DNA of 64,000 nucleotides from contig CP047423.1 in the NCBI GenBank assembly GCA_014058405.1, positions 2,960,501 through 3,024,500 of the forward strand, written 5' to 3'. Source of the stretch: Candidatus Nitrospira kreftii (GTDB lineage: Bacteria; Nitrospirota; Nitrospiria; Nitrospirales; Nitrospiraceae). The notes under the pieces were generated by a model. That model saw nothing but the letters and a program-made list of their open reading frames with translations. It had not been told where the DNA came from and ran no database searches. A program made the position numbers and the translations under genes. Positions 1 to 64,000 of the stretch are shown here, piece by piece (the first letter of the stretch is position 1; every line of letters starts with the position of its first letter).

Positions 1-614
1 GCCGAGAAGGCCTCATTGAGTGCCTGTTGTATTGCCGCGCGTTCCTCCGCAGGTAGGTCAAAGGCGCTGCGCACGCGTGCGGGATTCGCTGATGTTGTGA
101 GGGCCGCCGCGAGGCCTGACTTCGACTCCCCGTCCATCCCTTGCAAGCGGCGAATGAACACCTCTCCTATGCGCTCTTCCAGACTGGTCGTGGCGAGATC
201 CGTCAACACCTTTCGCGCAATGGCAAACACTTCTTGCTGGGTCCGGCGACTGATGGCTTGATTGAGGTGATGCGCATCGTTTCTCAACGTTTCCTGTCGC
301 TTGGCACTTAAGGCGTCGGCCGCCTGACGTGCTTCGTCGAGGAGCCGCTGACCTTCCGCCTTCGCATCCTCCGTTGCCTGGTTCAAGAGTGCCGCGCGCT
401 GCCGGACAAACTCCTCATTCTTGTGTTGAAACTCGTCACGCTGCGTTTGGGCTTCAGTTTGTTTCGCGGCGGCATCGGCGAGTTCAGCAAGGATACGCTT
501 CTCCCGCTCGTCGAGGGCATGGAGAATAGGATTGTATAGAAAGCGCCTCATCAACCACACCAAGATGAGAAAGTTGAGCGCCTGCGCAATGACGGTGAAC
601 CAATCGATCAGCAT
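1..614 (-). CDS. atpF: N-ATPase F0 subunit b (AtpF), C-terminus cut by window edge
   Basis: The minus-strand frame opens with an ATG at 614, three bases after the atpE stop, and runs off the left edge. The N-terminus is one hydrophobic helix (MLIDWFTVIAQALNFLILVW), followed by a long charged helix rich in Glu, Lys, Arg, Gln and Ala. This is the build of a b subunit: a membrane anchor and a stator stalk joining the a subunit to the F1 head. The extended C-terminal half is typical of the long b subunits of N-ATPases. In this operon type the alpha and gamma genes follow, so they should lie just outside the window. Confidence 0.9.
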   Translation of the reverse strand, partial: MLIDWFTVIAQALNFLILVWLMRRFLYNPILHALDEREKRILAELADAAAKQTEAQTQRDEFQHKNEEFVRQRAALLNQATEDAKAEGQRLLDEARQAADALSAKRQETLRNDAHHLNQAISRRTQQEVFAIARKVLTDLATTSLEERIGEVFIRRLQGMDGESKSGLAAALTTSANPARVRSAFDLPAEERAAIQQALNEAFS

Positions 615-617
615 CGG

Positions 618-899
618 TTACTTTCCCGCGGCTTGGGCGATGACGTGATTCCAGAACGGGTTGGCGAACAGGAGAATCATCGAGACCACGAAGCAGTAGA
701 TGGCCGTCGACTCGATCATCGCCAGGCCGACGAATAAGGTCCGGGTGATGGTCGCGGAGGCATCTGGTTGCTGGGCCAGCGAAGTCAGCGCGCTCGAGAC
801 CGCCCTCCCCTCGCCTAATGCAGGACCTATCGCGCCGAAGCTGGTGGTAATGCCTGCAGTCACAATTGATGCCACCGCAATAATCGTCAAACTATCCAT
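618..899 (-). CDS. atpE: N-ATPase F0 subunit c (rotor ring)
   Basis: A 93-residue hairpin of two membrane helices. The start is the ATG at 899, preceded by an AAAGGAG-type ribosome site; an upstream ATG in frame lacks one. Helix 2 carries GLAMIESTAIY, with the ion-binding Glu63, Ser64, Thr65 and Tyr68, the residue pattern of Na+-binding c subunits. Helix 1 has GPALGEGR, placing Glu30 where the Ilyobacter Na+ ring has Gln32. The ring therefore has two carboxylates per site. Some two-carboxylate rings are known to use Na+, while at least one N-type ring has been reported as proton-coupled, so ion choice cannot be settled from sequence. Confidence 0.95.
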   Translation of the reverse strand: MDSLTIIAVASIVTAGITTSFGAIGPALGEGRAVSSALTSLAQQPDASATITRTLFVGLAMIESTAIYCFVVSMILLFANPFWNHVIAQAAGK

Positions 900-931
900 C
901 CATATCTCCTTTTGTTGTCGGAGTTCATCGT

Positions 932-1627
932 TCAATGTTTTGCATCTGGTTCAGGCCTGGGCCTCCTGGCTCGCGTGGCGGCGGCGATGTACACCGCCGC
1001 CAGGATGCTGAAGATGTAGGCCTGTACCATGCCGGTGAGCAGACCGAGCGCCGTCATGGCAATCGGAAAGATAAAGGGCGTAATAGTCAGCAGGATACCG
1101 ATAATCATGGCTCCGCTCATCATGTTGCCGAACAGACGAACGGCCAAGGCCAGCGTGCGCGAAAGCTCGCCGATGATGTTGAACGGAAGCATGATAGCTG
1201 TGGGCTGTGCGTAGGACTTGAGATATCCGCCTACGCCTTGCTCCTCAATGCCGAACAACGGTACGGCCACGAACACACACAATGCCAGCGCCGTGGTGGT
1301 CGAGAGCGAGCCTGTCGGCGGTTCATAGCCGGGGATCACGGTGCCAAGGCTGGCTGCCGCGACGAATAGGAAGAGCGTACCCAAAAAGGGGAGATATTTC
1401 TCTGGGTGGCGGAGGCCAACCTCTTCGATTTGTTTCTCGATAGCGGTCACGATAATTTCCAAGAAATTCTGCCAGCGGGAACGTCGCAGGCCAGTGGACA
1501 GTTTGCGCGTAATGAGTTCTGAACCGACTACCAGCACGAACATCAGCCCCCACGTCAACACAATCGTGGCGTTGAGTTTGAAAAACCCATATTGCCAGAA
1601 GATGATCTCGTCGGGACTAAGACGCAT
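932..1627 (-). CDS. atpB: N-ATPase F0 subunit a
   Basis: A 231-residue polytopic protein that forms the ion half-channels beside the c ring. Helices are visible from the N-terminus (ATIVLTWGLMFVLVVGSELI), and the conserved helix region SRTLALAVRLFGNMMSG holds the essential arginine. The start ATG at 1627 overlaps the end of atpR by 11 bases, indicating translational coupling. A gap of about 30 bases separates it from atpE. The length fits the compact a subunits of N-type enzymes. Confidence 0.95.
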   Translation of the reverse strand: MRLSPDEIIFWQYGFFKLNATIVLTWGLMFVLVVGSELITRKLSTGLRRSRWQNFLEIIVTAIEKQIEEVGLRHPEKYLPFLGTLFLFVAAASLGTVIPGYEPPTGSLSTTTALALCVFVAVPLFGIEEQGVGGYLKSYAQPTAIMLPFNIIGELSRTLALAVRLFGNMMSGAMIIGILLTITPFIFPIAMTALGLLTGMVQAYIFSILAAVYIAAATRARRPRPEPDAKH

Positions 1628-1931
1628 GACCGGCCTCCTTCGCTGAGGAATTGTGGTGCGCGACCGGGGGGCCGGTAAACCGCGTCACAATGAAATGCGC
1701 GATGACAAATCCAAGGAGACACAGCAGCAACCGCTCCCAGTGGCCGGCCGCAACAACATAAAATCCACCGAGGACGACACCAGTCCGCAACAGCAAGCTT
1801 CCCAGAAACCACAGCGCTGGACGTTTTGTAGAAATACCCTGCCGTACCGTCCACCAAAGGCCGCCAAAGAACAGGGTCCCTAGCAAAACGCCCGCTATCA
1901 ATGCATCCATCAGGCTCACTGCTTCATTCAT
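1617..1931 (-). CDS. atpR: N-ATPase subunit AtpR
   Basis: A 104-residue membrane protein with three predicted helices (MDALIAGVLLGTLFFGGLWW; LWFLGSLLLRTGVVLGGFYVV; LLLCLLGFVIAHFIV). AtpR is found only in N-type ATPase operons, between atpQ and atpB. It is thought to help assemble or stabilise the c ring, with conserved polar residues in its membrane helices. The start is taken at the ATG at 1931, which overlaps the end of atpQ by eight bases. A longer frame upstream is only the shadow of atpQ. Confidence 0.88.
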   Translation of the reverse strand: MNEAVSLMDALIAGVLLGTLFFGGLWWTVRQGISTKRPALWFLGSLLLRTGVVLGGFYVVAAGHWERLLLCLLGFVIAHFIVTRFTGPPVAHHNSSAKEAGHAS

Positions 1932-2254
1932 GGTTATTCTCCTCTTGCTCGCGTATTTCTCTGCCTTCCTTTGCAACCCAATGCCACGCGATGGAACAGC
2001 CGATCGCGAGACCAGCAACCAGCAGGGCCACCGTCCAAGAACGGCCTCCTGGATAGTGCCGGTCCACCCAGAGCCCAATCGCTACGCCCAGCAGTGTCGG
2101 CACCGCCACCGACCAACCCACCATGCCCATCATACCTAAGCCGGACCAGACGGTCTGCGTGATATGACGTTGCGCCTTGAGCTTACGAGCTGCCTTCAGG
2201 TTTACCTGGTGGCTGAATTCCGTCTCGCCCTCCGCAGGCTTTTCCTCCGGCTCT

Positions 2255-2262
<8 letters not shown>
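1924..2262 (-). CDS. atpQ: N-ATPase subunit AtpQ (AtpI-like)
   Basis: A 112-residue protein with a charged N-terminal third followed by two membrane helices (GMVGWSVAVPTLLGVAIGLWVD and SWTVALLVAGLAIGCSIAWHWV). It belongs to the AtpI/AtpQ-like family that aids assembly of the c ring. The start is the ATG at 2262 (MSEEPEE), which overlaps the end of atpC by eight bases. An in-frame ATG nine codons upstream is possible but lies deeper inside atpC. The gene order D-C-Q-R-B-E-F identifies the operon as N-type. Confidence 0.88.
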
Positions 2263-4589
<2,327 letters not shown>

Positions 4590-4820
4590 GTGGTTTACAA
4601 GTCGTTAAAAGAGAAACCGTTGCGAGAAATCATTGTCGTCCCCATCAGGCAAAAGACCCCAGTCCTCTCACGAGCGCTGTTGCAAGATGCTACAGACGTG
4701 AATACTCAGACAGGTGTGGGTCAACATTTCGATTCGACATCGGCCATTGCTTCAGGGTTGCCACTCGAGCCTGTGAATTGTTATGGCTTTCCAGAAGGCA
4801 CGATGATAGAGGGAGAGTGA
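4590..4820 (+). CDS. Possible small ORF coupled to the site-2 protease
   Basis: An open frame that ends in TGATG exactly on the start of the downstream protease gene. It could begin at the GTG at 4590, with GGAG eight bases upstream, giving 76 residues. The sequence (KEKPLREIIVVPIRQKT...) contains a plausible strand-helix stretch but matches no family I recognise. The TGATG junction and the ribosome site are the only support. It may be a short coupled leader gene or simply a chance frame. Confidence 0.25.
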   Translation: MVYKSLKEKPLREIIVVPIRQKTPVLSRALLQDATDVNTQTGVGQHFDSTSAIASGLPLEPVNCYGFPEGTMIEGE

Positions 4821-5953
4821 TGTTCGGCAGATATGTGACGCTGTTTGACATCTTAGGATTCAAGGTTCGGCTCAATCTGAGTTGGATCTTCCTTGTCGTG
4901 TTGGCCACCTGGTCGCTGGCGCGTTGGTACTTCCCTGAGTATTATCTCGGCCTTTCAGATTCTGCCTATTGGTGGATGGGCTCCGTCGCAACGATGGGCC
5001 TATTGGGATCACTCGTCTTGCACGAGTTCGCCCACGCTCTGGTTGCGCGGCAGTATGGAGTTCCGATCAGCACGATCACCTTGCTCGTCTTCGGAGGCGT
5101 GGCACAGATGGAGAAAGAACCGCCCAGCCCTAGGGCGGAATTTCTCATGGCGATCGCCGGCCCGATCTCCAGCCTCGCTCTGGGCGCCGCGTTCTATCTG
5201 GCATTCGAAGTCGGGTATCAGAGTCATCTTCCGCTTCCTGCCTTAGGGGTTCTCAGGTGCCTGGCTTTCGGCAACAGCCTCCTGGGCGGATTCAATCTGA
5301 TCCCAGCCTTTCCTCTTGACGGTGGGCGCGCTCTGCGGGCCGGCTTATGGCGATGGACAAAAGATTTTCGTCGAGCCACTCGCTGGGCGTCGCTGGCTGG
5401 ATCGATCTTAGGTTTTTTTCTGATGTTGTCGGGAGTCGCTCAGGCCTTCACCGGAAACTTTATAGTGGGGGTCTGGTGGTTCATTGTCGGCTTGTTCCTG
5501 CGGGGAACGGCGAAGGCCTCATACTACCAGGTGGTTGCGCGGACGATGCTGGGAAGCGAGCCGATCCAGCGATTCATGACGCCGAATCCTGCTTCCGTCT
5601 CACCAGATCTCACCGTGGATAAGTTAGTCGAAGAACATTTCTATCGATCGCTCCACACCATGTACCCCGTTGTCGACGATTCTCGTCTGGTCGGTTGCAT
5701 CAGCTCGAAGCAAATCTCAGGAATCCCGCGCGACCAGTGGAATCGATTCCTCGTGCGCGATGTCGCCCTGCCCTGTTCGAAGGACAACACCGTCGACATC
5801 GAGACTGGAGCGCTGGCCGCTCTGGCAATTATGAACCGGACCGGCAATAGCCAGCTCTTAGTCATGGACGGGGATCGTCTTGCCGGCATCGTGACGCTCA
5901 AGGACCTGCTGAAGTTACTCGCGTTGAAATTGGATCTGGAGGGAGTCGCATGA
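4820..5953 (+). CDS. Site-2 protease-like membrane metalloprotease with CBS domains
   Basis: A 377-residue intramembrane zinc protease of the M50/SpoIVFB-like group. The zinc motif HEFAH is near residue 59, and the second motif NLIPAFPLDGGR, which supplies the third ligand Asp, is near residue 155. Several membrane helices surround both. The C-terminal 120 residues form two CBS-like repeats (RFMTPNPASVSPDLTVDKLV and the later AIMNRTGNSQLLVMDGDRL), which probably sense a nucleotide. The start is the ATG at 4820, preceded by GGGAG. Such enzymes cleave membrane-anchored regulators; the substrate is unknown. The stop overlaps the next gene. Confidence 0.88.
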   Translation: MFGRYVTLFDILGFKVRLNLSWIFLVVLATWSLARWYFPEYYLGLSDSAYWWMGSVATMGLLGSLVLHEFAHALVARQYGVPISTITLLVFGGVAQMEKEPPSPRAEFLMAIAGPISSLALGAAFYLAFEVGYQSHLPLPALGVLRCLAFGNSLLGGFNLIPAFPLDGGRALRAGLWRWTKDFRRATRWASLAGSILGFFLMLSGVAQAFTGNFIVGVWWFIVGLFLRGTAKASYYQVVARTMLGSEPIQRFMTPNPASVSPDLTVDKLVEEHFYRSLHTMYPVVDDSRLVGCISSKQISGIPRDQWNRFLVRDVALPCSKDNTVDIETGALAALAIMNRTGNSQLLVMDGDRLAGIVTLKDLLKLLALKLDLEGVA

Positions 5954-7710
5954 GCAGAGGTACCGCCATGAAACATGATGACCGTACCGAGCTCCCGGTT
6001 GACCGACATGATTTAGTTACAGGCTATGAAACACCCGTTTTTCGAGCTACCCTCGGTCGGATGCTCACACAGCATCTGAGCGCATTGATCGCTACTCTCC
6101 TGTTTGGGCTGGCGTCGGTGCAGGCCGCGCAGGAACACCCTGGCGCGCAGGTTCAAGCAACCGATGCAACCCAGACGCCACTCTATACGAACCTGGGCTC
6201 ACTTCATTACCCAGTCACGACAAGCATGCCGCTCGCGCAGCGGTACTTCGATCAGGGATTGCGTCTGTACTATGCATTCAACCACTCGGAAGCAATCCGG
6301 TCTTTTCAGGAAGGGGCGCGGCTCGATCCGGACTGCGCTATGTGCTACTGGGGCATCGCGCTCGCCAATGGCCCCAATATCAATGCACCGATGGATACCG
6401 CCAGCAGCCGTCTCGCCTATGCCACGCTTCAACAGGCACTCAAGCACGAGAAGAAGATGAGCGCACGGGAACGAGCGTTGATCCATGCGCTCGCGGCGCG
6501 TTACGAAGCCGAGCCGCCGGTCGATCGTGCCGAATTGGATGCCGCCTATGCCCGCGCGATGGCCGATGTGGTCCAGCGCTTCCCGGATGATCCGGAAGCC
6601 AAAACGTTGTATGCGGAATCGCTGATGGACTTGAGCCCATGGGATTACTGGACCAGTGACGGCAAACCGAGACCGAATACAACCAAGATCTTGTCACATC
6701 TCGAGCAGGTCTTGGCCACCGATCCCAATCATCCTGGTGCCAACCACTTTTACGTCCATGCGGTGGAGGCACTCCACCCAGAACGCGCGATCGAGGCCGC
6801 CGAGCGACTCGCAAGCCTGATGCCTGGGGCGGGGCACCTCATTCACATGCCAGGCCATATCTACATCCGGATCGGTCGGTATGAAGATGCCATCAAGGCC
6901 AATGAGCACGCCGTGCATGCCGATGAGACCTACATTCGCGACCACGGTCCCGTGACCGGCATCTATATGCTTGGGTACTACCCACACAATTATGACTTCC
7001 TGGCATTCGCGGCAAGCATGATCGGCCGAGAGAAGCAGGCCATCTCTGCCGCCGACAAGATCGCGTCCATGGCGCCGAATGAGCTGTTGCGCGAACAAGG
7101 GATGGCATTTCTACAGCATCACCAGACACGCAATCTGCAAATGCGGGTACGGTTCGGCCGCTGGGATGAATTGCTGAGTGCAGATGCGCCCGCAGAGGAT
7201 CTGCCACACGCCCGTGCGATATGGCTGTACGCGCACGGGCGAGCGCTGGCAACACGCGGCCACCTCAGGGCAGCCGACGCAGCACTCGCACAGTTGCAGG
7301 CGATCGCTCGTGATCCTCAGGTGAAGTCGCTGCAGCTTGAATTCAATACATCCGGTGCCGTGCTGGGAATTGCAGGCGAGGTGCTTGCCGGCCACATCAT
7401 CGCAGCCAAGGGCGATCTCACCCATGCAATCGGTCGTCTACGGGAAGCCGCGCGTCGCGAAGACGCGCTCGTGTATGGTGAACCGCCTGAGTGGACGGTA
7501 CCCGTCAGGCAAGAACTCGGATCGTTGCTCCTCCAGGCAGGACACCCCGATGAGGCCGAGGGGGTTTTTCGTGAAGATCTGAAGCGTTTCCCCCAAAACC
7601 TCTGGTCGCAGCAAGGCCTCGCCCAAGCACTCCGCCTATTGAACCGTGAGACGGAAGCCGAGGCGATAGTCGAGCGCGTGCGTGCCATTCGTGCGTCCAT
7701 ACAAGAATAG
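5950..7710 (+). CDS. Exported tetratricopeptide-repeat protein
   Basis: Up to 586 residues. It starts at the ATG at 5950, overlapping the protease stop (ATGA) and preceded by GGAGGGAG; the ATG at 5968 also has a ribosome site. A signal-like hydrophobic segment (HLSALIATLLFGLASVQA) begins about 40 residues in, so an internal start at 6061 is possible. The rest is helical repeats, for example the segment with AIRSFQEGARLDPDCAMCYWG, and a C-terminal pair around DEAEGVFREDLKRFPQNLWS. Proteins of this type act as periplasmic scaffolds. No enzyme motif was seen. Confidence 0.8.
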   Translation: MSRGTAMKHDDRTELPVDRHDLVTGYETPVFRATLGRMLTQHLSALIATLLFGLASVQAAQEHPGAQVQATDATQTPLYTNLGSLHYPVTTSMPLAQRYFDQGLRLYYAFNHSEAIRSFQEGARLDPDCAMCYWGIALANGPNINAPMDTASSRLAYATLQQALKHEKKMSARERALIHALAARYEAEPPVDRAELDAAYARAMADVVQRFPDDPEAKTLYAESLMDLSPWDYWTSDGKPRPNTTKILSHLEQVLATDPNHPGANHFYVHAVEALHPERAIEAAERLASLMPGAGHLIHMPGHIYIRIGRYEDAIKANEHAVHADETYIRDHGPVTGIYMLGYYPHNYDFLAFAASMIGREKQAISAADKIASMAPNELLREQGMAFLQHHQTRNLQMRVRFGRWDELLSADAPAEDLPHARAIWLYAHGRALATRGHLRAADAALAQLQAIARDPQVKSLQLEFNTSGAVLGIAGEVLAGHIIAAKGDLTHAIGRLREAARREDALVYGEPPEWTVPVRQELGSLLLQAGHPDEAEGVFREDLKRFPQNLWSQQGLAQALRLLNRETEAEAIVERVRAIRASIQE

Positions 7711-7749
7711 AAGATGGGTATATTTCTGGTTGGTCAGACGCCAGCCCGA

Positions 7750-8331
7750 TCATCTGGGAGCTGGAATGGAAATCGAGACCGCTCCCAGCACATCGTCGAG
7801 CTTGTAATCCCGCTTGGGACTCTGCGGATGCGCGTTATGACACGTGACGCAGACGGGCGAGACCGCATGGTCCGCGTACAAGGCTTGAAACCGCCTCTCG
7901 CCTCCTTCCGTGACAAACCCCTTATAGGGACGATCGGGTTCCGCCATGACAGCCTCCAGCCCTTTCTTCTCAAACTCGTTCGCGGGTCCGCTCAGCTTGT
8001 TGATGGGATGGAGGCTGACCAGCCTGTATTGGACCTTAACCCCGGTGAGTGCGGCTAGCCGCGAAGACTCTTGGAAGAATTGAGCGGGCAGAGGCAATGC
8101 TTTTTCCGAGCGCCAGTGCTCCGAGGATTCGATCACTCCCCGCCGTTGCATCCCCTCTACCACATGCACGGTGTAAAACGTCCGGTCTGACGTCAATACG
8201 GCATGAATATAATCCACCACAGTTTCTGCAGGAACTAAGGCCGATTCCTTGCCGGCTAATCCACTTCCCCAACCCACGAGCAGACACAGCATGACACCCA
8301 ATCCTAAGGTAATCGTCTTCCTCCATGGCAT
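7750..8331 (-). CDS. Tll0287-like (DUF3365) haem-binding exported protein
   Basis: A 193-residue protein with an N-terminal signal sequence (ITLGLGVMLCLLVGWGSGLA) and one c-type haem site, CVTCH, near residue 165. The length, the segment RLVSLHPINKLSGPANEFEKK and the late CxxCH match the DUF3365/Tll0287-like family of periplasmic haem sensors or electron carriers. A single axial haem in such domains is often linked to redox sensing. It ends convergently 39 bases from the TPR gene and starts about 170 bases before the inverted-repeat element. Confidence 0.85.
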   Translation of the reverse strand: MPWRKTITLGLGVMLCLLVGWGSGLAGKESALVPAETVVDYIHAVLTSDRTFYTVHVVEGMQRRGVIESSEHWRSEKALPLPAQFFQESSRLAALTGVKVQYRLVSLHPINKLSGPANEFEKKGLEAVMAEPDRPYKGFVTEGGERRFQALYADHAVSPVCVTCHNAHPQSPKRDYKLDDVLGAVSISIPAPR

Positions 8332-8503
8332 AGCATCCCCCCTTCGCTAGAGCCGTCTCGCCAGAGGACAGGAACCCCCATGTCATCCAGCACTATATAC
8401 CTTTACGGTTGATGAGGTCGGATTATGCAATCAGGATGTCCTTCGTCTCGCATCACCCGTCTGTGAATCACTCCTTGTGTTCCAGATTCTATTGCTAGCC
8501 CCT

Positions 8504-8709
8504 CTAGCAGAATGCTGAAAAAGTCCTTCAGCGGCGTTCTCGCGTCACGCCGAGGCTCAACGTACCGAAGCGTACGCCTTGCCTCCCCGCTCGCTGCGGC
8601 TTTGCTGGACGGCCTTGTTGAGCATTCTGGAATGTAGAGTGCCACAGTGTTTTCTGTCATCTTGTCACGGTGCCCGAAGCAGAAACCGAGTTTTTCAGCA
8701 GACTGCTAG
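8504..8709. repeat. 206-bp MITE-like element with 19-bp terminal inverted repeats
   Basis: The ends CTAGCAGAATGCTGAAAAA (8504-8522) and TTTTTCAGCAGACTGCTAG (8691-8709) are inverted copies matching at 17 of 19 positions. A second, inner pair is nested within: AGAATGCTGAAAAAG near 8510 against TTGTTGAGCATTCT at 8615-8628. The element has no coding capacity and looks like a small non-autonomous mobile element or a REP-type repeat. Its right end stops two bases before the stop codon of the PepSY gene, so its long hairpin may also serve as that gene's terminator. No second copy was seen in the window. Confidence 0.7.
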
Positions 8710-8711
8710 GA

Positions 8712-9026
8712 CTACTCTTGCTCCACGTCGATTACCGCGCCGGTTTCGGCATCGATGTGAACTTCCATCACTTTGTTGTCGGTCGTGACCACTTCGACCT
8801 CCCAGATGAGCTTGTTGTGCTTCTTTTCCAATTCAGCCTCGATAACCTTGCCTGCTACTTTTGCCGAAGCGGTCATGATGGCTTGGTTGATCGTCACCTT
8901 GGCCGCGGCAGCCATCTCGAGGGCTTTCTTGACCTCATCTTTCTTCCCTTTGTCGTCACTCCATGCAGGACTGATCAGAACCGCCGTCATAAAAAGCACT
9001 GTTACTGCACTTCCCAGCAGCTTCAT
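8712..9026 (-). CDS. Exported PepSY-domain protein
   Basis: A 104-residue protein with a signal peptide (MKLLGSAVTVLFMTAVLISP, cleavage near AWS-DD) followed by one PepSY domain. The domain shows the usual helix of Ala/Lys/Glu, then KLIWEVEVVTTDNKVMEV and the closing strand HIDAETGAVIDVE. PepSY domains bind or inhibit peptidases or serve as small periplasmic binding modules. The start has an AGGAGG ribosome site. The stop codon abuts the inverted-repeat element. Confidence 0.88.
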   Translation of the reverse strand: MKLLGSAVTVLFMTAVLISPAWSDDKGKKDEVKKALEMAAAAKVTINQAIMTASAKVAGKVIEAELEKKHNKLIWEVEVVTTDNKVMEVHIDAETGAVIDVEQE

Positions 9027-9238
9027 GGATACCTCCTCTGTTCACTTGATGATTCCCCACACGGCATGACTCTCTCCAGCCATGCTCGATAACGGGCAAA
9101 AGAAATGCAAGACGCGAGCCGCTTTCGATTCTTCCACTGACTCCGTGAAAAATCGACGGTGCTGCCCCTTTACGCAACACATCGGAGCGATGCACTGAGG
9201 GGTTCGGCGACGAGGCATTTCGTCATCAGCACGCTGTG

Positions 9239-10636
9239 TCAACCTGGCACCGGAAACGGCAGAGACTCCTTCATCGTCGTGTAGACACATTTCGCCACCG
9301 CTTCATTGCCCTGCGGAGAGTAGTGGTTCTCCAAAAACCGGTCGGCAGAATTGACCTCGGACACACACGGGGTGGCGTCAAGGTATGGGATACCGACCTG
9401 CTCCAGCACCTGCTTACCAAGGGACACGTACGAAGCCTCTCTTCCGAGATCCATCTTCATAGGCAGAAATACCACGAGAGGAACCGAACCTTCTTCCTTC
9501 ACCGACCGCACGAATGTCTTCAGGATCGCCGCATTGGTAGCAATCAGTCCGTCTCCAGATGAATCAGGACCGGCGGCTTCCCACGGGGGAAACAGACTCG
9601 TGAGCAGCCGAATCAAGTAAAAGAAATGGTACCAATGTGTCTGCCAATCGCTCGCCCGGTAGCCTTGATCGTAATTCAGAAGAGGAAGATCAGAAATCGA
9701 TCCTGCGGAAAAGATCGCTTCAGTGGAAAGTGGAGTCCGGTTGAGGTTGACAAGTTCTCCGTCTCGCAGGATGAATCGAGGTTTTGAGAACGGCATATTC
9801 CATTCAGGCATGGCGATAAAGGGATACACCCACATCGTGCGGAAAAGATCATGTGAGATGAAGCTGAAGATCACAATGTTCGGTCTCCGCTTACGGACAT
9901 CTTTCTCGTACCGCACAAACGACTGGCCCAGGCCATATCCACCGACTCCAAAGTTTAAGACCAGAAATTCGTCGCCCAACATTTGATTCAACTTATGCCC
10001 CCAGGTCTCCTCATAACTCACCTCATTGCCGAACGTGAAGGAGTCTCCTATGAGGGCAATGTTCGTCAGCTTCTCGGTCTTAGGAAACACAATTCCATCC
10101 CGTGGAGCGCGAAGCCCCTCTGAACTGGAACAATAGAGGCCGTTGGCACTACATCTATTTGGTTCCACGGTCCAACCCGCCCAGTCATCATAAATCACAT
10201 AATTATCAGACCGGTCGCCGCTGGAACTCTCCACAAGTTGCCGGTGTATCGCTTTGTCCCAGTTTCTCGGCTTCAACACCACGTTCCCAAACGCTTCACC
10301 ATCCATGTAGTTTCGAGAACCGATTCTCACGGCCATTTCCCCCGCTAGCACAATCAGCAATACGCTGACGAAGTTCATCATCACAACCATGCGAAAACGA
10401 CCTGAGGGTGATCGCTTGTGTACCAGATACCGGTGAACAAGGTCTGTTCCACTTATGAGGAGTGCAGCGACAGCGCATAGAAGCGCCACTCCTGGCCTGC
10501 TGGAGAGAAATACCTGGAATGACCTCTGCCCTTTCATGTACATGGCTATCACCACAACTGCAATTGCCGATTCAAAAACAAAAATGGAAATAAGCAGAAG
10601 CAATTCTCGTTTCGAGAGCGCAGTCTCTGAAGTCAT
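9239..10636 (-). CDS. Membrane-anchored SGNH/GDSL-type hydrolase
   Basis: 465 residues. Three N-terminal membrane helices cover roughly residues 12-120. After these comes an SGNH-hydrolase fold: block I is IALIGDSFTFGNEV with the nucleophile Ser near residue 199, then NFGVGGYGLGQ (the Gly block) and a late ENHYSPQGNEAVA carrying the catalytic His. Related proteins act on acyl or acetyl groups of surface polysaccharides or lipids (AlgX/OatA-like chemistry). The substrate here is unknown. The gene stands alone, with about 210 empty bases downstream. Confidence 0.75.
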   Translation of the reverse strand: MTSETALSKRELLLLISIFVFESAIAVVVIAMYMKGQRSFQVFLSSRPGVALLCAVAALLISGTDLVHRYLVHKRSPSGRFRMVVMMNFVSVLLIVLAGEMAVRIGSRNYMDGEAFGNVVLKPRNWDKAIHRQLVESSSGDRSDNYVIYDDWAGWTVEPNRCSANGLYCSSSEGLRAPRDGIVFPKTEKLTNIALIGDSFTFGNEVSYEETWGHKLNQMLGDEFLVLNFGVGGYGLGQSFVRYEKDVRKRRPNIVIFSFISHDLFRTMWVYPFIAMPEWNMPFSKPRFILRDGELVNLNRTPLSTEAIFSAGSISDLPLLNYDQGYRASDWQTHWYHFFYLIRLLTSLFPPWEAAGPDSSGDGLIATNAAILKTFVRSVKEEGSVPLVVFLPMKMDLGREASYVSLGKQVLEQVGIPYLDATPCVSEVNSADRFLENHYSPQGNEAVAKCVYTTMKESLPFPVPG

Positions 10637-10772
10637 GTTTCGTCCTTATCTTCGTTCCAAGCTTTTGAGATTCACTCACCTACTGCAGTGCTCTGTTGGG
10701 AGGAAGCAACCGGGATCTCCGTGTCATGCCGAAAAACGTTTCGGTTTTCGCACTCTGCAACTCATGTTTGGC

Positions 10773-11204
10773 TCATCCGCTATCGCCATTCTTCTGCGGT
10801 GGTGCGGTATTGTGTTCCAACAACGGACTCACGAACGTTTCGCCGGCCCATGCTGCATGAATGGCCGGCACGAGATCCGAGTGGGCAGACTGCTTACGGA
10901 CGAACCCGACCGCACCGGCGGCAAACGCCTCGTCCCTGGTGTTCTCGTTTGCATGAACGGTGCACACGACGACCCGGCAATCCGGCAAGTCCCTTCGGAT
11001 CGCCCGCGCCGCATCGAGCCCGCCGACTCTCGGCATGACGAGATCCAACACGACGACATCCGGATGAAGGCGACGGGATGCGTCCACGGCCGCCCGTCCG
11101 TCCGTGACCGCTCCGACGACCTCGCCGGCCTTATCCGCCAAGCGGCAGAGATTCGCCAGCATTTGGGGGTGATCATCGGCCAACAGAATGTGCGGTTTGC
11201 TCAC
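10773..11204 (-). CDS. Single-domain response regulator (receiver only)
   Basis: A 143-residue CheY-like receiver. The acidic pair is ADD near residue 10, the phospho-acceptor Asp lies in VVVLDLVMP near residue 54, and the conserved Lys is in FVRKQS. There is no DNA-binding domain; the receiver is followed only by a short polar tail. It starts with GTG behind a strong AGGAGG. Its receiver resembles that of the NarL-type regulator at 13536 (LADDHPQML against MADDHSIML), so it may share or compete for the same kinase. It lies just downstream of the broken DegP gene. Confidence 0.85.
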   Translation of the reverse strand: MSKPHILLADDHPQMLANLCRLADKAGEVVGAVTDGRAAVDASRRLHPDVVVLDLVMPRVGGLDAARAIRRDLPDCRVVVCTVHANENTRDEAFAAGAVGFVRKQSAHSDLVPAIHAAWAGETFVSPLLEHNTAPPQKNGDSG

Positions 11205-11255
11205 GCGACCTCCTGCCTCGACAATGAAGACGTCCGCCTCCAGGCATTCCGGAAC

Positions 11256-11850
11256 TCACTCCGGAGTGATCGCCAGATAGATCGTGGCCCGGCCTCTCGT
11301 CACCAACAAGAGCACACGTTCCTTTGCTTTCAGCTTACCGACTTGCTTTTCAAACTCTTCGACCGACGTCACGAGCTGGCGATTGATCTCGCGAACGACG
11401 TCCCCTTCCTGTAAGCGCGGCTCGCGCAGCGAGACTGGATGAACCGATCCGACGCACTATGACACCACCTTTGATTCGCAACTCACGAGCATCCTCTCGC
11501 GACAGCGGTCCAATTCCTCACCGAAGAAACGCCGGAAGAACGGATCGTCAAAGAACGGTGAAGGGGCTTCGGGAAAGCCCTGCCCCTCATTCACTTTCGT
11601 GGTCAAAGACACGTTGACCACCGAGGCCTTGGCCTGTTTCGCCACGGCAATGATGGTCTTCGAGCTCGGAATCAATGACTGAGACGAAATTCTGGACTCC
11701 TCAGCCCATGACAGAGTCGCGATCTTTGGTTCGGGAAAACAGGACTGAACTGATAAGAACGCCACGAAGACCAAGGCGAGGGCAACCGCCACCCACGTCA
11801 CCCGCACGAATGGCAACTTATTCCTAAACAGAGGATCTGCTATCAGCTTC
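11256..11850 (-). pseudogene. HtrA/DegP-like protease remnant, protease domain deleted
   Basis: Two parts of a periplasmic Do/HtrA protease remain. The N-terminal part (about 11500-11850) has a membrane segment (VAVALALVFVAFLSVQSCF) and then SKTIIAVAKQAKASVVNVS and FFDDPFFRRFFGEEL, the usual entry into the trypsin-like domain. It jumps directly to the end of a second PDZ domain, with EDARELRIKGGVIVRRIG in one frame and LQEGDVVREINRQLVTSVEE in another, ending in a TGA at 11256. The catalytic His-Asp-Ser region and the first PDZ domain are missing, and at least two frameshifts separate the rest. The original start is unclear. Confidence 0.82.
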
Positions 11851-12029
11851 CCCTCCTCCTGTGACTCACGCCCCGGCCTGCACACAAGCACATCACAACA
11901 GGCTCCCGCCGCGTCAGTTACAGTCCGCACATCCGAATAATGGTCCCTAGCCGTCCAGCAAGAAGGCACCAGGAACAGGAAGGCATCTGAGAAAAGTTAC
12001 GACAGGAGCACGGTGACCAAACGAGAGGC

Positions 12030-12060
12030 GGGGCGGCCCTTCGTCTCCTGATGCCGCCCC
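12030..12060. terminator. GC-rich hairpin, possible terminator
   Basis: GGGGCGGC (12030-12037) pairs perfectly with GCCGCCCC (12053-12060) across a 15-base loop. It lies between the small secreted protein gene at 12111-12464 and the DegP remnant, both on the minus strand. There is no clear T-run, so termination is only a suggestion. Confidence 0.35.
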
Positions 12061-12110
12061 CATCGATAGGTCCGGACGCGCGGACTATCCCGCGGAAGCC
12101 ATCTTTCGCA

Positions 12111-12464
12111 TCAAGGCCCCACACCCTGTCGCATCATCGCCCGGTGTTTGCTGGCCAGTTGCTGGTTCCTCTCCGCAGTCTTCCGAAAATCTTCGGCAGC
12201 CTCGCGTAACGACGCGATATGCTCCGACACCTTCATCTTGCCTGTGTACGTGTCTGGAAACTTTTCAAAGTAATCAGCCGCAAACTCCCAATCCAGTGCT
12301 TTGCTTTTGTTCTTCTGAGCCTCTTCTTCATAGTACATCGCGAGATCGTGATGATCGCTTGTGCCTTTATCCCCTATCGTGGGATGACCACCCGCATAAC
12401 TCTGCGTGGCCAGTACCATACCGATGAACAGCACCGTTCCCAACCATGTGGTGAACATTCGCAT
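12111..12464 (-). CDS. Small secreted protein of unknown function
   Basis: A 117-residue protein with a clear signal peptide (MFTTWLGTVLFIGMVLATQSYA) and a mature part of charged helices, including DLAMYYEEEAQKNKSKALDW and REAAEDFRKTAERNQQLASKH. The mature chain probably forms an antiparallel helical hairpin. The start ATG at 12464 follows AAGGAGG by seven bases. No family was recognised. A near-consensus copy of the ACTAGG-N6-CCTAGT palindrome lies about 200 bases upstream. Confidence 0.8.
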   Translation of the reverse strand: MRMFTTWLGTVLFIGMVLATQSYAGGHPTIGDKGTSDHHDLAMYYEEEAQKNKSKALDWEFAADYFEKFPDTYTGKMKVSEHIASLREAAEDFRKTAERNQQLASKHRAMMRQGVGP

Positions 12465-13069
12465 GAGATGCCTCCTTCTTTGTTTTCTTCTTTGCTCATC
12501 GATCTCCGAGCGTGGCATCATTCAGGACACGTTGATCGGCTGCGAAATCGTGATAGCTTGGTCCAAACCTCAACCTCCCTTCGCGTGAGGCCTCAGAACT
12601 TCACAACCATCACATCCACCTCTCACATCTACGATTCCAGTTTCACATTCGCTACGCTACTAGGTGATGGACTAGAAGCGAACGGCATATTTACCAGTAG
12701 CAATGCCGCAACGTGCGCGCGTCCGCTCTAGAAAGCTGCGGAAGAGCAGCGGGCTTAAATTGCGTGGGTCAACTCGCCGCCAAACAGGCGAACAACGCTC
12801 GCGTGAAGAATTTCTATAAACAATTGGTTACAGGTCGGTGAACTTCCAACTAGGGGAGCTGGCTATCTCGAGAGGCGTTCAACTGCCTTTTGCAAGAGGA
12901 CCACGAGCATAAGCACTTACAGAAAGACCTCTCTCAACTTTCTGGTCATGCGTTCAATCGCACACAGAGGCGTCGGAAATTTACTGGGACTTTCAACCCT
13001 CTGTCGTGGTCATGTCCCGTCGTCTTGGTGCAGGACTCCCGACAAGAAGCGACACGCACACAACAACTC
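12465..13069. other. Intergenic region with a palindromic site
   Basis: About 600 bases without a convincing gene. Long open frames on the plus strand have Arg/Ser/His-rich compositions typical of shadows. The one distinct signal is CTAGGTGATGGACTAG at 12660-12675, which matches the palindrome family of this locus at nine of ten arm positions. It lies upstream of the secreted-protein gene on the minus strand. Confidence 0.5.
12660..12675. promoter_or_regulatory. Palindrome site 1 (CTAGG-N6-ACTAG)
   Basis: CTAGGTGATGGACTAG is preceded by A, as in the other members. One arm position differs from the consensus CTAGG-N6-CCTAG. It lies upstream of the small secreted protein gene at 12111-12464 and is probably an operator of the local regulon. 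Confidence 0.5.
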
Positions 13070-13267
13070 TCACTTCGTGCCCTGTGTGCCCTGATAGGGA
13101 TCGTCAATGATAGCTTGGCACTCCAGACAGCGGACCTTCCCGGTCCGTTTTCCCCCTCTCGTCCGCACCTCGTCAATCATGCGGCCATGAGCGCACCTTC
13201 CTTCCAAAACAGGTTTGCGAATCGGCGGTATGGCTGGAATTTCTCTCAGTCTCACCATAGGCTCCAT
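13070..13267 (-). CDS. Small Cys/His motif protein
   Basis: 65 residues, starting at the ATG at 13267 behind GGAGAGG. It contains CAHG and, about 22 residues later, CLEC, a possible four-ligand metal knuckle, within a basic stretch (RTRGGKRTGKVR). The protein is cytosolic and very small; the function is unknown. A close copy of the locus palindrome lies about 145 bases upstream. Similar tiny Cys-rich proteins are encoded at 17200 and 19583, suggesting a set. Confidence 0.6.
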   Translation of the reverse strand: MEPMVRLREIPAIPPIRKPVLEGRCAHGRMIDEVRTRGGKRTGKVRCLECQAIIDDPYQGTQGTK

Positions 13268-13411
13268 GGCTCTCCTCTCCTGAATGATAAGGTGCATCGC
13301 TCTCCAGCTCCGCTCCAACCGGCATCATCGGCTCACGGATTCGAGGCGACAGTGCGAAGCGCTGAAGGAATCAGCAGAGACGAGGATACCAGCAATTATG
13401 CAACGTCACCA

Positions 13412-13427
13412 CTGGGTGATCACCTGG
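13412..13427. promoter_or_regulatory. Palindrome site 2 (CTGGGTGATCACCTGG)
   Basis: This copy is preceded by A, carries the core GGTGATCACC seen at 17004 and 18718, and has one change in each arm relative to CTAGG-N6-CCTAG. It lies between the regulator gene (13536-14219) and the start of the small Cys/His protein at 13267, upstream of the latter. Confidence 0.55.
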
Positions 13428-13535
13428 AGAGAAGAAGAAATGCTGCGAGTGTTCATTCGGAACGTGCGTGTCACAATCCGTTCGTTCAATGCCCGTCGAA
13501 GGACTCCGCACGAACGGATGTTGTGGACAGGATGC

Positions 13536-14219
13536 TCAGGAAAGGCCGGTGTCGGCGCTGACCAGCCCTTCGGCGATGGCGTACTTAGCCAGCGCGAGCG
13601 TGGAATGCAGATCGAGTTGCTCCATCAGCCGGGTTTTGTGGAACTCAACCGTCTTGAGCGACACATTTAAGAGTTGAGCGATGTCCTTTGGACTCTTACC
13701 TTCCGCGAGGAGCTGCAGCACTTCCCGTTGCCGAGGCGTCAACTGTGTTAACGATTTCCTCAGCTGCATCGGCGTTGACTTGTGCTTTACGATTGAGTCA
13801 AGGACCGGCCTGGTGATCGCCGGAGTGAGATACACTTGCCCATTGAGCACGGTTTCGATCGCTTGTGGCAGTTCAGAGGCAGCTGACTGCTTGAGCAGGT
13901 AGCCGCTGGCCCCGGCCTGAAGCGCTTCGGTAGCAAAAACCGGAGAGGCATGCATCGTCAGGAAGATCAGTTTCACGTCCGGCACCGACTTCTTGATCTG
14001 TCGCGCGGCGTCCATCCCGTTCAATAGAGGCATAGAAATGTCGACCAGAATAAGATCCGGTCGCAACTGTTCAGCGGCCTCGACTAGGGCGCGGCCATCT
14101 TCGACCGCCCCGATGACCTCGCACGTACCTTCGACTAATTTTCGTAGACCGGCCAGCATGATCGAATGATCATCGGCCATGAGTAGACGGGGCTTCTTTA
14201 TCGCCATCGCCTCGTGCAT
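13536..14219 (-). CDS. NarL/FixJ-type response regulator
   Basis: 227 residues with a receiver and a LuxR-type DNA-binding domain. The receiver has the ADDH acidic pair, the phospho-acceptor Asp in LILVDISMP and the Lys in YLLKQS. The C-terminal helix-turn-helix is LTPRQREVLQLLAEGKSPKD followed by VSLKTVEFHKTRLMEQL. The gene begins ten bases after the stop of the histidine kinase at 14230, so the two form a two-component system. Regulators of this class bind as dimers to short palindromes, which makes this protein the best candidate to bind the palindromes spread through 12.6-19.5 kb, including two in front of its own operon. Confidence 0.95.
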   Translation of the reverse strand: MHEAMAIKKPRLLMADDHSIMLAGLRKLVEGTCEVIGAVEDGRALVEAAEQLRPDLILVDISMPLLNGMDAARQIKKSVPDVKLIFLTMHASPVFATEALQAGASGYLLKQSAASELPQAIETVLNGQVYLTPAITRPVLDSIVKHKSTPMQLRKSLTQLTPRQREVLQLLAEGKSPKDIAQLLNVSLKTVEFHKTRLMEQLDLHSTLALAKYAIAEGLVSADTGLS

Positions 14220-14229
14220 AAGATCTACT

Positions 14230-16908
14230 CTATGCCTCAGGGTCCGTAGGATGCAAGCCGCTTCTCTGCCGACTGTCGTCGTTTACCAGACGCACGCTTC
14301 GCGTTTCACACTTCACGTCTTCCAACGGCACCCAGGCATGGAGTTCCGTCCCGTCACCGGATTTCGTTTTGACGCGAAACGTGCCTCTCAGCATCCCGAC
14401 CCGCTCCGCCATACTGGTCAAGCCCAGCCCCTTCCGCCGAGCCGCCCCATCGATCTCTTCAAAACCATGTCCATCGTCATGGATACACAATCCTAGACCT
14501 CGACCTGTCCCCAGCAGCCGCACCAAGACAGTGTTCGCATCAGCGTGCCTCTGCACATTCTGCAGCCCCTCCTGCATCACACGGTACAGACAGGTGGCGT
14601 GCTCCAGCGGAAGACCTTTGGGCACGTCCCGAGCCACGAATTCCACCGTGACACCGGTTCGCGCAGCAAACTCGTTGACGTGTTCGCGCACAGCCGCCTC
14701 CAGCCCTCCATATTCCAGGACCGCGGGGTGGAGCTGATGGGCCAGTCGTTGCAAGTCCGTCGTCAGTTGCTCTGCCGACGCCCCGCAGGCTTTGAGCTGC
14801 GCGAGCAGTTCCCCGTCGGACGAGGACGTAGAGGAACCTAGGCCGTACAGGTCCAACGTCAGAGCCCCCATCCTCTGCATCACATCATCATGCAGATCCC
14901 GAGAGATCCGTCTCCGTTCCTCTTCTTGAGCCCTCAACAGCCGAGCGCTGAGCTCGCGAAGTTGTGCTTCTCGCTCACGCAACAACATCTCGGCCTCCTT
15001 ACGCCAGGTGATATCCGTCTCTGCCCCGATCATACGGATGGCACGGCCCTCGCCGTTGCAGACAGCGATGCCCCGGTCGAGCACCCATACATAGATCCCG
15101 CCTTTCTTCTGGACGCGATACTCCTCATGAAACTGAGATCCCTTGCCTGCGTGGCATCGTTCGAGTGCTTCGAGCACTCGAGGTCGATCCTCTCGATGGA
15201 TTCTTGCCAACCATTCCTTCGTCGATTCCGTTCGATCGCTGTCTTGAAACCCGTGCATCTCTTTCCATCGAGGAGAAAAATAGGCTGTATCATGAACCAA
15301 ATCCCAATCCCAGACTCCGTCATTGGTCGCGCGAACCACCCAATCCCAGCGCTCGTTGGCCTCGGCCAAGGCAGCCGTCCGTTCGCGCACACGTGCCTCC
15401 AACGATTCGTTTAGAAGACACAGCCGCTCTTCGGACTCCTTTCGCTCGGTGATATCTTCTGTGAACATGACGATCCCGCCGACCTGGCCGTCGCTCAGTC
15501 GCCATGGGCGCACTTCCCACCGAAGCCATTGCACGGACCCATCGGCTCGTTCGAAGCGGTCTTCTGCTTCCCGCACAACCTCTCCCGCTAGTCCTCTTTG
15601 ATGAACATCTTTCCAACGGTCCGGGATTTCCGGGAAGACGTCATAATGCGACTGGCCGATGACGGTGATGGGACTTCCCCTTAAGCCATAATCTTCCATC
15701 CAGCGGTGGCTGACGAGCAGATAGCGCATATTTCGGTCGCACATCGCAAGGGCGGACGGCGCGTGTTCGACGAACAGCTGCAGCCGTTCTTCGCTCTCGC
15801 ACAAGGCCTCCTGCGCGCGCACGATGTCATCCACATTCGTGACCGAGCCGACCCAGCAAGTCACCTTCCCATGGCTGTCGCGCACCGGCAAGGCTCGCGC
15901 CATGACCCAGACATACACTCCATCGCTCCGCCGTAACCGTTGCTGCGATTCGAATGGCACACCATCCTGTATGCATTGCATCCAGCGATCGATGTTCCCC
16001 GCTCGGTCATCGGGATGGAGTGCATTGGCCCAGCCATGCCCGGCCACATCCTCCGGTGCTTGCCCGGTGAACCGGCACCAGCCTTCGCTGGTCCAGATAT
16101 TCCAGCCCATCGCATCAGTTTCAAACAAGAAACTCGGCACGGCTTCGGCCATAGTACGGAAGCGAGCTTCGCTTTCCTGCAACGCCTGTTCCGCCTGTTT
16201 GCGCTCAGTGATGTCTGTTTCGGAACCCGCCATGCGGACCACATTTCCCGCGCTGTCGCGCTTGGCGATGCCATGGTCCAGAATCCAAATCCAGCAACCG
16301 TTTTTGTGGCGGACTCTGTACTCTTCGGAAAACACCGCGGTCCGCCCCGCAAAATGATCGCGAACCGCCGCCATAACTCGTTCTTTATCATCAGAATGGA
16401 TTCGGCTGCTCCATTCCGTCTCATGATCGCTCACTTCGTCGTCGTCGAGTCCGCGCAATGCCTTCCAACGATGTGAAAACAACATGCGCTTCTCAAGCAC
16501 GTTCCAATCCCAAATCGCGCCTCCTGCGCCTGCCACCACCAATGCATAGCGTTCCTCGCTCTCACGCAAGTCGACTTGATCCTTGATACGTTGCTGAGCC
16601 AGGTGCTTTTCCTTGAGCAAGAGTCCCCCAACGGCGAATAACAGGACCGAGATCATGGCCCGGTTGCCAACCACCACAAGCCCAACCTCTTCAAGATACG
16701 GCATTATCCCCAACCAGCTGAGGAGGACAACTCCCCCGGTCAGGAGGGCCGTACTCCACCAACCAGGAATGTACCTTGTGAACAAGATCGGCAACACATA
16801 GAGCATCGGCACAGCGAAGGCACGTGGAGTGACAAGGTCGAGAATGAATATTGCTGCTGCCGCAATGATCCAGCCCATCGGCTTTGTCTGAGTCTGCCCA
16901 GGGGTCAT
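14230..16908 (-). CDS. Membrane PAS-repeat sensor histidine kinase (NarX/HisKA_3 type)
   Basis: 892 residues from the ATG at 16908, which follows GGAG; an in-frame GTG eight codons upstream lacks a clear site. The N-terminus has about four membrane helices (IIAAAAIFILDLVTPRAFAV to MISVLLFAVGGLLL). Four PAS/PAC units follow, each ending in a DITERK-like linker (SETDITERK, SVTNVDD, FTEDITERK, AETDITWRK). The HisKA_3 helix EEERRRISRDLHDDVMQRMG holds the phospho-His, and the ATPase domain shows NVQRHADA and DDGHGFE then GLGLTSMAER. Several PAS domains have the W-rich PAC strand typical of small-ligand sensors. It pairs with the downstream NarL-type regulator. Confidence 0.93.
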   Translation of the reverse strand: MTPGQTQTKPMGWIIAAAAIFILDLVTPRAFAVPMLYVLPILFTRYIPGWWSTALLTGGVVLLSWLGIMPYLEEVGLVVVGNRAMISVLLFAVGGLLLKEKHLAQQRIKDQVDLRESEERYALVVAGAGGAIWDWNVLEKRMLFSHRWKALRGLDDDEVSDHETEWSSRIHSDDKERVMAAVRDHFAGRTAVFSEEYRVRHKNGCWIWILDHGIAKRDSAGNVVRMAGSETDITERKQAEQALQESEARFRTMAEAVPSFLFETDAMGWNIWTSEGWCRFTGQAPEDVAGHGWANALHPDDRAGNIDRWMQCIQDGVPFESQQRLRRSDGVYVWVMARALPVRDSHGKVTCWVGSVTNVDDIVRAQEALCESEERLQLFVEHAPSALAMCDRNMRYLLVSHRWMEDYGLRGSPITVIGQSHYDVFPEIPDRWKDVHQRGLAGEVVREAEDRFERADGSVQWLRWEVRPWRLSDGQVGGIVMFTEDITERKESEERLCLLNESLEARVRERTAALAEANERWDWVVRATNDGVWDWDLVHDTAYFSPRWKEMHGFQDSDRTESTKEWLARIHREDRPRVLEALERCHAGKGSQFHEEYRVQKKGGIYVWVLDRGIAVCNGEGRAIRMIGAETDITWRKEAEMLLREREAQLRELSARLLRAQEEERRRISRDLHDDVMQRMGALTLDLYGLGSSTSSSDGELLAQLKACGASAEQLTTDLQRLAHQLHPAVLEYGGLEAAVREHVNEFAARTGVTVEFVARDVPKGLPLEHATCLYRVMQEGLQNVQRHADANTVLVRLLGTGRGLGLCIHDDGHGFEEIDGAARRKGLGLTSMAERVGMLRGTFRVKTKSGDGTELHAWVPLEDVKCETRSVRLVNDDSRQRSGLHPTDPEA

Positions 16909-17003
16909 GTACCAGGCTCCATGCCGAAGCACCGCGATGTTACGAGGAGTTTGGACATTGCGTTTGAGGGAGACAGTTTATACTTAAAGCAAACCTCATC
17001 GCA

Positions 17004-17019
17004 CTAGGTGATCACCTAG
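17004..17019. promoter_or_regulatory. Palindrome site 3 (perfect, CTAGGTGATCACCTAG)
   Basis: A perfect 16-bp palindrome in the divergent space between the histidine kinase (start 16908) and the Cys-rich gene at 17200. It is the best copy of the locus motif and lies about 95 bases upstream of the kinase start, a position suited to autoregulation. Confidence 0.7.
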
Positions 17020-17087
17020 GGGAAGGACGGCATCATGCAAATCGGTAACCCATGGAGGGCAATCCTCCTGGTGAAATTTCGTGGTCA

Positions 17088-17107
17088 AACTAGGTCGCCA
17101 CCTAGTT
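17088..17107. promoter_or_regulatory. Palindrome site 4 (AACTAGG-N6-CCTAGTT)
   Basis: A perfect dyad: AACTAGGT and ACCTAGTT separated by CGCC. Its centre lies 86 bases from that of site 3, about eight helical turns, so the two could be bound cooperatively. It is about 95 bases upstream of the gene at 17200. Confidence 0.7.
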
Positions 17108-17199
17108 CCGCTATCGATCGATTCCAGGCACAGTTCCTTGAAATCGAAGTAGATCGGTTCGATCTTATTATCGATTTTGTCCGGACAGGAGGTGCCGTC

Positions 17200-17667
17200 A
17201 TGTCTACCGTCCAAACAGACATCCCAAGCGCTGTGATTGATATCCTGGCGCACATGGGTCCTTGCACGATGGATCAATTGGTAGAGTTACTTCCCGCACA
17301 TGGATGGAGTGAAGTCTTCTCCGCTGTCGATGACATGTCGCGAGATGGTCGGCTGATGCTCCGGCGTTCTTCCAACTCGAGTTCTGAATACCAGGTATCT
17401 CTCTCCGATTCATGCCAAGCGGACAGACCTGATCGCACCAGGCCCGATCCGGTGCAGTTTTGCGTGGGATGCGGCTACCTCTGCGACAAAATTGATCCGG
17501 AAGTTGCTCAGGCGCCGTGGATTGAAGCACGTCGTTACTTGAAGAAGTATAGCCTGACCTGGATTGAGCTCGATCGAACTGACGACATGTGCCCAGCTTG
17601 CGCCCGTGTAGTGGCCTGCGGGAGGCGGCGAGTTCCATCACGCGCTCAGGCAACGGCGGCACGGTAA
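17200..17667 (+). CDS. Winged-helix-like protein with Cys-rich C-terminus
   Basis: 155 residues from the ATG at 17200, behind ACAGGAGG; the frame upstream has no ribosome site. Residues about 10-60 look like a small winged helix (AVIDILAHMGPCTMDQLVEL then VFSAVDDMSRDGRLMLRR), as in MarR- or ArsR-like folds. The second half carries CVGCGYLC and CPAC, a likely zinc site, followed by a basic tail. It may be a DNA-binding regulator, but no family was recognised. Two palindromes precede it. Confidence 0.7.
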   Translation: MSTVQTDIPSAVIDILAHMGPCTMDQLVELLPAHGWSEVFSAVDDMSRDGRLMLRRSSNSSSEYQVSLSDSCQADRPDRTRPDPVQFCVGCGYLCDKIDPEVAQAPWIEARRYLKKYSLTWIELDRTDDMCPACARVVACGRRRVPSRAQATAAR

Positions 17668-17701
17668 GACGCACCCCTAAAGACCGGACCACAAGCACAG
17701 G

Positions 17702-18139
17702 TCATGAGGACGGTTCCCCTGACGGTACGCCCAGGAAGTGGAGTGGTTTCTCCCGGGTGAGGTGCTGCGGCTGCACGATGTAATCACCGGTCATGGAAGG
17801 AATCCAGACGGATTTCCCCACCTCCATGCTTCCTCCCGTCATCGCCCACGCGAGACCGCCCACAATCGCACCGCCGATCGCATAGGCAGCCTTTGCGGCA
17901 CCGTATGGAAGGGTCAGAACCCAACTGGCGGCTTGGAGTCCGGCTTCTTTAGACTTCGATGGCCTCGCTGTGTGTATTCCTTCGTGATGTATTTCTTCTG
18001 GCTGCGATGGGGCCGCTTCAGGTATTCCTTCAACGTGAGCGAGCACAGGCCCTCCCATCACGACGAGCAAGACGCAGAGGGCTGCCCCAACCATACGCGC
18101 CCCTCTCGGATGTACCCAACGAAGACCCCTCACACTCAT
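17702..18139 (-). CDS. Exported glycine-zipper-like protein
   Basis: 145 residues with a signal peptide (MVGAALCVLLVVMGGPVLAH) and a central small-residue helix (YGAAKAAYAIGGAIVGGLAW), typical of envelope proteins that insert or pack in a membrane. The start at 18139 has GGGAG nine bases upstream. A single CCTAGT half-site lies about 25 bases before the start. It ends convergently with the gene at 17200. No family function is known to me. Confidence 0.7.
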   Translation of the reverse strand: MSVRGLRWVHPRGARMVGAALCVLLVVMGGPVLAHVEGIPEAAPSQPEEIHHEGIHTARPSKSKEAGLQAASWVLTLPYGAAKAAYAIGGAIVGGLAWAMTGGSMEVGKSVWIPSMTGDYIVQPQHLTREKPLHFLGVPSGEPSS

Positions 18140-18211
18140 GTATTTTCACTCCCTAATGCATGCCTAGTACCATAAACAAGACCCCGCGCACAACACACCA
18201 GGCTTTCTCGC

Positions 18212-18685
18212 TTACGTGCTCATGTGTTTCTTCAGGACGGGAGACTCCGTGATCATGGAGTTATCCGGAGCAAGCTCGACCGCCTTCTCAAAAGCAGCCT
18301 TGGCCTCGTCATGCCTGTCTAGCTTGTCCAACGCCAAGCCTAAGTTGAAATGCGCTTCCGCGAGTTTCGGATCAGCTTCCAGAGCCTTGCGGAAGTGACC
18401 CTCCGCGACGTCCCAATGGCCTTGCTGGGCGTGGCTGAAACCTTCCTTATTCGCAGCTCGGCCGGCCGAGCCCTCAGGCGCCGTCAAGGGAGCGACGGTT
18501 TCCGTCGCAGGCATCTCCATTTTGGCCTCCCCGGTCGGCGTGGCCTCCATCTTAGGAGCAGGCGCCTCCTGCTTTGACTCCATCGGAGGCTGCCGTTGCT
18601 CACAACCGACCAGCCCCATTATCGCGACGAAGCCTACACAGACGACCCCACTGGTTGATACTCCTCTACAATCCTTGTCGCTCAT
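18212..18685 (-). CDS. TPR lipoprotein
   Basis: 157 residues. The signal sequence ends in a lipobox (IMGLVGC), then comes a Pro/Glu/Ala-rich linker and two to three TPR units (GHWDVAEGHFRKALEADPKL, AEAHFNLGLALDKLDRHDEA). Probably anchored to the outer or inner membrane as a docking protein. The ATG at 18685 (or 18688) follows AAGGAGG. The palindrome core GGTGATCACC lies about 30 bases upstream, over the expected promoter. Confidence 0.85.
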   Translation of the reverse strand: MSDKDCRGVSTSGVVCVGFVAIMGLVGCEQRQPPMESKQEAPAPKMEATPTGEAKMEMPATETVAPLTAPEGSAGRAANKEGFSHAQQGHWDVAEGHFRKALEADPKLAEAHFNLGLALDKLDRHDEAKAAFEKAVELAPDNSMITESPVLKKHMST

Positions 18686-18714
18686 CATTCTCCTCCTTAT
18701 GCGTCCTGAAAAAA

Positions 18715-18730
18715 TCGGGTGATCACCACT
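18715..18730. promoter_or_regulatory. Palindrome site 5 (core GGTGATCACC)
   Basis: The 10-bp core at 18718-18727 is perfect and identical to the centres of sites 2 and 3, but the outer CTA/TAG bases are not kept. It lies directly upstream of the TPR lipoprotein gene (minus strand), within the likely promoter. Confidence 0.45.
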
Positions 18731-18764
18731 GCGGTCGATATTCGAATACCTGCCGACCACGTAG

Positions 18765-19142
18765 TTACTTTTGTTCTGAAGTCACTTTCGACCCCTCCTG
18801 CACCGGAGGCTCGATCTTGATGACCGGACCTTCGACCCTGGGTAACAGGCCCGCGCCTGGCTTCTCTAAGATGCGCTCGTCCTGTCGATTGCTGGACAGA
18901 CTTTGTATGACGTGATCAACGTCCGTGACTGCTGCCTCTTGTAAGGCCTGGTCCCCGACGGCGTTCTTCTCTCCGGGATCATTCGCGAGCGATTGGCCGC
19001 CTACAGGGTCAATGGCCTTTCCCATCGGATAGCCTGGATGGTTCGGCAGCATCGATGGATTGGCCAGGGCGAAGGAGACCCCAAACAGAACGGCACCAAC
19101 AACCAAACAGGTACGCAAGAAGTTGTTCATTGTGTTGATCAT
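18765..19142 (-). CDS. Small exported protein of unknown function
   Basis: 125 residues with a signal peptide (FLRTCLVVGAVLFGVSFALA) and a Pro/Gly-rich mature part without clear domains. The start at 19142 has GAGAGG six to seven bases upstream. A second ATG four codons later is possible. The gene is followed by the TPR lipoprotein on the same strand and may share a transcript or have its own promoter in the 440-base space upstream. Confidence 0.7.
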   Translation of the reverse strand: MINTMNNFLRTCLVVGAVLFGVSFALANPSMLPNHPGYPMGKAIDPVGGQSLANDPGEKNAVGDQALQEAAVTDVDHVIQSLSSNRQDERILEKPGAGLLPRVEGPVIKIEPPVQEGSKVTSEQK

Positions 19143-19283
19143 GACGGTACCTCTCGTGTGATGAGGTGAGAGACATCTTTTGTTTTACGCGCAGCGCAGC
19201 ACATTACACCCAACTCCTCAGACCCCCTCGAGATTGAGATAGTCATCTCATAAAACACCCTACATTGTGTTGGATGCCTAACG

Positions 19284-19303
19284 AACTAGGAAAGAGCCTA
19301 GTT
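19284..19303. promoter_or_regulatory. Palindrome site 6 (AACTAGG-N6-CCTAGTT)
   Basis: The arms are identical to those of site 4 (AACTAGG and CCTAGTT) with the same six-base spacing but an unrelated centre (AAAGAG). This shows that the outer arms, not the centre, are conserved. It lies about 140 bases upstream of the exported-protein gene at 18765-19142. Confidence 0.68.
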
Positions 19304-19472
19304 ATGTCGTCCATCGATACCAGAGGCCGCTCATTGCCGGATTGCCGTGCCGTGAGTCTCTAGGCATGTATTCAGGGCTGCCTCTTTCTCACGTAGCCGC
19401 TGCCGCACAATCCTCCCTCGCCCCTCGCCCCAAAGACATAGCCGTTCCTTCTGGGATATTTCGGTCGTCGTA

Positions 19473-19488
19473 CAAGGGTCTTTCCTAG
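19473..19488. promoter_or_regulatory. Palindrome site 7 (CAAGG-N6-CCTAG)
   Basis: One mismatch in the left arm relative to CTAGG-N6-CCTAG; the right arm is perfect and followed by T. It lies about 95 bases upstream of the plus-strand gene at 19583, the same distance as site 4 from the gene at 17200. Confidence 0.5.
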
Positions 19489-19582
19489 TAGCGCAGCGCC
19501 TCACCACATTTTATTGTGCACACCTAGCTAGACGGACACAGGGGGATAACTGTTTGCGATCGAGAAACGAGACGAGGCCATC

Positions 19583-19846
19583 ATGAAAAATCACAATGTT
19601 CTTGAGGAAACCAATGCGGTGCAGATGGATACCTGCGGACGTTGTCAGGGATTAATGGTTCCGTGCTACACGGATTCGTTGTTCTTGGAATTAACTGAGG
19701 CAGTGCGAACCCCATCTTGGCGCTGCGTAAATTGCGGCGAATGGATTGACACGACCATCGCGTCCAACCGCCAGCGGACGCGTCATGAGAGCGCTCCCTC
19801 CACAGAGCCTGCATCTGCGTCTCCGAACCGTCGTTGGAGCCGATAA
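19583..19846 (+). CDS. Small zinc-ribbon-like protein
   Basis: 87 residues with two CxxC knuckles, CGRC near residue 18 and CVNC near residue 48, and a basic, disordered tail. The pattern fits a small zinc ribbon. The start ATG follows a weak GAGG. It precedes the nucleotidyltransferase gene and is one of three small Cys-motif proteins in this locus. The function is unknown. Confidence 0.72.
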   Translation: MKNHNVLEETNAVQMDTCGRCQGLMVPCYTDSLFLELTEAVRTPSWRCVNCGEWIDTTIASNRQRTRHESAPSTEPASASPNRRWSR

Positions 19847-19936
19847 ACGCCCACCGACGGATCAGGGAGAGTGCCATCAGAATCTAGACGCAGATTATGA
19901 GGATGCCGGCTTGAAGGCCGGGGAAAGGTACGGATC

Positions 19937-20947
19937 ATGACGGAACAGCACACGGCAGGTAAGCATGTCTGGTCGATCGTCTTGGCCGGAGGCGAAGGAG
20001 AACGCGTCAAGCCGTTCATCCTGCGGTGGTTAGGCCGACATCGTCCGAAGCAATACTGCGCCTTCGTGGGAAGCAGGTCCATGTTCGAACACACAGTCGA
20101 TCGGGCCGCACAGATCGCATCCCTTCAACAGACCGTAGTCGTGGCGGCGCGTCATCATCGGCCTGAGCTATCAAAACAACTGCTTGAACGTCCGATCCGC
20201 AAGTTGATTCATCAGCCGATCAACCGCGACACGGCGGCCGGCATTTTCCTGCCGCTCTCCTATATACGGGCTCACGATCCGCACGGGGTAGTCGTGATCC
20301 AACCGTCTGACCACTTTATCTATCCGGAACGGCGCTTTTTGGAAACGGTGCAACAGAGCGTGACATTGGCTGAAGCGATGCCGGACCGCCTGCTGCTGCT
20401 TGGCATCCAACCGGATCGCTTGGAAACTGAATATGGATGGATTCAACGAGGCGCTCAACTCAACGAATCCTCCACAAACTCGGTCCACGCTGTCTCGTCG
20501 TTTCTCGAAAAACCGGGGATCTCACAAGCCGATGCGGCACTCCGTGCCGGCGGATTGTGGAACACACTGATTCTGACGGCTATGGTGAACACGTTGTGGA
20601 CAGCGGGGGAGATGTGCTTTCCCGATATGATGCCGTTGTTTGAGCGATTGTGCTCAGCCTGGGATACACCGGACGAGGCTACCGTCCTTGAAGACCTGTA
20701 CCGAGACATGCCGAAACATAACTTTTCGTCCCACCTGCTCCAGCAAACACCTGACTGCGTGGCAGTGATGGAGCTGACGGGCGTTCTGTGGAGCGATTGG
20801 GGCAAACCGGAACGGATCGCTGAAACGATCCGCCGCATCGGGAAAACGCCGACCTTTCCACTGAACTGCCTCGATCGACCGTTCACTCCGAATCCAGTAC
20901 CGCAAAGGGCCAAAGAAATGGCCAAAGAAGTCCTCGCAACCGCCTAA
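19937..20947 (+). CDS. Mannose-1-phosphate guanylyltransferase-like nucleotidyltransferase
   Basis: 336 residues. The N-terminal Rossmann-like motif LAGGEGERVKPF is the nucleotide-binding loop of sugar-phosphate nucleotidyltransferases, and RPKQYCAF supplies the conserved Lys region. The segment IQPSDHFIYPE is the DxD-like metal site, and ETEYGWIQRG and FLEKP are sugar-binding motifs of the mannose-1-phosphate guanylyltransferase group. The product would be GDP-mannose for surface polysaccharide. It lacks the C-terminal isomerase domain of bifunctional enzymes. GGAAAGG precedes the start, with a GCCGGC/GCCGG hairpin just upstream. Confidence 0.85.
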   Translation: MTEQHTAGKHVWSIVLAGGEGERVKPFILRWLGRHRPKQYCAFVGSRSMFEHTVDRAAQIASLQQTVVVAARHHRPELSKQLLERPIRKLIHQPINRDTAAGIFLPLSYIRAHDPHGVVVIQPSDHFIYPERRFLETVQQSVTLAEAMPDRLLLLGIQPDRLETEYGWIQRGAQLNESSTNSVHAVSSFLEKPGISQADAALRAGGLWNTLILTAMVNTLWTAGEMCFPDMMPLFERLCSAWDTPDEATVLEDLYRDMPKHNFSSHLLQQTPDCVAVMELTGVLWSDWGKPERIAETIRRIGKTPTFPLNCLDRPFTPNPVPQRAKEMAKEVLATA

Positions 20948-20955
20948 AGAGGTTT

Positions 20956-21189
20956 ATGATGGCGCGACGACAAAAGCCGACCACGACAGCTACGAACTCA
21001 CGTTCCATGAATGATGTGGCACCACCCTCGCTCCCGCAGCCGGATCGGCAGAACACGAATGGACGACACGGCACGATTGCAGCTCGCGCCCATGCCCTTT
21101 ACGAGGAACGAGGGTATCGGCATGGCTACGATCTCCAAGATTGGTTTGACGCCGAACGAGAGATGCTGACCCAGGCGCCACTCTCGTAA
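20956..21189 (+). CDS. DUF2934-type small protein
   Basis: 77 residues. The C-terminal half (AARAHALYEERGYRHGYDLQ, then DWFDAEREM) matches the DUF2934 signature of short proteins found widely in environmental bacteria. The N-terminus is polar and disordered. It follows the nucleotidyltransferase by eight bases, with AGAGG at its start, so the two are probably cotranscribed. The function is unknown. Confidence 0.8.
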   Translation: MMARRQKPTTTATNSRSMNDVAPPSLPQPDRQNTNGRHGTIAARAHALYEERGYRHGYDLQDWFDAEREMLTQAPLS

Positions 21190-21438
21190 GCGATAGACCT
21201 GAAACCTACCCTCGCATCCATTTGTCTCAAATTTTTGACGTGGCCGCGGACCACCTGATAGCACGCCACCATAACTCTCCTTGGAACTCCCTGCCATAAA
21301 TGGTCAAACTCTCTGTCTGGCGTAAGACCCCCGGAGCATGCCATACTGGCTTGACCTATGACGATATGGGTGTCCTAACGGAACACCTCAATGCTTTTTT
21401 GAACACCGCCTCACATGAAGCGCACAAAGAGGATTCCC

Positions 21439-21552
21439 ATGGAAACCGGCGACATCCTACAACAACCCGAGCATATGATCCGAAGGTCAGGCCCACATTC
21501 GTCGCATAAATACGAGAGCGTTCCACCACCGCACAACACTGGATCGAAATAA
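21439..21552 (+). CDS. Possible 37-residue ORF coupled to next gene
   Basis: A short frame beginning METGDILQQPEHMIRR with AGAGGA seven bases upstream. It ends in TAATG, sharing its last base with the start of the next gene. It is polar, with no membrane helix and no known family. The ribosome site and stop-start overlap suggest translational coupling, but the length is too short for confidence. Confidence 0.4.
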   Translation: METGDILQQPEHMIRRSGPHSSHKYESVPPPHNTGSK

Positions 21553-21929
21553 TGAAAATATGGACAGGTTTGCTTGTCGGACTTATCCTGGGGTTCCTTT
21601 TTGCCGTGACGATGAACCTCTTTGCTCCTGAATTGCTGGACCCCTATACCCGACAATTTATTCCATCCGATCAGATCGAGTCGGTGAAGGGGACGGTCGT
21701 CAAAAAGCAGCGCGAATCTGCTCGCTTGCTCCTGACACTGTCTACATCCAAAGGGGTGCTGCTGTCGACGTTTACCCATAAACTCGAGGAGCTTGACCTC
21801 CTCATCGCAGAAGGCTACACCATTACCATTCGACTGAGAACTTACTCTCCCTTCGTTGAAAATCCAGTGATCGAGCGAGTTGAGGTATCCACCACCGATC
21901 AGGGCTCCGATTCAACCACCACGCAATAG
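21552..21929 (+). CDS. Membrane-anchored protein of unknown function
   Basis: 125 residues. One N-terminal membrane helix (LLVGLILGFLFAVTMNLFA) is followed by a soluble domain of alternating strands (VKGTVVKKQRESARLLLTLS, YTITIRLRTYSPFVENPVIE), resembling a small OB-like or beta-barrel fold. It is probably periplasmic with an uncleaved anchor. It lies 84 bases before the potassium channel gene, on the same strand, and might belong to its unit. No family was recognised. Confidence 0.65.
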   Translation: MKIWTGLLVGLILGFLFAVTMNLFAPELLDPYTRQFIPSDQIESVKGTVVKKQRESARLLLTLSTSKGVLLSTFTHKLEELDLLIAEGYTITIRLRTYSPFVENPVIERVEVSTTDQGSDSTTTQ

Positions 21930-22013
21930 GGTCATCATCTGATCCGATGTCTGTCCGTTGACAATCGATAGGCAGGGCATGAATTCACTTCGTTTACCAG
22001 AGAACGACTCCTG

Positions 22014-23099
22014 ATGAAGACCCATTCCAAACCTGGATGGATGGCACACTACCAATCTGCGTGGGGAAGCAAGACAGACTCGAGCCCTCCTCGCATGCTG
22101 GTCACACCGAATGGCTGGTCTCCCGCCAAAATTCTGGGTACGCGGCTGCTGCTGGTGTTCGTCCTTTTCTGTTTTGTGTTTATCTTGCTTTGGGCGGATC
22201 GTGAGGGATTACGCGATCATGCCGACGGTGAGCTATCCTTCGCCGACGTGGTGTATTTCACCATGATCACCGTGACGACGGTCGGCTATGGAGACATCGT
22301 TCCGGTATCCACCCGTGCGCGACTGTTGGATGGGCTGGTCGTCACACCGGTTCGCTTCGGCATCTGGTTCTTATTTCTGGGAACAGCGTATCAGTTGATC
22401 ATCCGGCAATATATGGAGGAATATCGCATGGCGAAACTCCAGGCGAATCTCGAGGGTCATATCATCGTCTGTGGCTTTGGCCATACCGGGATGTCAGCCA
22501 CGAAAGAACTCTTGGCGCGCGGTACGAGTGCCAAGCAGATCCTGGTGATCGACAGACTGGAAGAGCGGGTACGGTTGGCCGGGACTCTTGGCATTGCCGC
22601 CTTTCAAGCCGACAACACGCAAGAATCCGTGTTGCGCGATGCTGTCATCGACAAAGCCAAAGCCGTTATCATTGCCGCGGGCGTCGACGATGCCAATGCG
22701 CTGATTCTGCTCACGGCCAGGCACCTTAATCCAAAGGTACGCATCATCGTCAGCGCCAAAGAAGAGGAGAACGTCAAACTTTTCAAACAGGGAGGAGCGG
22801 ACGCGATTCTTTCGCCTGCAACCTTCGGCGGTTATATTCTCGCGGCAGCCGTAGATCAAGGACATATGGTGCAGTATCTCGATGATCTGCTCACCACAGG
22901 AGGCAACGTTGCTTTGGTTGAGCGAACGGTCCGACCCGACGAAATTGGGAAATCCCGGACCGACCTGCATCCCGAGCTCTTGCTCCGCCTGTATCGAAAG
23001 ACGACCATGTATTCCTATTTGAATCTGGATCAGGCAGGTCCGCTCCAGCAAGGCGACATCATGGTCCTCTTTACGAGTTCACCAACCAGCATGGGATAA
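22014..23099 (+). CDS. Potassium channel with RCK/TrkA-N domain
   Basis: 361 residues. Two membrane helices frame the pore loop with the selectivity filter TVGYGD near residue 90. A cytosolic Rossmann domain follows (IIVCGFGHTGMSATKELLA), the TrkA-N fold that binds NAD(H), Ca2+ or other ligands, and a TrkA-C-like end (GDIMVLFTS). This is the build of Kch/MthK-type ligand-gated K+ channels. The helix after the filter is unusual in continuing as TPVRFGIWFLFLGTAYQLII. The gene faces the antiporter genes. Confidence 0.92.
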   Translation: MKTHSKPGWMAHYQSAWGSKTDSSPPRMLVTPNGWSPAKILGTRLLLVFVLFCFVFILLWADREGLRDHADGELSFADVVYFTMITVTTVGYGDIVPVSTRARLLDGLVVTPVRFGIWFLFLGTAYQLIIRQYMEEYRMAKLQANLEGHIIVCGFGHTGMSATKELLARGTSAKQILVIDRLEERVRLAGTLGIAAFQADNTQESVLRDAVIDKAKAVIIAAGVDDANALILLTARHLNPKVRIIVSAKEEENVKLFKQGGADAILSPATFGGYILAAAVDQGHMVQYLDDLLTTGGNVALVERTVRPDEIGKSRTDLHPELLLRLYRKTTMYSYLNLDQAGPLQQGDIMVLFTSSPTSMG

Positions 23100-23175
23100 C
23101 CATTCGTCGTCCACACGATGTGCGTGTAATGTGATGGGGCTCCCGCCCAGATATCGACAACAGCGGTCTTGTTGC

Positions 23176-24408
23176 TTAGGCTCGTGACGACGCTCTCACC
23201 AGACGTTCGATCGTGAGACCTTGGACGAGGATCGAAAAGACCACGACAATGTAGGTCATCGTAATAAGAACATCCCGATACGCAGACGGCGGGAGCGAGA
23301 GCGCCATGGCCACAGAAATTCCACCGCGCAACCCACCCCACGTCAAGATCAACGTGGCACGATCAGTAAACTCTTGAAACAACCGAAAGACTTGGACCGG
23401 AAGGCTGACGCTGATAAAGCGGGCGAACAGCACCAGCGGGATCGCGATGAGGCCCACTTCTAAATACTCCGGCTTGAAGGTCAAAGCCAGGACCTCGAGG
23501 CCGATCAAGACAAACAGCACGGCATTGAGCAGTTCATCGATGAGTTCCCAAAACGTATCCAGATACTCCCGTGTGGTCTCCGACATCGCGAGGTGACGTC
23601 CGTGGTTGCCGATCAACAAACCGGACACCACGACGGCGATCGGACCCGACGTGTGTAACGCATCGGCCAACGCATATCCCCCCATCACCAGCGCCAGCGT
23701 CAATAAAATCTCAACATGATGCTGATCGATTGTCTTCAACATCCTATAGGCAAGATATCCCAGCGCAAACCCGATAGCCGCTCCGCCCACCGCTTCCTGC
23801 ACGAACAACAGGACAATCGATCCAGGCGTGACTGCCCCGGTCTCTGCTACCCCGAGCAGCACGAGGAACACGGCGACGCCGACGCCATCATTAAAGAGCG
23901 ACTCGCCCGTAATTTTGATTTCCAGTTGTTTCGGAGCCTTGGCATTTTTCAGGATGCCCAGGACCGCGATGGGGTCGGTGGGTGAAATCAGCGCACCGAA
24001 CAACAGGCACCCGATGAATGGGATCGGAAGCCCGATCCAGCCGAGAATCACATATGTGAGTCCTCCGACGATAGAAGCCGACACCATGACCCCGAGGCAT
24101 GCCAGCGTCCCAATAAACCATTTTTGTTCCAACAGATCATCCAGATTAATATGCAGCGCGCCGGCAAAGAGCAGGAAGCTGAGCATGCCGTGCAGGAGCG
24201 TTTCGTCAAAATCGATACTCCGGATGAAGCTCTCGGCTTCCGCCTGGATTCCGTAACCGAGCTTCCCGAGCAGCAACAGGACAAGCGACATCACCAGCGC
24301 GATGGCCATCAGGCCGATCGTCACCGGCAACCTGATGTACCGATGGTTCAGATAGCTGAATACCGCTGAGAGGCAGACCAAAATGGTGATGGTTTCAATC
24401 AGCGACAT
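23176..24408 (-). CDS. CPA1-type Na+/H+ antiporter
   Basis: About 410 residues with some twelve membrane helices. The motif GALISPTDPIAVLGIL carries the Asp pair typical of CPA1 exchangers, and GESLFNDGVGVAVFLVLL is the conserved helix following it. A later GGLRGGISVAMALSLP is the Arg-containing signature. The start is taken at the ATG at 24408; a TTG five codons upstream is possible, and neither has a good ribosome site. It exports Na+ (or K+) in exchange for protons. The next gene upstream encodes a second antiporter. Confidence 0.9.
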   Translation of the reverse strand: MSLIETITILVCLSAVFSYLNHRYIRLPVTIGLMAIALVMSLVLLLLGKLGYGIQAEAESFIRSIDFDETLLHGMLSFLLFAGALHINLDDLLEQKWFIGTLACLGVMVSASIVGGLTYVILGWIGLPIPFIGCLLFGALISPTDPIAVLGILKNAKAPKQLEIKITGESLFNDGVGVAVFLVLLGVAETGAVTPGSIVLLFVQEAVGGAAIGFALGYLAYRMLKTIDQHHVEILLTLALVMGGYALADALHTSGPIAVVVSGLLIGNHGRHLAMSETTREYLDTFWELIDELLNAVLFVLIGLEVLALTFKPEYLEVGLIAIPLVLFARFISVSLPVQVFRLFQEFTDRATLILTWGGLRGGISVAMALSLPPSAYRDVLITMTYIVVVFSILVQGLTIERLVRASSRA

Positions 24409-24450
24409 ATCAGGGAGAGTCAAACAGATGGGTCGTTACTTGGAACGTGT

Positions 24451-25725
24451 TCACGACACAGAAGGTTCCGGCACCGATTCAGTAGAACCTGAAGGATGCC
24501 TTCGTTGATACAGCGTCAACACCAGTGTCATGCCGAGTACGCACAGGACGATCACGGTTAGCGCATAGATCGGGAACAATTCCGTTCCAGGGATACCGGT
24601 TGAGATCGGAAGAAACGCCATGACCGCAGTCGCCACACCACGCGGGAACATCGCGGCGATCACCAAACGCTCGCTCATACTCCATGAGTCGGTTACTCGA
24701 GACAGCCCCTCGGTCACGCCTGCCCGCACGAGCACGACGATACAAAACAAACTCAAGCTCATCAACGCAATCTCGATAGTTAAGGATGAAAAATCCAGGA
24801 TCAACCCCAGCAGCACATAAAAGAAGGTTCGCACGAGGAACGACAGTTCTTCGTGCATCCGCTTCATGAACTCACTCAAGACGAATTTCGCCTGGTCCAA
24901 CTCGTACCCGATCAACATGCGGATAGGTCTCACCATGTGCCCAACGAGGAACTCCATGTTGCTGAGGACCAGACCGAACAAAAGAATCGTGATGGCTCCA
25001 TTGGCGCCGATCAGTTCCGCCACATAATAAAGCACCAGAATCGCCGCCATCGTGAGCATGTACGACAGCGCTTGCCCTTCGAGCCATGCCAACAGCCGCG
25101 CCCACAGCGCTCCGGCCAGGAGCGCAAGCATGATCGCATCCCAAAAAGCATGAAAGACCTCGCGAATAAAATGTCCTCCACCATCCGGATCTTTCATCGT
25201 CCCCATCAGCGCCAGCGCGAGGACCACGACAAAGACTTCTGAGATCGCCGAATCAAGACTCAACATCACTTTCGTCGAATCTCGGAGCGAAGACATATGC
25301 GACGTCACAGGAATAATAATGGCCGCCGCGGTACCCCCCAAGATGGTGCCCAGAAGCAATCCGTGCAACCACGACGCATGGGTGATCCACACATAAAAAC
25401 CCATAATCGTGAGAATGGTCATGCCGAAGACCATCACGGAATACAGCAAAGCTATCGGTGTTTCCCTGACGACTTTCATAATGTGGAGATTGATCCCGCC
25501 GTCGAAGAGAATGATCAGCAGTGCGAGGGTGCCGAAGTACGGAGCGAGCTTCATGACGGCGGTGGGTTCAGCCACATGAAACACAGGTCCGAGCAGAATC
25601 CCGAATCCCATCAGAAACAGCACACTGGGAATGCCGGTCCGTTTGAAGACCAACTCACCCGCCAAGCCGACCAGGATGACCAATCCTGTGAGGCCTAGCA
25701 CAAGCTCGACGCTCAAAGACTCCAC
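24451..25725 (-). CDS. Cation/proton antiporter, second copy (CPA family)
   Basis: 424 residues with about twelve membrane helices and a short polar tail. The early segment SVLFLMGFGILLGPVFHV and FDGGINLHI match the CPA exchanger fold; LDSAISEVFVVVLALALMG is the transport-site helix and FPRGVATAVMAFLP the conserved Arg helix. It resembles a K+/H+ or Na+/H+ exchanger distinct from its neighbour, since the DP pair is replaced by DS. The two genes are 42 bases apart on the same strand and are probably cotranscribed. Confidence 0.88.
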   Translation of the reverse strand: MESLSVELVLGLTGLVILVGLAGELVFKRTGIPSVLFLMGFGILLGPVFHVAEPTAVMKLAPYFGTLALLIILFDGGINLHIMKVVRETPIALLYSVMVFGMTILTIMGFYVWITHASWLHGLLLGTILGGTAAAIIIPVTSHMSSLRDSTKVMLSLDSAISEVFVVVLALALMGTMKDPDGGGHFIREVFHAFWDAIMLALLAGALWARLLAWLEGQALSYMLTMAAILVLYYVAELIGANGAITILLFGLVLSNMEFLVGHMVRPIRMLIGYELDQAKFVLSEFMKRMHEELSFLVRTFFYVLLGLILDFSSLTIEIALMSLSLFCIVVLVRAGVTEGLSRVTDSWSMSERLVIAAMFPRGVATAVMAFLPISTGIPGTELFPIYALTVIVLCVLGMTLVLTLYQRRHPSGSTESVPEPSVS

Positions 25726-25925
25726 GTACAGATCCTCTTAAAACACGCCCCTCCCACTCGTACCGGCATTATGCATCGCCCTCTTCCCTTAGGCAACAAA
25801 TCACGTTGAGGAGACAGATACTGCGACAACTGGTTTGTCCCTAGCGTAAAAATGGCTGTCGTGGCACAATGACTGCGTAGTTTTCCTGAAATCAGGAACA
25901 CGAACTAGAAAGAGGCTATACGCCA

Positions 25926-27995
25926 TTGAGTAACCTCAACTCCCTGTTCCCTGTAAATCTTCGGATACCCTTCGCAGTCTGCGTGGCTCTACTTTTCTGG
26001 CTGACCGCTGCTCCCATCTTTGCCGCACCATCAGTAGCCGGCCCAGGCGTTCCGGTTCGTCTCCACGGCCAGACCTTGTTCACCCTTCAGACAGGGCTAG
26101 CGAATGTCGATACAGCCTCGCGAGCAGCGGCCATCGAGAAGCGCCTGGATCGACTGGCCTTAGCAGCACCTTCCGTCATCGATAGCCTGAGAGTCGAAGA
26201 CCATGAACAGACAGCCTATGTGTTGACGTCGGAAGAAGTGCTGTTCGTCGTGACCGACACCGAGGCCAAGGCGGCTGGAAAACCGCGACACCTCTTGGCC
26301 GAGGAGCAGACAGAAACGATACGGGAAGCGCTCCAGACTCTTCCCTCCCTCCAATCATCCCGAGAACCGGCGTCTTCGATGACCGTGCGGAATCTACTGT
26401 GGGCCGGTGTCGCAACCGCGTTGCTGATCTTCTTCGCCGTGGCCTTTCACGTCTTCTTTCCCAGACTCTACGAAGCCATCGAGGCTTGGAGTGAGACACA
26501 ACTGCGCGCAGTGTCACTTCGCGGCTTGGAGCTGATCGCGGCAGACCAACTCAGCAATGTGCTTGTGTTTTGCAGCAAAATCCTTCGAGGCGTCCTCTCC
26601 GGTCTCGGACTGTATTGGTACTTTCATTTCGTCTTGAACCTCTTTCCCCAAACACGCGTGTTTGAACAGAGGTTTGTGGCGGCCCTGGTCGTCCCGTTTG
26701 AACAGCTTCAGGCCTTACTCGCCAATGGTGGCGAGCTTGTCATCGGCCTTCTGCTGGCGCTGATTGCCACAGGCTTGTTTCTGGGCGTCTTAAAGGCCTT
26801 CCGCGAGCTCTTTCCCAGCATGCTCGACAAGGTTTCTGCCTGGGGCTACACAACGAAGTACTCCTTCAAGATTCAGCGCGTGGAGATGCTCTCCGGCGCC
26901 CAAATCTCGGAGGGACTGCTGGTGCTAATGCGGGCCATTCGATTAGCAGCATACGTCTCCCTCATGTACCTCTACGTCACGTCGATTCTGGGATTCTTTC
27001 CTGCCACCCGAAGCTTCTCCGTCGAACTGTTGAACTATCTGATCGAGCCGTTCAAGATGATCGCTCGGCAGTTCATCGCCTCGCTGCCCGATGTCATTGC
27101 CATCGCCATCATCATCGTCGTCACCAACTACGTCATCAAGCTCATCCACATGTTTTTCAATGGCATGGAGCGAGGGGCGATCACCTTCCATGGTTTTCAT
27201 CGCGAATGGGCAACTCCGACCTACAAGATCGTGCGATTCTTCGTTCTCGTCCTGGCTGCGGTCGCGATTTTTCCATACATCCCAGGATCACATTCAGAAG
27301 CGTTTCGAGGCATTTCGGTGTTTCTTGGCGTGCTCGTCTCGTTGGGCGCTGCCGGATCCTTCAGCAATATCGTCGCCGGGGTGGTCCTGACTTATATGCG
27401 ACCGTTCAGCGTTGGAGACCGAGTCAAAATTGCCGATACGGTCGGAGATATCACCGAAAAAACTCTCCTCGTCACGCGGATCAGAACCATCAAGAACGTC
27501 GACGTCACGATTCCCAACGCCCTGGTCCTTGGCTCGCATATCATCAACTTCAGTTCATCGTCGATGAAGCCGCCCCCGCTCATTCTTCATACAAGCCTGA
27601 CCATCGGCTATGACGCCCCGTGGGAAAAGGTCCATCAGCTACTCATTGCAGCAGCCAAGCAGACGACGCATATTCTGGAAACACCGGAGCCGTTCGTCTT
27701 GCAAACCAGCCTAGAAGATTTCTCTGTGCGGTATGAGATCAACGCCTATACCGGCGCCCCAAATAAGATGGCCGCCATCTATTCGGAGCTTCACCAGCAT
27801 ATCCAGGATCAGTTCAATGAGGCCGGGGTTGAGATTATGTCGCCTCACTACACCCAAATCCGTGACGGCAACAGAACGACCATTCCCGACCAGTATTTGC
27901 CGAAGAGCTACCAGCCTCCAGGCCTCAGGATTTGGCCGTTGGGCTCGCCGCAATCACGTCCTGACTCTTCCCCAGCCGGTGGGAACAGCAATTGA
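25926..27995 (+). CDS. Large MscS-type mechanosensitive channel
   Basis: 689 residues from a TTG start with AAAGAGG upstream. A signal peptide (FAVCVALLFWLTAAPIFA) leads into a periplasmic domain of about 120 residues, then about six membrane helices, and a C-terminal MscS core. The core has the pore helix GAAGSFSNIVAGVVLTYMRP and the beta domain VGDRVKIADTVGDITEKTLL. The long N-terminal half places it with the larger MscS relatives that have an extra periplasmic sensor. It releases solutes upon hypo-osmotic shock. It ends convergently with the Rh channel gene. Confidence 0.9.
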   Translation: MSNLNSLFPVNLRIPFAVCVALLFWLTAAPIFAAPSVAGPGVPVRLHGQTLFTLQTGLANVDTASRAAAIEKRLDRLALAAPSVIDSLRVEDHEQTAYVLTSEEVLFVVTDTEAKAAGKPRHLLAEEQTETIREALQTLPSLQSSREPASSMTVRNLLWAGVATALLIFFAVAFHVFFPRLYEAIEAWSETQLRAVSLRGLELIAADQLSNVLVFCSKILRGVLSGLGLYWYFHFVLNLFPQTRVFEQRFVAALVVPFEQLQALLANGGELVIGLLLALIATGLFLGVLKAFRELFPSMLDKVSAWGYTTKYSFKIQRVEMLSGAQISEGLLVLMRAIRLAAYVSLMYLYVTSILGFFPATRSFSVELLNYLIEPFKMIARQFIASLPDVIAIAIIIVVTNYVIKLIHMFFNGMERGAITFHGFHREWATPTYKIVRFFVLVLAAVAIFPYIPGSHSEAFRGISVFLGVLVSLGAAGSFSNIVAGVVLTYMRPFSVGDRVKIADTVGDITEKTLLVTRIRTIKNVDVTIPNALVLGSHIINFSSSSMKPPPLILHTSLTIGYDAPWEKVHQLLIAAAKQTTHILETPEPFVLQTSLEDFSVRYEINAYTGAPNKMAAIYSELHQHIQDQFNEAGVEIMSPHYTQIRDGNRTTIPDQYLPKSYQPPGLRIWPLGSPQSRPDSSPAGGNSN

Positions 27996-28049
27996 TGTCA
28001 TCTTGCGCGCGGAAACGTGCGACAAACATCGCTGCGAACAATTTATGAA

Positions 28050-29354
28050 TTACGCAGTCGGACTGGGCTCTTCCTTCCCTGCCCGCATTTTGGATGCAGC
28101 CCGAGCCAGCAGTTCCTTCTGCAATGCCTCGATATCGGCCTTGGCTCCCAACGCGATCTCTTCAACCCTCCGTTCACTCTCCGGGCCCGGCACGTGGGAA
28201 AACTCATGGCAGTCTTCATAGGCCTGTTCGGTAGTGCCGGTCGCCTTGATCACCATGCCGGCGATCACGCCCCCCACGATGGCAATGCCAAGCGTCATGG
28301 CGATACCGGTCAATTGGACACCGGCAACACCAGGAACGACAAAAATTGCGCAGAGGCCACCCAGTAATCCTGGCATGCCGTGTAGGTTGTGGACGCCACA
28401 GGTATCGACCAACTTGATCTTGGATTCCAGCATCGGTTGAATGAACACGAATCCGATGACGGACAGCGCACCTGCAAGTAACCCGATCGAAAATGCCCCG
28501 ATAGGCCCCACCAGGTTGCAGGTCGAGCCAATCGACACCCCGCCTGCCAGCGCGGCATTAGCCATATCCACCATCGAAGTTTTCCCATGATGGAAATAGG
28601 TACTGAGGAAATAGGTCGCAAGCGTCGCCCCACTTAGGGCAAGAATGGTGTTCACAATCGTCTGCGGCATTTCCTCGAACGGCACGATCGCCGTCGCGAA
28701 GCTTGGCCAGAACAACCACAGCACCATCGATCCGAGCATGGCAAACCGATCGGAAGTCGGATCGGATTCGATCGGTTGACTGCGTTGCCGTGCGGTTGTC
28801 AGCACCAAGGAGGCCGCCAGCCCGAAATACGCGCCGAACGCATGGATGACGATCGAACCTGCCGAATCCTGAAACCCTTTAGTGAGCCCAGCGCCGTTGT
28901 CCAGCACCAAATATTCGTTGAGCGCATAGAGTGGTACAAGCAGCAATGTGAGCACGGCATACTGAAACACACGCAACCGCCCCAGCACTGCCCCCATGGC
29001 AATTAACGCCGTCGCAACTGAAAATTCAGCCAACATCAACGTTTCGACCGAATGCGCCTTGATCTCATGCCCCACTACGCCGTTGGCACGCAACAACATA
29101 TACAGGGGCAATCCAGTGGCGACCACCAGATAGGTCCCGGTCGTCGCACCGAAGCCATATCGTCGAACAAAGACCATGAGAAATCCGAAGCCGACGACCA
29201 ACATGGCGAGGATGTGAATCGAGTAGTTATATTGCGCGACCAATCGCGCCTCATTGATGGGACCAGCCGGTTCTTCGGCGCTGACCCAACTTGTCATGCA
29301 CAAGAAAACCAGACTTGCTGCGCCGAGGATCTTCAACCAGAAGCTGTTCCGCAT
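28050..29354 (-). CDS. Rh-type ammonia channel
   Basis: 434 residues from the ATG at 29354, behind AAGGAGG. An N-terminal signal peptide (ILGAASLVFLCMTSWVSA) precedes eleven or so membrane helices. The twin pore histidines are visible in GSIVIHAFGAYFGL and CGVHNLHGMPG. The AFGAYFGL helix and the N-terminal cleavage site point to the Rh50 group rather than AmtB. Rh channels conduct uncharged ammonia or CO2. In Nitrospira, Rh50-type channels are reported mainly from clade A comammox organisms, while nitrite oxidisers mostly carry Amt-type. No GlnK gene lies next to it. Confidence 0.88.
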   Translation of the reverse strand: MRNSFWLKILGAASLVFLCMTSWVSAEEPAGPINEARLVAQYNYSIHILAMLVVGFGFLMVFVRRYGFGATTGTYLVVATGLPLYMLLRANGVVGHEIKAHSVETLMLAEFSVATALIAMGAVLGRLRVFQYAVLTLLLVPLYALNEYLVLDNGAGLTKGFQDSAGSIVIHAFGAYFGLAASLVLTTARQRSQPIESDPTSDRFAMLGSMVLWLFWPSFATAIVPFEEMPQTIVNTILALSGATLATYFLSTYFHHGKTSMVDMANAALAGGVSIGSTCNLVGPIGAFSIGLLAGALSVIGFVFIQPMLESKIKLVDTCGVHNLHGMPGLLGGLCAIFVVPGVAGVQLTGIAMTLGIAIVGGVIAGMVIKATGTTEQAYEDCHEFSHVPGPESERRVEEIALGAKADIEALQKELLARAASKMRAGKEEPSPTA

Positions 29355-29429
29355 GGAGGCCTCCTTGGACAATAGGAGCAATAGGGGGATTATTGGGGGA
29401 GCAGTGTACCCTAGTTATCAGCGCCCTTG

Positions 29430-29535
29430 TCAAACTCCGCCATGGCGAGAATTGATGAGCTTGGTAATCCCGATGACGGCATAAATCGGCGGAACGCCGA
29501 CAAAGTAGGCGATAAAACACAGGAAATACCGGTTT
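29430..29535 (-). pseudogene. Possible fragment of a small membrane protein
   Basis: A minus-strand frame reading RYFLCFIAYFVGVPPIYAVI and GITKLINSRHGGV, ending in a TGA at 29430. It looks like the last helix of a membrane protein, but a stop lies just before it and no start codon with a ribosome site is visible. It could be a remnant or a very short hydrophobic peptide gene in the 300-base gap upstream of the Rh channel. Confidence 0.3.
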
Positions 29536-29659
29536 TAGCTCGAATCACCAGTGGCCACAGAGATGATCAACAACTTGAGGTGATTCTGCTTTACTGAAAT
29601 GAGATATGTGGAAGTATCGGCTTTAGGCCCCGTCTGCGCACCAAGCCTATCCCGCGGAA

Positions 29660-30925
29660 TCAGGAGGACGGAGGGTTGAGTGCGCGCAGCTCTAGTCCTT
29701 CGATCTCTTGAATGGTCTTCCCGGCGATCCCCTGCAGGTCTCCGTACATTCCGGCCGTCGCCTGCATCACGCGGTCGATCTGTTCTTCCCGCTTAGCCCA
29801 TTGTTTGATGATGGCCTTCTTCTCTCTATCGAGATCCTCCTTCATTGTTGAGAACGCTTCGACGATGGCTTCGACTCGATGCCGAAAGCGGGGACCGGTG
29901 AGATATTGGTAGATCATTTCTGTCTTGGTTTGTTGGCCTTCTGAGGCTTGCCGGGCAGAGGCGACTTCGACGAGAGTTTGTCGAAGTGCGAGCGCCAATG
30001 GGAGGATGGTCTTCGTATGAGTGACCCACACATTGTCAACCAGGCCGAATGTCTCGACTTCTTTAGGAAGTGATTGGCTGACGATGACCGCCATCTCGGC
30101 CTTGGCAGCCCGCTGATCCTCTCGTAACTTGGCCAGCCATCCATCGCTCCAGTTCTTGGTCCGCTTCGACTCCCAAATGATGGTGCCGCAGGACTGCCCA
30201 TGAGATCCCACAACACGCTGAAGCGCATCTCCTCCATATTCGCCTTTGGGAACGGGTTCAATCGTGTCCCAGGGAAATTTCTCCCGCAGTAGGGCCTCCA
30301 ATTCCAATTCCTGGACTTCTCCCTGAAGCTGCTGTGACCCCTGCTCGGCCTTTCGCTTTAGCTCCTCGATCTGCTTCTGCATCGAGGTGATGGTTTGTTC
30401 TTTCTCAAGGACTTTCAGTTTGAGCCCGTCTTCGGCTTCTTTCTTGGCCTGTTCCCTCGTCGCCGTCAATCCCTCTTGAACCCGCTTTTCGACCGTCAAC
30501 TCCAGCTCACGCTTCGCATCGTCTAGTTCGCGCTGTTTACGCAAGAGATCCGCTTGCGCTTTCTGCGCTTCCGCCAATTTGGCTTCCCGTTGTTTGATGA
30601 CTTCCTGAAGATCAGTGACTTCTTGCGCCTTTTGGTCCAGATCAGCCTGCAACCCGCGCTTGGCCTTTTTTGCCTCTTCAGCCGTAATCTTGGCCCGCTC
30701 CACGTGAAGTTTCTGGTTGACCTGATCGTCGATCGTTTGCTGTGCCTTGGTTATTGCTTCCTCTCGCTCGCGTAGAGCCGCGTCGCGCTTAGCCACATCT
30801 GTATCTTTCTGGGCTAAACGCTTCTCATACTCATGACGAGTCGATTCGATCAGCGGAGCCGCGAGGGATTCCGTGAGTTTGATTTCAGTCTTACAATTGG
30901 GGCAAATAATCGTTGGCTCAGCCAT
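29660..30925 (-). CDS. DUF2130 protein (coiled coil plus nuclease-like domain)
   Basis: 421 residues. The N-terminus has a zinc knuckle (CPNC at residues 9-12). A coiled coil rich in Lys, Glu, Ala and Gln covers about residues 30-220. The C-terminal domain contains GEYGGDALQRVV and GTIIWESKRTKNWSDGWL, the PD-(D/E)xK-like active-site pattern (ESK) of the DUF2130 family. Such proteins may act on DNA ends, but their role is unproven. The gene stands alone, oppositely oriented to its neighbours on the right. Confidence 0.87.
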   Translation of the reverse strand: MAEPTIICPNCKTEIKLTESLAAPLIESTRHEYEKRLAQKDTDVAKRDAALREREEAITKAQQTIDDQVNQKLHVERAKITAEEAKKAKRGLQADLDQKAQEVTDLQEVIKQREAKLAEAQKAQADLLRKQRELDDAKRELELTVEKRVQEGLTATREQAKKEAEDGLKLKVLEKEQTITSMQKQIEELKRKAEQGSQQLQGEVQELELEALLREKFPWDTIEPVPKGEYGGDALQRVVGSHGQSCGTIIWESKRTKNWSDGWLAKLREDQRAAKAEMAVIVSQSLPKEVETFGLVDNVWVTHTKTILPLALALRQTLVEVASARQASEGQQTKTEMIYQYLTGPRFRHRVEAIVEAFSTMKEDLDREKKAIIKQWAKREEQIDRVMQATAGMYGDLQGIAGKTIQEIEGLELRALNPPSS

Positions 30926-31107
30926 CAGACCCCGTAGGAAGAAACCTGCCTCGTTCCCGTGTCCAGAAGAAGCTTACAATCACGTTCACCGTAGAGAGAG
31001 AATACCGATTTATATCCGGGAAATCATCAATGAATAGTCGCGAGGATGGGAGAGATTTCTGTCGTTTCTCTTTTTGCTCCCCTGCTAGACTCTCGCTCCG
31101 CTGTGAG

Positions 31108-31113
31108 TATAAT
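31108..31113 (+). promoter_or_regulatory. Likely -10 box (TATAAT) of the FlgO-like/thiD operon
   Basis: A perfect TATAAT at 31108-31113 lies only 11 bases upstream of the ATG at 31125, with no ribosome site between. If used, transcripts would begin at or within a few bases of the start codon (leaderless or nearly so). No good -35 is visible at the usual distance. Confidence 0.4.
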
Positions 31114-31124
31114 GACATCAGTTC

Positions 31125-32090
31125 ATGGCTATGATCGGATTACTGATACTGCTCTTCACCGTGCTGTCGCCATTTCCCTATCCAACGTCAACTTGGGCTG
31201 GCGCGAGTTATGAGGAGACCCTCAAACAGTTGGCTGAGGCGATCACGGAACGAGCAGCGAAAGCCAAGAAACACCGTCTGGCCTTTCTCGACTTTACCGA
31301 TTTACAAGGACAGTCCACGCCGGTGGGACAGTTCCTTGCTGAAGAGCTCGGAACACAAATCATGCTCGCAGCAGAATTGACAGTAGTTGACCGAACGCTT
31401 ACGTACTCGACCCTGAAGAAACTCCACGTGGACCGCATCGACTCAGACCATGCGAAAGCCGCCCAACGTGTTGCCAAAGCGATCCGGGCCGATGCGTTCA
31501 TCAGCGGAGTCTATATCGAGACTCCGAACGGCCTACAGGTCACCACAAAGTTGATCCGTCCATCGAATGCCCAGTCCATCGGCGCCGCTCGGGCAACGCT
31601 GCCGAAAGCCGGCCCTTTGAACTCGTTCTTCAAAAATGAGGAGGCTCCGCAGCCGGTGGTCCCAATCAGCCCAACTGAGCCTGCACCCCAGACCGGCCTA
31701 GGCACTCATCGGAACGAGTACTATGAGTTAGTCGTGACGTCGATCGACAAACACGACAGCCGAGTAAAATTGGGCTTCACCATCGAAAACCATTCCTCGC
31801 GTGACCTGAAGCTCCTGTGTCACTTGCAAGACACACTGCTGAAGGATGAACATGGTATGACATGGCATCAGAGAGTCGAGGAGAATCGGGAAGGTCTCTG
31901 TACACGGGGTATTGAGTTGTCACCACGACGAAAAGGACGAGCCATTCTCGCCTTCAGAGCCACCTCTGATGCAGCGGCCACCCAGTTCACTCTTCACTTT
32001 CACGAGAAATTACCAAGACAGGATGCTTCGTTTACGATTGATAGACTGACTCTGGCCCCCACGCCAGATCCCGTGGAACCGACCCCATAG
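31125..32090 (+). CDS. Exported FlgO-like domain protein
   Basis: 321 residues with a signal peptide (MIGLLILLFTVLSPFPYPTSTWA). The N-terminal domain (HRLAFLDFTDLQGQSTPVGQ, FLAEELGTQIMLAAELTVVD) matches the FlgO/CsgG-like fold found in outer-membrane-associated proteins. The C-terminal part (YYELVVTSIDKHDSRVKLGF) is an immunoglobulin-like beta domain. First gene of a three-gene run with 10-base gaps to thiD and the oxidase-like gene. Its link to the other two is unclear. Confidence 0.65.
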   Translation: MAMIGLLILLFTVLSPFPYPTSTWAGASYEETLKQLAEAITERAAKAKKHRLAFLDFTDLQGQSTPVGQFLAEELGTQIMLAAELTVVDRTLTYSTLKKLHVDRIDSDHAKAAQRVAKAIRADAFISGVYIETPNGLQVTTKLIRPSNAQSIGAARATLPKAGPLNSFFKNEEAPQPVVPISPTEPAPQTGLGTHRNEYYELVVTSIDKHDSRVKLGFTIENHSSRDLKLLCHLQDTLLKDEHGMTWHQRVEENREGLCTRGIELSPRRKGRAILAFRATSDAAATQFTLHFHEKLPRQDASFTIDRLTLAPTPDPVEPTP

Positions 32091-32100
32091 AAAGCCACCC

Positions 32101-32901
32101 ATGTCGAATATCTTGAAACAAGTGCTCACCATCGCTGGTTCAGACTCCGGCGGAGGCGCAGGTATTCAGGCCGATCTCAAGGCCATGTCCGCCAACGGGG
32201 TCTTTGCCATGTCCGTGATTACAGCCATCACGGCTCAAAACACCGAAGATGTGACGGATGTCTTCGAATTGCCTCCCGCCATCATCGCCTCGCAGCTCGA
32301 TGCCGTCTTCGACGATTTTGACGTGGCCGCCGTCAAGACCGGGATGTTGTCATCCTCGGTCATCGTCGAAGTGGTCGTACGCATGCTCACTCCTCAAAAA
32401 GTCACCAACCTCATCGTAGATCCGGTCATGATCTCCAAGAGTGGGCACCCCCTGTTGCAGCCGGATGCCGTCGAAGCAGTCAAGATGAAGCTGCTCCCAC
32501 TCGCCTTGATCGTAACCCCGAACGTGCATGAGGCCCAGCAACTGTCAGGGATCGAAATCAGATCGCTGGCCGACGCGCGACGAGCCGCCAAGGTGATTCA
32601 CCAATTCGGATGCAAGCATGTCTTGATCAAAGGCGGCCACCTCCTCAACGAACGAGCGACTGACTTGCTGTACGATGGACGGTTTTTCAACGTCTTGAAG
32701 GGGGAATTCATTGAGACACGCCATACCCACGGCACCGGTTGTACATTCGCCTCTGCGCTGGCCGCACAACTTGCTCGCGGACGTTCTATCTTAGATTCTG
32801 CGCAGGCGGCAAAAGCATACGTCACGGAAGCGATCCGACATGGTCTCGCGATCGGCCACGGTCACGGTCCCACCGATCATTTTTATTTCTTGGAGCGTTA
32901 A
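32101..32901 (+). CDS. thiD: Hydroxymethylpyrimidine (phosphate) kinase
   Basis: 266 residues of the ribokinase-like fold. The N-terminal motif TIAGSDSGGGAGIQADLKA is the substrate-binding signature of ThiD. DPVMISKSGHPLL and the late GTGCTFASALAA are the anion-hole and catalytic base region, with the Asp replaced in its usual place by the Cys of GTGC, as in most ThiD. It phosphorylates HMP and HMP-P for thiamine synthesis, using the product of ThiC encoded 27 kb away. Second gene of the three-gene run. Confidence 0.95.
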   Translation: MSNILKQVLTIAGSDSGGGAGIQADLKAMSANGVFAMSVITAITAQNTEDVTDVFELPPAIIASQLDAVFDDFDVAAVKTGMLSSSVIVEVVVRMLTPQKVTNLIVDPVMISKSGHPLLQPDAVEAVKMKLLPLALIVTPNVHEAQQLSGIEIRSLADARRAAKVIHQFGCKHVLIKGGHLLNERATDLLYDGRFFNVLKGEFIETRHTHGTGCTFASALAAQLARGRSILDSAQAAKAYVTEAIRHGLAIGHGHGPTDHFYFLER

Positions 32902-32911
32902 GTACAAGCCG

Positions 32912-34237
32912 ATGCGCACACGAAGCTACTCGCCCCTCACGTTGTGCCTCACAGGTCTCACCTGGCTCACCCTTGCATCAATCCTCGGGTTGGCAATTCT
33001 CATTGGGTTAGTTCGTGGGACCCCACTGCCCTCATGGGTACGAGCGCTCCATGTTCATGCGGTTCTGATCGGCGGCGTGGCTCAGATTATTCTCGGCGGG
33101 TTTCTTTTGCTTATCGCTCCACCACAGTCAAAGGCCGGAATGGAATCAGACTCGCATCCCATCACATTATTGGCGTTGAACGGCGGCCTCGTTGGAATGC
33201 TTGTGGGATTTTGGCTGCATCACGACTTGCTCGTGAGCATTGCCGGCTTCGTGGTGATCGCGGGGTTTCTCTCTGCCATCCGCAGCCTCTGGGCTCGTGC
33301 GCAGCAGATTTTGAATTTCTCGTTGGGTCATTCATGGTATTACGCACTGGCTTTCTTTGGCCTTGTCGGCGGATCGGCCTTCGGAGAGCTCATGACATTG
33401 GGGATGATTCCGGAATCCTACGGCTCTGTGCGACTCGCCCACATTCATCTTGTCGTGCTCGGCTTTGTTGTTCTAATCATCATTGGCATGATGCATCATC
33501 TCCTGCCGATAGTTTGGGGCGCCCCGCTCGCAGACCCGAGGCTGATGCAGCTGACGACCATCTTTCTACCGATTGGGGCAGCTCTCTTAATCGGTGGATT
33601 CCTCAATTCATCGGTTCTCGTTGAAATGATTGCGGGTGCCATTTTGTTCATGGGCGTCAGTCTCCTCACGGGCAACCTGTTCAGAACATGGCTCGCCTTG
33701 CCTCATTCCGGAAATGCCGCCTCGGACCATCTCTTAGTCTCCACCTTCTTTCTCGTGTTTACTATCATCCTCGGTATCTTTGTCGGAGCCAATCACCTAT
33801 CGAACCCACCGGCGTTGCCGTACGGCAAGCTCCACCTGGTTGCCTATACCCACATGGCATTCATCGGTTTCATCGTGAACGCGGTCATGGGCGCATTCTC
33901 CTATCTAATTCCCGTTACCCTTGCAGCCAGTCGCGTCACCAGTCACAAAAAGCGCAGCGTCTATCTCGACCAACTGACTTCCATGATGAACCGTTTGGGA
34001 TCCGTACAGATCGCCGCTCTCTCCCTCGGAACCATGGGGGTCGGCATCGTGGCAACTCTCACGTGGAATGTGCCGCTGAGCTCCATCTACATCCAGAGTG
34101 CCCTGTGGGCATGTCTCCTTCTTCTACTGACCAGCTATGTTCTCTTCTCGATCAAGTTGTCCGCCATCGTGGCCAAGCAACCGGAGCATCTTGCCACCCA
34201 ACAGAGAGCTCCCGATGAACTGAAGCCAGCGGCATGA
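32912..34237 (+). CDS. Haem-copper-oxidase-subunit-I-like membrane protein
   Basis: 441 residues with about twelve membrane helices. Three His-bearing helices resemble those of oxidase subunit I: ALHVHAVLIGGVAQIILGG, HIHLVVLGFVVLIIIGMMHH and THMAFIGFIVNAVMGAFSYL. The order and surrounding residues recall cbb3/NorB-type subunits, but the protein is short, and the full set of haem and CuB ligands is not clear. It may be a divergent member of the oxidase/NO-reductase superfamily or a haem-binding relative. It starts at the ATG at 32912, ten bases after thiD. Confidence 0.55.
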   Translation: MRTRSYSPLTLCLTGLTWLTLASILGLAILIGLVRGTPLPSWVRALHVHAVLIGGVAQIILGGFLLLIAPPQSKAGMESDSHPITLLALNGGLVGMLVGFWLHHDLLVSIAGFVVIAGFLSAIRSLWARAQQILNFSLGHSWYYALAFFGLVGGSAFGELMTLGMIPESYGSVRLAHIHLVVLGFVVLIIIGMMHHLLPIVWGAPLADPRLMQLTTIFLPIGAALLIGGFLNSSVLVEMIAGAILFMGVSLLTGNLFRTWLALPHSGNAASDHLLVSTFFLVFTIILGIFVGANHLSNPPALPYGKLHLVAYTHMAFIGFIVNAVMGAFSYLIPVTLAASRVTSHKKRSVYLDQLTSMMNRLGSVQIAALSLGTMGVGIVATLTWNVPLSSIYIQSALWACLLLLLTSYVLFSIKLSAIVAKQPEHLATQQRAPDELKPAA

Positions 34238-34284
34238 TCATCCATCTTCTCCGTCCTCCTGCCTGACTCGGCAAGCAGATTCTG

Positions 34285-34290
34285 ATACAA
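34285..34290 (+). promoter_or_regulatory. Promoter of the alpha/beta-hydrolase gene
   Basis: TACAAT at 34285-34290, 16 bases downstream of CTGACT at 34263-34268, makes a plausible sigma-70 promoter. The GTG start at 34298 is only seven bases further and has no ribosome site, so the message would be leaderless or nearly so. Confidence 0.4.
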
Positions 34291-34297
34291 TCCTGCC

Positions 34298-35074
34298 GTG
34301 GAAGAACGATTCTCCTTTCTCGATCCCCGAGGACATCGAGTAGCCTCCATCTTAACCAGGCCTCCCGGCGAAACCGATAGGGTCGCCGTGCTGTGTCACG
34401 GATTTCTTTCCTCGAAAACCAGCTCGACCAACAATACCCTGACCAGGATGCTCACGGGCCACGGCATCGCAACGTTTCGTTTTGATTTCTTTGGGCAAGC
34501 GGAGAGCGAGGGGCCGTTCGATCAGATCACGATCACCCTGGCGATTGAACAAGCCTCCGCAGCAATCGATTTGATGCGACAGAGGGGGTTTCGTCGCATC
34601 GGTCTGATGGGATCCAGTTTCGGCGGTCTCGTGTCGATTCTGACAGCCGCGCAACGGACAGATCTGGATTGCCTGGCCCTCAAATGCCCTGTGGTCGATT
34701 TCGCGGAGGAGCTACGGTTGGAGTTCGGAGATGACGGCATAGCACAGTGGAACGCAACCGATACGATTCCAGATATTCTAGGCGGCCCTGACCGTGTAAA
34801 GCTGCGCTATGCCTTCTATGAAGATTGTCTCCGGCAAATCGCCTATATTCCTGCACGATCGATCCTGGCTCCGACCGTCATTGTGCAGGGCGACAAAGAT
34901 GAACATGTTCCACTCCATCAAAGCCGACAACTTTATGAAGAGCTACGGGTCAAGAAGCACCTCGAGCTGTTGCCCGGTGCCGACCATCAATTTACAAAAG
35001 GTGCGGACTTCACGCGCATGACCCAAATCATTGCCGACTGGTTGATACAGCATCTGACCTCCGCACAGCGATAA
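34298..35074 (+). CDS. Alpha/beta hydrolase
   Basis: 258 residues from a GTG start. The oxyanion-hole motif is LCHGFLSSK; the nucleophile elbow GSSFGG puts the Ser near residue 109. The acid is in GDKDEHVP and the His in GADHQF, completing the Ser-Asp-His triad. The short-acyl-esterase-like core and single lid suggest an esterase or peptidase-like enzyme of broad class. The substrate is unknown. A small hairpin (ATCGG/CCGAT, 35076-35090) follows the stop. Confidence 0.85.
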   Translation: MEERFSFLDPRGHRVASILTRPPGETDRVAVLCHGFLSSKTSSTNNTLTRMLTGHGIATFRFDFFGQAESEGPFDQITITLAIEQASAAIDLMRQRGFRRIGLMGSSFGGLVSILTAAQRTDLDCLALKCPVVDFAEELRLEFGDDGIAQWNATDTIPDILGGPDRVKLRYAFYEDCLRQIAYIPARSILAPTVIVQGDKDEHVPLHQSRQLYEELRVKKHLELLPGADHQFTKGADFTRMTQIIADWLIQHLTSAQR

Positions 35075-35333
35075 TCGGCTGCTCCGATAGGGCCGCAAAT
35101 CGTCCACTGTATTCAGATTCCTGCTATCTGGCAGTGTTCGAAGTGGTTCACTCCAAGAATGCCTTTTGGTACAAATCGACCGTCCTGCCCCTTTCTTGGA
35201 CGTTCACTATCCGACAGAAACGTTGCGCAATGCGACGTGATGAGAACCGTCCTTACGCCACGCTCTTCCCCGCTTCCTGGCATATCGGTTGCGTAGTACC
35301 GTGATCTCACGATCGAATTGCGCCACACTGGAC

Positions 35334-35675
35334 ATGATCCTGATGGTTCATTCTAGAGACATCATCGCGGCCTCGTACGTGACACTCACACTTGTATTAT
35401 GCTCAAGTATCGTGAGTGCTGAAACACTAAAGAGTGGCTCTCGCAGCTTGATCCATCGCCCCCAACTACAGAGCACACCACACGCGACGCTCGAGTTAAC
35501 CGGAATCCCTTCCCGCATTGATCAAAGTTCTGTCTCCCCTACAGCGCCACAGGCGTCACTCCGTCACAAGCTGGTGAGACGACCAACAGTACCTCCGCTG
35601 GCAACCGCCCAACCCAACGACGTTCTTCCCTCAAGCCCCCTCCAACTCGGCAACACGTCATCCCTGACGAAATAG
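35334..35675 (+). CDS. Possible small exported protein
   Basis: 113 residues if it starts at the ATG at 35334. The N-terminus is a plausible signal peptide (IAASYVTLTLVLCSSIVSA, then ET), followed by a Pro/Ser/Thr/Gln-rich region with no fold signature. No clear ribosome site is visible. It ends convergently 85 bases from the FGE-sulfatase-like gene. The 260 bases upstream show nothing else recognisable. Confidence 0.4.
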   Translation: MILMVHSRDIIAASYVTLTLVLCSSIVSAETLKSGSRSLIHRPQLQSTPHATLELTGIPSRIDQSSVSPTAPQASLRHKLVRRPTVPPLATAQPNDVLPSSPLQLGNTSSLTK

Positions 35676-35760
35676 TGAGCTTAGGCGAAACCGCCCCCAC
35701 TATAGGCATTGGATCAGCGATCACACTGACGTCCCCTCGACAGGAACGGTGAGCGCATAT

Positions 35761-36600
35761 CTACTCCGCGCCTGACCGTGCGCAACGAAAACCTACATAG
35801 CTATTCCGAGTGTCCGGCGGAAGTTTGAATCGCCCATAGGTGAGAAGATACTTGGGTAGATCCGACCAGGATCCGCCACGCAGCACTTTGAACTGACCCT
35901 GCTCCGGCCCAGTTGGATTTCGATCAGGAGCATCATCGTAATAGTCGATCGCATACCAGTCCTGCACCCATTCATACGCATTCCCCGCCATATGATGGAG
36001 CCCAAACGGACTCCTGCCCTGGGGATGTGATGCTACCGGCTCGAGCACACGGTCATAACTAAACCTGGTGCCTAGCCCGAAGTTGGCGCGCTGGTTCGTC
36101 GGCGCCTGGTTGCCCCAGGGATAGGATCGGCCATCGGTGCCGCGCGCTGACTTTTCCCATTCTGCTTCCGTCGGCAGCCGTTTTCCTTTCCACTGGCAAT
36201 AGGTCTCAGCATCCTGCCAACTCACGCCGACGACTGGTCGATCACCATGACGAGAAAGCGCCACGGTTTCCCATTGCCAGGGAACGGTTTGTTTTTCTGC
36301 ACTAAGGAACTCCGAGTACTGTGCCGTCGTGACCTCATATTGATCGATGGCAAAGGTATCGAGCCAGACACGATGCGCAGGCCGCTCATCTTCCAGTGCA
36401 TGAACCCCATCAAGCCCCATGATGAATTCCCCGGCAGGGACCTCGACCATTGGAGTGTCGATGACCCCTAACCCGGCACTCTTAAATTTTCTCAAGCGTT
36501 CGAGCTGAGCAAACGCATAGAGGGTGTCACAGAGAAGGCAGAACACAAGGAGGAGCTGTATGAACCATGCCTTCCAGAAATATAACCTCCCACTAGCCAT
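35761..36600 (-). CDS. Membrane-anchored FGE-sulfatase-fold protein
   Basis: 279 residues with an N-terminal membrane anchor (WFIQLLLVFCLLCDTLYAFA) and a formylglycine-generating-enzyme/SUMF1 fold. Recognisable segments are MVEVPAGEFIMG, PVVGVSWQDAETYCQW, RLPTEAEWEKSARG and VLRGGSWSD. The catalytic cysteines of true FGE, which follow the RGG motif, are absent here, so it cannot be a canonical sulfatase activator. Such proteins often serve as binding or accessory domains. The start is taken at the ATG at 36600. The neighbour upstream is probably its partner. Confidence 0.82.
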   Translation of the reverse strand: MASGRLYFWKAWFIQLLLVFCLLCDTLYAFAQLERLRKFKSAGLGVIDTPMVEVPAGEFIMGLDGVHALEDERPAHRVWLDTFAIDQYEVTTAQYSEFLSAEKQTVPWQWETVALSRHGDRPVVGVSWQDAETYCQWKGKRLPTEAEWEKSARGTDGRSYPWGNQAPTNQRANFGLGTRFSYDRVLEPVASHPQGRSPFGLHHMAGNAYEWVQDWYAIDYYDDAPDRNPTGPEQGQFKVLRGGSWSDLPKYLLTYGRFKLPPDTRNSYVGFRCARSGAE

Positions 36601-36645
36601 GATCAACCATCCGATCCATGCATCAGACGCGACCATCAATCAGGC

Positions 36646-37413
36646 TCACTCCGACCTTGTCGATCGCGGATGCTGAATTTCCTCGAGTGTGAATTGTTTT
36701 GGTAGTAGAACTGGCAGGATGATCCCGATGGGATCGCCGCGTTTGATGGTGGTGGGCTTCTGCAGTTGCAGAAGAAAATTGGCGGTGAAGGCTTCGTAGT
36801 CAGGCAGCCACGCATATTGATTTGGCGTACGCTTGTACTCCTGCGTCTTCATGCCCTCCCACACCGTAAACGTTCGGTCCGGATGGTGGTAAAAGTGGTT
36901 CGGGACATCCTTCATCATCAAGCCGACATGCTTGGGATAGTACAACCTGACCCCGCAGCAGAGCTTGGGATAGCCGCTGTTTAGAATCAAATCGACATAC
37001 ATCCCGGAGAATGTCTTGTACCCAAGCAGTCGCTCTTCCGGCAGGATCGGAGGCGATTGCCACCGAACCCCCTCGGCAGTGCGGCGCAATTTTATATCGG
37101 CCGGACAGCGAATAAGCCAACCATAATTCCCGACGGTGCGCACCGGGCCACAATCGTCCGGCAATACCTTGTATCCGCCGACAGCGAGGGCCCGCTGTTC
37201 ATCCAATGTCATGTTGCCTAACATCGGTCGGTGGGGATGAAAGTCAAGCTTGAGTCGTTCCGGAGGAAACGCGGTCGAGTATTCACGCTCCCAGTAGATA
37301 ACAATCTTGTCAGTCCCCTCATCAGAGGTGACCGATTCGGTGGTTTCGTCTTCCACGACCGTGACAGTAATCGAATTGGTAGGGCTCGCACAAGAGGCTC
37401 GGCGTGGACTCAC
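36646..37413 (-). CDS. Conserved protein of unknown function (DUF6065-like?)
   Basis: Up to 255 residues. The assigned start is a GTG at 37413, but a later one within the first 20 codons is possible because no ribosome site stands out. It contains CGPVRTVGNYGWLIRCPADI and GYPKLCCGVRLYYPKHVGLM, and the overall pattern recalls DUF6065 proteins, though I am not certain. It has no signal peptide. It lies 45 bases upstream of the FGE-fold gene on the same strand and shares a divergent promoter region with pilT. Confidence 0.55.
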   Translation of the reverse strand: MSPRRASCASPTNSITVTVVEDETTESVTSDEGTDKIVIYWEREYSTAFPPERLKLDFHPHRPMLGNMTLDEQRALAVGGYKVLPDDCGPVRTVGNYGWLIRCPADIKLRRTAEGVRWQSPPILPEERLLGYKTFSGMYVDLILNSGYPKLCCGVRLYYPKHVGLMMKDVPNHFYHHPDRTFTVWEGMKTQEYKRTPNQYAWLPDYEAFTANFLLQLQKPTTIKRGDPIGIILPVLLPKQFTLEEIQHPRSTRSE

Positions 37414-37450
37414 TGGACTAATTACAAGCCGTGCACGATCCGCGTTTTGC

Positions 37451-37478
37451 TTGTCGCCATACCAAAAACACGTATAGT
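37451..37478 (+). promoter_or_regulatory. Likely pilT promoter
   Basis: TTGTCG (37451-37456) and TATAGT (37473-37478), 16 bases apart, form a reasonable sigma-70 promoter. Transcription would start near 37485, about 25 bases before the pilT ATG, which has AAGGAGG in front. Confidence 0.5.
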
Positions 37479-37510
37479 GATAGGGGTCCTAACAAGGAGG
37501 CGGATGAATC

Positions 37511-38590
37511 ATGCCGAAGATCGATGAACTCTTTCGAATGATGATCGAGCACGGGGCGTCGGACTTGCATTTGATAGCAGGACAAGTCCCAACGTTCCGG
37601 ATCAATGGTGAGTTGGAACGCCTACCAGGGACTGCGGTACTCGACAACCAGGTTCTCCACGACATGCTCTATGAGATCACACCAAGCTCGAAGAAAGAGG
37701 TGTTCGAAGCAACCGGCGATATGGACTTCGGGTACGAAATTTCCGGATTAGCCCGGTTCCGTTCCAACTTCTTCAATCACAAACACGGGATGGGCGCGGT
37801 CTTTCGGAAAATTCCCACCACGGTGCTCTCTGCTGAAGAATTGGGCTTGCCGCCGGTCCTGACACGCGCGGCGATGTTGCGGAAAGGACTGGTCTTGGTC
37901 ACAGGCCCCACCGGCAGCGGAAAGTCGACGACATTGGCAGCGATGGTCGACTATGCGAACCGTAACCGGAAGGATCACATTCTGACCATCGAAGACCCGA
38001 TCGAGTTCGTCCACCAGAGCAAGAGCTGCATCGTCAATCACCGAGAGATCGGCTTACATACCGTCACGTTCGGTTCTGCCCTGCGAGGAGCCCTTCGGGA
38101 AGACCCGGATATTATTCTGGTCGGTGAGATGCGAGACCTTGAGACCATCGCGCTGGCGGTAGAAGCGGCGGCCACCGGGCATTTGGTGTTCGGCACGCTG
38201 CACACGGAGAATGCGGCCAAGACGGTCGACCGCATCATCGAAGTCTTCCCGTCCTCGGAGCAGCCGCAGATTCGCAATACCCTATCCACGGCACTGCGCG
38301 TTGTGGTAGCCCAAAACCTTTTCAAGCGTATCGATCAGAAGGGGCGGTGTGCGGCACTGGAAATTATGGTCTGTACTCCGGCCATCAGTAATCTCATCCG
38401 TGACGCCAAGACATTTCAGATCGCGTCAGCCATGCAGACTGGAAAAAACGTCGGCATGCAGACCTTGGATGACGCGATTCAGGAGCTTCTCATGAAGAAA
38501 TGGATCTCACCGGAGGAGGCCTACGAGAAGTCCATCGACAAGAATCGCTTCGCCAAGCTCCTCAAAACTCCACCGGATGCGCTGCAGTAG
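37511..38590 (+). CDS. pilT: Type IV pilus retraction ATPase PilT
   Basis: 359 residues. The Walker A box GPTGSGKST is near residue 135, the Asp box ILTIEDPIEFVHQSKSCIVN and the Walker B LREDPDIILVGEMRD follow, and HTENAAKTVDRII is the His box. The N-terminal PAS-like domain begins with IEHGASDLHL. It powers retraction of type IV pili (twitching, DNA uptake). Start by AAGGAGG ten bases upstream. The last 75 codons are repeated at 39354-39581 after a toxin-antitoxin pair, so this gene's 3' end may have been brought in or duplicated. Confidence 0.95.
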   Translation: MPKIDELFRMMIEHGASDLHLIAGQVPTFRINGELERLPGTAVLDNQVLHDMLYEITPSSKKEVFEATGDMDFGYEISGLARFRSNFFNHKHGMGAVFRKIPTTVLSAEELGLPPVLTRAAMLRKGLVLVTGPTGSGKSTTLAAMVDYANRNRKDHILTIEDPIEFVHQSKSCIVNHREIGLHTVTFGSALRGALREDPDIILVGEMRDLETIALAVEAAATGHLVFGTLHTENAAKTVDRIIEVFPSSEQPQIRNTLSTALRVVVAQNLFKRIDQKGRCAALEIMVCTPAISNLIRDAKTFQIASAMQTGKNVGMQTLDDAIQELLMKKWISPEEAYEKSIDKNRFAKLLKTPPDALQ

Positions 38591-38753
38591 CCTCGATTCA
38601 CACCGTCATAGAGAACAATACGCCATTCGCTTTACAACTAGTCCGTTATGGCCTCCCAGTTAGCGCAGTGCCTAACTGAACAAGAGATGAACCTTCGAGC
38701 CTGATGGGTCGGCACAAGAGACAATGAAACAATGGCCTGACGTCTCAAAAACA

Positions 38754-38972
38754 TCAGGACGCCCACTTGAGCGCCAATTTTTTCTGGTTGATGGCACAAT
38801 CCCTCAGGTACAGGTTGATAAGATGCTGATAGGGCATGCCAAGCTCATCGGCCAGTCCTTTAAAATAAGATATTGTCGTGCCGTCCAATCGAATCGTAAT
38901 GGGCTTCTTGAGCAATTTCCGGTAGGGATTCCGAACACCCTTCATCTTCGAAAAGTCATATCGTTCTCTCAT
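38754..38972 (-). CDS. brnA: BrnA antitoxin
   Basis: 72 residues with the BrnA signature: MRERYDFSKMKGVRNPY, then KPITIRLDGTTISYFKGLAD (ribbon-helix-helix strand and helix) and the closing YQHLINLYLRDCA. It would form a dimer that neutralises BrnT and binds the operon operator. It lies directly behind brnT, three bases after its stop, in the usual toxin-first order. Confidence 0.9.
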   Translation of the reverse strand: MRERYDFSKMKGVRNPYRKLLKKPITIRLDGTTISYFKGLADELGMPYQHLINLYLRDCAINQKKLALKWAS

Positions 38973-38975
38973 CTA

Positions 38976-39260
38976 TCACCTCTCATAGTTTCTGGTTTCA
39001 CTTCGGGTGGCTTTCCGTGCCGAGATGATCCGGATAACTCGATCACTTTCCCTGTAGCAATGGCAGACAACCAGTATGCGCAGCCTGAAGCTGATACCCA
39101 GCATGAGAAAGCGGTCTTCGTCGCCGGAGTGATCAGGATCGTAGAATCTGATCGCATGATCATCGAGAAACACCGTCTGTGCCTCTTCGAATGCCACGCC
39201 GTGCTTTCTTATATTGCTGCGATTCTTTGCTTCATCCCATTCGAAGCGCAACTCACGCAT
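38976..39260 (-). CDS. brnT: BrnT ribonuclease toxin
   Basis: 94 residues of the BrnT fold: RFEWDEAKNRSNIRKHGVAF is the family N-terminus, with KHGV and the later ISARKATRSE as catalytic-site regions. It cleaves RNA and arrests growth when free of BrnA. The ATG at 39260 is used here; an ATG five codons earlier (39275) would lie inside the palindrome at 39260-39276 and neither has a strong ribosome site. The pair sits in the middle of a duplication of the pilT 3' end. Confidence 0.88.
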   Translation of the reverse strand: MRELRFEWDEAKNRSNIRKHGVAFEEAQTVFLDDHAIRFYDPDHSGDEDRFLMLGISFRLRILVVCHCYRESDRVIRIISARKATRSETRNYER

Positions 39261-39276
39261 ATGTACAGTGTACATA
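39260..39276. promoter_or_regulatory. Operator palindrome of the brnTA operon
   Basis: TATGTACAGTGTACATA is a perfect dyad of eight-base arms around one base, overlapping the brnT start region. It is the natural site for autorepression by BrnA or the BrnT-BrnA complex. Confidence 0.6.
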
Positions 39277-39353
39277 ACCGAGACACCATCGGCAATGGCA
39301 ATTATCAGGCAATACGTGAATAGAATGATAAAACGCCCGTTAGAGAGCTAAAG

Positions 39354-39581
39354 ATTTTGGTTTTTACCCCGGCCATCAGCAATCTCATCCGTGACGCCAA
39401 GACATTTCAGATCGCCTCGGCCATGCAGACCGGGAAGAACGTCGGCATGCAGACCTTGGACGACGCGATTCAGGATCTCCTCACCAAGAAATGGATCTCG
39501 CCGGAAGAAGCGTACGAGAAATCCATCGACAAGAATCGCTTCGCCAAGCTCCTCAAAACTCCACCGGATGCGCTGCAGTAG
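39354..39581 (+). repeat. Partial duplicate of the pilT 3' end (non-functional fragment)
   Basis: From 39354 to the TAG at 39581 the sequence repeats pilT codons 285-359 (38363-38590) in direct orientation. Differences are mostly at third codon positions (for example ACT-GGA-AAA against ACC-GGG-AAG), with few amino-acid changes. It has no promoter or start of its own. The largely synonymous divergence means the two tails evolved separately as working coding sequence before being brought together, so one came from another strain or a paralogue. Confidence 0.85.
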
Positions 39582-39723
39582 TTTAGGTGGGAACGCGGCA
39601 AGGCAGCCTGAGAAGATCACCCTACAGCGATCTTGCCATGCAGATGAGGTTGACCTAGCGTATACATAAAACAAGACAAGACCCGACTTGTTTTTACTTT
39701 TAACAAAAGGCTGCTTAGTACAA

Positions 39724-41109
39724 TCACCGAAGATTTGTTGGTGGCTGGGGCACAAACCTAGTGAACTTTTGCTTCCTCTTTCTCAACCCGCTGTTGAAGA
39801 ACTGAAATGGTTCGTTGGCTTTTTCGTAGTATCTTCTCTGATTAAGAGTCCATTCCGAACAATCCATAAGAATAAAGTCCTCGGAGTTTTCGTTGGAGAA
39901 CTTAGGGGCATCAATCGCAATTCCAATGATTGTTTTTATCTCAGGAAATGAGTTTTTCGCGGCGCCACACGCAACTTTGAGCATGTATTGACGCTTCGCT
40001 CTATAACTCTCCTCCTCGCGTCGTTCAGCCGGAGCTCGCAATTGAAAAAAGAGGTACCGTTTCTCAGGGTAAAATGAGGGCATAAGGCTAATGTTACGCG
40101 CCAACTCTCCCAGGTCTTCTGGAAAGTTGTCTATCGCGCGCATCATCGCATCTGTCAAGGCCCGCCGAGTAAAGCGAGGCTCCTTGGCCATTTCGTGAAT
40201 AGGACTCCGGTGGGCAAACAAAGAGTCGCCCATGCACAGACCGGCCAGAGCATTTCCAGATGTGCGCTGAATTAGCCTATCCCAAACATAGGATGATTGA
40301 TTTGCCTTTTTAGTATTGATGTACACTTCAGAATTCTCAAAAGCCTTCCACTCACCCTCACCGATATTAACAAGGTCAAAATGAGACTCGATGGGCCCTA
40401 TGCGGTGCCGGCGGCTGATCTCGTCATAATTTCGAAAATAGTGAGCTAACAAATCCTCTTCCCCGCAATACGTGAGCGCACCATATCGGTTTATGGCTTC
40501 GACTTTCGCATCAAGATAATCCGTGAGGTCCCATATGGTATCCAATTCACGAAGCACCACTGGAAGATTATGAGTATCGAGAACATGAACTGGATTGCTT
40601 CTATCCAACGAGATCATAAATGGAATGCCTGCAAAGGCAGAATCCAAATCCGAATAGGCAATTGCAAGGCTTCCATACATATTATCGGAAGATGCCTGTA
40701 AGCAAGCTTCAGCGGCACCATGAGCCACGATAATCTTATGAATCGTTCGAAGTGAAGGGTGAGGTTTTATCGGCAACTCATTGCGTAGCGTGTTTTCAAG
40801 ATAGATCTTCCGCCCACTACGCAAGTACTTTTCCGCTCCATGGGCCGTTTTGATTTGTGCGTCAATCACGCGACGTTTCCATCGACCCCACGAAACCGAC
40901 TGCGAATCGCCCGAATCAGTATTGAGCTGCTTCTCCCGGTCAAAGAATATGAACGCAATGTGGTCAAAAATAACAAGAAGATCGCAGAGCTCTTTCCCAT
41001 CGTCTTTGAATGGATTTGGATAACTCCACAGTTTTAGGAACGTACTCTCGCACAAATCCGAGAGTAAGCGCTCGGTTGGAGTCACACCGATTGACTTTTT
41101 AATTGCCAT
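39724..41109 (-). CDS. AT-richer gene of unknown function, possible nuclease-like N-terminus
   Basis: 461 residues from the ATG at 41109; the frame extends further upstream, but that part looks unrelated. The N-terminus has TERLLSDLCESTFLKLWSYP and GKELCDLLVIFDHIAFIFFD followed by REK, a pattern of an acidic residue, a strand with Asp and a downstream Lys that resembles PD-(D/E)xK-like folds in orphan accessory genes. The rest is unrecognised. Base composition is clearly poorer in GC than the genes on either side. It lies beside the TA pair and pilT duplicate, so it may belong to the same inserted segment and could be a defence gene. Confidence 0.55.
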   Translation of the reverse strand: MAIKKSIGVTPTERLLSDLCESTFLKLWSYPNPFKDDGKELCDLLVIFDHIAFIFFDREKQLNTDSGDSQSVSWGRWKRRVIDAQIKTAHGAEKYLRSGRKIYLENTLRNELPIKPHPSLRTIHKIIVAHGAAEACLQASSDNMYGSLAIAYSDLDSAFAGIPFMISLDRSNPVHVLDTHNLPVVLRELDTIWDLTDYLDAKVEAINRYGALTYCGEEDLLAHYFRNYDEISRRHRIGPIESHFDLVNIGEGEWKAFENSEVYINTKKANQSSYVWDRLIQRTSGNALAGLCMGDSLFAHRSPIHEMAKEPRFTRRALTDAMMRAIDNFPEDLGELARNISLMPSFYPEKRYLFFQLRAPAERREEESYRAKRQYMLKVACGAAKNSFPEIKTIIGIAIDAPKFSNENSEDFILMDCSEWTLNQRRYYEKANEPFQFFNSGLRKRKQKFTRFVPQPPTNLR

Positions 41110-41273
41110 TGGCCTGTAGGCTATTCGGTATGTATAAAAGTTGCCGTTTGGGGGCCAGCTTACTTGATCGAGCCGGTTGTTCCATGAGCGGGTCACTCGC
41201 AAACTTGAAGAAAGAAGGCAAGGCGCTTCACCAGGAGTCGGTTACCAATGAAACGGTTCTCTGACCCCCACTC

Positions 41274-41591
41274 TTAATTGATGACGAGCCCCTCTGTACC
41301 ATCGGCAAGCTTCACCTTGAAGCCATCATAATCCTGGCCATGATACAAACCAACGGCCTTGGCCGTCTCACCTGCTTTCAAAGTCGCGATGACCTGACCT
41401 GGTAGAAGGCTCGCGCTTGGAGATTCAGGAGAAGCCGGTGTTTGGGTTATGCTGTGAATCTCCGTTGGCTTTTCGATCATGAGGATCGTCTCGCGATCGC
41501 CGCACCCCGCTAGGATGAAAACACCAAAAGCCACGAGAGCGGCTACGGTGAAGTGATCACGGAATCGTTTCGCAACAACGAGTACCCGCAT
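41274..41591 (-). CDS. Small lipoprotein with SH3-like C-terminus
   Basis: 105 residues from the ATG at 41591. The signal sequence ends in a lipobox (FGVFILAGCGD). The C-terminus (VIATLKAGETAKAVGLYHGQ, then DGFKVKLADGTEGLVIN) resembles a bacterial SH3-like domain, which often binds cell wall. It is last in a four-gene run after the methyltransferase. Confidence 0.68.
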   Translation of the reverse strand: MRVLVVAKRFRDHFTVAALVAFGVFILAGCGDRETILMIEKPTEIHSITQTPASPESPSASLLPGQVIATLKAGETAKAVGLYHGQDYDGFKVKLADGTEGLVIN

Positions 41592-41611
41592 ATGCTCTCT
41601 CCCGCTTCCTC

Positions 41612-42274
41612 TCAATAAATGATCCCGCCAACCACCCAGTGCCGGTCGTCGGGAATGTCGATCAGCAAGCGCGTGAGATTCATGCGGGCCAGCTGGGCCC
41701 CGACCTCATCCTCGGTGAAAGCAGCCAGCAGGGAATTATAGAAATCGCGGCGCAAAATATCCGGCTCATTGGCTGCGTACTGGTCGACGATTGCTTGGGC
41801 CGCTTCCGGCGAATCCGGTCGGAGCAAGTCCATCACCAACACCGGTGCCCCAGGCTTCACCAACTGGCGAAGCTTTTGCCAGAATTGCAACGGGTTGGGC
41901 AGGTGATGGAGCAGGCTGTTGGAAATCGCAGCGTCGATGGTTCTGGCGCCGGCAATCTCTTCAAACCGTTCGCAGCGCAACATAATGCGTTCCGATAGAC
42001 CAGCTTGGTTCACCGCGTCCTCCCCAAGCCGGATCATCGGACCTGACGCATCAACACCGATGATTTGACAGGCTGGATACAGTGTGGCGATTCGAATAGG
42101 GATATCAGCCGGACCGCAGCCGAGATCCAGCACGGTTCCTAGCGAAAACTCTGGGAAGTAGTTTTTAAATAGCTCGACGAATCCTTGATTTTCTTCCGCA
42201 AAGTCGGCGCGCGCGTAAGCCTCAGCCTGCTTTGGGTCGTCCATGAGTTCTGGTTCTAGAACACGGTCCATCAT
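41612..42274 (-). CDS. Class I SAM-dependent methyltransferase
   Basis: 220 residues. Motif I is VLDLGCGPADIPIRIA, motif II ends in IIGVDASGPMIR, and NSLLHHLPNPLQFWQKL and VMDLLRPDS are later core motifs of the family. The substrate is unknown. It lies between a MOSC gene (69 bases upstream) and a lipoprotein gene (20 bases downstream) on the same strand. Confidence 0.88.
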   Translation of the reverse strand: MMDRVLEPELMDDPKQAEAYARADFAEENQGFVELFKNYFPEFSLGTVLDLGCGPADIPIRIATLYPACQIIGVDASGPMIRLGEDAVNQAGLSERIMLRCERFEEIAGARTIDAAISNSLLHHLPNPLQFWQKLRQLVKPGAPVLVMDLLRPDSPEAAQAIVDQYAANEPDILRRDFYNSLLAAFTEDEVGAQLARMNLTRLLIDIPDDRHWVVGGIIY

Positions 42275-42343
42275 CTTCGTCGCTCGTCGTTCGTGAAGCG
42301 TCGTTCGATACGATTCTACGAGATACGCTTCACAATGTGCGCT

Positions 42344-42823
42344 TCACATTTCCAATGTTACTTTGTCTCCCGGCCTTACCACACCCCCGTGGAGCACCTT
42401 GGCATAGACGCGACTCCAACCAGGGTTTAACTTCTCCGAAATACGAGAAAAATCCTCGTCACGAAACCAGCGGCCATTATGACTACATGGAGTCGTATAG
42501 CTGGTGACCTCAAGTTTAACATCTGGTCCGATTATTAACTGAACGCCAGGTCGTATCAATTCCCACTCCAATCCCGATAAGGTCAGATTTTCCCCAGACG
42601 ACCCGGCATCGATCGGATGACCTTCATCTTGAAGTCGTTCAATGAGTTCGAGCGAATACAAACAAACGGCACGATCAGGTCCACCGTGGAACTTGAGGTT
42701 GCGCTGCCGATCACCACTCAGCCCCTCCTTACCAACCGAGGCTTCCCAGACGGGAAGTTTCGGAACTCCCCCGTCGGACAGGTTGATCTGATGCACATGA
42801 GGATACGGCGGCCTGCTCGGCAT
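42344..42823 (-). CDS. MOSC-domain protein
   Basis: 159 residues from the ATG at 42823. The segments GLSGDRQRNLKFHGGPDRAV and SSGENLTLSG are MOSC hallmarks, and the Cys in TPCSHNGRW is in the expected position for sulfur carriage. MOSC domains deliver sulfur to metal clusters or reduce N-hydroxylated compounds together with Moco. It starts two bases after the PrmA-like stop, so the two are coupled. Confidence 0.9.
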   Translation of the reverse strand: MPSRPPYPHVHQINLSDGGVPKLPVWEASVGKEGLSGDRQRNLKFHGGPDRAVCLYSLELIERLQDEGHPIDAGSSGENLTLSGLEWELIRPGVQLIIGPDVKLEVTSYTTPCSHNGRWFRDEDFSRISEKLNPGWSRVYAKVLHGGVVRPGDKVTLEM

Positions 42824-42825
42824 TG

Positions 42826-43701
42826 TTAGCCTTCTCCGTCGCACGATTCCGGCCTCAAGAATTTCATAGCCACCCAACCCTCTTCCTCACATCCCTCCGA
42901 GCACACAAGACCGAGACCAGACATGTGATCGATGATTTCAACCTGCTGTTCAACGAGAATGCCGGAGACCATGAGTCTTGCTCCCTGCATCGCCAAGCCG
43001 GCCAAATCGTCAGCGAGGCTCAAGACCGTCTGTCGATCGAGATTGGCCAGCACAAGATCGGCGGCGGCTCGTCTCTCCTGTGGCAGATCATCCAACGTCC
43101 CACACACGATGTCGATCTGATCGTTCAATCCATTCTGGGCGACATATTCTTTCGCACAATCGACCGCGACAGGATCAATCTCAATACCGACAACGGACGC
43201 CGCACCAAGTTTGGCCGCAGCCATGGCTAAGATGGCGCTACCGGCACCGACATCCAGCACCATTTCTCCACCGCGGATGTCTTGCTGCAGCCACATAAGC
43301 ACCATGCGCGTCGTCGCATGGTGACCAGTGCCGAAGGCTTGTTTCGGGTCCAGGACGATCTCGATGTCGTTCACATCCAACGTGGCCGGTTCCCAACTGG
43401 GTCGAACGAGCAGTCTTCCGATCCGGAGAGGCTGCACGGAACGAGCCCAGGCTTCGTTCCAGTCCTGGAATGGGACCTGTTTCACCGACACAGGAACATC
43501 TCCAATCGACGGCGCCAGGTCGGCGAGAACCAGCCGCAATGAGACAAGCCGTTCGTCGCTCCACTGCGCCTCCGGCCAATACAGATGGACCACGCCCTGA
43601 TCTTCCCATGCTCCTTGCACAGAAGCATCGTCAAGCCGGCTCAATAACTCGCCTGCATCCAGGTTTTCCTGGATACAGACATCGATCCAATGATCGGCCA
43701 T
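42826..43701 (-). CDS. prmA: Ribosomal protein L11 methyltransferase-like
   Basis: 291 residues. The motif DPKQAFGTGHHATTRMVLMW is characteristic of PrmA and its SAM site VLDVGAGSAILAMAAAKLGA follows. The later ANLDRQTVLSLADDL is the usual ANI/NPP-like position, with NLD in place of the common NI. PrmA trimethylates Lys/N-terminus of L11. The start ATG at 43701 is the first gene of the four-gene minus run. Confidence 0.85.
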   Translation of the reverse strand: MADHWIDVCIQENLDAGELLSRLDDASVQGAWEDQGVVHLYWPEAQWSDERLVSLRLVLADLAPSIGDVPVSVKQVPFQDWNEAWARSVQPLRIGRLLVRPSWEPATLDVNDIEIVLDPKQAFGTGHHATTRMVLMWLQQDIRGGEMVLDVGAGSAILAMAAAKLGAASVVGIEIDPVAVDCAKEYVAQNGLNDQIDIVCGTLDDLPQERRAAADLVLANLDRQTVLSLADDLAGLAMQGARLMVSGILVEQQVEIIDHMSGLGLVCSEGCEEEGWVAMKFLRPESCDGEG

Positions 43702-43823
43702 GTGACTCCGTAACGGAATGTGTTCATCAGGATGATCTATTGATTTGGAATTTTGAAGTTTCTGAATTCAACAGATCGACAGATACTCAGATTGTCATTT
43801 GACGTTCGAATCTGTTCCCAGTA

Positions 43824-45683
43824 ATGTCGCCTGTTATGACTACCTCACGAAGCGCTCAACTCACCACGATCATTCGTCGGACAGATCGCCTCATCGAACG
43901 CGGCACCAGCATCAGCGCATCCTTTACGCGGTGGCGGCTGGCCATTTTCCTCATCGGCCTCGTCGTGACGATCACCCTCTACAAGCTCGACTGGTATCAC
44001 AGCGGGAACCTCGGGCTCGGGCTGTTCCTTGCTCTCTTCATCACCGTGGCCGCGTATCATAACAGGGTAGAAACTCGGATTCACCGGCTTCGCCACTGGA
44101 AGCACATCAAGCTGACTCATCAGGCTCGGATCGCATTGGATTGGCCTGCGATTCCACCACGGCCCGATGAGGCTCCGAAGTCTCATCCGTTCGCCGCCGA
44201 TCTGGATCTCTTCGGTCCGCATTCCTTAACGCATCTCCTCGACACAACCGTATCGGACCATGGCCGAGAACGTTTACAGAGTTGGCTCCTGGAACAGCCG
44301 GCTTCCCCGATAGACTGGCATACGCGGCAGTCTTTGGTGAAAGAGCTGACAGTTCGCTCCTTGTTCCGTGACCGTCTTGCGCTCGATGCGAAACTGACGG
44401 GGGACCAGGAAATCAACGGCAAGCGATTGGCCGCCGTCGCGGAACATCCAATCAACTTGCCACACCTGGACACCATCCTTGCGGTCCAAAGCCTTCTCGC
44501 CCTGACGACGATCAGCCTCGCCCTCGCCACGATCTTCGGCCTGCTCCCCGGCTATTGGATGTTTTCGTTTGCGGCCTACGTGGTGATCTACTTCATGACC
44601 GACCAGGGGGAAGAGTTGCTGGAGCATGCGGTGGGTTTGCATCATGAAACGGAGCGGCTAGCCACAGTCCTCGGTTATATTGAGCGGTACGCGAGCCGGC
44701 GAAATACGGCACTCGCTTCAACATGGGCCAGGCTGATCGGTGGAGTCAGTCCCACGTTGCAACTCGCACGCGCCGCGCGCACATTGCACGCGATCAGTAT
44801 CAAGGCTCACCCCCTCGTTCATCTGGCAATCAACGCGCTCTGTCCATGGGATCTCTGGTTCCTGCGCCGGCTGATTCACACCCAACACGAGATCAAGCAA
44901 GCCCTTCCTCAGTGGCTGAACTGTTTGGCAGAAATCGAAGCGGCGGCGGCGCTGGCCACCTTTGCGTATCTCCACCCGGACTACGCCTGGCCGACCCCGA
45001 TCACCCCCATCGGCGAACAGAACGGCATCTCCCCAAGTCTGCAAGCTGGTCGACTCGCGCACCCCTTGCTGTCCGCCGACACCCGCGTCGCCAACGATGT
45101 TCGTTTGGCTGGGCGTGGCTCGATACACCTCATCACGGGCTCAAACATGTCCGGCAAAAGCACGTTTCTCCGCACCATTGGGATCAATCTCTGTCTCGCA
45201 CAAGCTGGGGGACCTGTCTGTGGATGCTCATTCGAGTGGACATGGAGCCAGCTGGCCTGTTGCATCCGCGTCGATGATTCGCTCGATGCCGGTCTGTCGT
45301 TTTTCTACGCTGAAGTCAAACGACTCAAAGCGATCCTGGATGCGACTCGGGAGTCGACCGCGCCACCCGTACTGTTTCTGATCGACGAGATTTTCAAAGG
45401 CACCAACAACCGGGAGCGGCTCATCGGCAGCCAGGCCTACATTACGACCCTGTCGCATGGAAACGGTTTCGGCCTGGTCAGCACCCACGATCTAGAGCTG
45501 GCGGATTTGGAAACGACTGTGCCACGACTAATTAATGCGCATTTCCAAGAAACAGTGTCGAACGGCGCACTCGAGTTCGATTACCAGCTACGACCAGGCC
45601 CCTGCCCAACGACAAACGCCCTAAGGATTATGGAGCTTGAAGGTCTGCCTATTTCCAGAGAGATCCACAATCAGGCACAATAG
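43824..45683 (+). CDS. Membrane-anchored MutS-like ATPase
   Basis: 619 residues. Two membrane helices near the N-terminus (RLAIFLIGLVVTITLYKL, LGLFLALFITVAAYHN) and two more in the middle (IFGLLPGYWMFSFAAYVVIY). The C-terminus is a MutS-type ATPase: Walker A ITGSNMSGKSTFLRT, the helix LCLAQAGGPV, the Walker B FLIDEIFKGTNNRERL and STHDLELAD. It lacks the N-terminal mismatch-binding domain. Members of this membrane-linked MutS family have no proven role. First gene of a plus-strand run with the acyltransferase nine bases downstream. Confidence 0.88.
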   Translation: MSPVMTTSRSAQLTTIIRRTDRLIERGTSISASFTRWRLAIFLIGLVVTITLYKLDWYHSGNLGLGLFLALFITVAAYHNRVETRIHRLRHWKHIKLTHQARIALDWPAIPPRPDEAPKSHPFAADLDLFGPHSLTHLLDTTVSDHGRERLQSWLLEQPASPIDWHTRQSLVKELTVRSLFRDRLALDAKLTGDQEINGKRLAAVAEHPINLPHLDTILAVQSLLALTTISLALATIFGLLPGYWMFSFAAYVVIYFMTDQGEELLEHAVGLHHETERLATVLGYIERYASRRNTALASTWARLIGGVSPTLQLARAARTLHAISIKAHPLVHLAINALCPWDLWFLRRLIHTQHEIKQALPQWLNCLAEIEAAAALATFAYLHPDYAWPTPITPIGEQNGISPSLQAGRLAHPLLSADTRVANDVRLAGRGSIHLITGSNMSGKSTFLRTIGINLCLAQAGGPVCGCSFEWTWSQLACCIRVDDSLDAGLSFFYAEVKRLKAILDATRESTAPPVLFLIDEIFKGTNNRERLIGSQAYITTLSHGNGFGLVSTHDLELADLETTVPRLINAHFQETVSNGALEFDYQLRPGPCPTTNALRIMELEGLPISREIHNQAQ

Positions 45684-45692
45684 ACTTCACGG

Positions 45693-48600
45693 ATGATCAC
45701 CACGGCCGGTCCTGTCCCTCAGCGATCCCCGCATCCTTCTCCACTTCGTGGCCTCCTCATGGCTCAATTCTGTGGTGCGTTCAACGACAACGCGTGGAAA
45801 CTCATGGTGGCCCTGTTGGCCATTCGCCAAGCGACCACGGGCTTGACACCAGGACCTGAACTGGAAACGGTCGCTCAGACCCAGACCGCAATGGCCTTTG
45901 TCGTGTTCACCCTTCCGTTGGTCCTCCTTTCTCTTGTCGGAGGCACCTTAGCTGATCGCCTCAGTAAGCGATCCGTGATTATTGCTATTAAGGTCGTGGA
46001 GGTGTTTCTCATGGGATCCGCCACGGTCGCTTTGTGGTTGAATCCTGCCGGTGGCATGCTTCCCTTGATTGTGCTCTGCGGCATGGGGGTGCATAGTGCC
46101 CTCTTTAGCCCGTCGAAATACGGCATCCTGCCAGAACTGATCCCACACGAACGCCTCGCTCAGGGGAACGGCCTCCTAGAGATGTGGACCTTTGCGGCGA
46201 TTCTCACAGGAACCGCAGCCGGTGGATTCCTTCTGCAGGTTGCCGGTGATCACACCTGGCTGGCTCCCCTGGCACTGACCGGCCTCTCGTTCCTCGGTCT
46301 CACCACTGCCTTGGGTATTCCACAGGTACCAGCTGCTCGCTCAGTTGGAGGAGTAGGGGCCACTCTCCGAGGTGCTTGGGCAGCGATTCAGTCTGAACAG
46401 ATGCTGCGTATGGCGATCCCCATGGAGATCCTCTTCTGGACGATTGCGAGCCTGTTCAGTCAAAACCTACTCGTGTATGCCAAGGCCGTCCTCCAGCTCT
46501 CCGATGCGATGTCTGGCCTTCCACTCACCGTACTATCGGTGGGCATCGGAATCGGAGCCGTGTTGGTCGGACGGATATCACAAAATCGAGTGGAATACGG
46601 GCTGATTCCCCTGGGTGCCACCGGCGTCTTTCTCACCTTGCTTTTGCTCGGCGCGCTGACACCTCCATTGTCTGGAACGTTTCTTATGATGATCGCTCTG
46701 GGAATTTCCAGTTCGTTCATCTTCGTTCCCCTGAACGCCATTCTCCAATGGAAATCCCCTCCAGACCGGCGCGGTGCCGTCATTTCCTTTTCCAACACCT
46801 GTGTCTTCACAGGGATTTTGTTGGGATCTGTCACCGGTGGATCCTTAGCCCATGCCGGTCTCTCAACAAGCGGGATCTTCTTGGCCACCGCCTTCATGAC
46901 CGTGGCCGGTATCGCATGGGCCATATGGCTCTTGCCTGATACATTGCTTCGGCTGATACTGGTCATCCTTACCCATACCGTTTATCGGCTTCGCATTGTC
47001 GGCCAGTCTCATATTCCATCAGCCAGCGGTGCACTCCTCGTTCCCAACCATGTCTCTTTTATCGACGGATTTCTGTTGATCGCCAGCGTGGATCGCCCGA
47101 TACGCTTTGTCGTCGATGCGCAATATGCCGAGCATCCATTTTTCAAACCGTTCATGAAGGCTCTCGATGTCATCCCAATTTCTTCTCATGGCGGATTGCG
47201 GGTCATCCTGAAAGCACTTCGTGAGGCTGGCACCGCACTCGACCAGGGCGACCTTGTCTGTATTTTCCCTGAAGGCCAGATCACTCGCACCGGCACGCTC
47301 CTGCCGTTCCGTCGGGGTTTTGAACGGATCGTAAAAGGACGAACGGTTCCGATCATCCCGGTTCATCTGGATCGCGTCTGGGGCAGCATCTTCAGCTTCA
47401 ATCATGGACGCTTTCTTTGGAAAATTCCGGAACAACTCCCCTACCCAGTCACGGTTTCGTTCGGTTTACCTTTGCCTCCAGGTACGACAGCGGACACATT
47501 GCGGACGAAGATTCACGAGCTCGGCGAAGCCGCCTGGCAACTGAGGAAGCCCGATCGCCGCCCCCTCCATCGTCAGTTTATCTCTGCGATGCGTCGCTAC
47601 CCATTCCGCATGGCCATGGCCGACCAGAATCGCCCCCGCGTGTCGTCACTGCAGGCTCTAATCGGATCGATCGTCCTCGCTCGCACGCTTCGACCCTATT
47701 GGCAGGGCCAAGACCATATCGGCGTCCTGCTGCCGCCGACAGTCGCCACCGCCTTGGTGAACGTCGCTGCGGCGCTCTGCGGCAAGACCATCGTGAACCT
47801 GAACTATACTGTTGGTAAATCCGGTTTGGAAGCCGCGGCGCGCCTGGCAGGGCTGCGCACGATCGTCACAAGCCATACCTTTATCGACAAAGCCAAGCTC
47901 GACCTGCCGGATGGACCGTCGGTGATTTGGCTGGAGGATGTGGCCATGACGATCGGCACTGTCCCGAAAGCGGTCGCTGCGCTTCTGGCCCTGTTCGCTC
48001 CCTGCCGCCTTATTGAACGCGCCTGCGGGCAAGTCACTCCGCTCACTCCGGACAGCCTGGCCACAATCATCTTCAGCAGCGGCAGTACCGGAGAACCCAA
48101 AGGCGTTATGCTTTCGCACTTCAGCATCGACGCCAACTGCCAAGGGGCCACCCAGATGCTTCATCTCTATCAAGACGAACGGGTTCTCGGCATCTTGCCG
48201 TTCTTTCATTCATTCGGGTACATGGTCTTCTGGTTTGTGATGTTCAATAATGCGGCGATGATCTTTCACCCGTCACCGCTCGATGTGGCGGCGATCGGCG
48301 AACTGATCCGCCAGCATCGCGTCACGTTCATCGTCATTACCCCAACCTTTTTACAGCTCTATGCCCGCCGCTGCACACCGGAACAGTTCAGTTCCGTGCG
48401 CGTCATTCTCACCGGCGCGGAAAAGCTGTCCGCACGGCTTGCGCAATCGATCGAGGACAAGTTCGGCATCGGACCGATCGAAGGTTACGGCGTCACGGAA
48501 TGTGCTCCTGTCATCGCCGTCAATTGCCCAGACTTCCGCGCTGCAGGGTATTACCAACCAGCATCGCGCCGCGGTACCGTCGGCCAACCGCTCCCTGGGG

Positions 48601-49142
48601 TGTCACTACGGATCGTGGATCCGGACCATGACACCCCGTTGCCAACCGGTGCGTCTGGTATGTTGCTGGTGAAGGGGCCGAACGTGATGAATGGCTATCT
48701 AGGCCGTGAAGACCTCACCACCCAAGTGATGCGGGATGGCTGGTACGTCACGGGGGACATCGCTTCGTTGGATGACGATGGATTTTTGACCATCACCGAC
48801 CGGCTTTCTCGGTTCTCCAAAATCGGAGGCGAGATGGTCCCGCACGGGAAAGTTGAAGAAGCGTTGCAACAGGTAGCCGGAGCTGATTCCCAAGTCTTCG
48901 CCGTGACCGGTCTTCCTGATGACAAGAAGGGAGAGAGGTTGGTCGTACTGCATACACTCGATGAAAGCATGATTCCCGATATCCTGGGGAAACTGTCGAT
49001 GATGGGGCTCCCGAATCTCTTCATCCCATCTCGGCAACATTTCGTGATGGTGGAAGCCATACCGGTCCTCGGGACCGGGAAATTAGACCTGCGAGGGGTG
49101 AAGCGAATCGCGATGGAGCGGCTGCGGTCTGGTGAAACGTGA
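45693..49142 (+). CDS. aas: Fused LplT-PlsC-acyl-ACP synthetase (Aas-type)
   Basis: 1149 residues in three parts. Residues about 1-425 are an MFS carrier of the lysophospholipid transporter type (FCGAFNDNAWKLMVALLAIR). Residues about 440-610 are a PlsC acyltransferase with the NHVSFIDG catalytic H-x4-D block and FPEGQITRTG. The rest is an AMP-binding acyl-ACP synthetase (IIFSSGSTGEPKGVMLSHFS; GYGVTECAPVIAVN; GDIASLDDDG). Together they would import 2-acyl lysophospholipid and reacylate it. In E. coli, LplT and Aas are separate proteins; here they form one chain. Confidence 0.93.
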   Translation: MITTAGPVPQRSPHPSPLRGLLMAQFCGAFNDNAWKLMVALLAIRQATTGLTPGPELETVAQTQTAMAFVVFTLPLVLLSLVGGTLADRLSKRSVIIAIKVVEVFLMGSATVALWLNPAGGMLPLIVLCGMGVHSALFSPSKYGILPELIPHERLAQGNGLLEMWTFAAILTGTAAGGFLLQVAGDHTWLAPLALTGLSFLGLTTALGIPQVPAARSVGGVGATLRGAWAAIQSEQMLRMAIPMEILFWTIASLFSQNLLVYAKAVLQLSDAMSGLPLTVLSVGIGIGAVLVGRISQNRVEYGLIPLGATGVFLTLLLLGALTPPLSGTFLMMIALGISSSFIFVPLNAILQWKSPPDRRGAVISFSNTCVFTGILLGSVTGGSLAHAGLSTSGIFLATAFMTVAGIAWAIWLLPDTLLRLILVILTHTVYRLRIVGQSHIPSASGALLVPNHVSFIDGFLLIASVDRPIRFVVDAQYAEHPFFKPFMKALDVIPISSHGGLRVILKALREAGTALDQGDLVCIFPEGQITRTGTLLPFRRGFERIVKGRTVPIIPVHLDRVWGSIFSFNHGRFLWKIPEQLPYPVTVSFGLPLPPGTTADTLRTKIHELGEAAWQLRKPDRRPLHRQFISAMRRYPFRMAMADQNRPRVSSLQALIGSIVLARTLRPYWQGQDHIGVLLPPTVATALVNVAAALCGKTIVNLNYTVGKSGLEAAARLAGLRTIVTSHTFIDKAKLDLPDGPSVIWLEDVAMTIGTVPKAVAALLALFAPCRLIERACGQVTPLTPDSLATIIFSSGSTGEPKGVMLSHFSIDANCQGATQMLHLYQDERVLGILPFFHSFGYMVFWFVMFNNAAMIFHPSPLDVAAIGELIRQHRVTFIVITPTFLQLYARRCTPEQFSSVRVILTGAEKLSARLAQSIEDKFGIGPIEGYGVTECAPVIAVNCPDFRAAGYYQPASRRGTVGQPLPGVSLRIVDPDHDTPLPTGASGMLLVKGPNVMNGYLGREDLTTQVMRDGWYVTGDIASLDDDGFLTITDRLSRFSKIGGEMVPHGKVEEALQQVAGADSQVFAVTGLPDDKKGERLVVLHTLDESMIPDILGKLSMMGLPNLFIPSRQHFVMVEAIPVLGTGKLDLRGVKRIAMERLRSGET

Positions 49143-49193
49143 AGCGCATCTCGCAAGAAAAAGAACGATGCGATTAAGGCAGCGCGCCGACGG

Positions 49194-50213
49194 ATGACTC
49201 ATTTCTCACATCACTTCACGGATGACGCTTCACGAGATACGGCTAGGAAGTCCCTCATTGATTGCCATGTTCATCTCGCCGCGTTGCCCGACGGTGACAA
49301 CGGCTGCTACATCTCGCCGAAACTCCTTCGCAGTCCGTTGTTCCGTTTTCTCCTCTGGAAACACGACCTCTCACCGGCACATCCACATGAAGCCAATCAG
49401 CAATATCTGAACGACCTCATCACGGAGCTACGCGCCTCACGCCATGTTTCGAAAGCAGTGCTGCTCGGTATGGATGGATTCTACGATCAAAGCGGTTTGC
49501 TTAATCGCCGGCACACCGACTTTCTGGTCAGTAACGATTACGTGTTCAAGACTGTGAGCGCCAACCCAGATATCTTTTTGGCGGGTCCATCCGTCAATCC
49601 GCAGCGCGAAGATGCCATCGACGAAGTTCATCGCTGTGGCGATGCCGGGGCCGTTCTGATCAAAGTCTTACCCAACGCCCAACACTTCGATCCAGCTGAT
49701 CCGAAATACGTCCCGTTCTACCGCGCTCTAGCAGAGCGAAAACTCCCGTTCTTGAGTCACGTCGGCTATGAGTTCAGTCTGATCGGAAAAGACCAATCGC
49801 TTGGAGATCCAAAACGGCTTCGTCTCGCGCTTGACGAAGGGGTGACCGTCATCGCAGCTCACGCCTGCAGCTATGGCCTGATGCTGTATGAAAAGTTTCT
49901 GCCCACTTTTCGTGAACTCGCGCGGCGTTACCCGCATTTCTACGCTGACATTTCGGCCCTCACCCAACCTCATCGCATGAAGATGCTCCTACACCTACGA
50001 CACCAGCCGGACCTTCAATCGCGCCTCTTCTTTGGGACGGACTACCCACTGTCTGTTTTCCACGTGGCGGCTTGGGGACGGGTATGTCCGGGCACGTTGT
50101 GGAGGATGATCCGCACGAAAAACCGGTTCGACCGACAGGTGGAGGTGTGTACAGGGCTTGGGCTTGGATTCCGCTCATTCGGAGAGCTCTTGACACCCTC
50201 GACAAGTCACTAG
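49194..50213 (+). CDS. Amidohydrolase-family TIM-barrel protein
   Basis: 339 residues. The motif DCHVHL near residue 23 is the first metal-binding HxH of amidohydrolase-2-type barrels; later GAVLIKVLPNAQHFDP, FLSHVGYE and FGTDYPLS (the terminal Asp) complete the site. A hydrolase or decarboxylase acting on an unknown small substrate. The first 20 residues overlap a TTCACG-rich repeat and may not be conserved; the start is the ATG at 49194 without a strong ribosome site. Confidence 0.8.
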   Translation: MTHFSHHFTDDASRDTARKSLIDCHVHLAALPDGDNGCYISPKLLRSPLFRFLLWKHDLSPAHPHEANQQYLNDLITELRASRHVSKAVLLGMDGFYDQSGLLNRRHTDFLVSNDYVFKTVSANPDIFLAGPSVNPQREDAIDEVHRCGDAGAVLIKVLPNAQHFDPADPKYVPFYRALAERKLPFLSHVGYEFSLIGKDQSLGDPKRLRLALDEGVTVIAAHACSYGLMLYEKFLPTFRELARRYPHFYADISALTQPHRMKMLLHLRHQPDLQSRLFFGTDYPLSVFHVAAWGRVCPGTLWRMIRTKNRFDRQVEVCTGLGLGFRSFGELLTPSTSH

Positions 50214-50219
50214 GCAAAG

Positions 50220-50717
50220 ATGGAGCGTGATCAGATACTCGCCACCCTTCGCGAAAGGATTCTGGCATTCGCGACATCACGTGTATCAAGGGATCATGCC
50301 GAGGACCTGACCCAAGACGTGCTGACAGTCCTCCATGATAAGTATCCAACAGTGAGCGAGCTGACGGAACTGGTCCCTCTTGCTTTTCAAGTTCTGCGAT
50401 ACAAAATGCTGGATGCGCATCGGAAAGCCTTGAGGCGCGGGGAGTACAATCAGGAATCGATCGAAGACCTGCCGCTTGCCGATCCCGGCGACGATCCGGT
50501 CACTCAACTCGACCAGAAACAACGCGTTGATCGGCTGCTCGCGGCCATGGCTCAGCTCGGAGAACATTGCCGGGAGTTGTTCAGATGGAAGCTGGAAGGC
50601 AAGAGCTTCCCCGAGATTCAGAAATTGATGAATCAGACCTCCATCAATACAATCTACACATGGGACTTGCGGTGCCGAAAACAACTATTGACGTTCATGG
50701 GCGATAGTTGGGAGTAG
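50220..50717 (+). CDS. ECF-type RNA polymerase sigma factor
   Basis: 165 residues. Region 2 is visible as DHAEDLTQDVLTVLHDKYPT and then QVLRYKMLDAHRKALRRGEY; region 4 is the helix-turn-helix KSFPEIQKLMNQTSINTIYT, with a terminal DLRCRKQL. It lies just before a membrane protein whose gene starts 11 bases further on and whose start overlaps it in a different frame, a common sigma/anti-sigma arrangement. The ATG at 50220 lacks a clear ribosome site. Confidence 0.88.
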   Translation: MERDQILATLRERILAFATSRVSRDHAEDLTQDVLTVLHDKYPTVSELTELVPLAFQVLRYKMLDAHRKALRRGEYNQESIEDLPLADPGDDPVTQLDQKQRVDRLLAAMAQLGEHCRELFRWKLEGKSFPEIQKLMNQTSINTIYTWDLRCRKQLLTFMGDSWE

Positions 50718-50728
50718 ATTCAACGACT

Positions 50729-52102
50729 ATGTCCGAGCATGATTTAGAGAAGCTGCTTGGTGGCTTTGCAGCCGACACGTTGACGCCTGAAGAAAAGCAA
50801 CGGCTCTACAGCGCGGCGCTGCGAGACCAAGCACTATTCAATTCACTCGCTGACGAACAGGCACTGAAGGAGTTACTGACTGATCCCGTGGTACGCCATA
50901 GGCTCTTGCAGTCTGTACAAACGACAGACCCGACAACTGACGGAGGCCCTGCGTCATGGCTCGATTGGATTCGCCGCCCAGCCGGACTTGCTTGGGCTGG
51001 TGGCTTCGCCGCAGCCGTCCTCGCAATTGTCCTCGGCACTAACATCTATCAAGAAAGTCTAAGACAGGCAGGCCGATCCGTCGCCATCGAAGAGGAGTCA
51101 CCTAGAATCACACCTACTCCAGCACCTCATGAACCTCAACCAGCCTCACCTGCGATCGGTGAGCCTCGGTTGAAAGCACAAACCAATCCAAAATTAGCAG
51201 ACACCCCTGGGAAAGAGACACCTGTCGCCAAGAAGGCCAAACAAGAAACCGAGATGACGGCCAAATCAAACGAAGAGCCGACAGCGACGTACTCCGAACC
51301 GGATGGGTTACAAGGACGTTCTCAATCCACTCCGCGTACATTCACACAATCAAACCAAGATGCGCCGGACTCGGCCGATCAAAATCGCGCGAACGCCCCC
51401 TCAAACTCTGCTTTAGGGCCTACACCGGCCAATGAACTGGCTACTGCAGCACCTACTGGACACGTTGGCTCAGGGTTGAGCGCTCGCTCCTTGTTCTACG
51501 GAGACACAGCGGAATTTACTTCTGAACTGATGACAGGAGAGCAAGAACGTAGTGATTCCGCACAGCAATATGAACGGCTTGAACAGAAGAAGAGACTGTC
51601 GCGTGCCAACCAAACGAGGAACCTTGCCGGCGCTACCAAGCCACTGGGCATTCGTTACAGCCTAGCGACTTACGGAATGGAGAGGTCTCATGATGACACA
51701 GACGCTAGAGCCTCGATCCAGGCAGATTCGACTGACCTGATGATCGAGGCTAATCAGGACGGCTTCTTTCAGGTGTGGGGAGATGACGGTGCCCTACAGC
51801 CTCACCTCTTGTTCCCTCTGACAGAACAAGACCCGATTTCATCACGGCTGATTGCCCATCAGCTTAGGAGAATCCCCATTCTTGCGGTCTATCGGACGAT
51901 TACAATTCGCTTCTCTCGCATGCCATTTGAAACACTCTCTAGTAAGGACCTTATCGAGATGAGTCGGTCGTCAGTTGGGCAACTTCACGAATCCTCCACT
52001 TCCATGGGAGCGTCCGGCTTCCAAGAACTGGCGATCTACGTGGTCCATCAGGATCCCTCGGCGGGCATGCTCGTGGTCCGGATTCCGATACACCAACCAT
52101 GA
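50729..52102 (+). CDS. Membrane protein with anti-sigma-like N-terminus and DUF4384-like C-terminus
   Basis: 457 residues from the ATG at 50729. The N-terminal 70 residues (LEKLLGGFAADTLTPEEKQR) resemble the zinc-less anti-sigma module that follows ECF genes. One membrane helix is at about residues 90-111 (AWAGGFAAAVLAIVLGTNIY). A long Pro/Thr/Ala/Gln-rich linker leads to a C-terminal domain (DLMIEANQDGFFQVWGDDG, LLFPLTEQDPISSRL) with the look of DUF4384. It probably restrains the upstream sigma factor and receives an envelope signal. Confidence 0.75.
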   Translation: MSEHDLEKLLGGFAADTLTPEEKQRLYSAALRDQALFNSLADEQALKELLTDPVVRHRLLQSVQTTDPTTDGGPASWLDWIRRPAGLAWAGGFAAAVLAIVLGTNIYQESLRQAGRSVAIEEESPRITPTPAPHEPQPASPAIGEPRLKAQTNPKLADTPGKETPVAKKAKQETEMTAKSNEEPTATYSEPDGLQGRSQSTPRTFTQSNQDAPDSADQNRANAPSNSALGPTPANELATAAPTGHVGSGLSARSLFYGDTAEFTSELMTGEQERSDSAQQYERLEQKKRLSRANQTRNLAGATKPLGIRYSLATYGMERSHDDTDARASIQADSTDLMIEANQDGFFQVWGDDGALQPHLLFPLTEQDPISSRLIAHQLRRIPILAVYRTITIRFSRMPFETLSSKDLIEMSRSSVGQLHESSTSMGASGFQELAIYVVHQDPSAGMLVVRIPIHQP

Positions 52103-52140
52103 GAAATCGACCAGTACGGTCGAGGAGCGCTCCAGCACAA

Positions 52141-52177
52141 CAAAGGGGCCGTTCTCCGCAGGAGAACGGCCCCTTTG
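52141..52177. terminator. Strong bidirectional terminator hairpin
   Basis: A perfect 17-bp stem, CAAAGGGGCCGTTCTCC against GGAGAACGGCCCCTTTG, with a GCA loop. The AAA and TTT at the stem base provide short runs of U in either direction. It lies between the convergent anti-sigma-like gene (ends 52102) and the lipoprotein gene (ends 52207). Confidence 0.85.
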
Positions 52178-52206
52178 AACAACCCCAGCAACCGATCAGG
52201 AGGATC

Positions 52207-52893
52207 TTATGGGCTTACTGAAATACGATCCTTGATGAGATCGAAGGTTTCCTTCGGCACGACATTCTTGGCCACCAATTCACCCTTCACCCGATAGGGA
52301 CGATTATTCACAATCCGATCAGCTTCATCCTGTTTCAACCCCAAGAAGAGAATCATATCGTTTGCTGAAACCTTATTGATATTCATCGATGTGGAAGTCG
52401 ATGCCGGAGCGACGGAAGCCGTCCCGGAGGACCCCTGTTTTGGAGTCAGTGTGGCCGCCTGCACCGATCCCCCTGACTGAGATCGATCCTTGAGCTCCTT
52501 CTGATAGCGAGCCACCAATGATTTGAGCGTGTCGTTATGACGTTTGACGTCCTGATATTCCTGCTTCACGTTCCGATTTTGGGCCGACAACGCTTTGACT
52601 TTGTCCTCCAGCTCCTTCGTTCGGGACTCAATCGTTCCTCGTTCCGCGTCACGTCCATGTTCAATTCGTTGCAGTTCATCCCGAGCGGCCTCGGCCTCGT
52701 TGTTGAATTTGACGTTCAGCTCCTTGAGCGTCCGCACCTGCTGTTCCATCGCGACTCTCTGTTGGCGAGCCTTTTCCAACTCCATCTTGGCGCTATCCGC
52801 TTCGGTCAGCGCTTCTTGGTATTTCTTGTTGGATACGCAACCCGTAGTCAACACCGCGCCAATCAACACTATCGCCGTCCACTCGCGTTTCAT
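52207..52893 (-). CDS. Coiled-coil lipoprotein with helix-hairpin-helix end
   Basis: 228 residues. The signal sequence ends at a lipobox (GAVLTTGC). Residues about 25-140 are an extended coiled coil. After a Ser/Thr/Ala linker, the C-terminus (NKVSANDMILFLGLKQDEAD, RIVNNRPYRVKGELVA) is a helix-hairpin-helix like that of ComEA. It is probably a periplasmic, membrane-tethered protein that could bind DNA or peptidoglycan partners; the actual role is unknown. Confidence 0.83.
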   Translation of the reverse strand: MKREWTAIVLIGAVLTTGCVSNKKYQEALTEADSAKMELEKARQQRVAMEQQVRTLKELNVKFNNEAEAARDELQRIEHGRDAERGTIESRTKELEDKVKALSAQNRNVKQEYQDVKRHNDTLKSLVARYQKELKDRSQSGGSVQAATLTPKQGSSGTASVAPASTSTSMNINKVSANDMILFLGLKQDEADRIVNNRPYRVKGELVAKNVVPKETFDLIKDRISVSP

Positions 52894-53185
52894 GCGATCC
52901 TCCCTCCATCAAGTCCTACAGCTTGAATGTGTTTCATACGGATCTCCATTCCCACCCTATCCTGCACCTCGTCCTTGGAATGGCTTTCTTTGTGTGTATG
53001 CCAACCTCCAGGCATTGTCAACATATTTGCTCTTGCATGAGACCGATCTCGCACTCATCTTCAATACGAGAAGAAGGTCTCACACGCTTGACGGATCGTC
53101 ATTGCTCTGTGATTATCCGTGACATTCTATCAAACAAAACCAGGGAGGGTGAACCTCCCCTTTGCGATCGGTAGCGGAGTACATA

Positions 53186-54058
53186 ATGAATGAATGGGGT
53201 CCAGCACTCGCAGTGATTCTTGGAGTCGTGGAGGGATTGACGGAGTTCCTTCCCGTCTCGTCCACCGGGCATCTCATCCTAGTCGGCCATGCTCTTGGGT
53301 TCACCGGCGATGTAGCCGCAAACGCGGAGATCGCGATCCAGCTGGGCGCCATTCTGGCCGTCATCGTGTTTGAACGGGAAAAAATCGCCCGGCTTCTTTC
53401 CGGCGCCTGGCAGGAACAAAAGGTATTGCGTTCGGCTACTGCAAGCGAACCGGCCTCCTGGGCCGAGCGCATCAAGGCCTCCATGCGAAATCATCCGAAC
53501 TTGTGGTTCGTGATCGGGCTAGGAATCGCCTTTCTGCCGGCTGCCGCACTCGGCCTCGCGGCGCATGGATGGATCAAATCACATTTATTCACCCCGCAAA
53601 CCGTGGCGACCACTTCGATCCTCGGAGGCATTATCATCCTTGTCGTGGAAGCCACCAAGCGCACGAGTCAGGCGATGAGCCTGGAACAAGTTTCACCCAT
53701 CCATGCGTTCTGGATCGGAGTCGCACAATGCGCGTCGTTGATTCCAGGCATGTCCCGATCCGGCTCCACCATCATCGGAGGCCTACTCGCGGGACTCGAC
53801 CGGAAGGTCGCCACGGAGTATTCCTTTTTTCTCGCTCTCCCGACCATCATTGCGGCCACTCTCTATGAAACATGGAAGGCACGCGGGACATTTACCGAGC
53901 AGGACTTTCTGGCACTCGCTCTTGGGATGGTTATTTCATTCCTGGTGGCTTGGGCCGTCATCGCTGCCTTCCTCACCTATGTCCAGCGGCATACCTTGCG
54001 GGCGTTTGCGTACTATCGTATTATGCTTGGAGTCTTGGTCTTATTGGTCGTCAGTTGA
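53186..54058 (+). CDS. uppP: Undecaprenyl-diphosphatase
   Basis: 290 residues with about eight membrane helices. The motifs VEGLTEFLPVSSTGHLIL and GMSRSGSTI are the two catalytic boxes of BacA/UppP. It recycles undecaprenyl diphosphate for cell-wall synthesis and can confer bacitracin resistance. The start ATG at 53186 follows GGAG; an upstream TTG is less likely. The 290 bases upstream hold no other gene I can see. Confidence 0.95.
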   Translation: MNEWGPALAVILGVVEGLTEFLPVSSTGHLILVGHALGFTGDVAANAEIAIQLGAILAVIVFEREKIARLLSGAWQEQKVLRSATASEPASWAERIKASMRNHPNLWFVIGLGIAFLPAAALGLAAHGWIKSHLFTPQTVATTSILGGIIILVVEATKRTSQAMSLEQVSPIHAFWIGVAQCASLIPGMSRSGSTIIGGLLAGLDRKVATEYSFFLALPTIIAATLYETWKARGTFTEQDFLALALGMVISFLVAWAVIAAFLTYVQRHTLRAFAYYRIMLGVLVLLVVS

Positions 54059-54070
54059 AAGGAGTTGTTC

Positions 54071-54331
54071 ATGGCTTCGGATACGATTCATGTTTATGAT
54101 ACCTGGGTCAACGGGAAGAACGGTCGCATTCACTTCGACGTGATGACGACGGATGAAGGAACCGCGCTCAAGCTTGCCAAGGAGTACTTGGTCGGCATCG
54201 GGGAACCAAACGCTGCGGTGACGACAAAAGAATGTCAATTTTGTCACAGCGAACCGCTGGTTATGTTCTCAGCAGAGCAACAGAAACAAGTCATGGAGAA
54301 GGGCGGATTTATCGTCCCAATGCCAGCCTAG
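54071..54331 (+). CDS. DUF2024-family protein
   Basis: 86 residues from the ATG at 54071, behind AAAGGAG. The start MASDTIHVYDTWV and TKECQFCHSEPL are the signature of DUF2024, small proteins with a conserved CxxC whose structure is known but function is not. It lies 12 bases after uppP and is probably cotranscribed. Confidence 0.88.
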   Translation: MASDTIHVYDTWVNGKNGRIHFDVMTTDEGTALKLAKEYLVGIGEPNAAVTTKECQFCHSEPLVMFSAEQQKQVMEKGGFIVPMPA

Positions 54332-54413
54332 TACGGCAGCCAAACGTATTGGTGCCAGGGTATTCCCGGCACCAATATATTTCTAGAGCCCGACACACAA
54401 AACATGAGTCATG

Positions 54414-54965
54414 CTAGGGGAATGAGGTGGGCTCGGAAGCTGTAGAGGGGTCTGGCTTCTTCTCAAATGCGAAGTGGATGATCAGGAAGATCACACCGAC
54501 AGTGATCGCGGAGTCCGCCACGTTGAATGCGGGCCAATGGTAGCTTTCGACATACACGTCGAGAAAGTCGATCACTTCCCCGAACCGCAATCGATCGATC
54601 AGGTTGCCGATCGCGCCGCCAAGAATTCCCGCCACACTGACGCGACCGACCCAGTCCCGCTCCGGCATCCGCACCAAGATCGTACTGAGCAACCCAAGGG
54701 CGAAGATCGAGGTCAGCCCGAAAAAAACCATCCGAAACGCGTTGCTGCTCCCAGCCAATAACCCGAACGCCGCTCCAGGGTTCCGAATATACGTCAGACT
54801 GAAGAGATTGGGGATGACAGGAATAGACTCGTGCAAGCGCATCGTTTGCATGATCTGCTGTTTCGTCAGCTGATCCAGCAGGACGATACTGCCGGTCACC
54901 AGTGCCAACGCCATATTGCGAAGCCACGATGCACTCAACGGACGGCCTCCACACATCGCTCGCAT
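54414..54965 (-). CDS. lspA: Lipoprotein signal peptidase (SPase II)
   Basis: 183 residues with four membrane helices. The conserved blocks are LDQLTKQ, YIRNPGAAFGLLA, GGAIGNLIDRLRFGEVIDFL (first catalytic Asp) and FNVADSAITVGV (second). It cleaves signal peptides of lipoproteins, several of which are encoded nearby. It overlaps the end of ileS by 31 bases; the two are often paired. Confidence 0.95.
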   Translation of the reverse strand: MRAMCGGRPLSASWLRNMALALVTGSIVLLDQLTKQQIMQTMRLHESIPVIPNLFSLTYIRNPGAAFGLLAGSSNAFRMVFFGLTSIFALGLLSTILVRMPERDWVGRVSVAGILGGAIGNLIDRLRFGEVIDFLDVYVESYHWPAFNVADSAITVGVIFLIIHFAFEKKPDPSTASEPTSFP

Positions 54966-57748
54966 AGGGTTGGATGATCATGATCCTTTCCGACAGCTTC
55001 TCGATAGTTCCAACAACGTTCGCACTTCTGGCCTTTCGCTTTTGATCTAACAATTGCTAGATCTGTGGCAACGGTTGAGTCGCACACCAATTCAACCTGA
55101 GACACAATGAACAGCATCGTCAGATCGGCTTCATACGTTCTCAAAAATTCATACACCTTCGGTTTGGCTAGGATTTCAATCTTGGCCTCAAGGGACGAAC
55201 CAATCTCTTTGTTTTGGCGCATACCTTCCAATAAACCTTGTACCTCCACTCGGTATTTAAGTAACTGCTCCCATCGTTGCGCTAATTGTTTATCAATCCA
55301 TTCGGACCTAACTTCAGGAAACGCCGTGAGATGTACGCTCTCAGCTTCCATGCGGCCACCCTGCGGCAGCGTCCGCCAGATTTCCTCCGCCGTAAAACTC
55401 AGAATCGGCGCCATGAGCTTCGACAGGGCCACGACAATCTCAAACAGCACCGTCTGCGATCCTCGGCGCAACGGCGAGTCGGCTCGGAAGGTATAGAGCC
55501 GATCCTTCAGGATGTCGAGATAAACGGCACTGAGATCCACCGAACAAAAGTTGTTCAGGGCATGGAAGATGGTGTGAAATTCAAACTCTTCGTAGGCACG
55601 GCGCACCTTCGTAATGAGTTCTCCAAGCCGCGACAACGCCCATCGGTCCAATTCCGACAGGTGGTCATAGGGCACACGGTGTATCGCCGGATCGAAGTCG
55701 TACAGATTGCTCAACAAAAACCGGGACGTGTTTCGGATCTTCCGATAGGCCTCGATCAGATGAGTCAGAATTTCCTGTGAGATTCGCAGATCTTCACGAT
55801 AGTCTTGAGCCGCCACCCAAAGACGGAGGATTTCTGCGCCCGACTGTTTAATGACGTCCTGCGGGGCAACCACATTCCCGGCCGACTTGGACATCTTCTT
55901 CCCCTGCCCGTCTACGACGAACCCATGGGTCAACACCGCTCGGTAGGGTGCGCGATGATCCGTCGTGACACCGGCCAACAAGGCACTATGGAACCAGCCC
56001 CGATGTTGGTCGGATCCTTCAAGATACAAATCCGCCGGCCACCACTTCCTCGATTTGAGAACAGCCGCATAGCTCACGCCGGATTCAAACCACACATCGA
56101 GAATGTCTCGTTCTTTCTCGAAGCTTGTCCCGCCACATTTTGGACAGGTTGTTCCAGCAGGCAACAGGTCGGCGGCGGATTGCTCGAACCACACATCCGC
56201 ACCGTTTGATTCCATCAAGACCGCAACATGTTCAACGATGGAGGGCTCGGCCAACACGTGATGACACGCGTTACACGTAAACCCTGGAATCGGGACGCCC
56301 CACACCCGCTGACGTGAGAGGCACCAGTCCGGTCTGTTTTCTATCATGCCGAAGATCCGATCACGCCCATAGCTCGGAATCCAGCGGACTCGCTCAATTT
56401 CCGCCAGAGTTTCTCTCCTCAAGTCATTCGTCTCCATCGAGACGAACCATTGCTCGGTCGCGCGGAAGATGACGGGATTCTTACACCGCCAGCAGTGCGG
56501 ATACGAATGGTTCAGCGAACCGTGCCCCAGCAAACGCCCATTCCCCTGCAGATACTCGACAATCTTCGGATTTGCCTTCAAGACCTGCTGGCCGGCGAAT
56601 TCCTTCACAACGGCCGTAAACCGACCACCGTTATCCACCGGCGCGAGAATTTCAAGCCGCTCCCCGGGCGAAGCCTTTGCATTGTGTTCCAGCACAAGGA
56701 GATAGTCTTCCATGCCATGGCCAGGCGCGATATGGACACAACCGGTACCCTGATCGAGCGTCACAAAATCCCCGAGCAAGAGGGGTGACAGACCGGTGGA
56801 CAACGGCCGTTGCGTTTCCAACCCCTCAAAACCTTCTCCACCTTTCCTCACTCCCACGATACGATAATCACTGATCCCGCAGGCCTTCGCGACGTTGTCC
56901 ACGAGTTTCTCCGCCATAATCAGCATTTCATCGCCGACCTTCACAAACGCGTAGTCGAAATCATGGTGGATGCAGACAGCTTGATTGGCAGGCAGGGTCC
57001 ATGGCGTCGTCGTCCAAATGACGACGGACACAAGCTTCATTCCGTCTGGAAACGAAATGCCAGGAAAGGTCTTCGCGAGGACCGCTGGCGCAGTGACGAC
57101 CGGGAACTTCACATAGATTGATGGCGACGTATGATCGTCATATTCGACCTCCGCCTCCGCCAGCGCCGTTTGATCCTGGGTGCACCAGAGAACCGGCTTG
57201 AGGCCCTTATAAACCCCCCCGCGCTCAACAAATTTTGCGAACTCGCGAATGATGGTGGCTTCATACGTCGGGGTCATTGTCAGGTAAGGATGGTCCCATT
57301 CTCCCAACACCCCCAGCCGCTTAAATTCTTCTCGCTGAATGTCGACGTAGCGCTCGGCATAGTCTCGGCAAAGTTTCCGAATGGCCGACACATCTAAGTC
57401 TTTTTTCTTGTCGCCCAATTCCTTCATGACTTGATGCTCGATCGGCAACCCATGGCAGTCCCACCCTGGTATGTAGGGCGAGTGGAAGCCAGCCATCGTC
57501 TTCGATTTGACGATGATGTCCTTAAGCACCTTGTTCAGGGCATGTCCGATGTGGATGCGACCGTTGGCATAAGGAGGGCCATCATGCAGCACATACCGAG
57601 GCCGCCCCTTCCCTAAGGCCTGAATCTGGTCGTAGAGCTTCTGCTCCTCCCACCAGGCCAGCATCGCGGGTTCCCGCTGAGGCAAATTGGCCTTCATCGG
57701 GAAATCGGTTTTCGGAAGATTGAGCGTTGATTTGTAATCAGTCGACAT
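54935..57748 (-). CDS. ileS: Isoleucyl-tRNA synthetase
   Basis: 937 residues. The HIGH-like motif is PPYANGRIHIGHA and the KMSKS loop is GQGKKMSKSAGN. The editing domain and the C-terminal zinc finger (CERCWNYREAVGKDHDHPTL then CERC) are present, as in bacterial type enzymes. The ATG at 57748 (MSTDYKS) is preferred over one five codons upstream. Sits between nadA upstream and lspA downstream on the same strand. Confidence 0.96.
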   Translation of the reverse strand: MSTDYKSTLNLPKTDFPMKANLPQREPAMLAWWEEQKLYDQIQALGKGRPRYVLHDGPPYANGRIHIGHALNKVLKDIIVKSKTMAGFHSPYIPGWDCHGLPIEHQVMKELGDKKKDLDVSAIRKLCRDYAERYVDIQREEFKRLGVLGEWDHPYLTMTPTYEATIIREFAKFVERGGVYKGLKPVLWCTQDQTALAEAEVEYDDHTSPSIYVKFPVVTAPAVLAKTFPGISFPDGMKLVSVVIWTTTPWTLPANQAVCIHHDFDYAFVKVGDEMLIMAEKLVDNVAKACGISDYRIVGVRKGGEGFEGLETQRPLSTGLSPLLLGDFVTLDQGTGCVHIAPGHGMEDYLLVLEHNAKASPGERLEILAPVDNGGRFTAVVKEFAGQQVLKANPKIVEYLQGNGRLLGHGSLNHSYPHCWRCKNPVIFRATEQWFVSMETNDLRRETLAEIERVRWIPSYGRDRIFGMIENRPDWCLSRQRVWGVPIPGFTCNACHHVLAEPSIVEHVAVLMESNGADVWFEQSAADLLPAGTTCPKCGGTSFEKERDILDVWFESGVSYAAVLKSRKWWPADLYLEGSDQHRGWFHSALLAGVTTDHRAPYRAVLTHGFVVDGQGKKMSKSAGNVVAPQDVIKQSGAEILRLWVAAQDYREDLRISQEILTHLIEAYRKIRNTSRFLLSNLYDFDPAIHRVPYDHLSELDRWALSRLGELITKVRRAYEEFEFHTIFHALNNFCSVDLSAVYLDILKDRLYTFRADSPLRRGSQTVLFEIVVALSKLMAPILSFTAEEIWRTLPQGGRMEAESVHLTAFPEVRSEWIDKQLAQRWEQLLKYRVEVQGLLEGMRQNKEIGSSLEAKIEILAKPKVYEFLRTYEADLTMLFIVSQVELVCDSTVATDLAIVRSKAKGQKCERCWNYREAVGKDHDHPTLCERCVEAVR

Positions 57749-57825
57749 AGGAAATCCGAACACTCACAAACAGGATCATGCAGAATCGAGGGAATATACC
57801 GGAAGGAAGGGGGGAGGTACCAGCC

Positions 57826-58929
57826 CTAACTGATAGCCATCATTCGGTCAAGCGCAACCTTTGCCCAGTGCTTATCGTCCTCTGGCACGCTGATGCGATT
57901 CACGACGTGCCCTTCAGCTAGATTCTCCATCGCCCAGCAGAGGTGCGCGGCATCGATCCGGAACATGGTGGCACACTGACAGACAGTGGAGGATAGGAAA
58001 AACACTTTTTTGTCGGTGAGTTCGTGTTTCAAGCGATTGACGAGATTCAGTTCCGTCCCAACCGCCCACGTCGTACCGGCCGGAGCAGCGGTAACCGTGC
58101 GGATAATGAATTCTGTCGATCCGATGAGATCGGCCTTGTTCACCACATCTTCATGACACTCCGGATGCACGATAACTTTGCCGTCTGGATACTGCTTGCG
58201 AAAGTGATCCACATGGACGGACTGGAACATTTGATGGACGCTGCAATGCCCCTTCCATAAGATCAGTTTGGCTCTCTTGATGGCGTCTCTGGTGTTCCCA
58301 CCGTTGGGTTGATAAGGATCCCACACGATCATCAGTTCGCGGGGGATACCCATTTTGTTCGCCGTATTCCGTCCCAAGTGTTCGTCTGGGAAGAAGAGAA
58401 TCTTTTCTCGCCTCGCCCAACACCATTCAATTACTGCTTTTGCGTTGGAGGAGGTGCACGTGATCCCTCCATGTTCGCCACAAAACGACTTAAGGACCGC
58501 CGCCGAGTTTACATACACCGCCGGCATCACGGTCTCTTCCACCGGCACCACACGTCCTAAGGCTTCCCAGCATTGATCGACTTGCTCGATCGCAGCCATA
58601 TCGGCCATCGAGCAGCCAGCCGCCATGTCTGGCAGAATGACCGTTTGCTGAGAACGACTGAGGATATCCGCCGTCTCAGCCATGAAGTGCACGCCGCAAA
58701 AGACAATGTAGGACCGTTCGGACCGCTCGGCGGCTAGTTTGGCCAACAAGAGCGAGTCACCACGAAAATCGGCGTGCTGAATGACCTCATCTCGCTGATA
58801 ATTGTGGCCCAGAATCATGGCTCTCTCGCCCAGCACCTGCTTGGCCGCAACGATTCGGCGGTGCAATGCTTCCGGCGCCAGCGCATGGTACTCGTCAATT
58901 GACTTCAATACTGTCACAGTAGCTGACAC
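57826..58929 (-). CDS. nadA: Quinolinate synthase A
   Basis: 367 residues. The N-terminal half starts LGHNYQRDEVIQHADFRGDS, and the three Fe-S cysteines are in IVFCGVHFMAE, GGITCTSSNAK and STVCQCATMFR. It condenses iminoaspartate with dihydroxyacetone phosphate to quinolinate for NAD synthesis. No nadB is adjacent. It leads the nadA-ileS-lspA unit on the minus strand, 77 bases before ileS. Confidence 0.95.
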   Translation of the reverse strand: MSATVTVLKSIDEYHALAPEALHRRIVAAKQVLGERAMILGHNYQRDEVIQHADFRGDSLLLAKLAAERSERSYIVFCGVHFMAETADILSRSQQTVILPDMAAGCSMADMAAIEQVDQCWEALGRVVPVEETVMPAVYVNSAAVLKSFCGEHGGITCTSSNAKAVIEWCWARREKILFFPDEHLGRNTANKMGIPRELMIVWDPYQPNGGNTRDAIKRAKLILWKGHCSVHQMFQSVHVDHFRKQYPDGKVIVHPECHEDVVNKADLIGSTEFIIRTVTAAPAGTTWAVGTELNLVNRLKHELTDKKVFFLSSTVCQCATMFRIDAAHLCWAMENLAEGHVVNRISVPEDDKHWAKVALDRMMAIS

Positions 58930-59058
58930 AGATCCTCCAAAGAATAAGGAAAGTCATTCTACGACAGCCTCCCCTTACAATCAATGAATCGCCCACTGCG
59001 GAAAAGTCCTAGTCAGCGCCCCCCAAAGGATAGTAGGCACGCTGGGTCTAATAGCCGA

Positions 59059-59087
59059 TTGACTTCGACGCCTTGGAGTACTACGAT
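59059..59087 (+). promoter_or_regulatory. Promoter of the thiC operon
   Basis: TTGACT (59059-59064) and TACGAT (59082-59087), exactly 17 bases apart, form a good sigma-70 promoter. Transcription would begin near 59094, at the 5' edge of the riboswitch. Confidence 0.7.
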
Positions 59088-59095
59088 CATCAACA

Positions 59096-61209
<2,114 letters not shown>

Positions 61210-61218
61210 GAGTCCCTT

Positions 61219-62019
61219 ATGGCCAAACCACGACCAGCACCGTTACGGGAAAGAGATATCACCCGGCAGATCGCCCGGGAATACTATAAAGAATTTGATC
61301 AGCTCATTGAGAGCGATGTGATCATCGTCGGCGCGGGGCCGTCCGGGCTTATCTGTGCACGTGATCTCGCAACAATGGGATTTCGAACCCTTCTCATCGA
61401 GCAGAGCCTGGCACTCGGTGGTGGATTCTGGTCCGGCGGCTATCTCATGAACAAAGCGACCATTTGCGAGCCGGCGAATGAGATTCTTGAAGAGGTTGGC
61501 GTCCCGTGTAAACAAATCAAGGAGTGTGAGGGGATGTATATGGTCGATCCCCCACACGCCACAGGTGCCCTGATCGCAGCCGCCTACAACGCCGGTGCGA
61601 AGATTATGAATCTGACCCGAGTGTTGGACTTGATCCTCCGCAACGATGGTTTGCTGGAAGGAGTCGTCGTCAACAACACCACCGCCGAAATGGCTGGTCA
61701 TGATCTGATCCACGTCGATCCAATCGCCCTTGAGAGCAAAATCGTGGTGGATGCCACCGGCCACGATGCCGTCGTGGTTGAGCTTCTCCATAAACGGAAT
61801 CTGTATAATAAGGTGCCAGGAAACGGAGCCATGTGGGTGGCCCGCTCTGAAGAAGAGATCATGGACCGGACAGGAGAGGTCTATCCCAATTGTTTCGTGA
61901 TCGGCTTGGCAGTCGCCGCCGTCTACGGCACACCGCGAATGGGCCCTGCCTTCGGATCAATGTTGTTGTCCGGTCGGTACGGAGCGGAATTGATTAAGAA
62001 GAAACTGAAACAGGAGTAA
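61219..62019 (+). CDS. thi4: Thi4-type thiazole synthase with His in the sulfur-donor position
   Basis: 266 residues. The FAD/NAD dinucleotide fold starts IIVGAGPSGLICARDLA; GGGFWSGGYLMN and RMGPAFGSMLLSG are Thi4 blocks. In yeast and plant Thi4 the residue in the DP-motif is the Cys that donates sulfur (suicide enzyme). Here the motif reads HDLIHVDPIALES, with His165 in that place, as in the methanogen enzyme that uses free sulfide and turns over many times. It makes the thiazole unit for thiamine and pairs with ThiC and ThiD. Confidence 0.9.
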   Translation: MAKPRPAPLRERDITRQIAREYYKEFDQLIESDVIIVGAGPSGLICARDLATMGFRTLLIEQSLALGGGFWSGGYLMNKATICEPANEILEEVGVPCKQIKECEGMYMVDPPHATGALIAAAYNAGAKIMNLTRVLDLILRNDGLLEGVVVNNTTAEMAGHDLIHVDPIALESKIVVDATGHDAVVVELLHKRNLYNKVPGNGAMWVARSEEEIMDRTGEVYPNCFVIGLAVAAVYGTPRMGPAFGSMLLSGRYGAELIKKKLKQE

Positions 62020-62102
62020 GGTCAACCGTCATTCGTCAAGTCCCTGGGGACACGAGACCATTCCAAACAGGAATGACGAATGACCAAAGACGTGTAATAC
62101 AT

Positions 62103-62618
62103 ATGGACGTTCAGGATTTTCTCCTTCAAGGCGAAGGGCGCGAAGAAGACAAACGCCAGGCGTGGACTCTGTTTCAACAGGCCTTTGAGCGACAGATGAA
62201 AGGGGAACTTGAAGAGGCAGTCAACCTCTACAAGCAATCGATCGCAACCCATCCAACTGCCGAGGGCTACACGTTCTTGGGTTGGACCTATAGCTTCATG
62301 GGACGACTTGATGACGCCATTGAGGAATGTCACAACGCCATCGCGCAAGACCCAGACTTCGGCAACCCTTATAATGACATCGGCGCCTATCTCATTGAAA
62401 AAGGTGAATTCGACGAAGCTATTACGTGGTTTCAGAAAGCGATGCAGGCGAAGCGGTACGAAAGCCCGGCCTATCCGCACCTCAATCTTGGTCGCGTGTA
62501 TGAACGCAAGGGGAACTGGACCGAGGCCATCGATTCGTATAAAAAAGCGCTCACGTTGGACCCTAACTACAAGCTTGCCAGGAAGGCCCTCGTCCGGCTG
62601 GTAAGCTCACTGAACTGA
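62103..62618 (+). CDS. TPR-repeat protein
   Basis: 171 residues of TPR units: AFERQMKGELEEAVNLYKQS, GWTYSFMGRLDDAIEECHNA, GAYLIEKGEFDEAITWFQKA and GRVYERKGNWTEAIDSYKKA. No signal peptide, so likely a cytosolic scaffold. The start used is the ATG at 62103; an upstream ATG ten codons before is possible. It follows thi4 by 83 bases and precedes the degenerate receiver by 13. Confidence 0.85.
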   Translation: MDVQDFLLQGEGREEDKRQAWTLFQQAFERQMKGELEEAVNLYKQSIATHPTAEGYTFLGWTYSFMGRLDDAIEECHNAIAQDPDFGNPYNDIGAYLIEKGEFDEAITWFQKAMQAKRYESPAYPHLNLGRVYERKGNWTEAIDSYKKALTLDPNYKLARKALVRLVSSLN

Positions 62619-62631
62619 CGACTATACACTG

Positions 62632-63006
62632 ATGCACAAAACTATCCTCGTCGCCATTACTGATCTATTTTTCTATACCAAAGTCCGAGATGCGTTACGC
62701 CAACCGGAGTACCAGCTTGAAAAAGCACGTGCGCAACAGGACATTCTCGATAAAGCCGTTTCCACCAGTCCGAGGGCGATCGTTCTTAATATGAACGACC
62801 TCACCCTCAATGCGTTTCAGGCCCTGGAAAACCTGAAGGCCGATCCACGGGTACAAGCCATTCCGACGTTGGCCTTTGCCAATCATGAAGAAGTGGAGAC
62901 GTGGAACCACGCCAAGGCGCTTGGTGTGACCAAGATCGTGTCACGCAATGAATTTTCAGCTCGAACGAGGGATCTTGTCGAAGAAATCATCAAGGCCGTG
63001 TCGTGA
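62632..63006 (+). CDS. Degenerate response-regulator receiver
   Basis: 124 residues of the CheY-like fold. The expected phospho-acceptor Asp is replaced by Asn53 (AIVLNMNDL), and the acidic pair near residue 10 is reduced to one Asp. It therefore cannot be phosphorylated normally and probably acts through binding. No output domain. Adjacent to a TPR gene, which may encode its partner. Confidence 0.72.
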   Translation: MHKTILVAITDLFFYTKVRDALRQPEYQLEKARAQQDILDKAVSTSPRAIVLNMNDLTLNAFQALENLKADPRVQAIPTLAFANHEEVETWNHAKALGVTKIVSRNEFSARTRDLVEEIIKAVS

Positions 63007-63083
63007 GGCCGTAGCACCAAAAAGTTTCTATGCCGCAGAACCTTCAGCTTGAAGACTTTCAGACTTTCTAACCGAAACTACAC

Positions 63084-64000
63084 ATGAAACAATCGCGTCT
63101 CCATCAGCAGCACATTCAACTCGGCGCGACCTTTGAAGAGGTGACCGGCTGGGACATGCCTGCCCACTATGGCGATATCACTGCTGAACATTGTGCTGTC
63201 CGCCAAGCCGTCGGCATGGCGGATCTCTCCCACCGCGGCAAGCTCAGGGTGACGGGAGAGGATCGCGTGAAGTGGCTACAAAGCGTCATCAGCAACGACA
63301 TCCTTCCCCTCCAACCTGGACAAGGCCGCTACTCAGCCTTTCTCACCCACAAGGGCAAAATGCTCACTTACTTCCGCCTGTATATGCAAAACGAGGCGGT
63401 CATGCTGGAAGATGTCGGCGAGATTGGCGACACCACGTTTCAGGCCTTGCGCAAATTCCTGCTCTACGGGACGAAAGCCAAGATGGAAAACTGCGGTGAC
63501 AGTTGGGGGCTGCTCTTGATCAGCGGGCCAAAGGCCGCCTATGTGGTGCAATCTGCATTTGGCGTTGACGTCACGGGCTTACAGCCGGTCGATTTTGTTA
63601 TGGCGCAGATCGGAGGACATCATGCGCTGGTGACACGCACCGAGGAAACCGGTGAAGTCGATCTGGAGGTCTTCATCCCGGTGGACGGTCTGTTGACCGC
63701 ATGGACCAATGCGATGCAGGCCGGAGCCAAGCTCGGCATCAAGGCTATTGGGAACCACGCGCGAGAAGCCTTGCGCCTGGAAGCCGGCATCCCGAAAGCC
63801 GGGCCAGATTTGAACGAGGAGATTGTCCCTCCCGAGGCCAATCTCGAGGGCAAAGCATTCAGCCTGAACAAAGGCTGCTATCCGGGCCAAGAAGTCGTCG
63901 CCCGCATGGATACCTACGGCAACGTGCGCCGTAAGCTGGTTGGGTTAGTCCTCAAGGACTCAGTCATTCCACCCCACGGCGCCAAGCTCTATAGCGGTGA
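63084..64000 (+). CDS. YgfZ/GcvT-family folate-binding protein (3' end beyond the window)
   Basis: The frame opens at the ATG at 63084 and runs past the right edge, at least 305 residues. GWDMPAHYGDITAEHCAVRQ and DLSHRGKLRVTGEDRVKWLQ are GcvT-fold features, and NKGCYPGQEVVARMDTYGN carries the KGCYxGQE signature of YgfZ. YgfZ-type proteins help Fe-S cluster enzymes such as MiaB using tetrahydrofolate. The C-terminal part is not seen. Confidence 0.85.
   Translation, partial: MKQSRLHQQHIQLGATFEEVTGWDMPAHYGDITAEHCAVRQAVGMADLSHRGKLRVTGEDRVKWLQSVISNDILPLQPGQGRYSAFLTHKGKMLTYFRLYMQNEAVMLEDVGEIGDTTFQALRKFLLYGTKAKMENCGDSWGLLLISGPKAAYVVQSAFGVDVTGLQPVDFVMAQIGGHHALVTRTEETGEVDLEVFIPVDGLLTAWTNAMQAGAKLGIKAIGNHAREALRLEAGIPKAGPDLNEEIVPPEANLEGKAFSLNKGCYPGQEVVARMDTYGNVRRKLVGLVLKDSVIPPHGAKLYSG

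Follow-up and report, generated by a model that had tools for sequence, protein, structure and literature searches.

The operator of the BarA-UvrY (UvrY/GacA) system of gammaproteobacteria, TGTAAG-N6-CTTACA, is bound by a NarL/FixJ-family regulator and is an 18-bp inverted repeat in which a 6-base spacer separates two hexamers (PMC4682653). The same 6-N6-6 layout is found in the palindrome ACTAGG-N6-CCTAGT, considered here in a window of 64,000 nucleotides from the genome of Candidatus Nitrospira kreftii, but its arms do not match TGTAAG/CTTACA. The sites of UvrY/GacA lie far upstream, at about -180, and control regulatory RNAs, whereas the Nitrospira sites lie beside the -35 region, ahead of the regulator's own operon. 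In promoter position the palindrome resembles the operators of DevR/DosR of Mycobacterium tuberculosis, a NarL-family regulator that activates transcription from a promoter-proximal site overlapping the -35 region and is autoregulated (PMC3029386). The DevR/DosR sites are actinobacterial, multiple and clustered, and their arms are of the GGGACT/AGTCCC type, not ACTAGG/CCTAGT. The DevR/DosR operator sequence is GGGACTTNNGNCCCT, and the sensors of this system are haem GAF kinases, not multi-PAS kinases.

The best PDB sequence matches of the regulator encoded in the window at 13536-14219 were VraR and NarL (5hev, 1a04). These proteins have the same receiver plus GerE architecture and are its nearest solved full-length relatives, but their operators and physiology differ from those of the Nitrospira regulator. 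Regulators of the CRP/FNR family usually recognize TTGAT-N4-ATCAA, which is unlike the Nitrospira palindrome. A CRP/FNR meta-regulon was predicted for a nitritation-anammox microbiome in a paper that mentions Nitrospira and deals with a regulator family other than the NarL type found here (PMC8510549). No described two-component regulon for Nitrospira was found in the open literature, and a query of this literature with the motif gave no match. Representatives of Nitrospira perform nitrite oxidation and complete nitrification worldwide. The result reported here comprises a concrete operator, a promoter layout, a regulator clade and a target list, and lends itself to testing with a single purified protein and the transcriptomes already available.

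The locus contains genes of a multi-PAS histidine kinase (14230-16908, minus strand), with the domains HisKA_3 (4.4e-11) and HATPase_c, and of a NarL/FixJ-type response regulator (13536-14219, minus strand), with a receiver (PF00072, 6.4e-26) and a LuxR-type HTH domain GerE (PF00196, 1.6e-17). The kinase gene is the first gene of the kinase-regulator operon and is separated from the regulator gene by a 10-bp gap. The recognition helix of the regulator, the proposed binder, is TVEFHKTRL. These two genes, three genes of small Cys-motif proteins and a TPR lipoprotein gene are all present, as described in the first-pass annotation. We consider, with a probability of about 80%, that ACTAGG-N6-CCTAGT is a class II activating operator of a clade of NarL/FixJ-type regulators of Nitrospiraceae that includes the protein 13536-14219. 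This reading is drawn from the motif, its spacing and conservation, its phasing with the promoter and its association with the regulator clade, all of them read from the sequence.

Sites of the window were scored against the arms CTAGG/CCTAG with a 6-base spacer, and the hexamer at +23 was taken on the gene-facing side. Three candidate operators have exact arms. The site CTAGGTGATCACCTAG (17004-17019, minus strand), with the -10-like hexamer TAAACT at 16975-16980, is predicted to drive the kinase-regulator operon from a start near 16968. The site AACTAGGTCGCCACCTAGTT (17090-17105, plus strand), lying inside a 20-bp palindrome (17088-17107), is oriented to the gene of a small winged-helix protein (17200-17667, plus strand); the hexamer at +23, CACAGT (17129-17134), is not a full TAnnnT, and the same CACAGT is found at +23 in the orthologous locus L185. 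The site CTAGGAAAGAGCCTAG (19286-19301, minus strand) precedes its predicted target, the gene of a small exported protein (18765-19142, minus strand), with TAGGGT at 19257-19262, and has a one-mismatch ortholog in L160 at 14916.

Three further candidates are degenerate. The site CAAGGGTCTTTCCTAG (19473-19488, plus strand; one mismatch) precedes its predicted target, the gene of a small two-CxxC, zinc-ribbon-like protein (19583-19846, plus strand), with TATTGT at 19512-19517. The site CTGGGTGATCACCTGG (13412-13427, minus strand; two mismatches) precedes the gene of a small Cys-motif protein (13070-13267, minus strand), with TATCCT at 13383-13388; in orthologous loci, sites with at most one mismatch occupy the corresponding place past the regulator stop codon. 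The site CTAGGTGATGGACTAG (12660-12675, minus strand; one mismatch) lies 196 bp ahead of the gene 12111-12464 and has no TAnnnT at +23, where the hexamer is AATCGT, while in L163 (G076) an exact site is located 192 bp ahead of the orthologous gene. Thus TAnnnT begins exactly 23 bases past the site in four cases (13412, 17004, 19286 and 19473), which gives independent support to the two degenerate sites 13412 and 19473. A seventh site proposed earlier, at 18718-18727, consists of GGTGATCACC only, with six mismatches to the arms; it was rejected, having neither arms nor TAnnnT at +23 and lying about 30 bp from the lipoprotein start codon. Accordingly, of seven sites said to share inverted arms, three exact and three degenerate ones were retained. 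The TPR lipoprotein gene (18212-18688, minus strand) is a conserved neighbour for which control by 18718 lacks support, although read-through from 19286 is possible.

The sites of the window are intergenic, and a search of the whole window for exact pairs gave no further copy, both in agreement with the first-pass annotation. A stretch of 2.8 kb holds all three exact copies, a density well in excess of that in the genome (Poisson 9e-8). With up to three mismatches allowed, 12 matches were found in the window against a mean of 10.6 in shuffles, so a loosely defined family is not significant by itself; the palindrome family stands out only by its exact and near-exact sites and by conservation.

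In the whole genome (G000, one contig of 4.13 Mb), pattern searches revealed 28 CTAGG-Nx-CCTAG pairs over x from 0 to 24, of which 12 have x = 6 (binomial 3e-10). Identical long perfect hairpins containing CTAGG-N6-CCTAG are located at 1597787 and 3111250 (L003:1488-1529 and L012:1488-1529), one of them near a transposase-like ORF, and resemble parts of insertion sequences, not operators. One more exact pair, at 1218668, lies inside a gene, which, after subtraction of the two hairpins, leaves about nine candidate operators in the genome. Matches to CTAGG-N7-CCTAG (343272, 343393 and 3606937), for example CTAGGTTCGATTCCTAG, resemble tRNA T-arms; by eye, this applies to three of the five spacer-7 pairs of the genome and accounts for the small bump at this spacer. 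The reversed pattern GATCC..GGATC could not serve as a control, its frequency being much higher than that of the CTAG pattern.

In the collected loci, 87 of 93 distinct exact sites are intergenic, compared with 361 of 570 lone CTAGG words, and the logo of these 93 sites is ACTAGG-RRWWYY-CCTAGT. The motif had been described as a local family, which proved too narrow: in a search of 296 genomes of the phylum, matches to CTAGG-N6-CCTAG-N23-TAnnnT occurred in 37, of which 36 belong to the family Nitrospiraceae. The number of sites per genome varies from 0 to 20 in 79 genomes of the same genus.

The sites are also conserved in place. Genes of all related loci were called with a home-made hexamer caller. 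In four loci of the same genus (L160, L161, L162 and L163), with regulators 85-89% identical, sites recur 93-97 bp ahead of the kinase gene, with a second one further upstream, one past the regulator stop codon and others ahead of some satellite genes. A sample free of selection by the motif comprised 80 named Nitrospira/Nitrospirae loci (858 kb) fetched by the regulator protein only. It contained 40 exact and 64 one-mismatch sites with spacer 6, compared with at most 4 exact and 13 one-mismatch sites for any other spacer from 0 to 14. These sites are located mostly upstream of the kinase gene and 20-540 bp past the regulator stop codon, in the latter case preceding a gene of a stand-alone receiver or of a winged-helix-like protein of 70-87 residues. 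Selection on the arms, suggested earlier from the window, is supported by the spacing and by the conserved placement across loci, and the expected position ahead of orthologues was found in L160-L163.

Promoter layout was analyzed in 71 non-redundant site-to-gene stretches. In 27 of them TAnnnT starts exactly 23 bases past CCTAG, compared with an average of about 1.5 per position; T, A and T occupy the respective -10 positions in 45, 51 and 44 stretches. In standard sigma-70 numbering the 16-bp core of the palindrome corresponds to about -51 to -36, and the six bases that directly follow CCTAG, at the place of the -35 element, are weakly conserved. The pattern CTAGG-N6-CCTAG-N23-TAnnnT gave 72 matches (entered as 73 in the statistics) in 31 of the 79 genomes of the genus, some of them overlapping the set from which the rule was learned, while the N20 control pattern gave 2 matches in 2 genomes. 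The fixed position of the operator beside the -35 region and the conserved -10, as judged from the sequence, correspond to the arrangement of class II activator-dependent sigma-70 promoters. The half-site was also considered as the -35 element of an alternative sigma factor; this was rejected, since a -35 hexamer would have to be closer to the -10 than the 23 bp that separate it from the end of the last half-site, and conservation extends over the entire dyad.

Among 127 NarL-type regulators of the collected loci, a site with at most one mismatch was found within 700 bp of 65 of the 109 with the recognition helix TVxFH(K/R) and of none of the 18 with other recognition helices. The sixth base of the half-site is mostly T around regulators of the window type (CTAGGT; 19 of 30 half-sites) and mostly G around a convergent pair of regulators (CTAGGG; 39 of 60); this change with regulator subfamily suggests that the regulators themselves are the binders. 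The arms, said earlier to stay the same, thus vary slightly between these subfamilies. In the 79 genomes, the mean number of sites is 5.4 to 9.9 where a window-type (E below 1e-95) or convergent-pair regulator is present and 1.2 in the 47 genomes with neither, a co-occurrence that is supporting, not decisive, because cut-offs were picked from gaps in score lists and the genomes are related. Some genomes retain a 65% identical regulator and have no exact site. The motif is common to both regulator types, and the window-type regulator as sole binder was rejected, since genome G040, with 20 sites, has no close copy of it but has the convergent pair. Conserved placement, helix association, co-occurrence and the fixed -10 spacing make the local NarL-type clade the most likely binder, consistent with the initial proposal.

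The convergent NarL-type pair is encoded in the genome under study at 2.097 Mb (L144:6864-8284) and also in L045, L145 and L146; candidate operators of the CTAGGG type precede one or both of its genes. Its neighbours, assessed by eye, are of the stress type: CBS-domain proteins, phosphoketolase, acetate kinase, PepSY and small exported proteins.

The same operator could serve a repressor or a dual switch, in which a dimer beside the -35 region blocks polymerase until phosphorylation or dephosphorylation relieves the block. The palindrome extends up to the -35 region, from which some NarL-family proteins repress, and whether control is positive or negative does not follow from position alone. 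Still, a weak -35 and a -10 at one fixed distance are expected of promoters that need an activator, and DevR sites overlapping the -35 region activate (PMC3029386), which makes repression unlikely. Less probable again is binding by another dimeric transcription factor, for which the kinase-regulator loci would be merely some of the targets. Such a factor would explain sites ahead of many genes far from any regulator and a motif shared by two regulator types, but not why sites are so dense in loci selected solely by the regulator, why a half-site base follows the regulator subfamily and why sites follow the type of recognition helix.

Two other explanations have very little probability. An RNA hairpin, terminator or attenuator would suit the inverted repeats of the arms and the position of some sites directly past the regulator stop codon; however, repeats with compensated arm changes are not enriched at spacer 6 (11 versus 7-18 with other spacing), a T-run comes after only 3 of the 93 sites, and the -10 lies downstream, so that transcripts of this promoter would not include the site. 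A chance origin of the palindromes in AT-richer DNA between genes would agree with the shuffle-like number of three-mismatch matches in the window, but is refuted by the spacing specificity, conservation and -10 phasing controls.

The palindrome is very probably the landing site by which the regulator family switches on its own genes and many sensor genes. In the activating-operator reading, the PAS kinase would phosphorylate the regulator, and a phosphorylated dimer would bind the palindrome (about -51 to -36), immediately before the degenerate -35 and 23 bp ahead of the TAnnnT -10, recruiting polymerase and activating sigma-70-type transcription as a class II activator. In the window this would turn on the kinase-regulator operon itself, giving positive feedback, and also the small satellite genes that flank it on either side; paralogous regulators of related genomes would act through the same operator, with a half-site base specific to each subfamily, ahead of many PAS kinases and receivers. 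Binding, phosphorylation dependence, activation (not repression) and the signal are inferred, the first three from what is typical of the NarL/FixJ family.

Target genes were defined as 82 genes starting at most 400 bp from an exact intergenic site and compared with 82 genes of the same regions. HATPase_c kinases were found among 18 targets versus 4 comparison genes, HisKA_3 kinases among 14 versus 2 and receivers among 21 versus 8; the p-value for kinases is about 0.002-0.003, with the numbers somewhat inflated by orthologous copies. Across genomes, the enrichment among genes beside the sites concerns PAS histidine kinases and receivers, not envelope functions; the envelope or redox stress role suggested initially received no support from this comparison. 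Other targets include CBS-domain proteins, stand-alone receivers and many small exported proteins without a family. A broader, tentative reading, possible rather than probable, is a family-wide 'regulon of sensors', in which several NarL-type paralogs, kept apart by a single base of the half-site, would control their own operons and a large set of PAS histidine kinases and receivers through one promoter class, CTAGG-N6-CCTAG-N23-TAnnnT, with an undescribed family of winged-helix satellites as co-regulator; the signalling network itself would then be a transcriptional target.

The product of 17200-17667, a small winged-helix protein with a Cys-rich C-terminal part, represents a satellite family recurrent at such loci, with 54 distinct sequences in the collected loci. 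A Pfam search found no family for it, while its AlphaFold model contains a confident winged helix, and Foldseek gave matches to MarR- and Fur-type DNA-binding domains; this satellite may be a co-regulator. A Pfam search likewise found no family for the small Cys-motif satellite 13070-13267, the orthologs of which come after the regulator in L161-L163. Winged-helix satellites (for example, L246:7125-7388 and L147:8128-8367) adjoin kinase-regulator loci, usually with a candidate operator ahead of them. In two species, orthologous CBS-domain genes (L055:6511-7570 and L052:6136-8084) both have an operator-like site no more than about 1.1 kb away.
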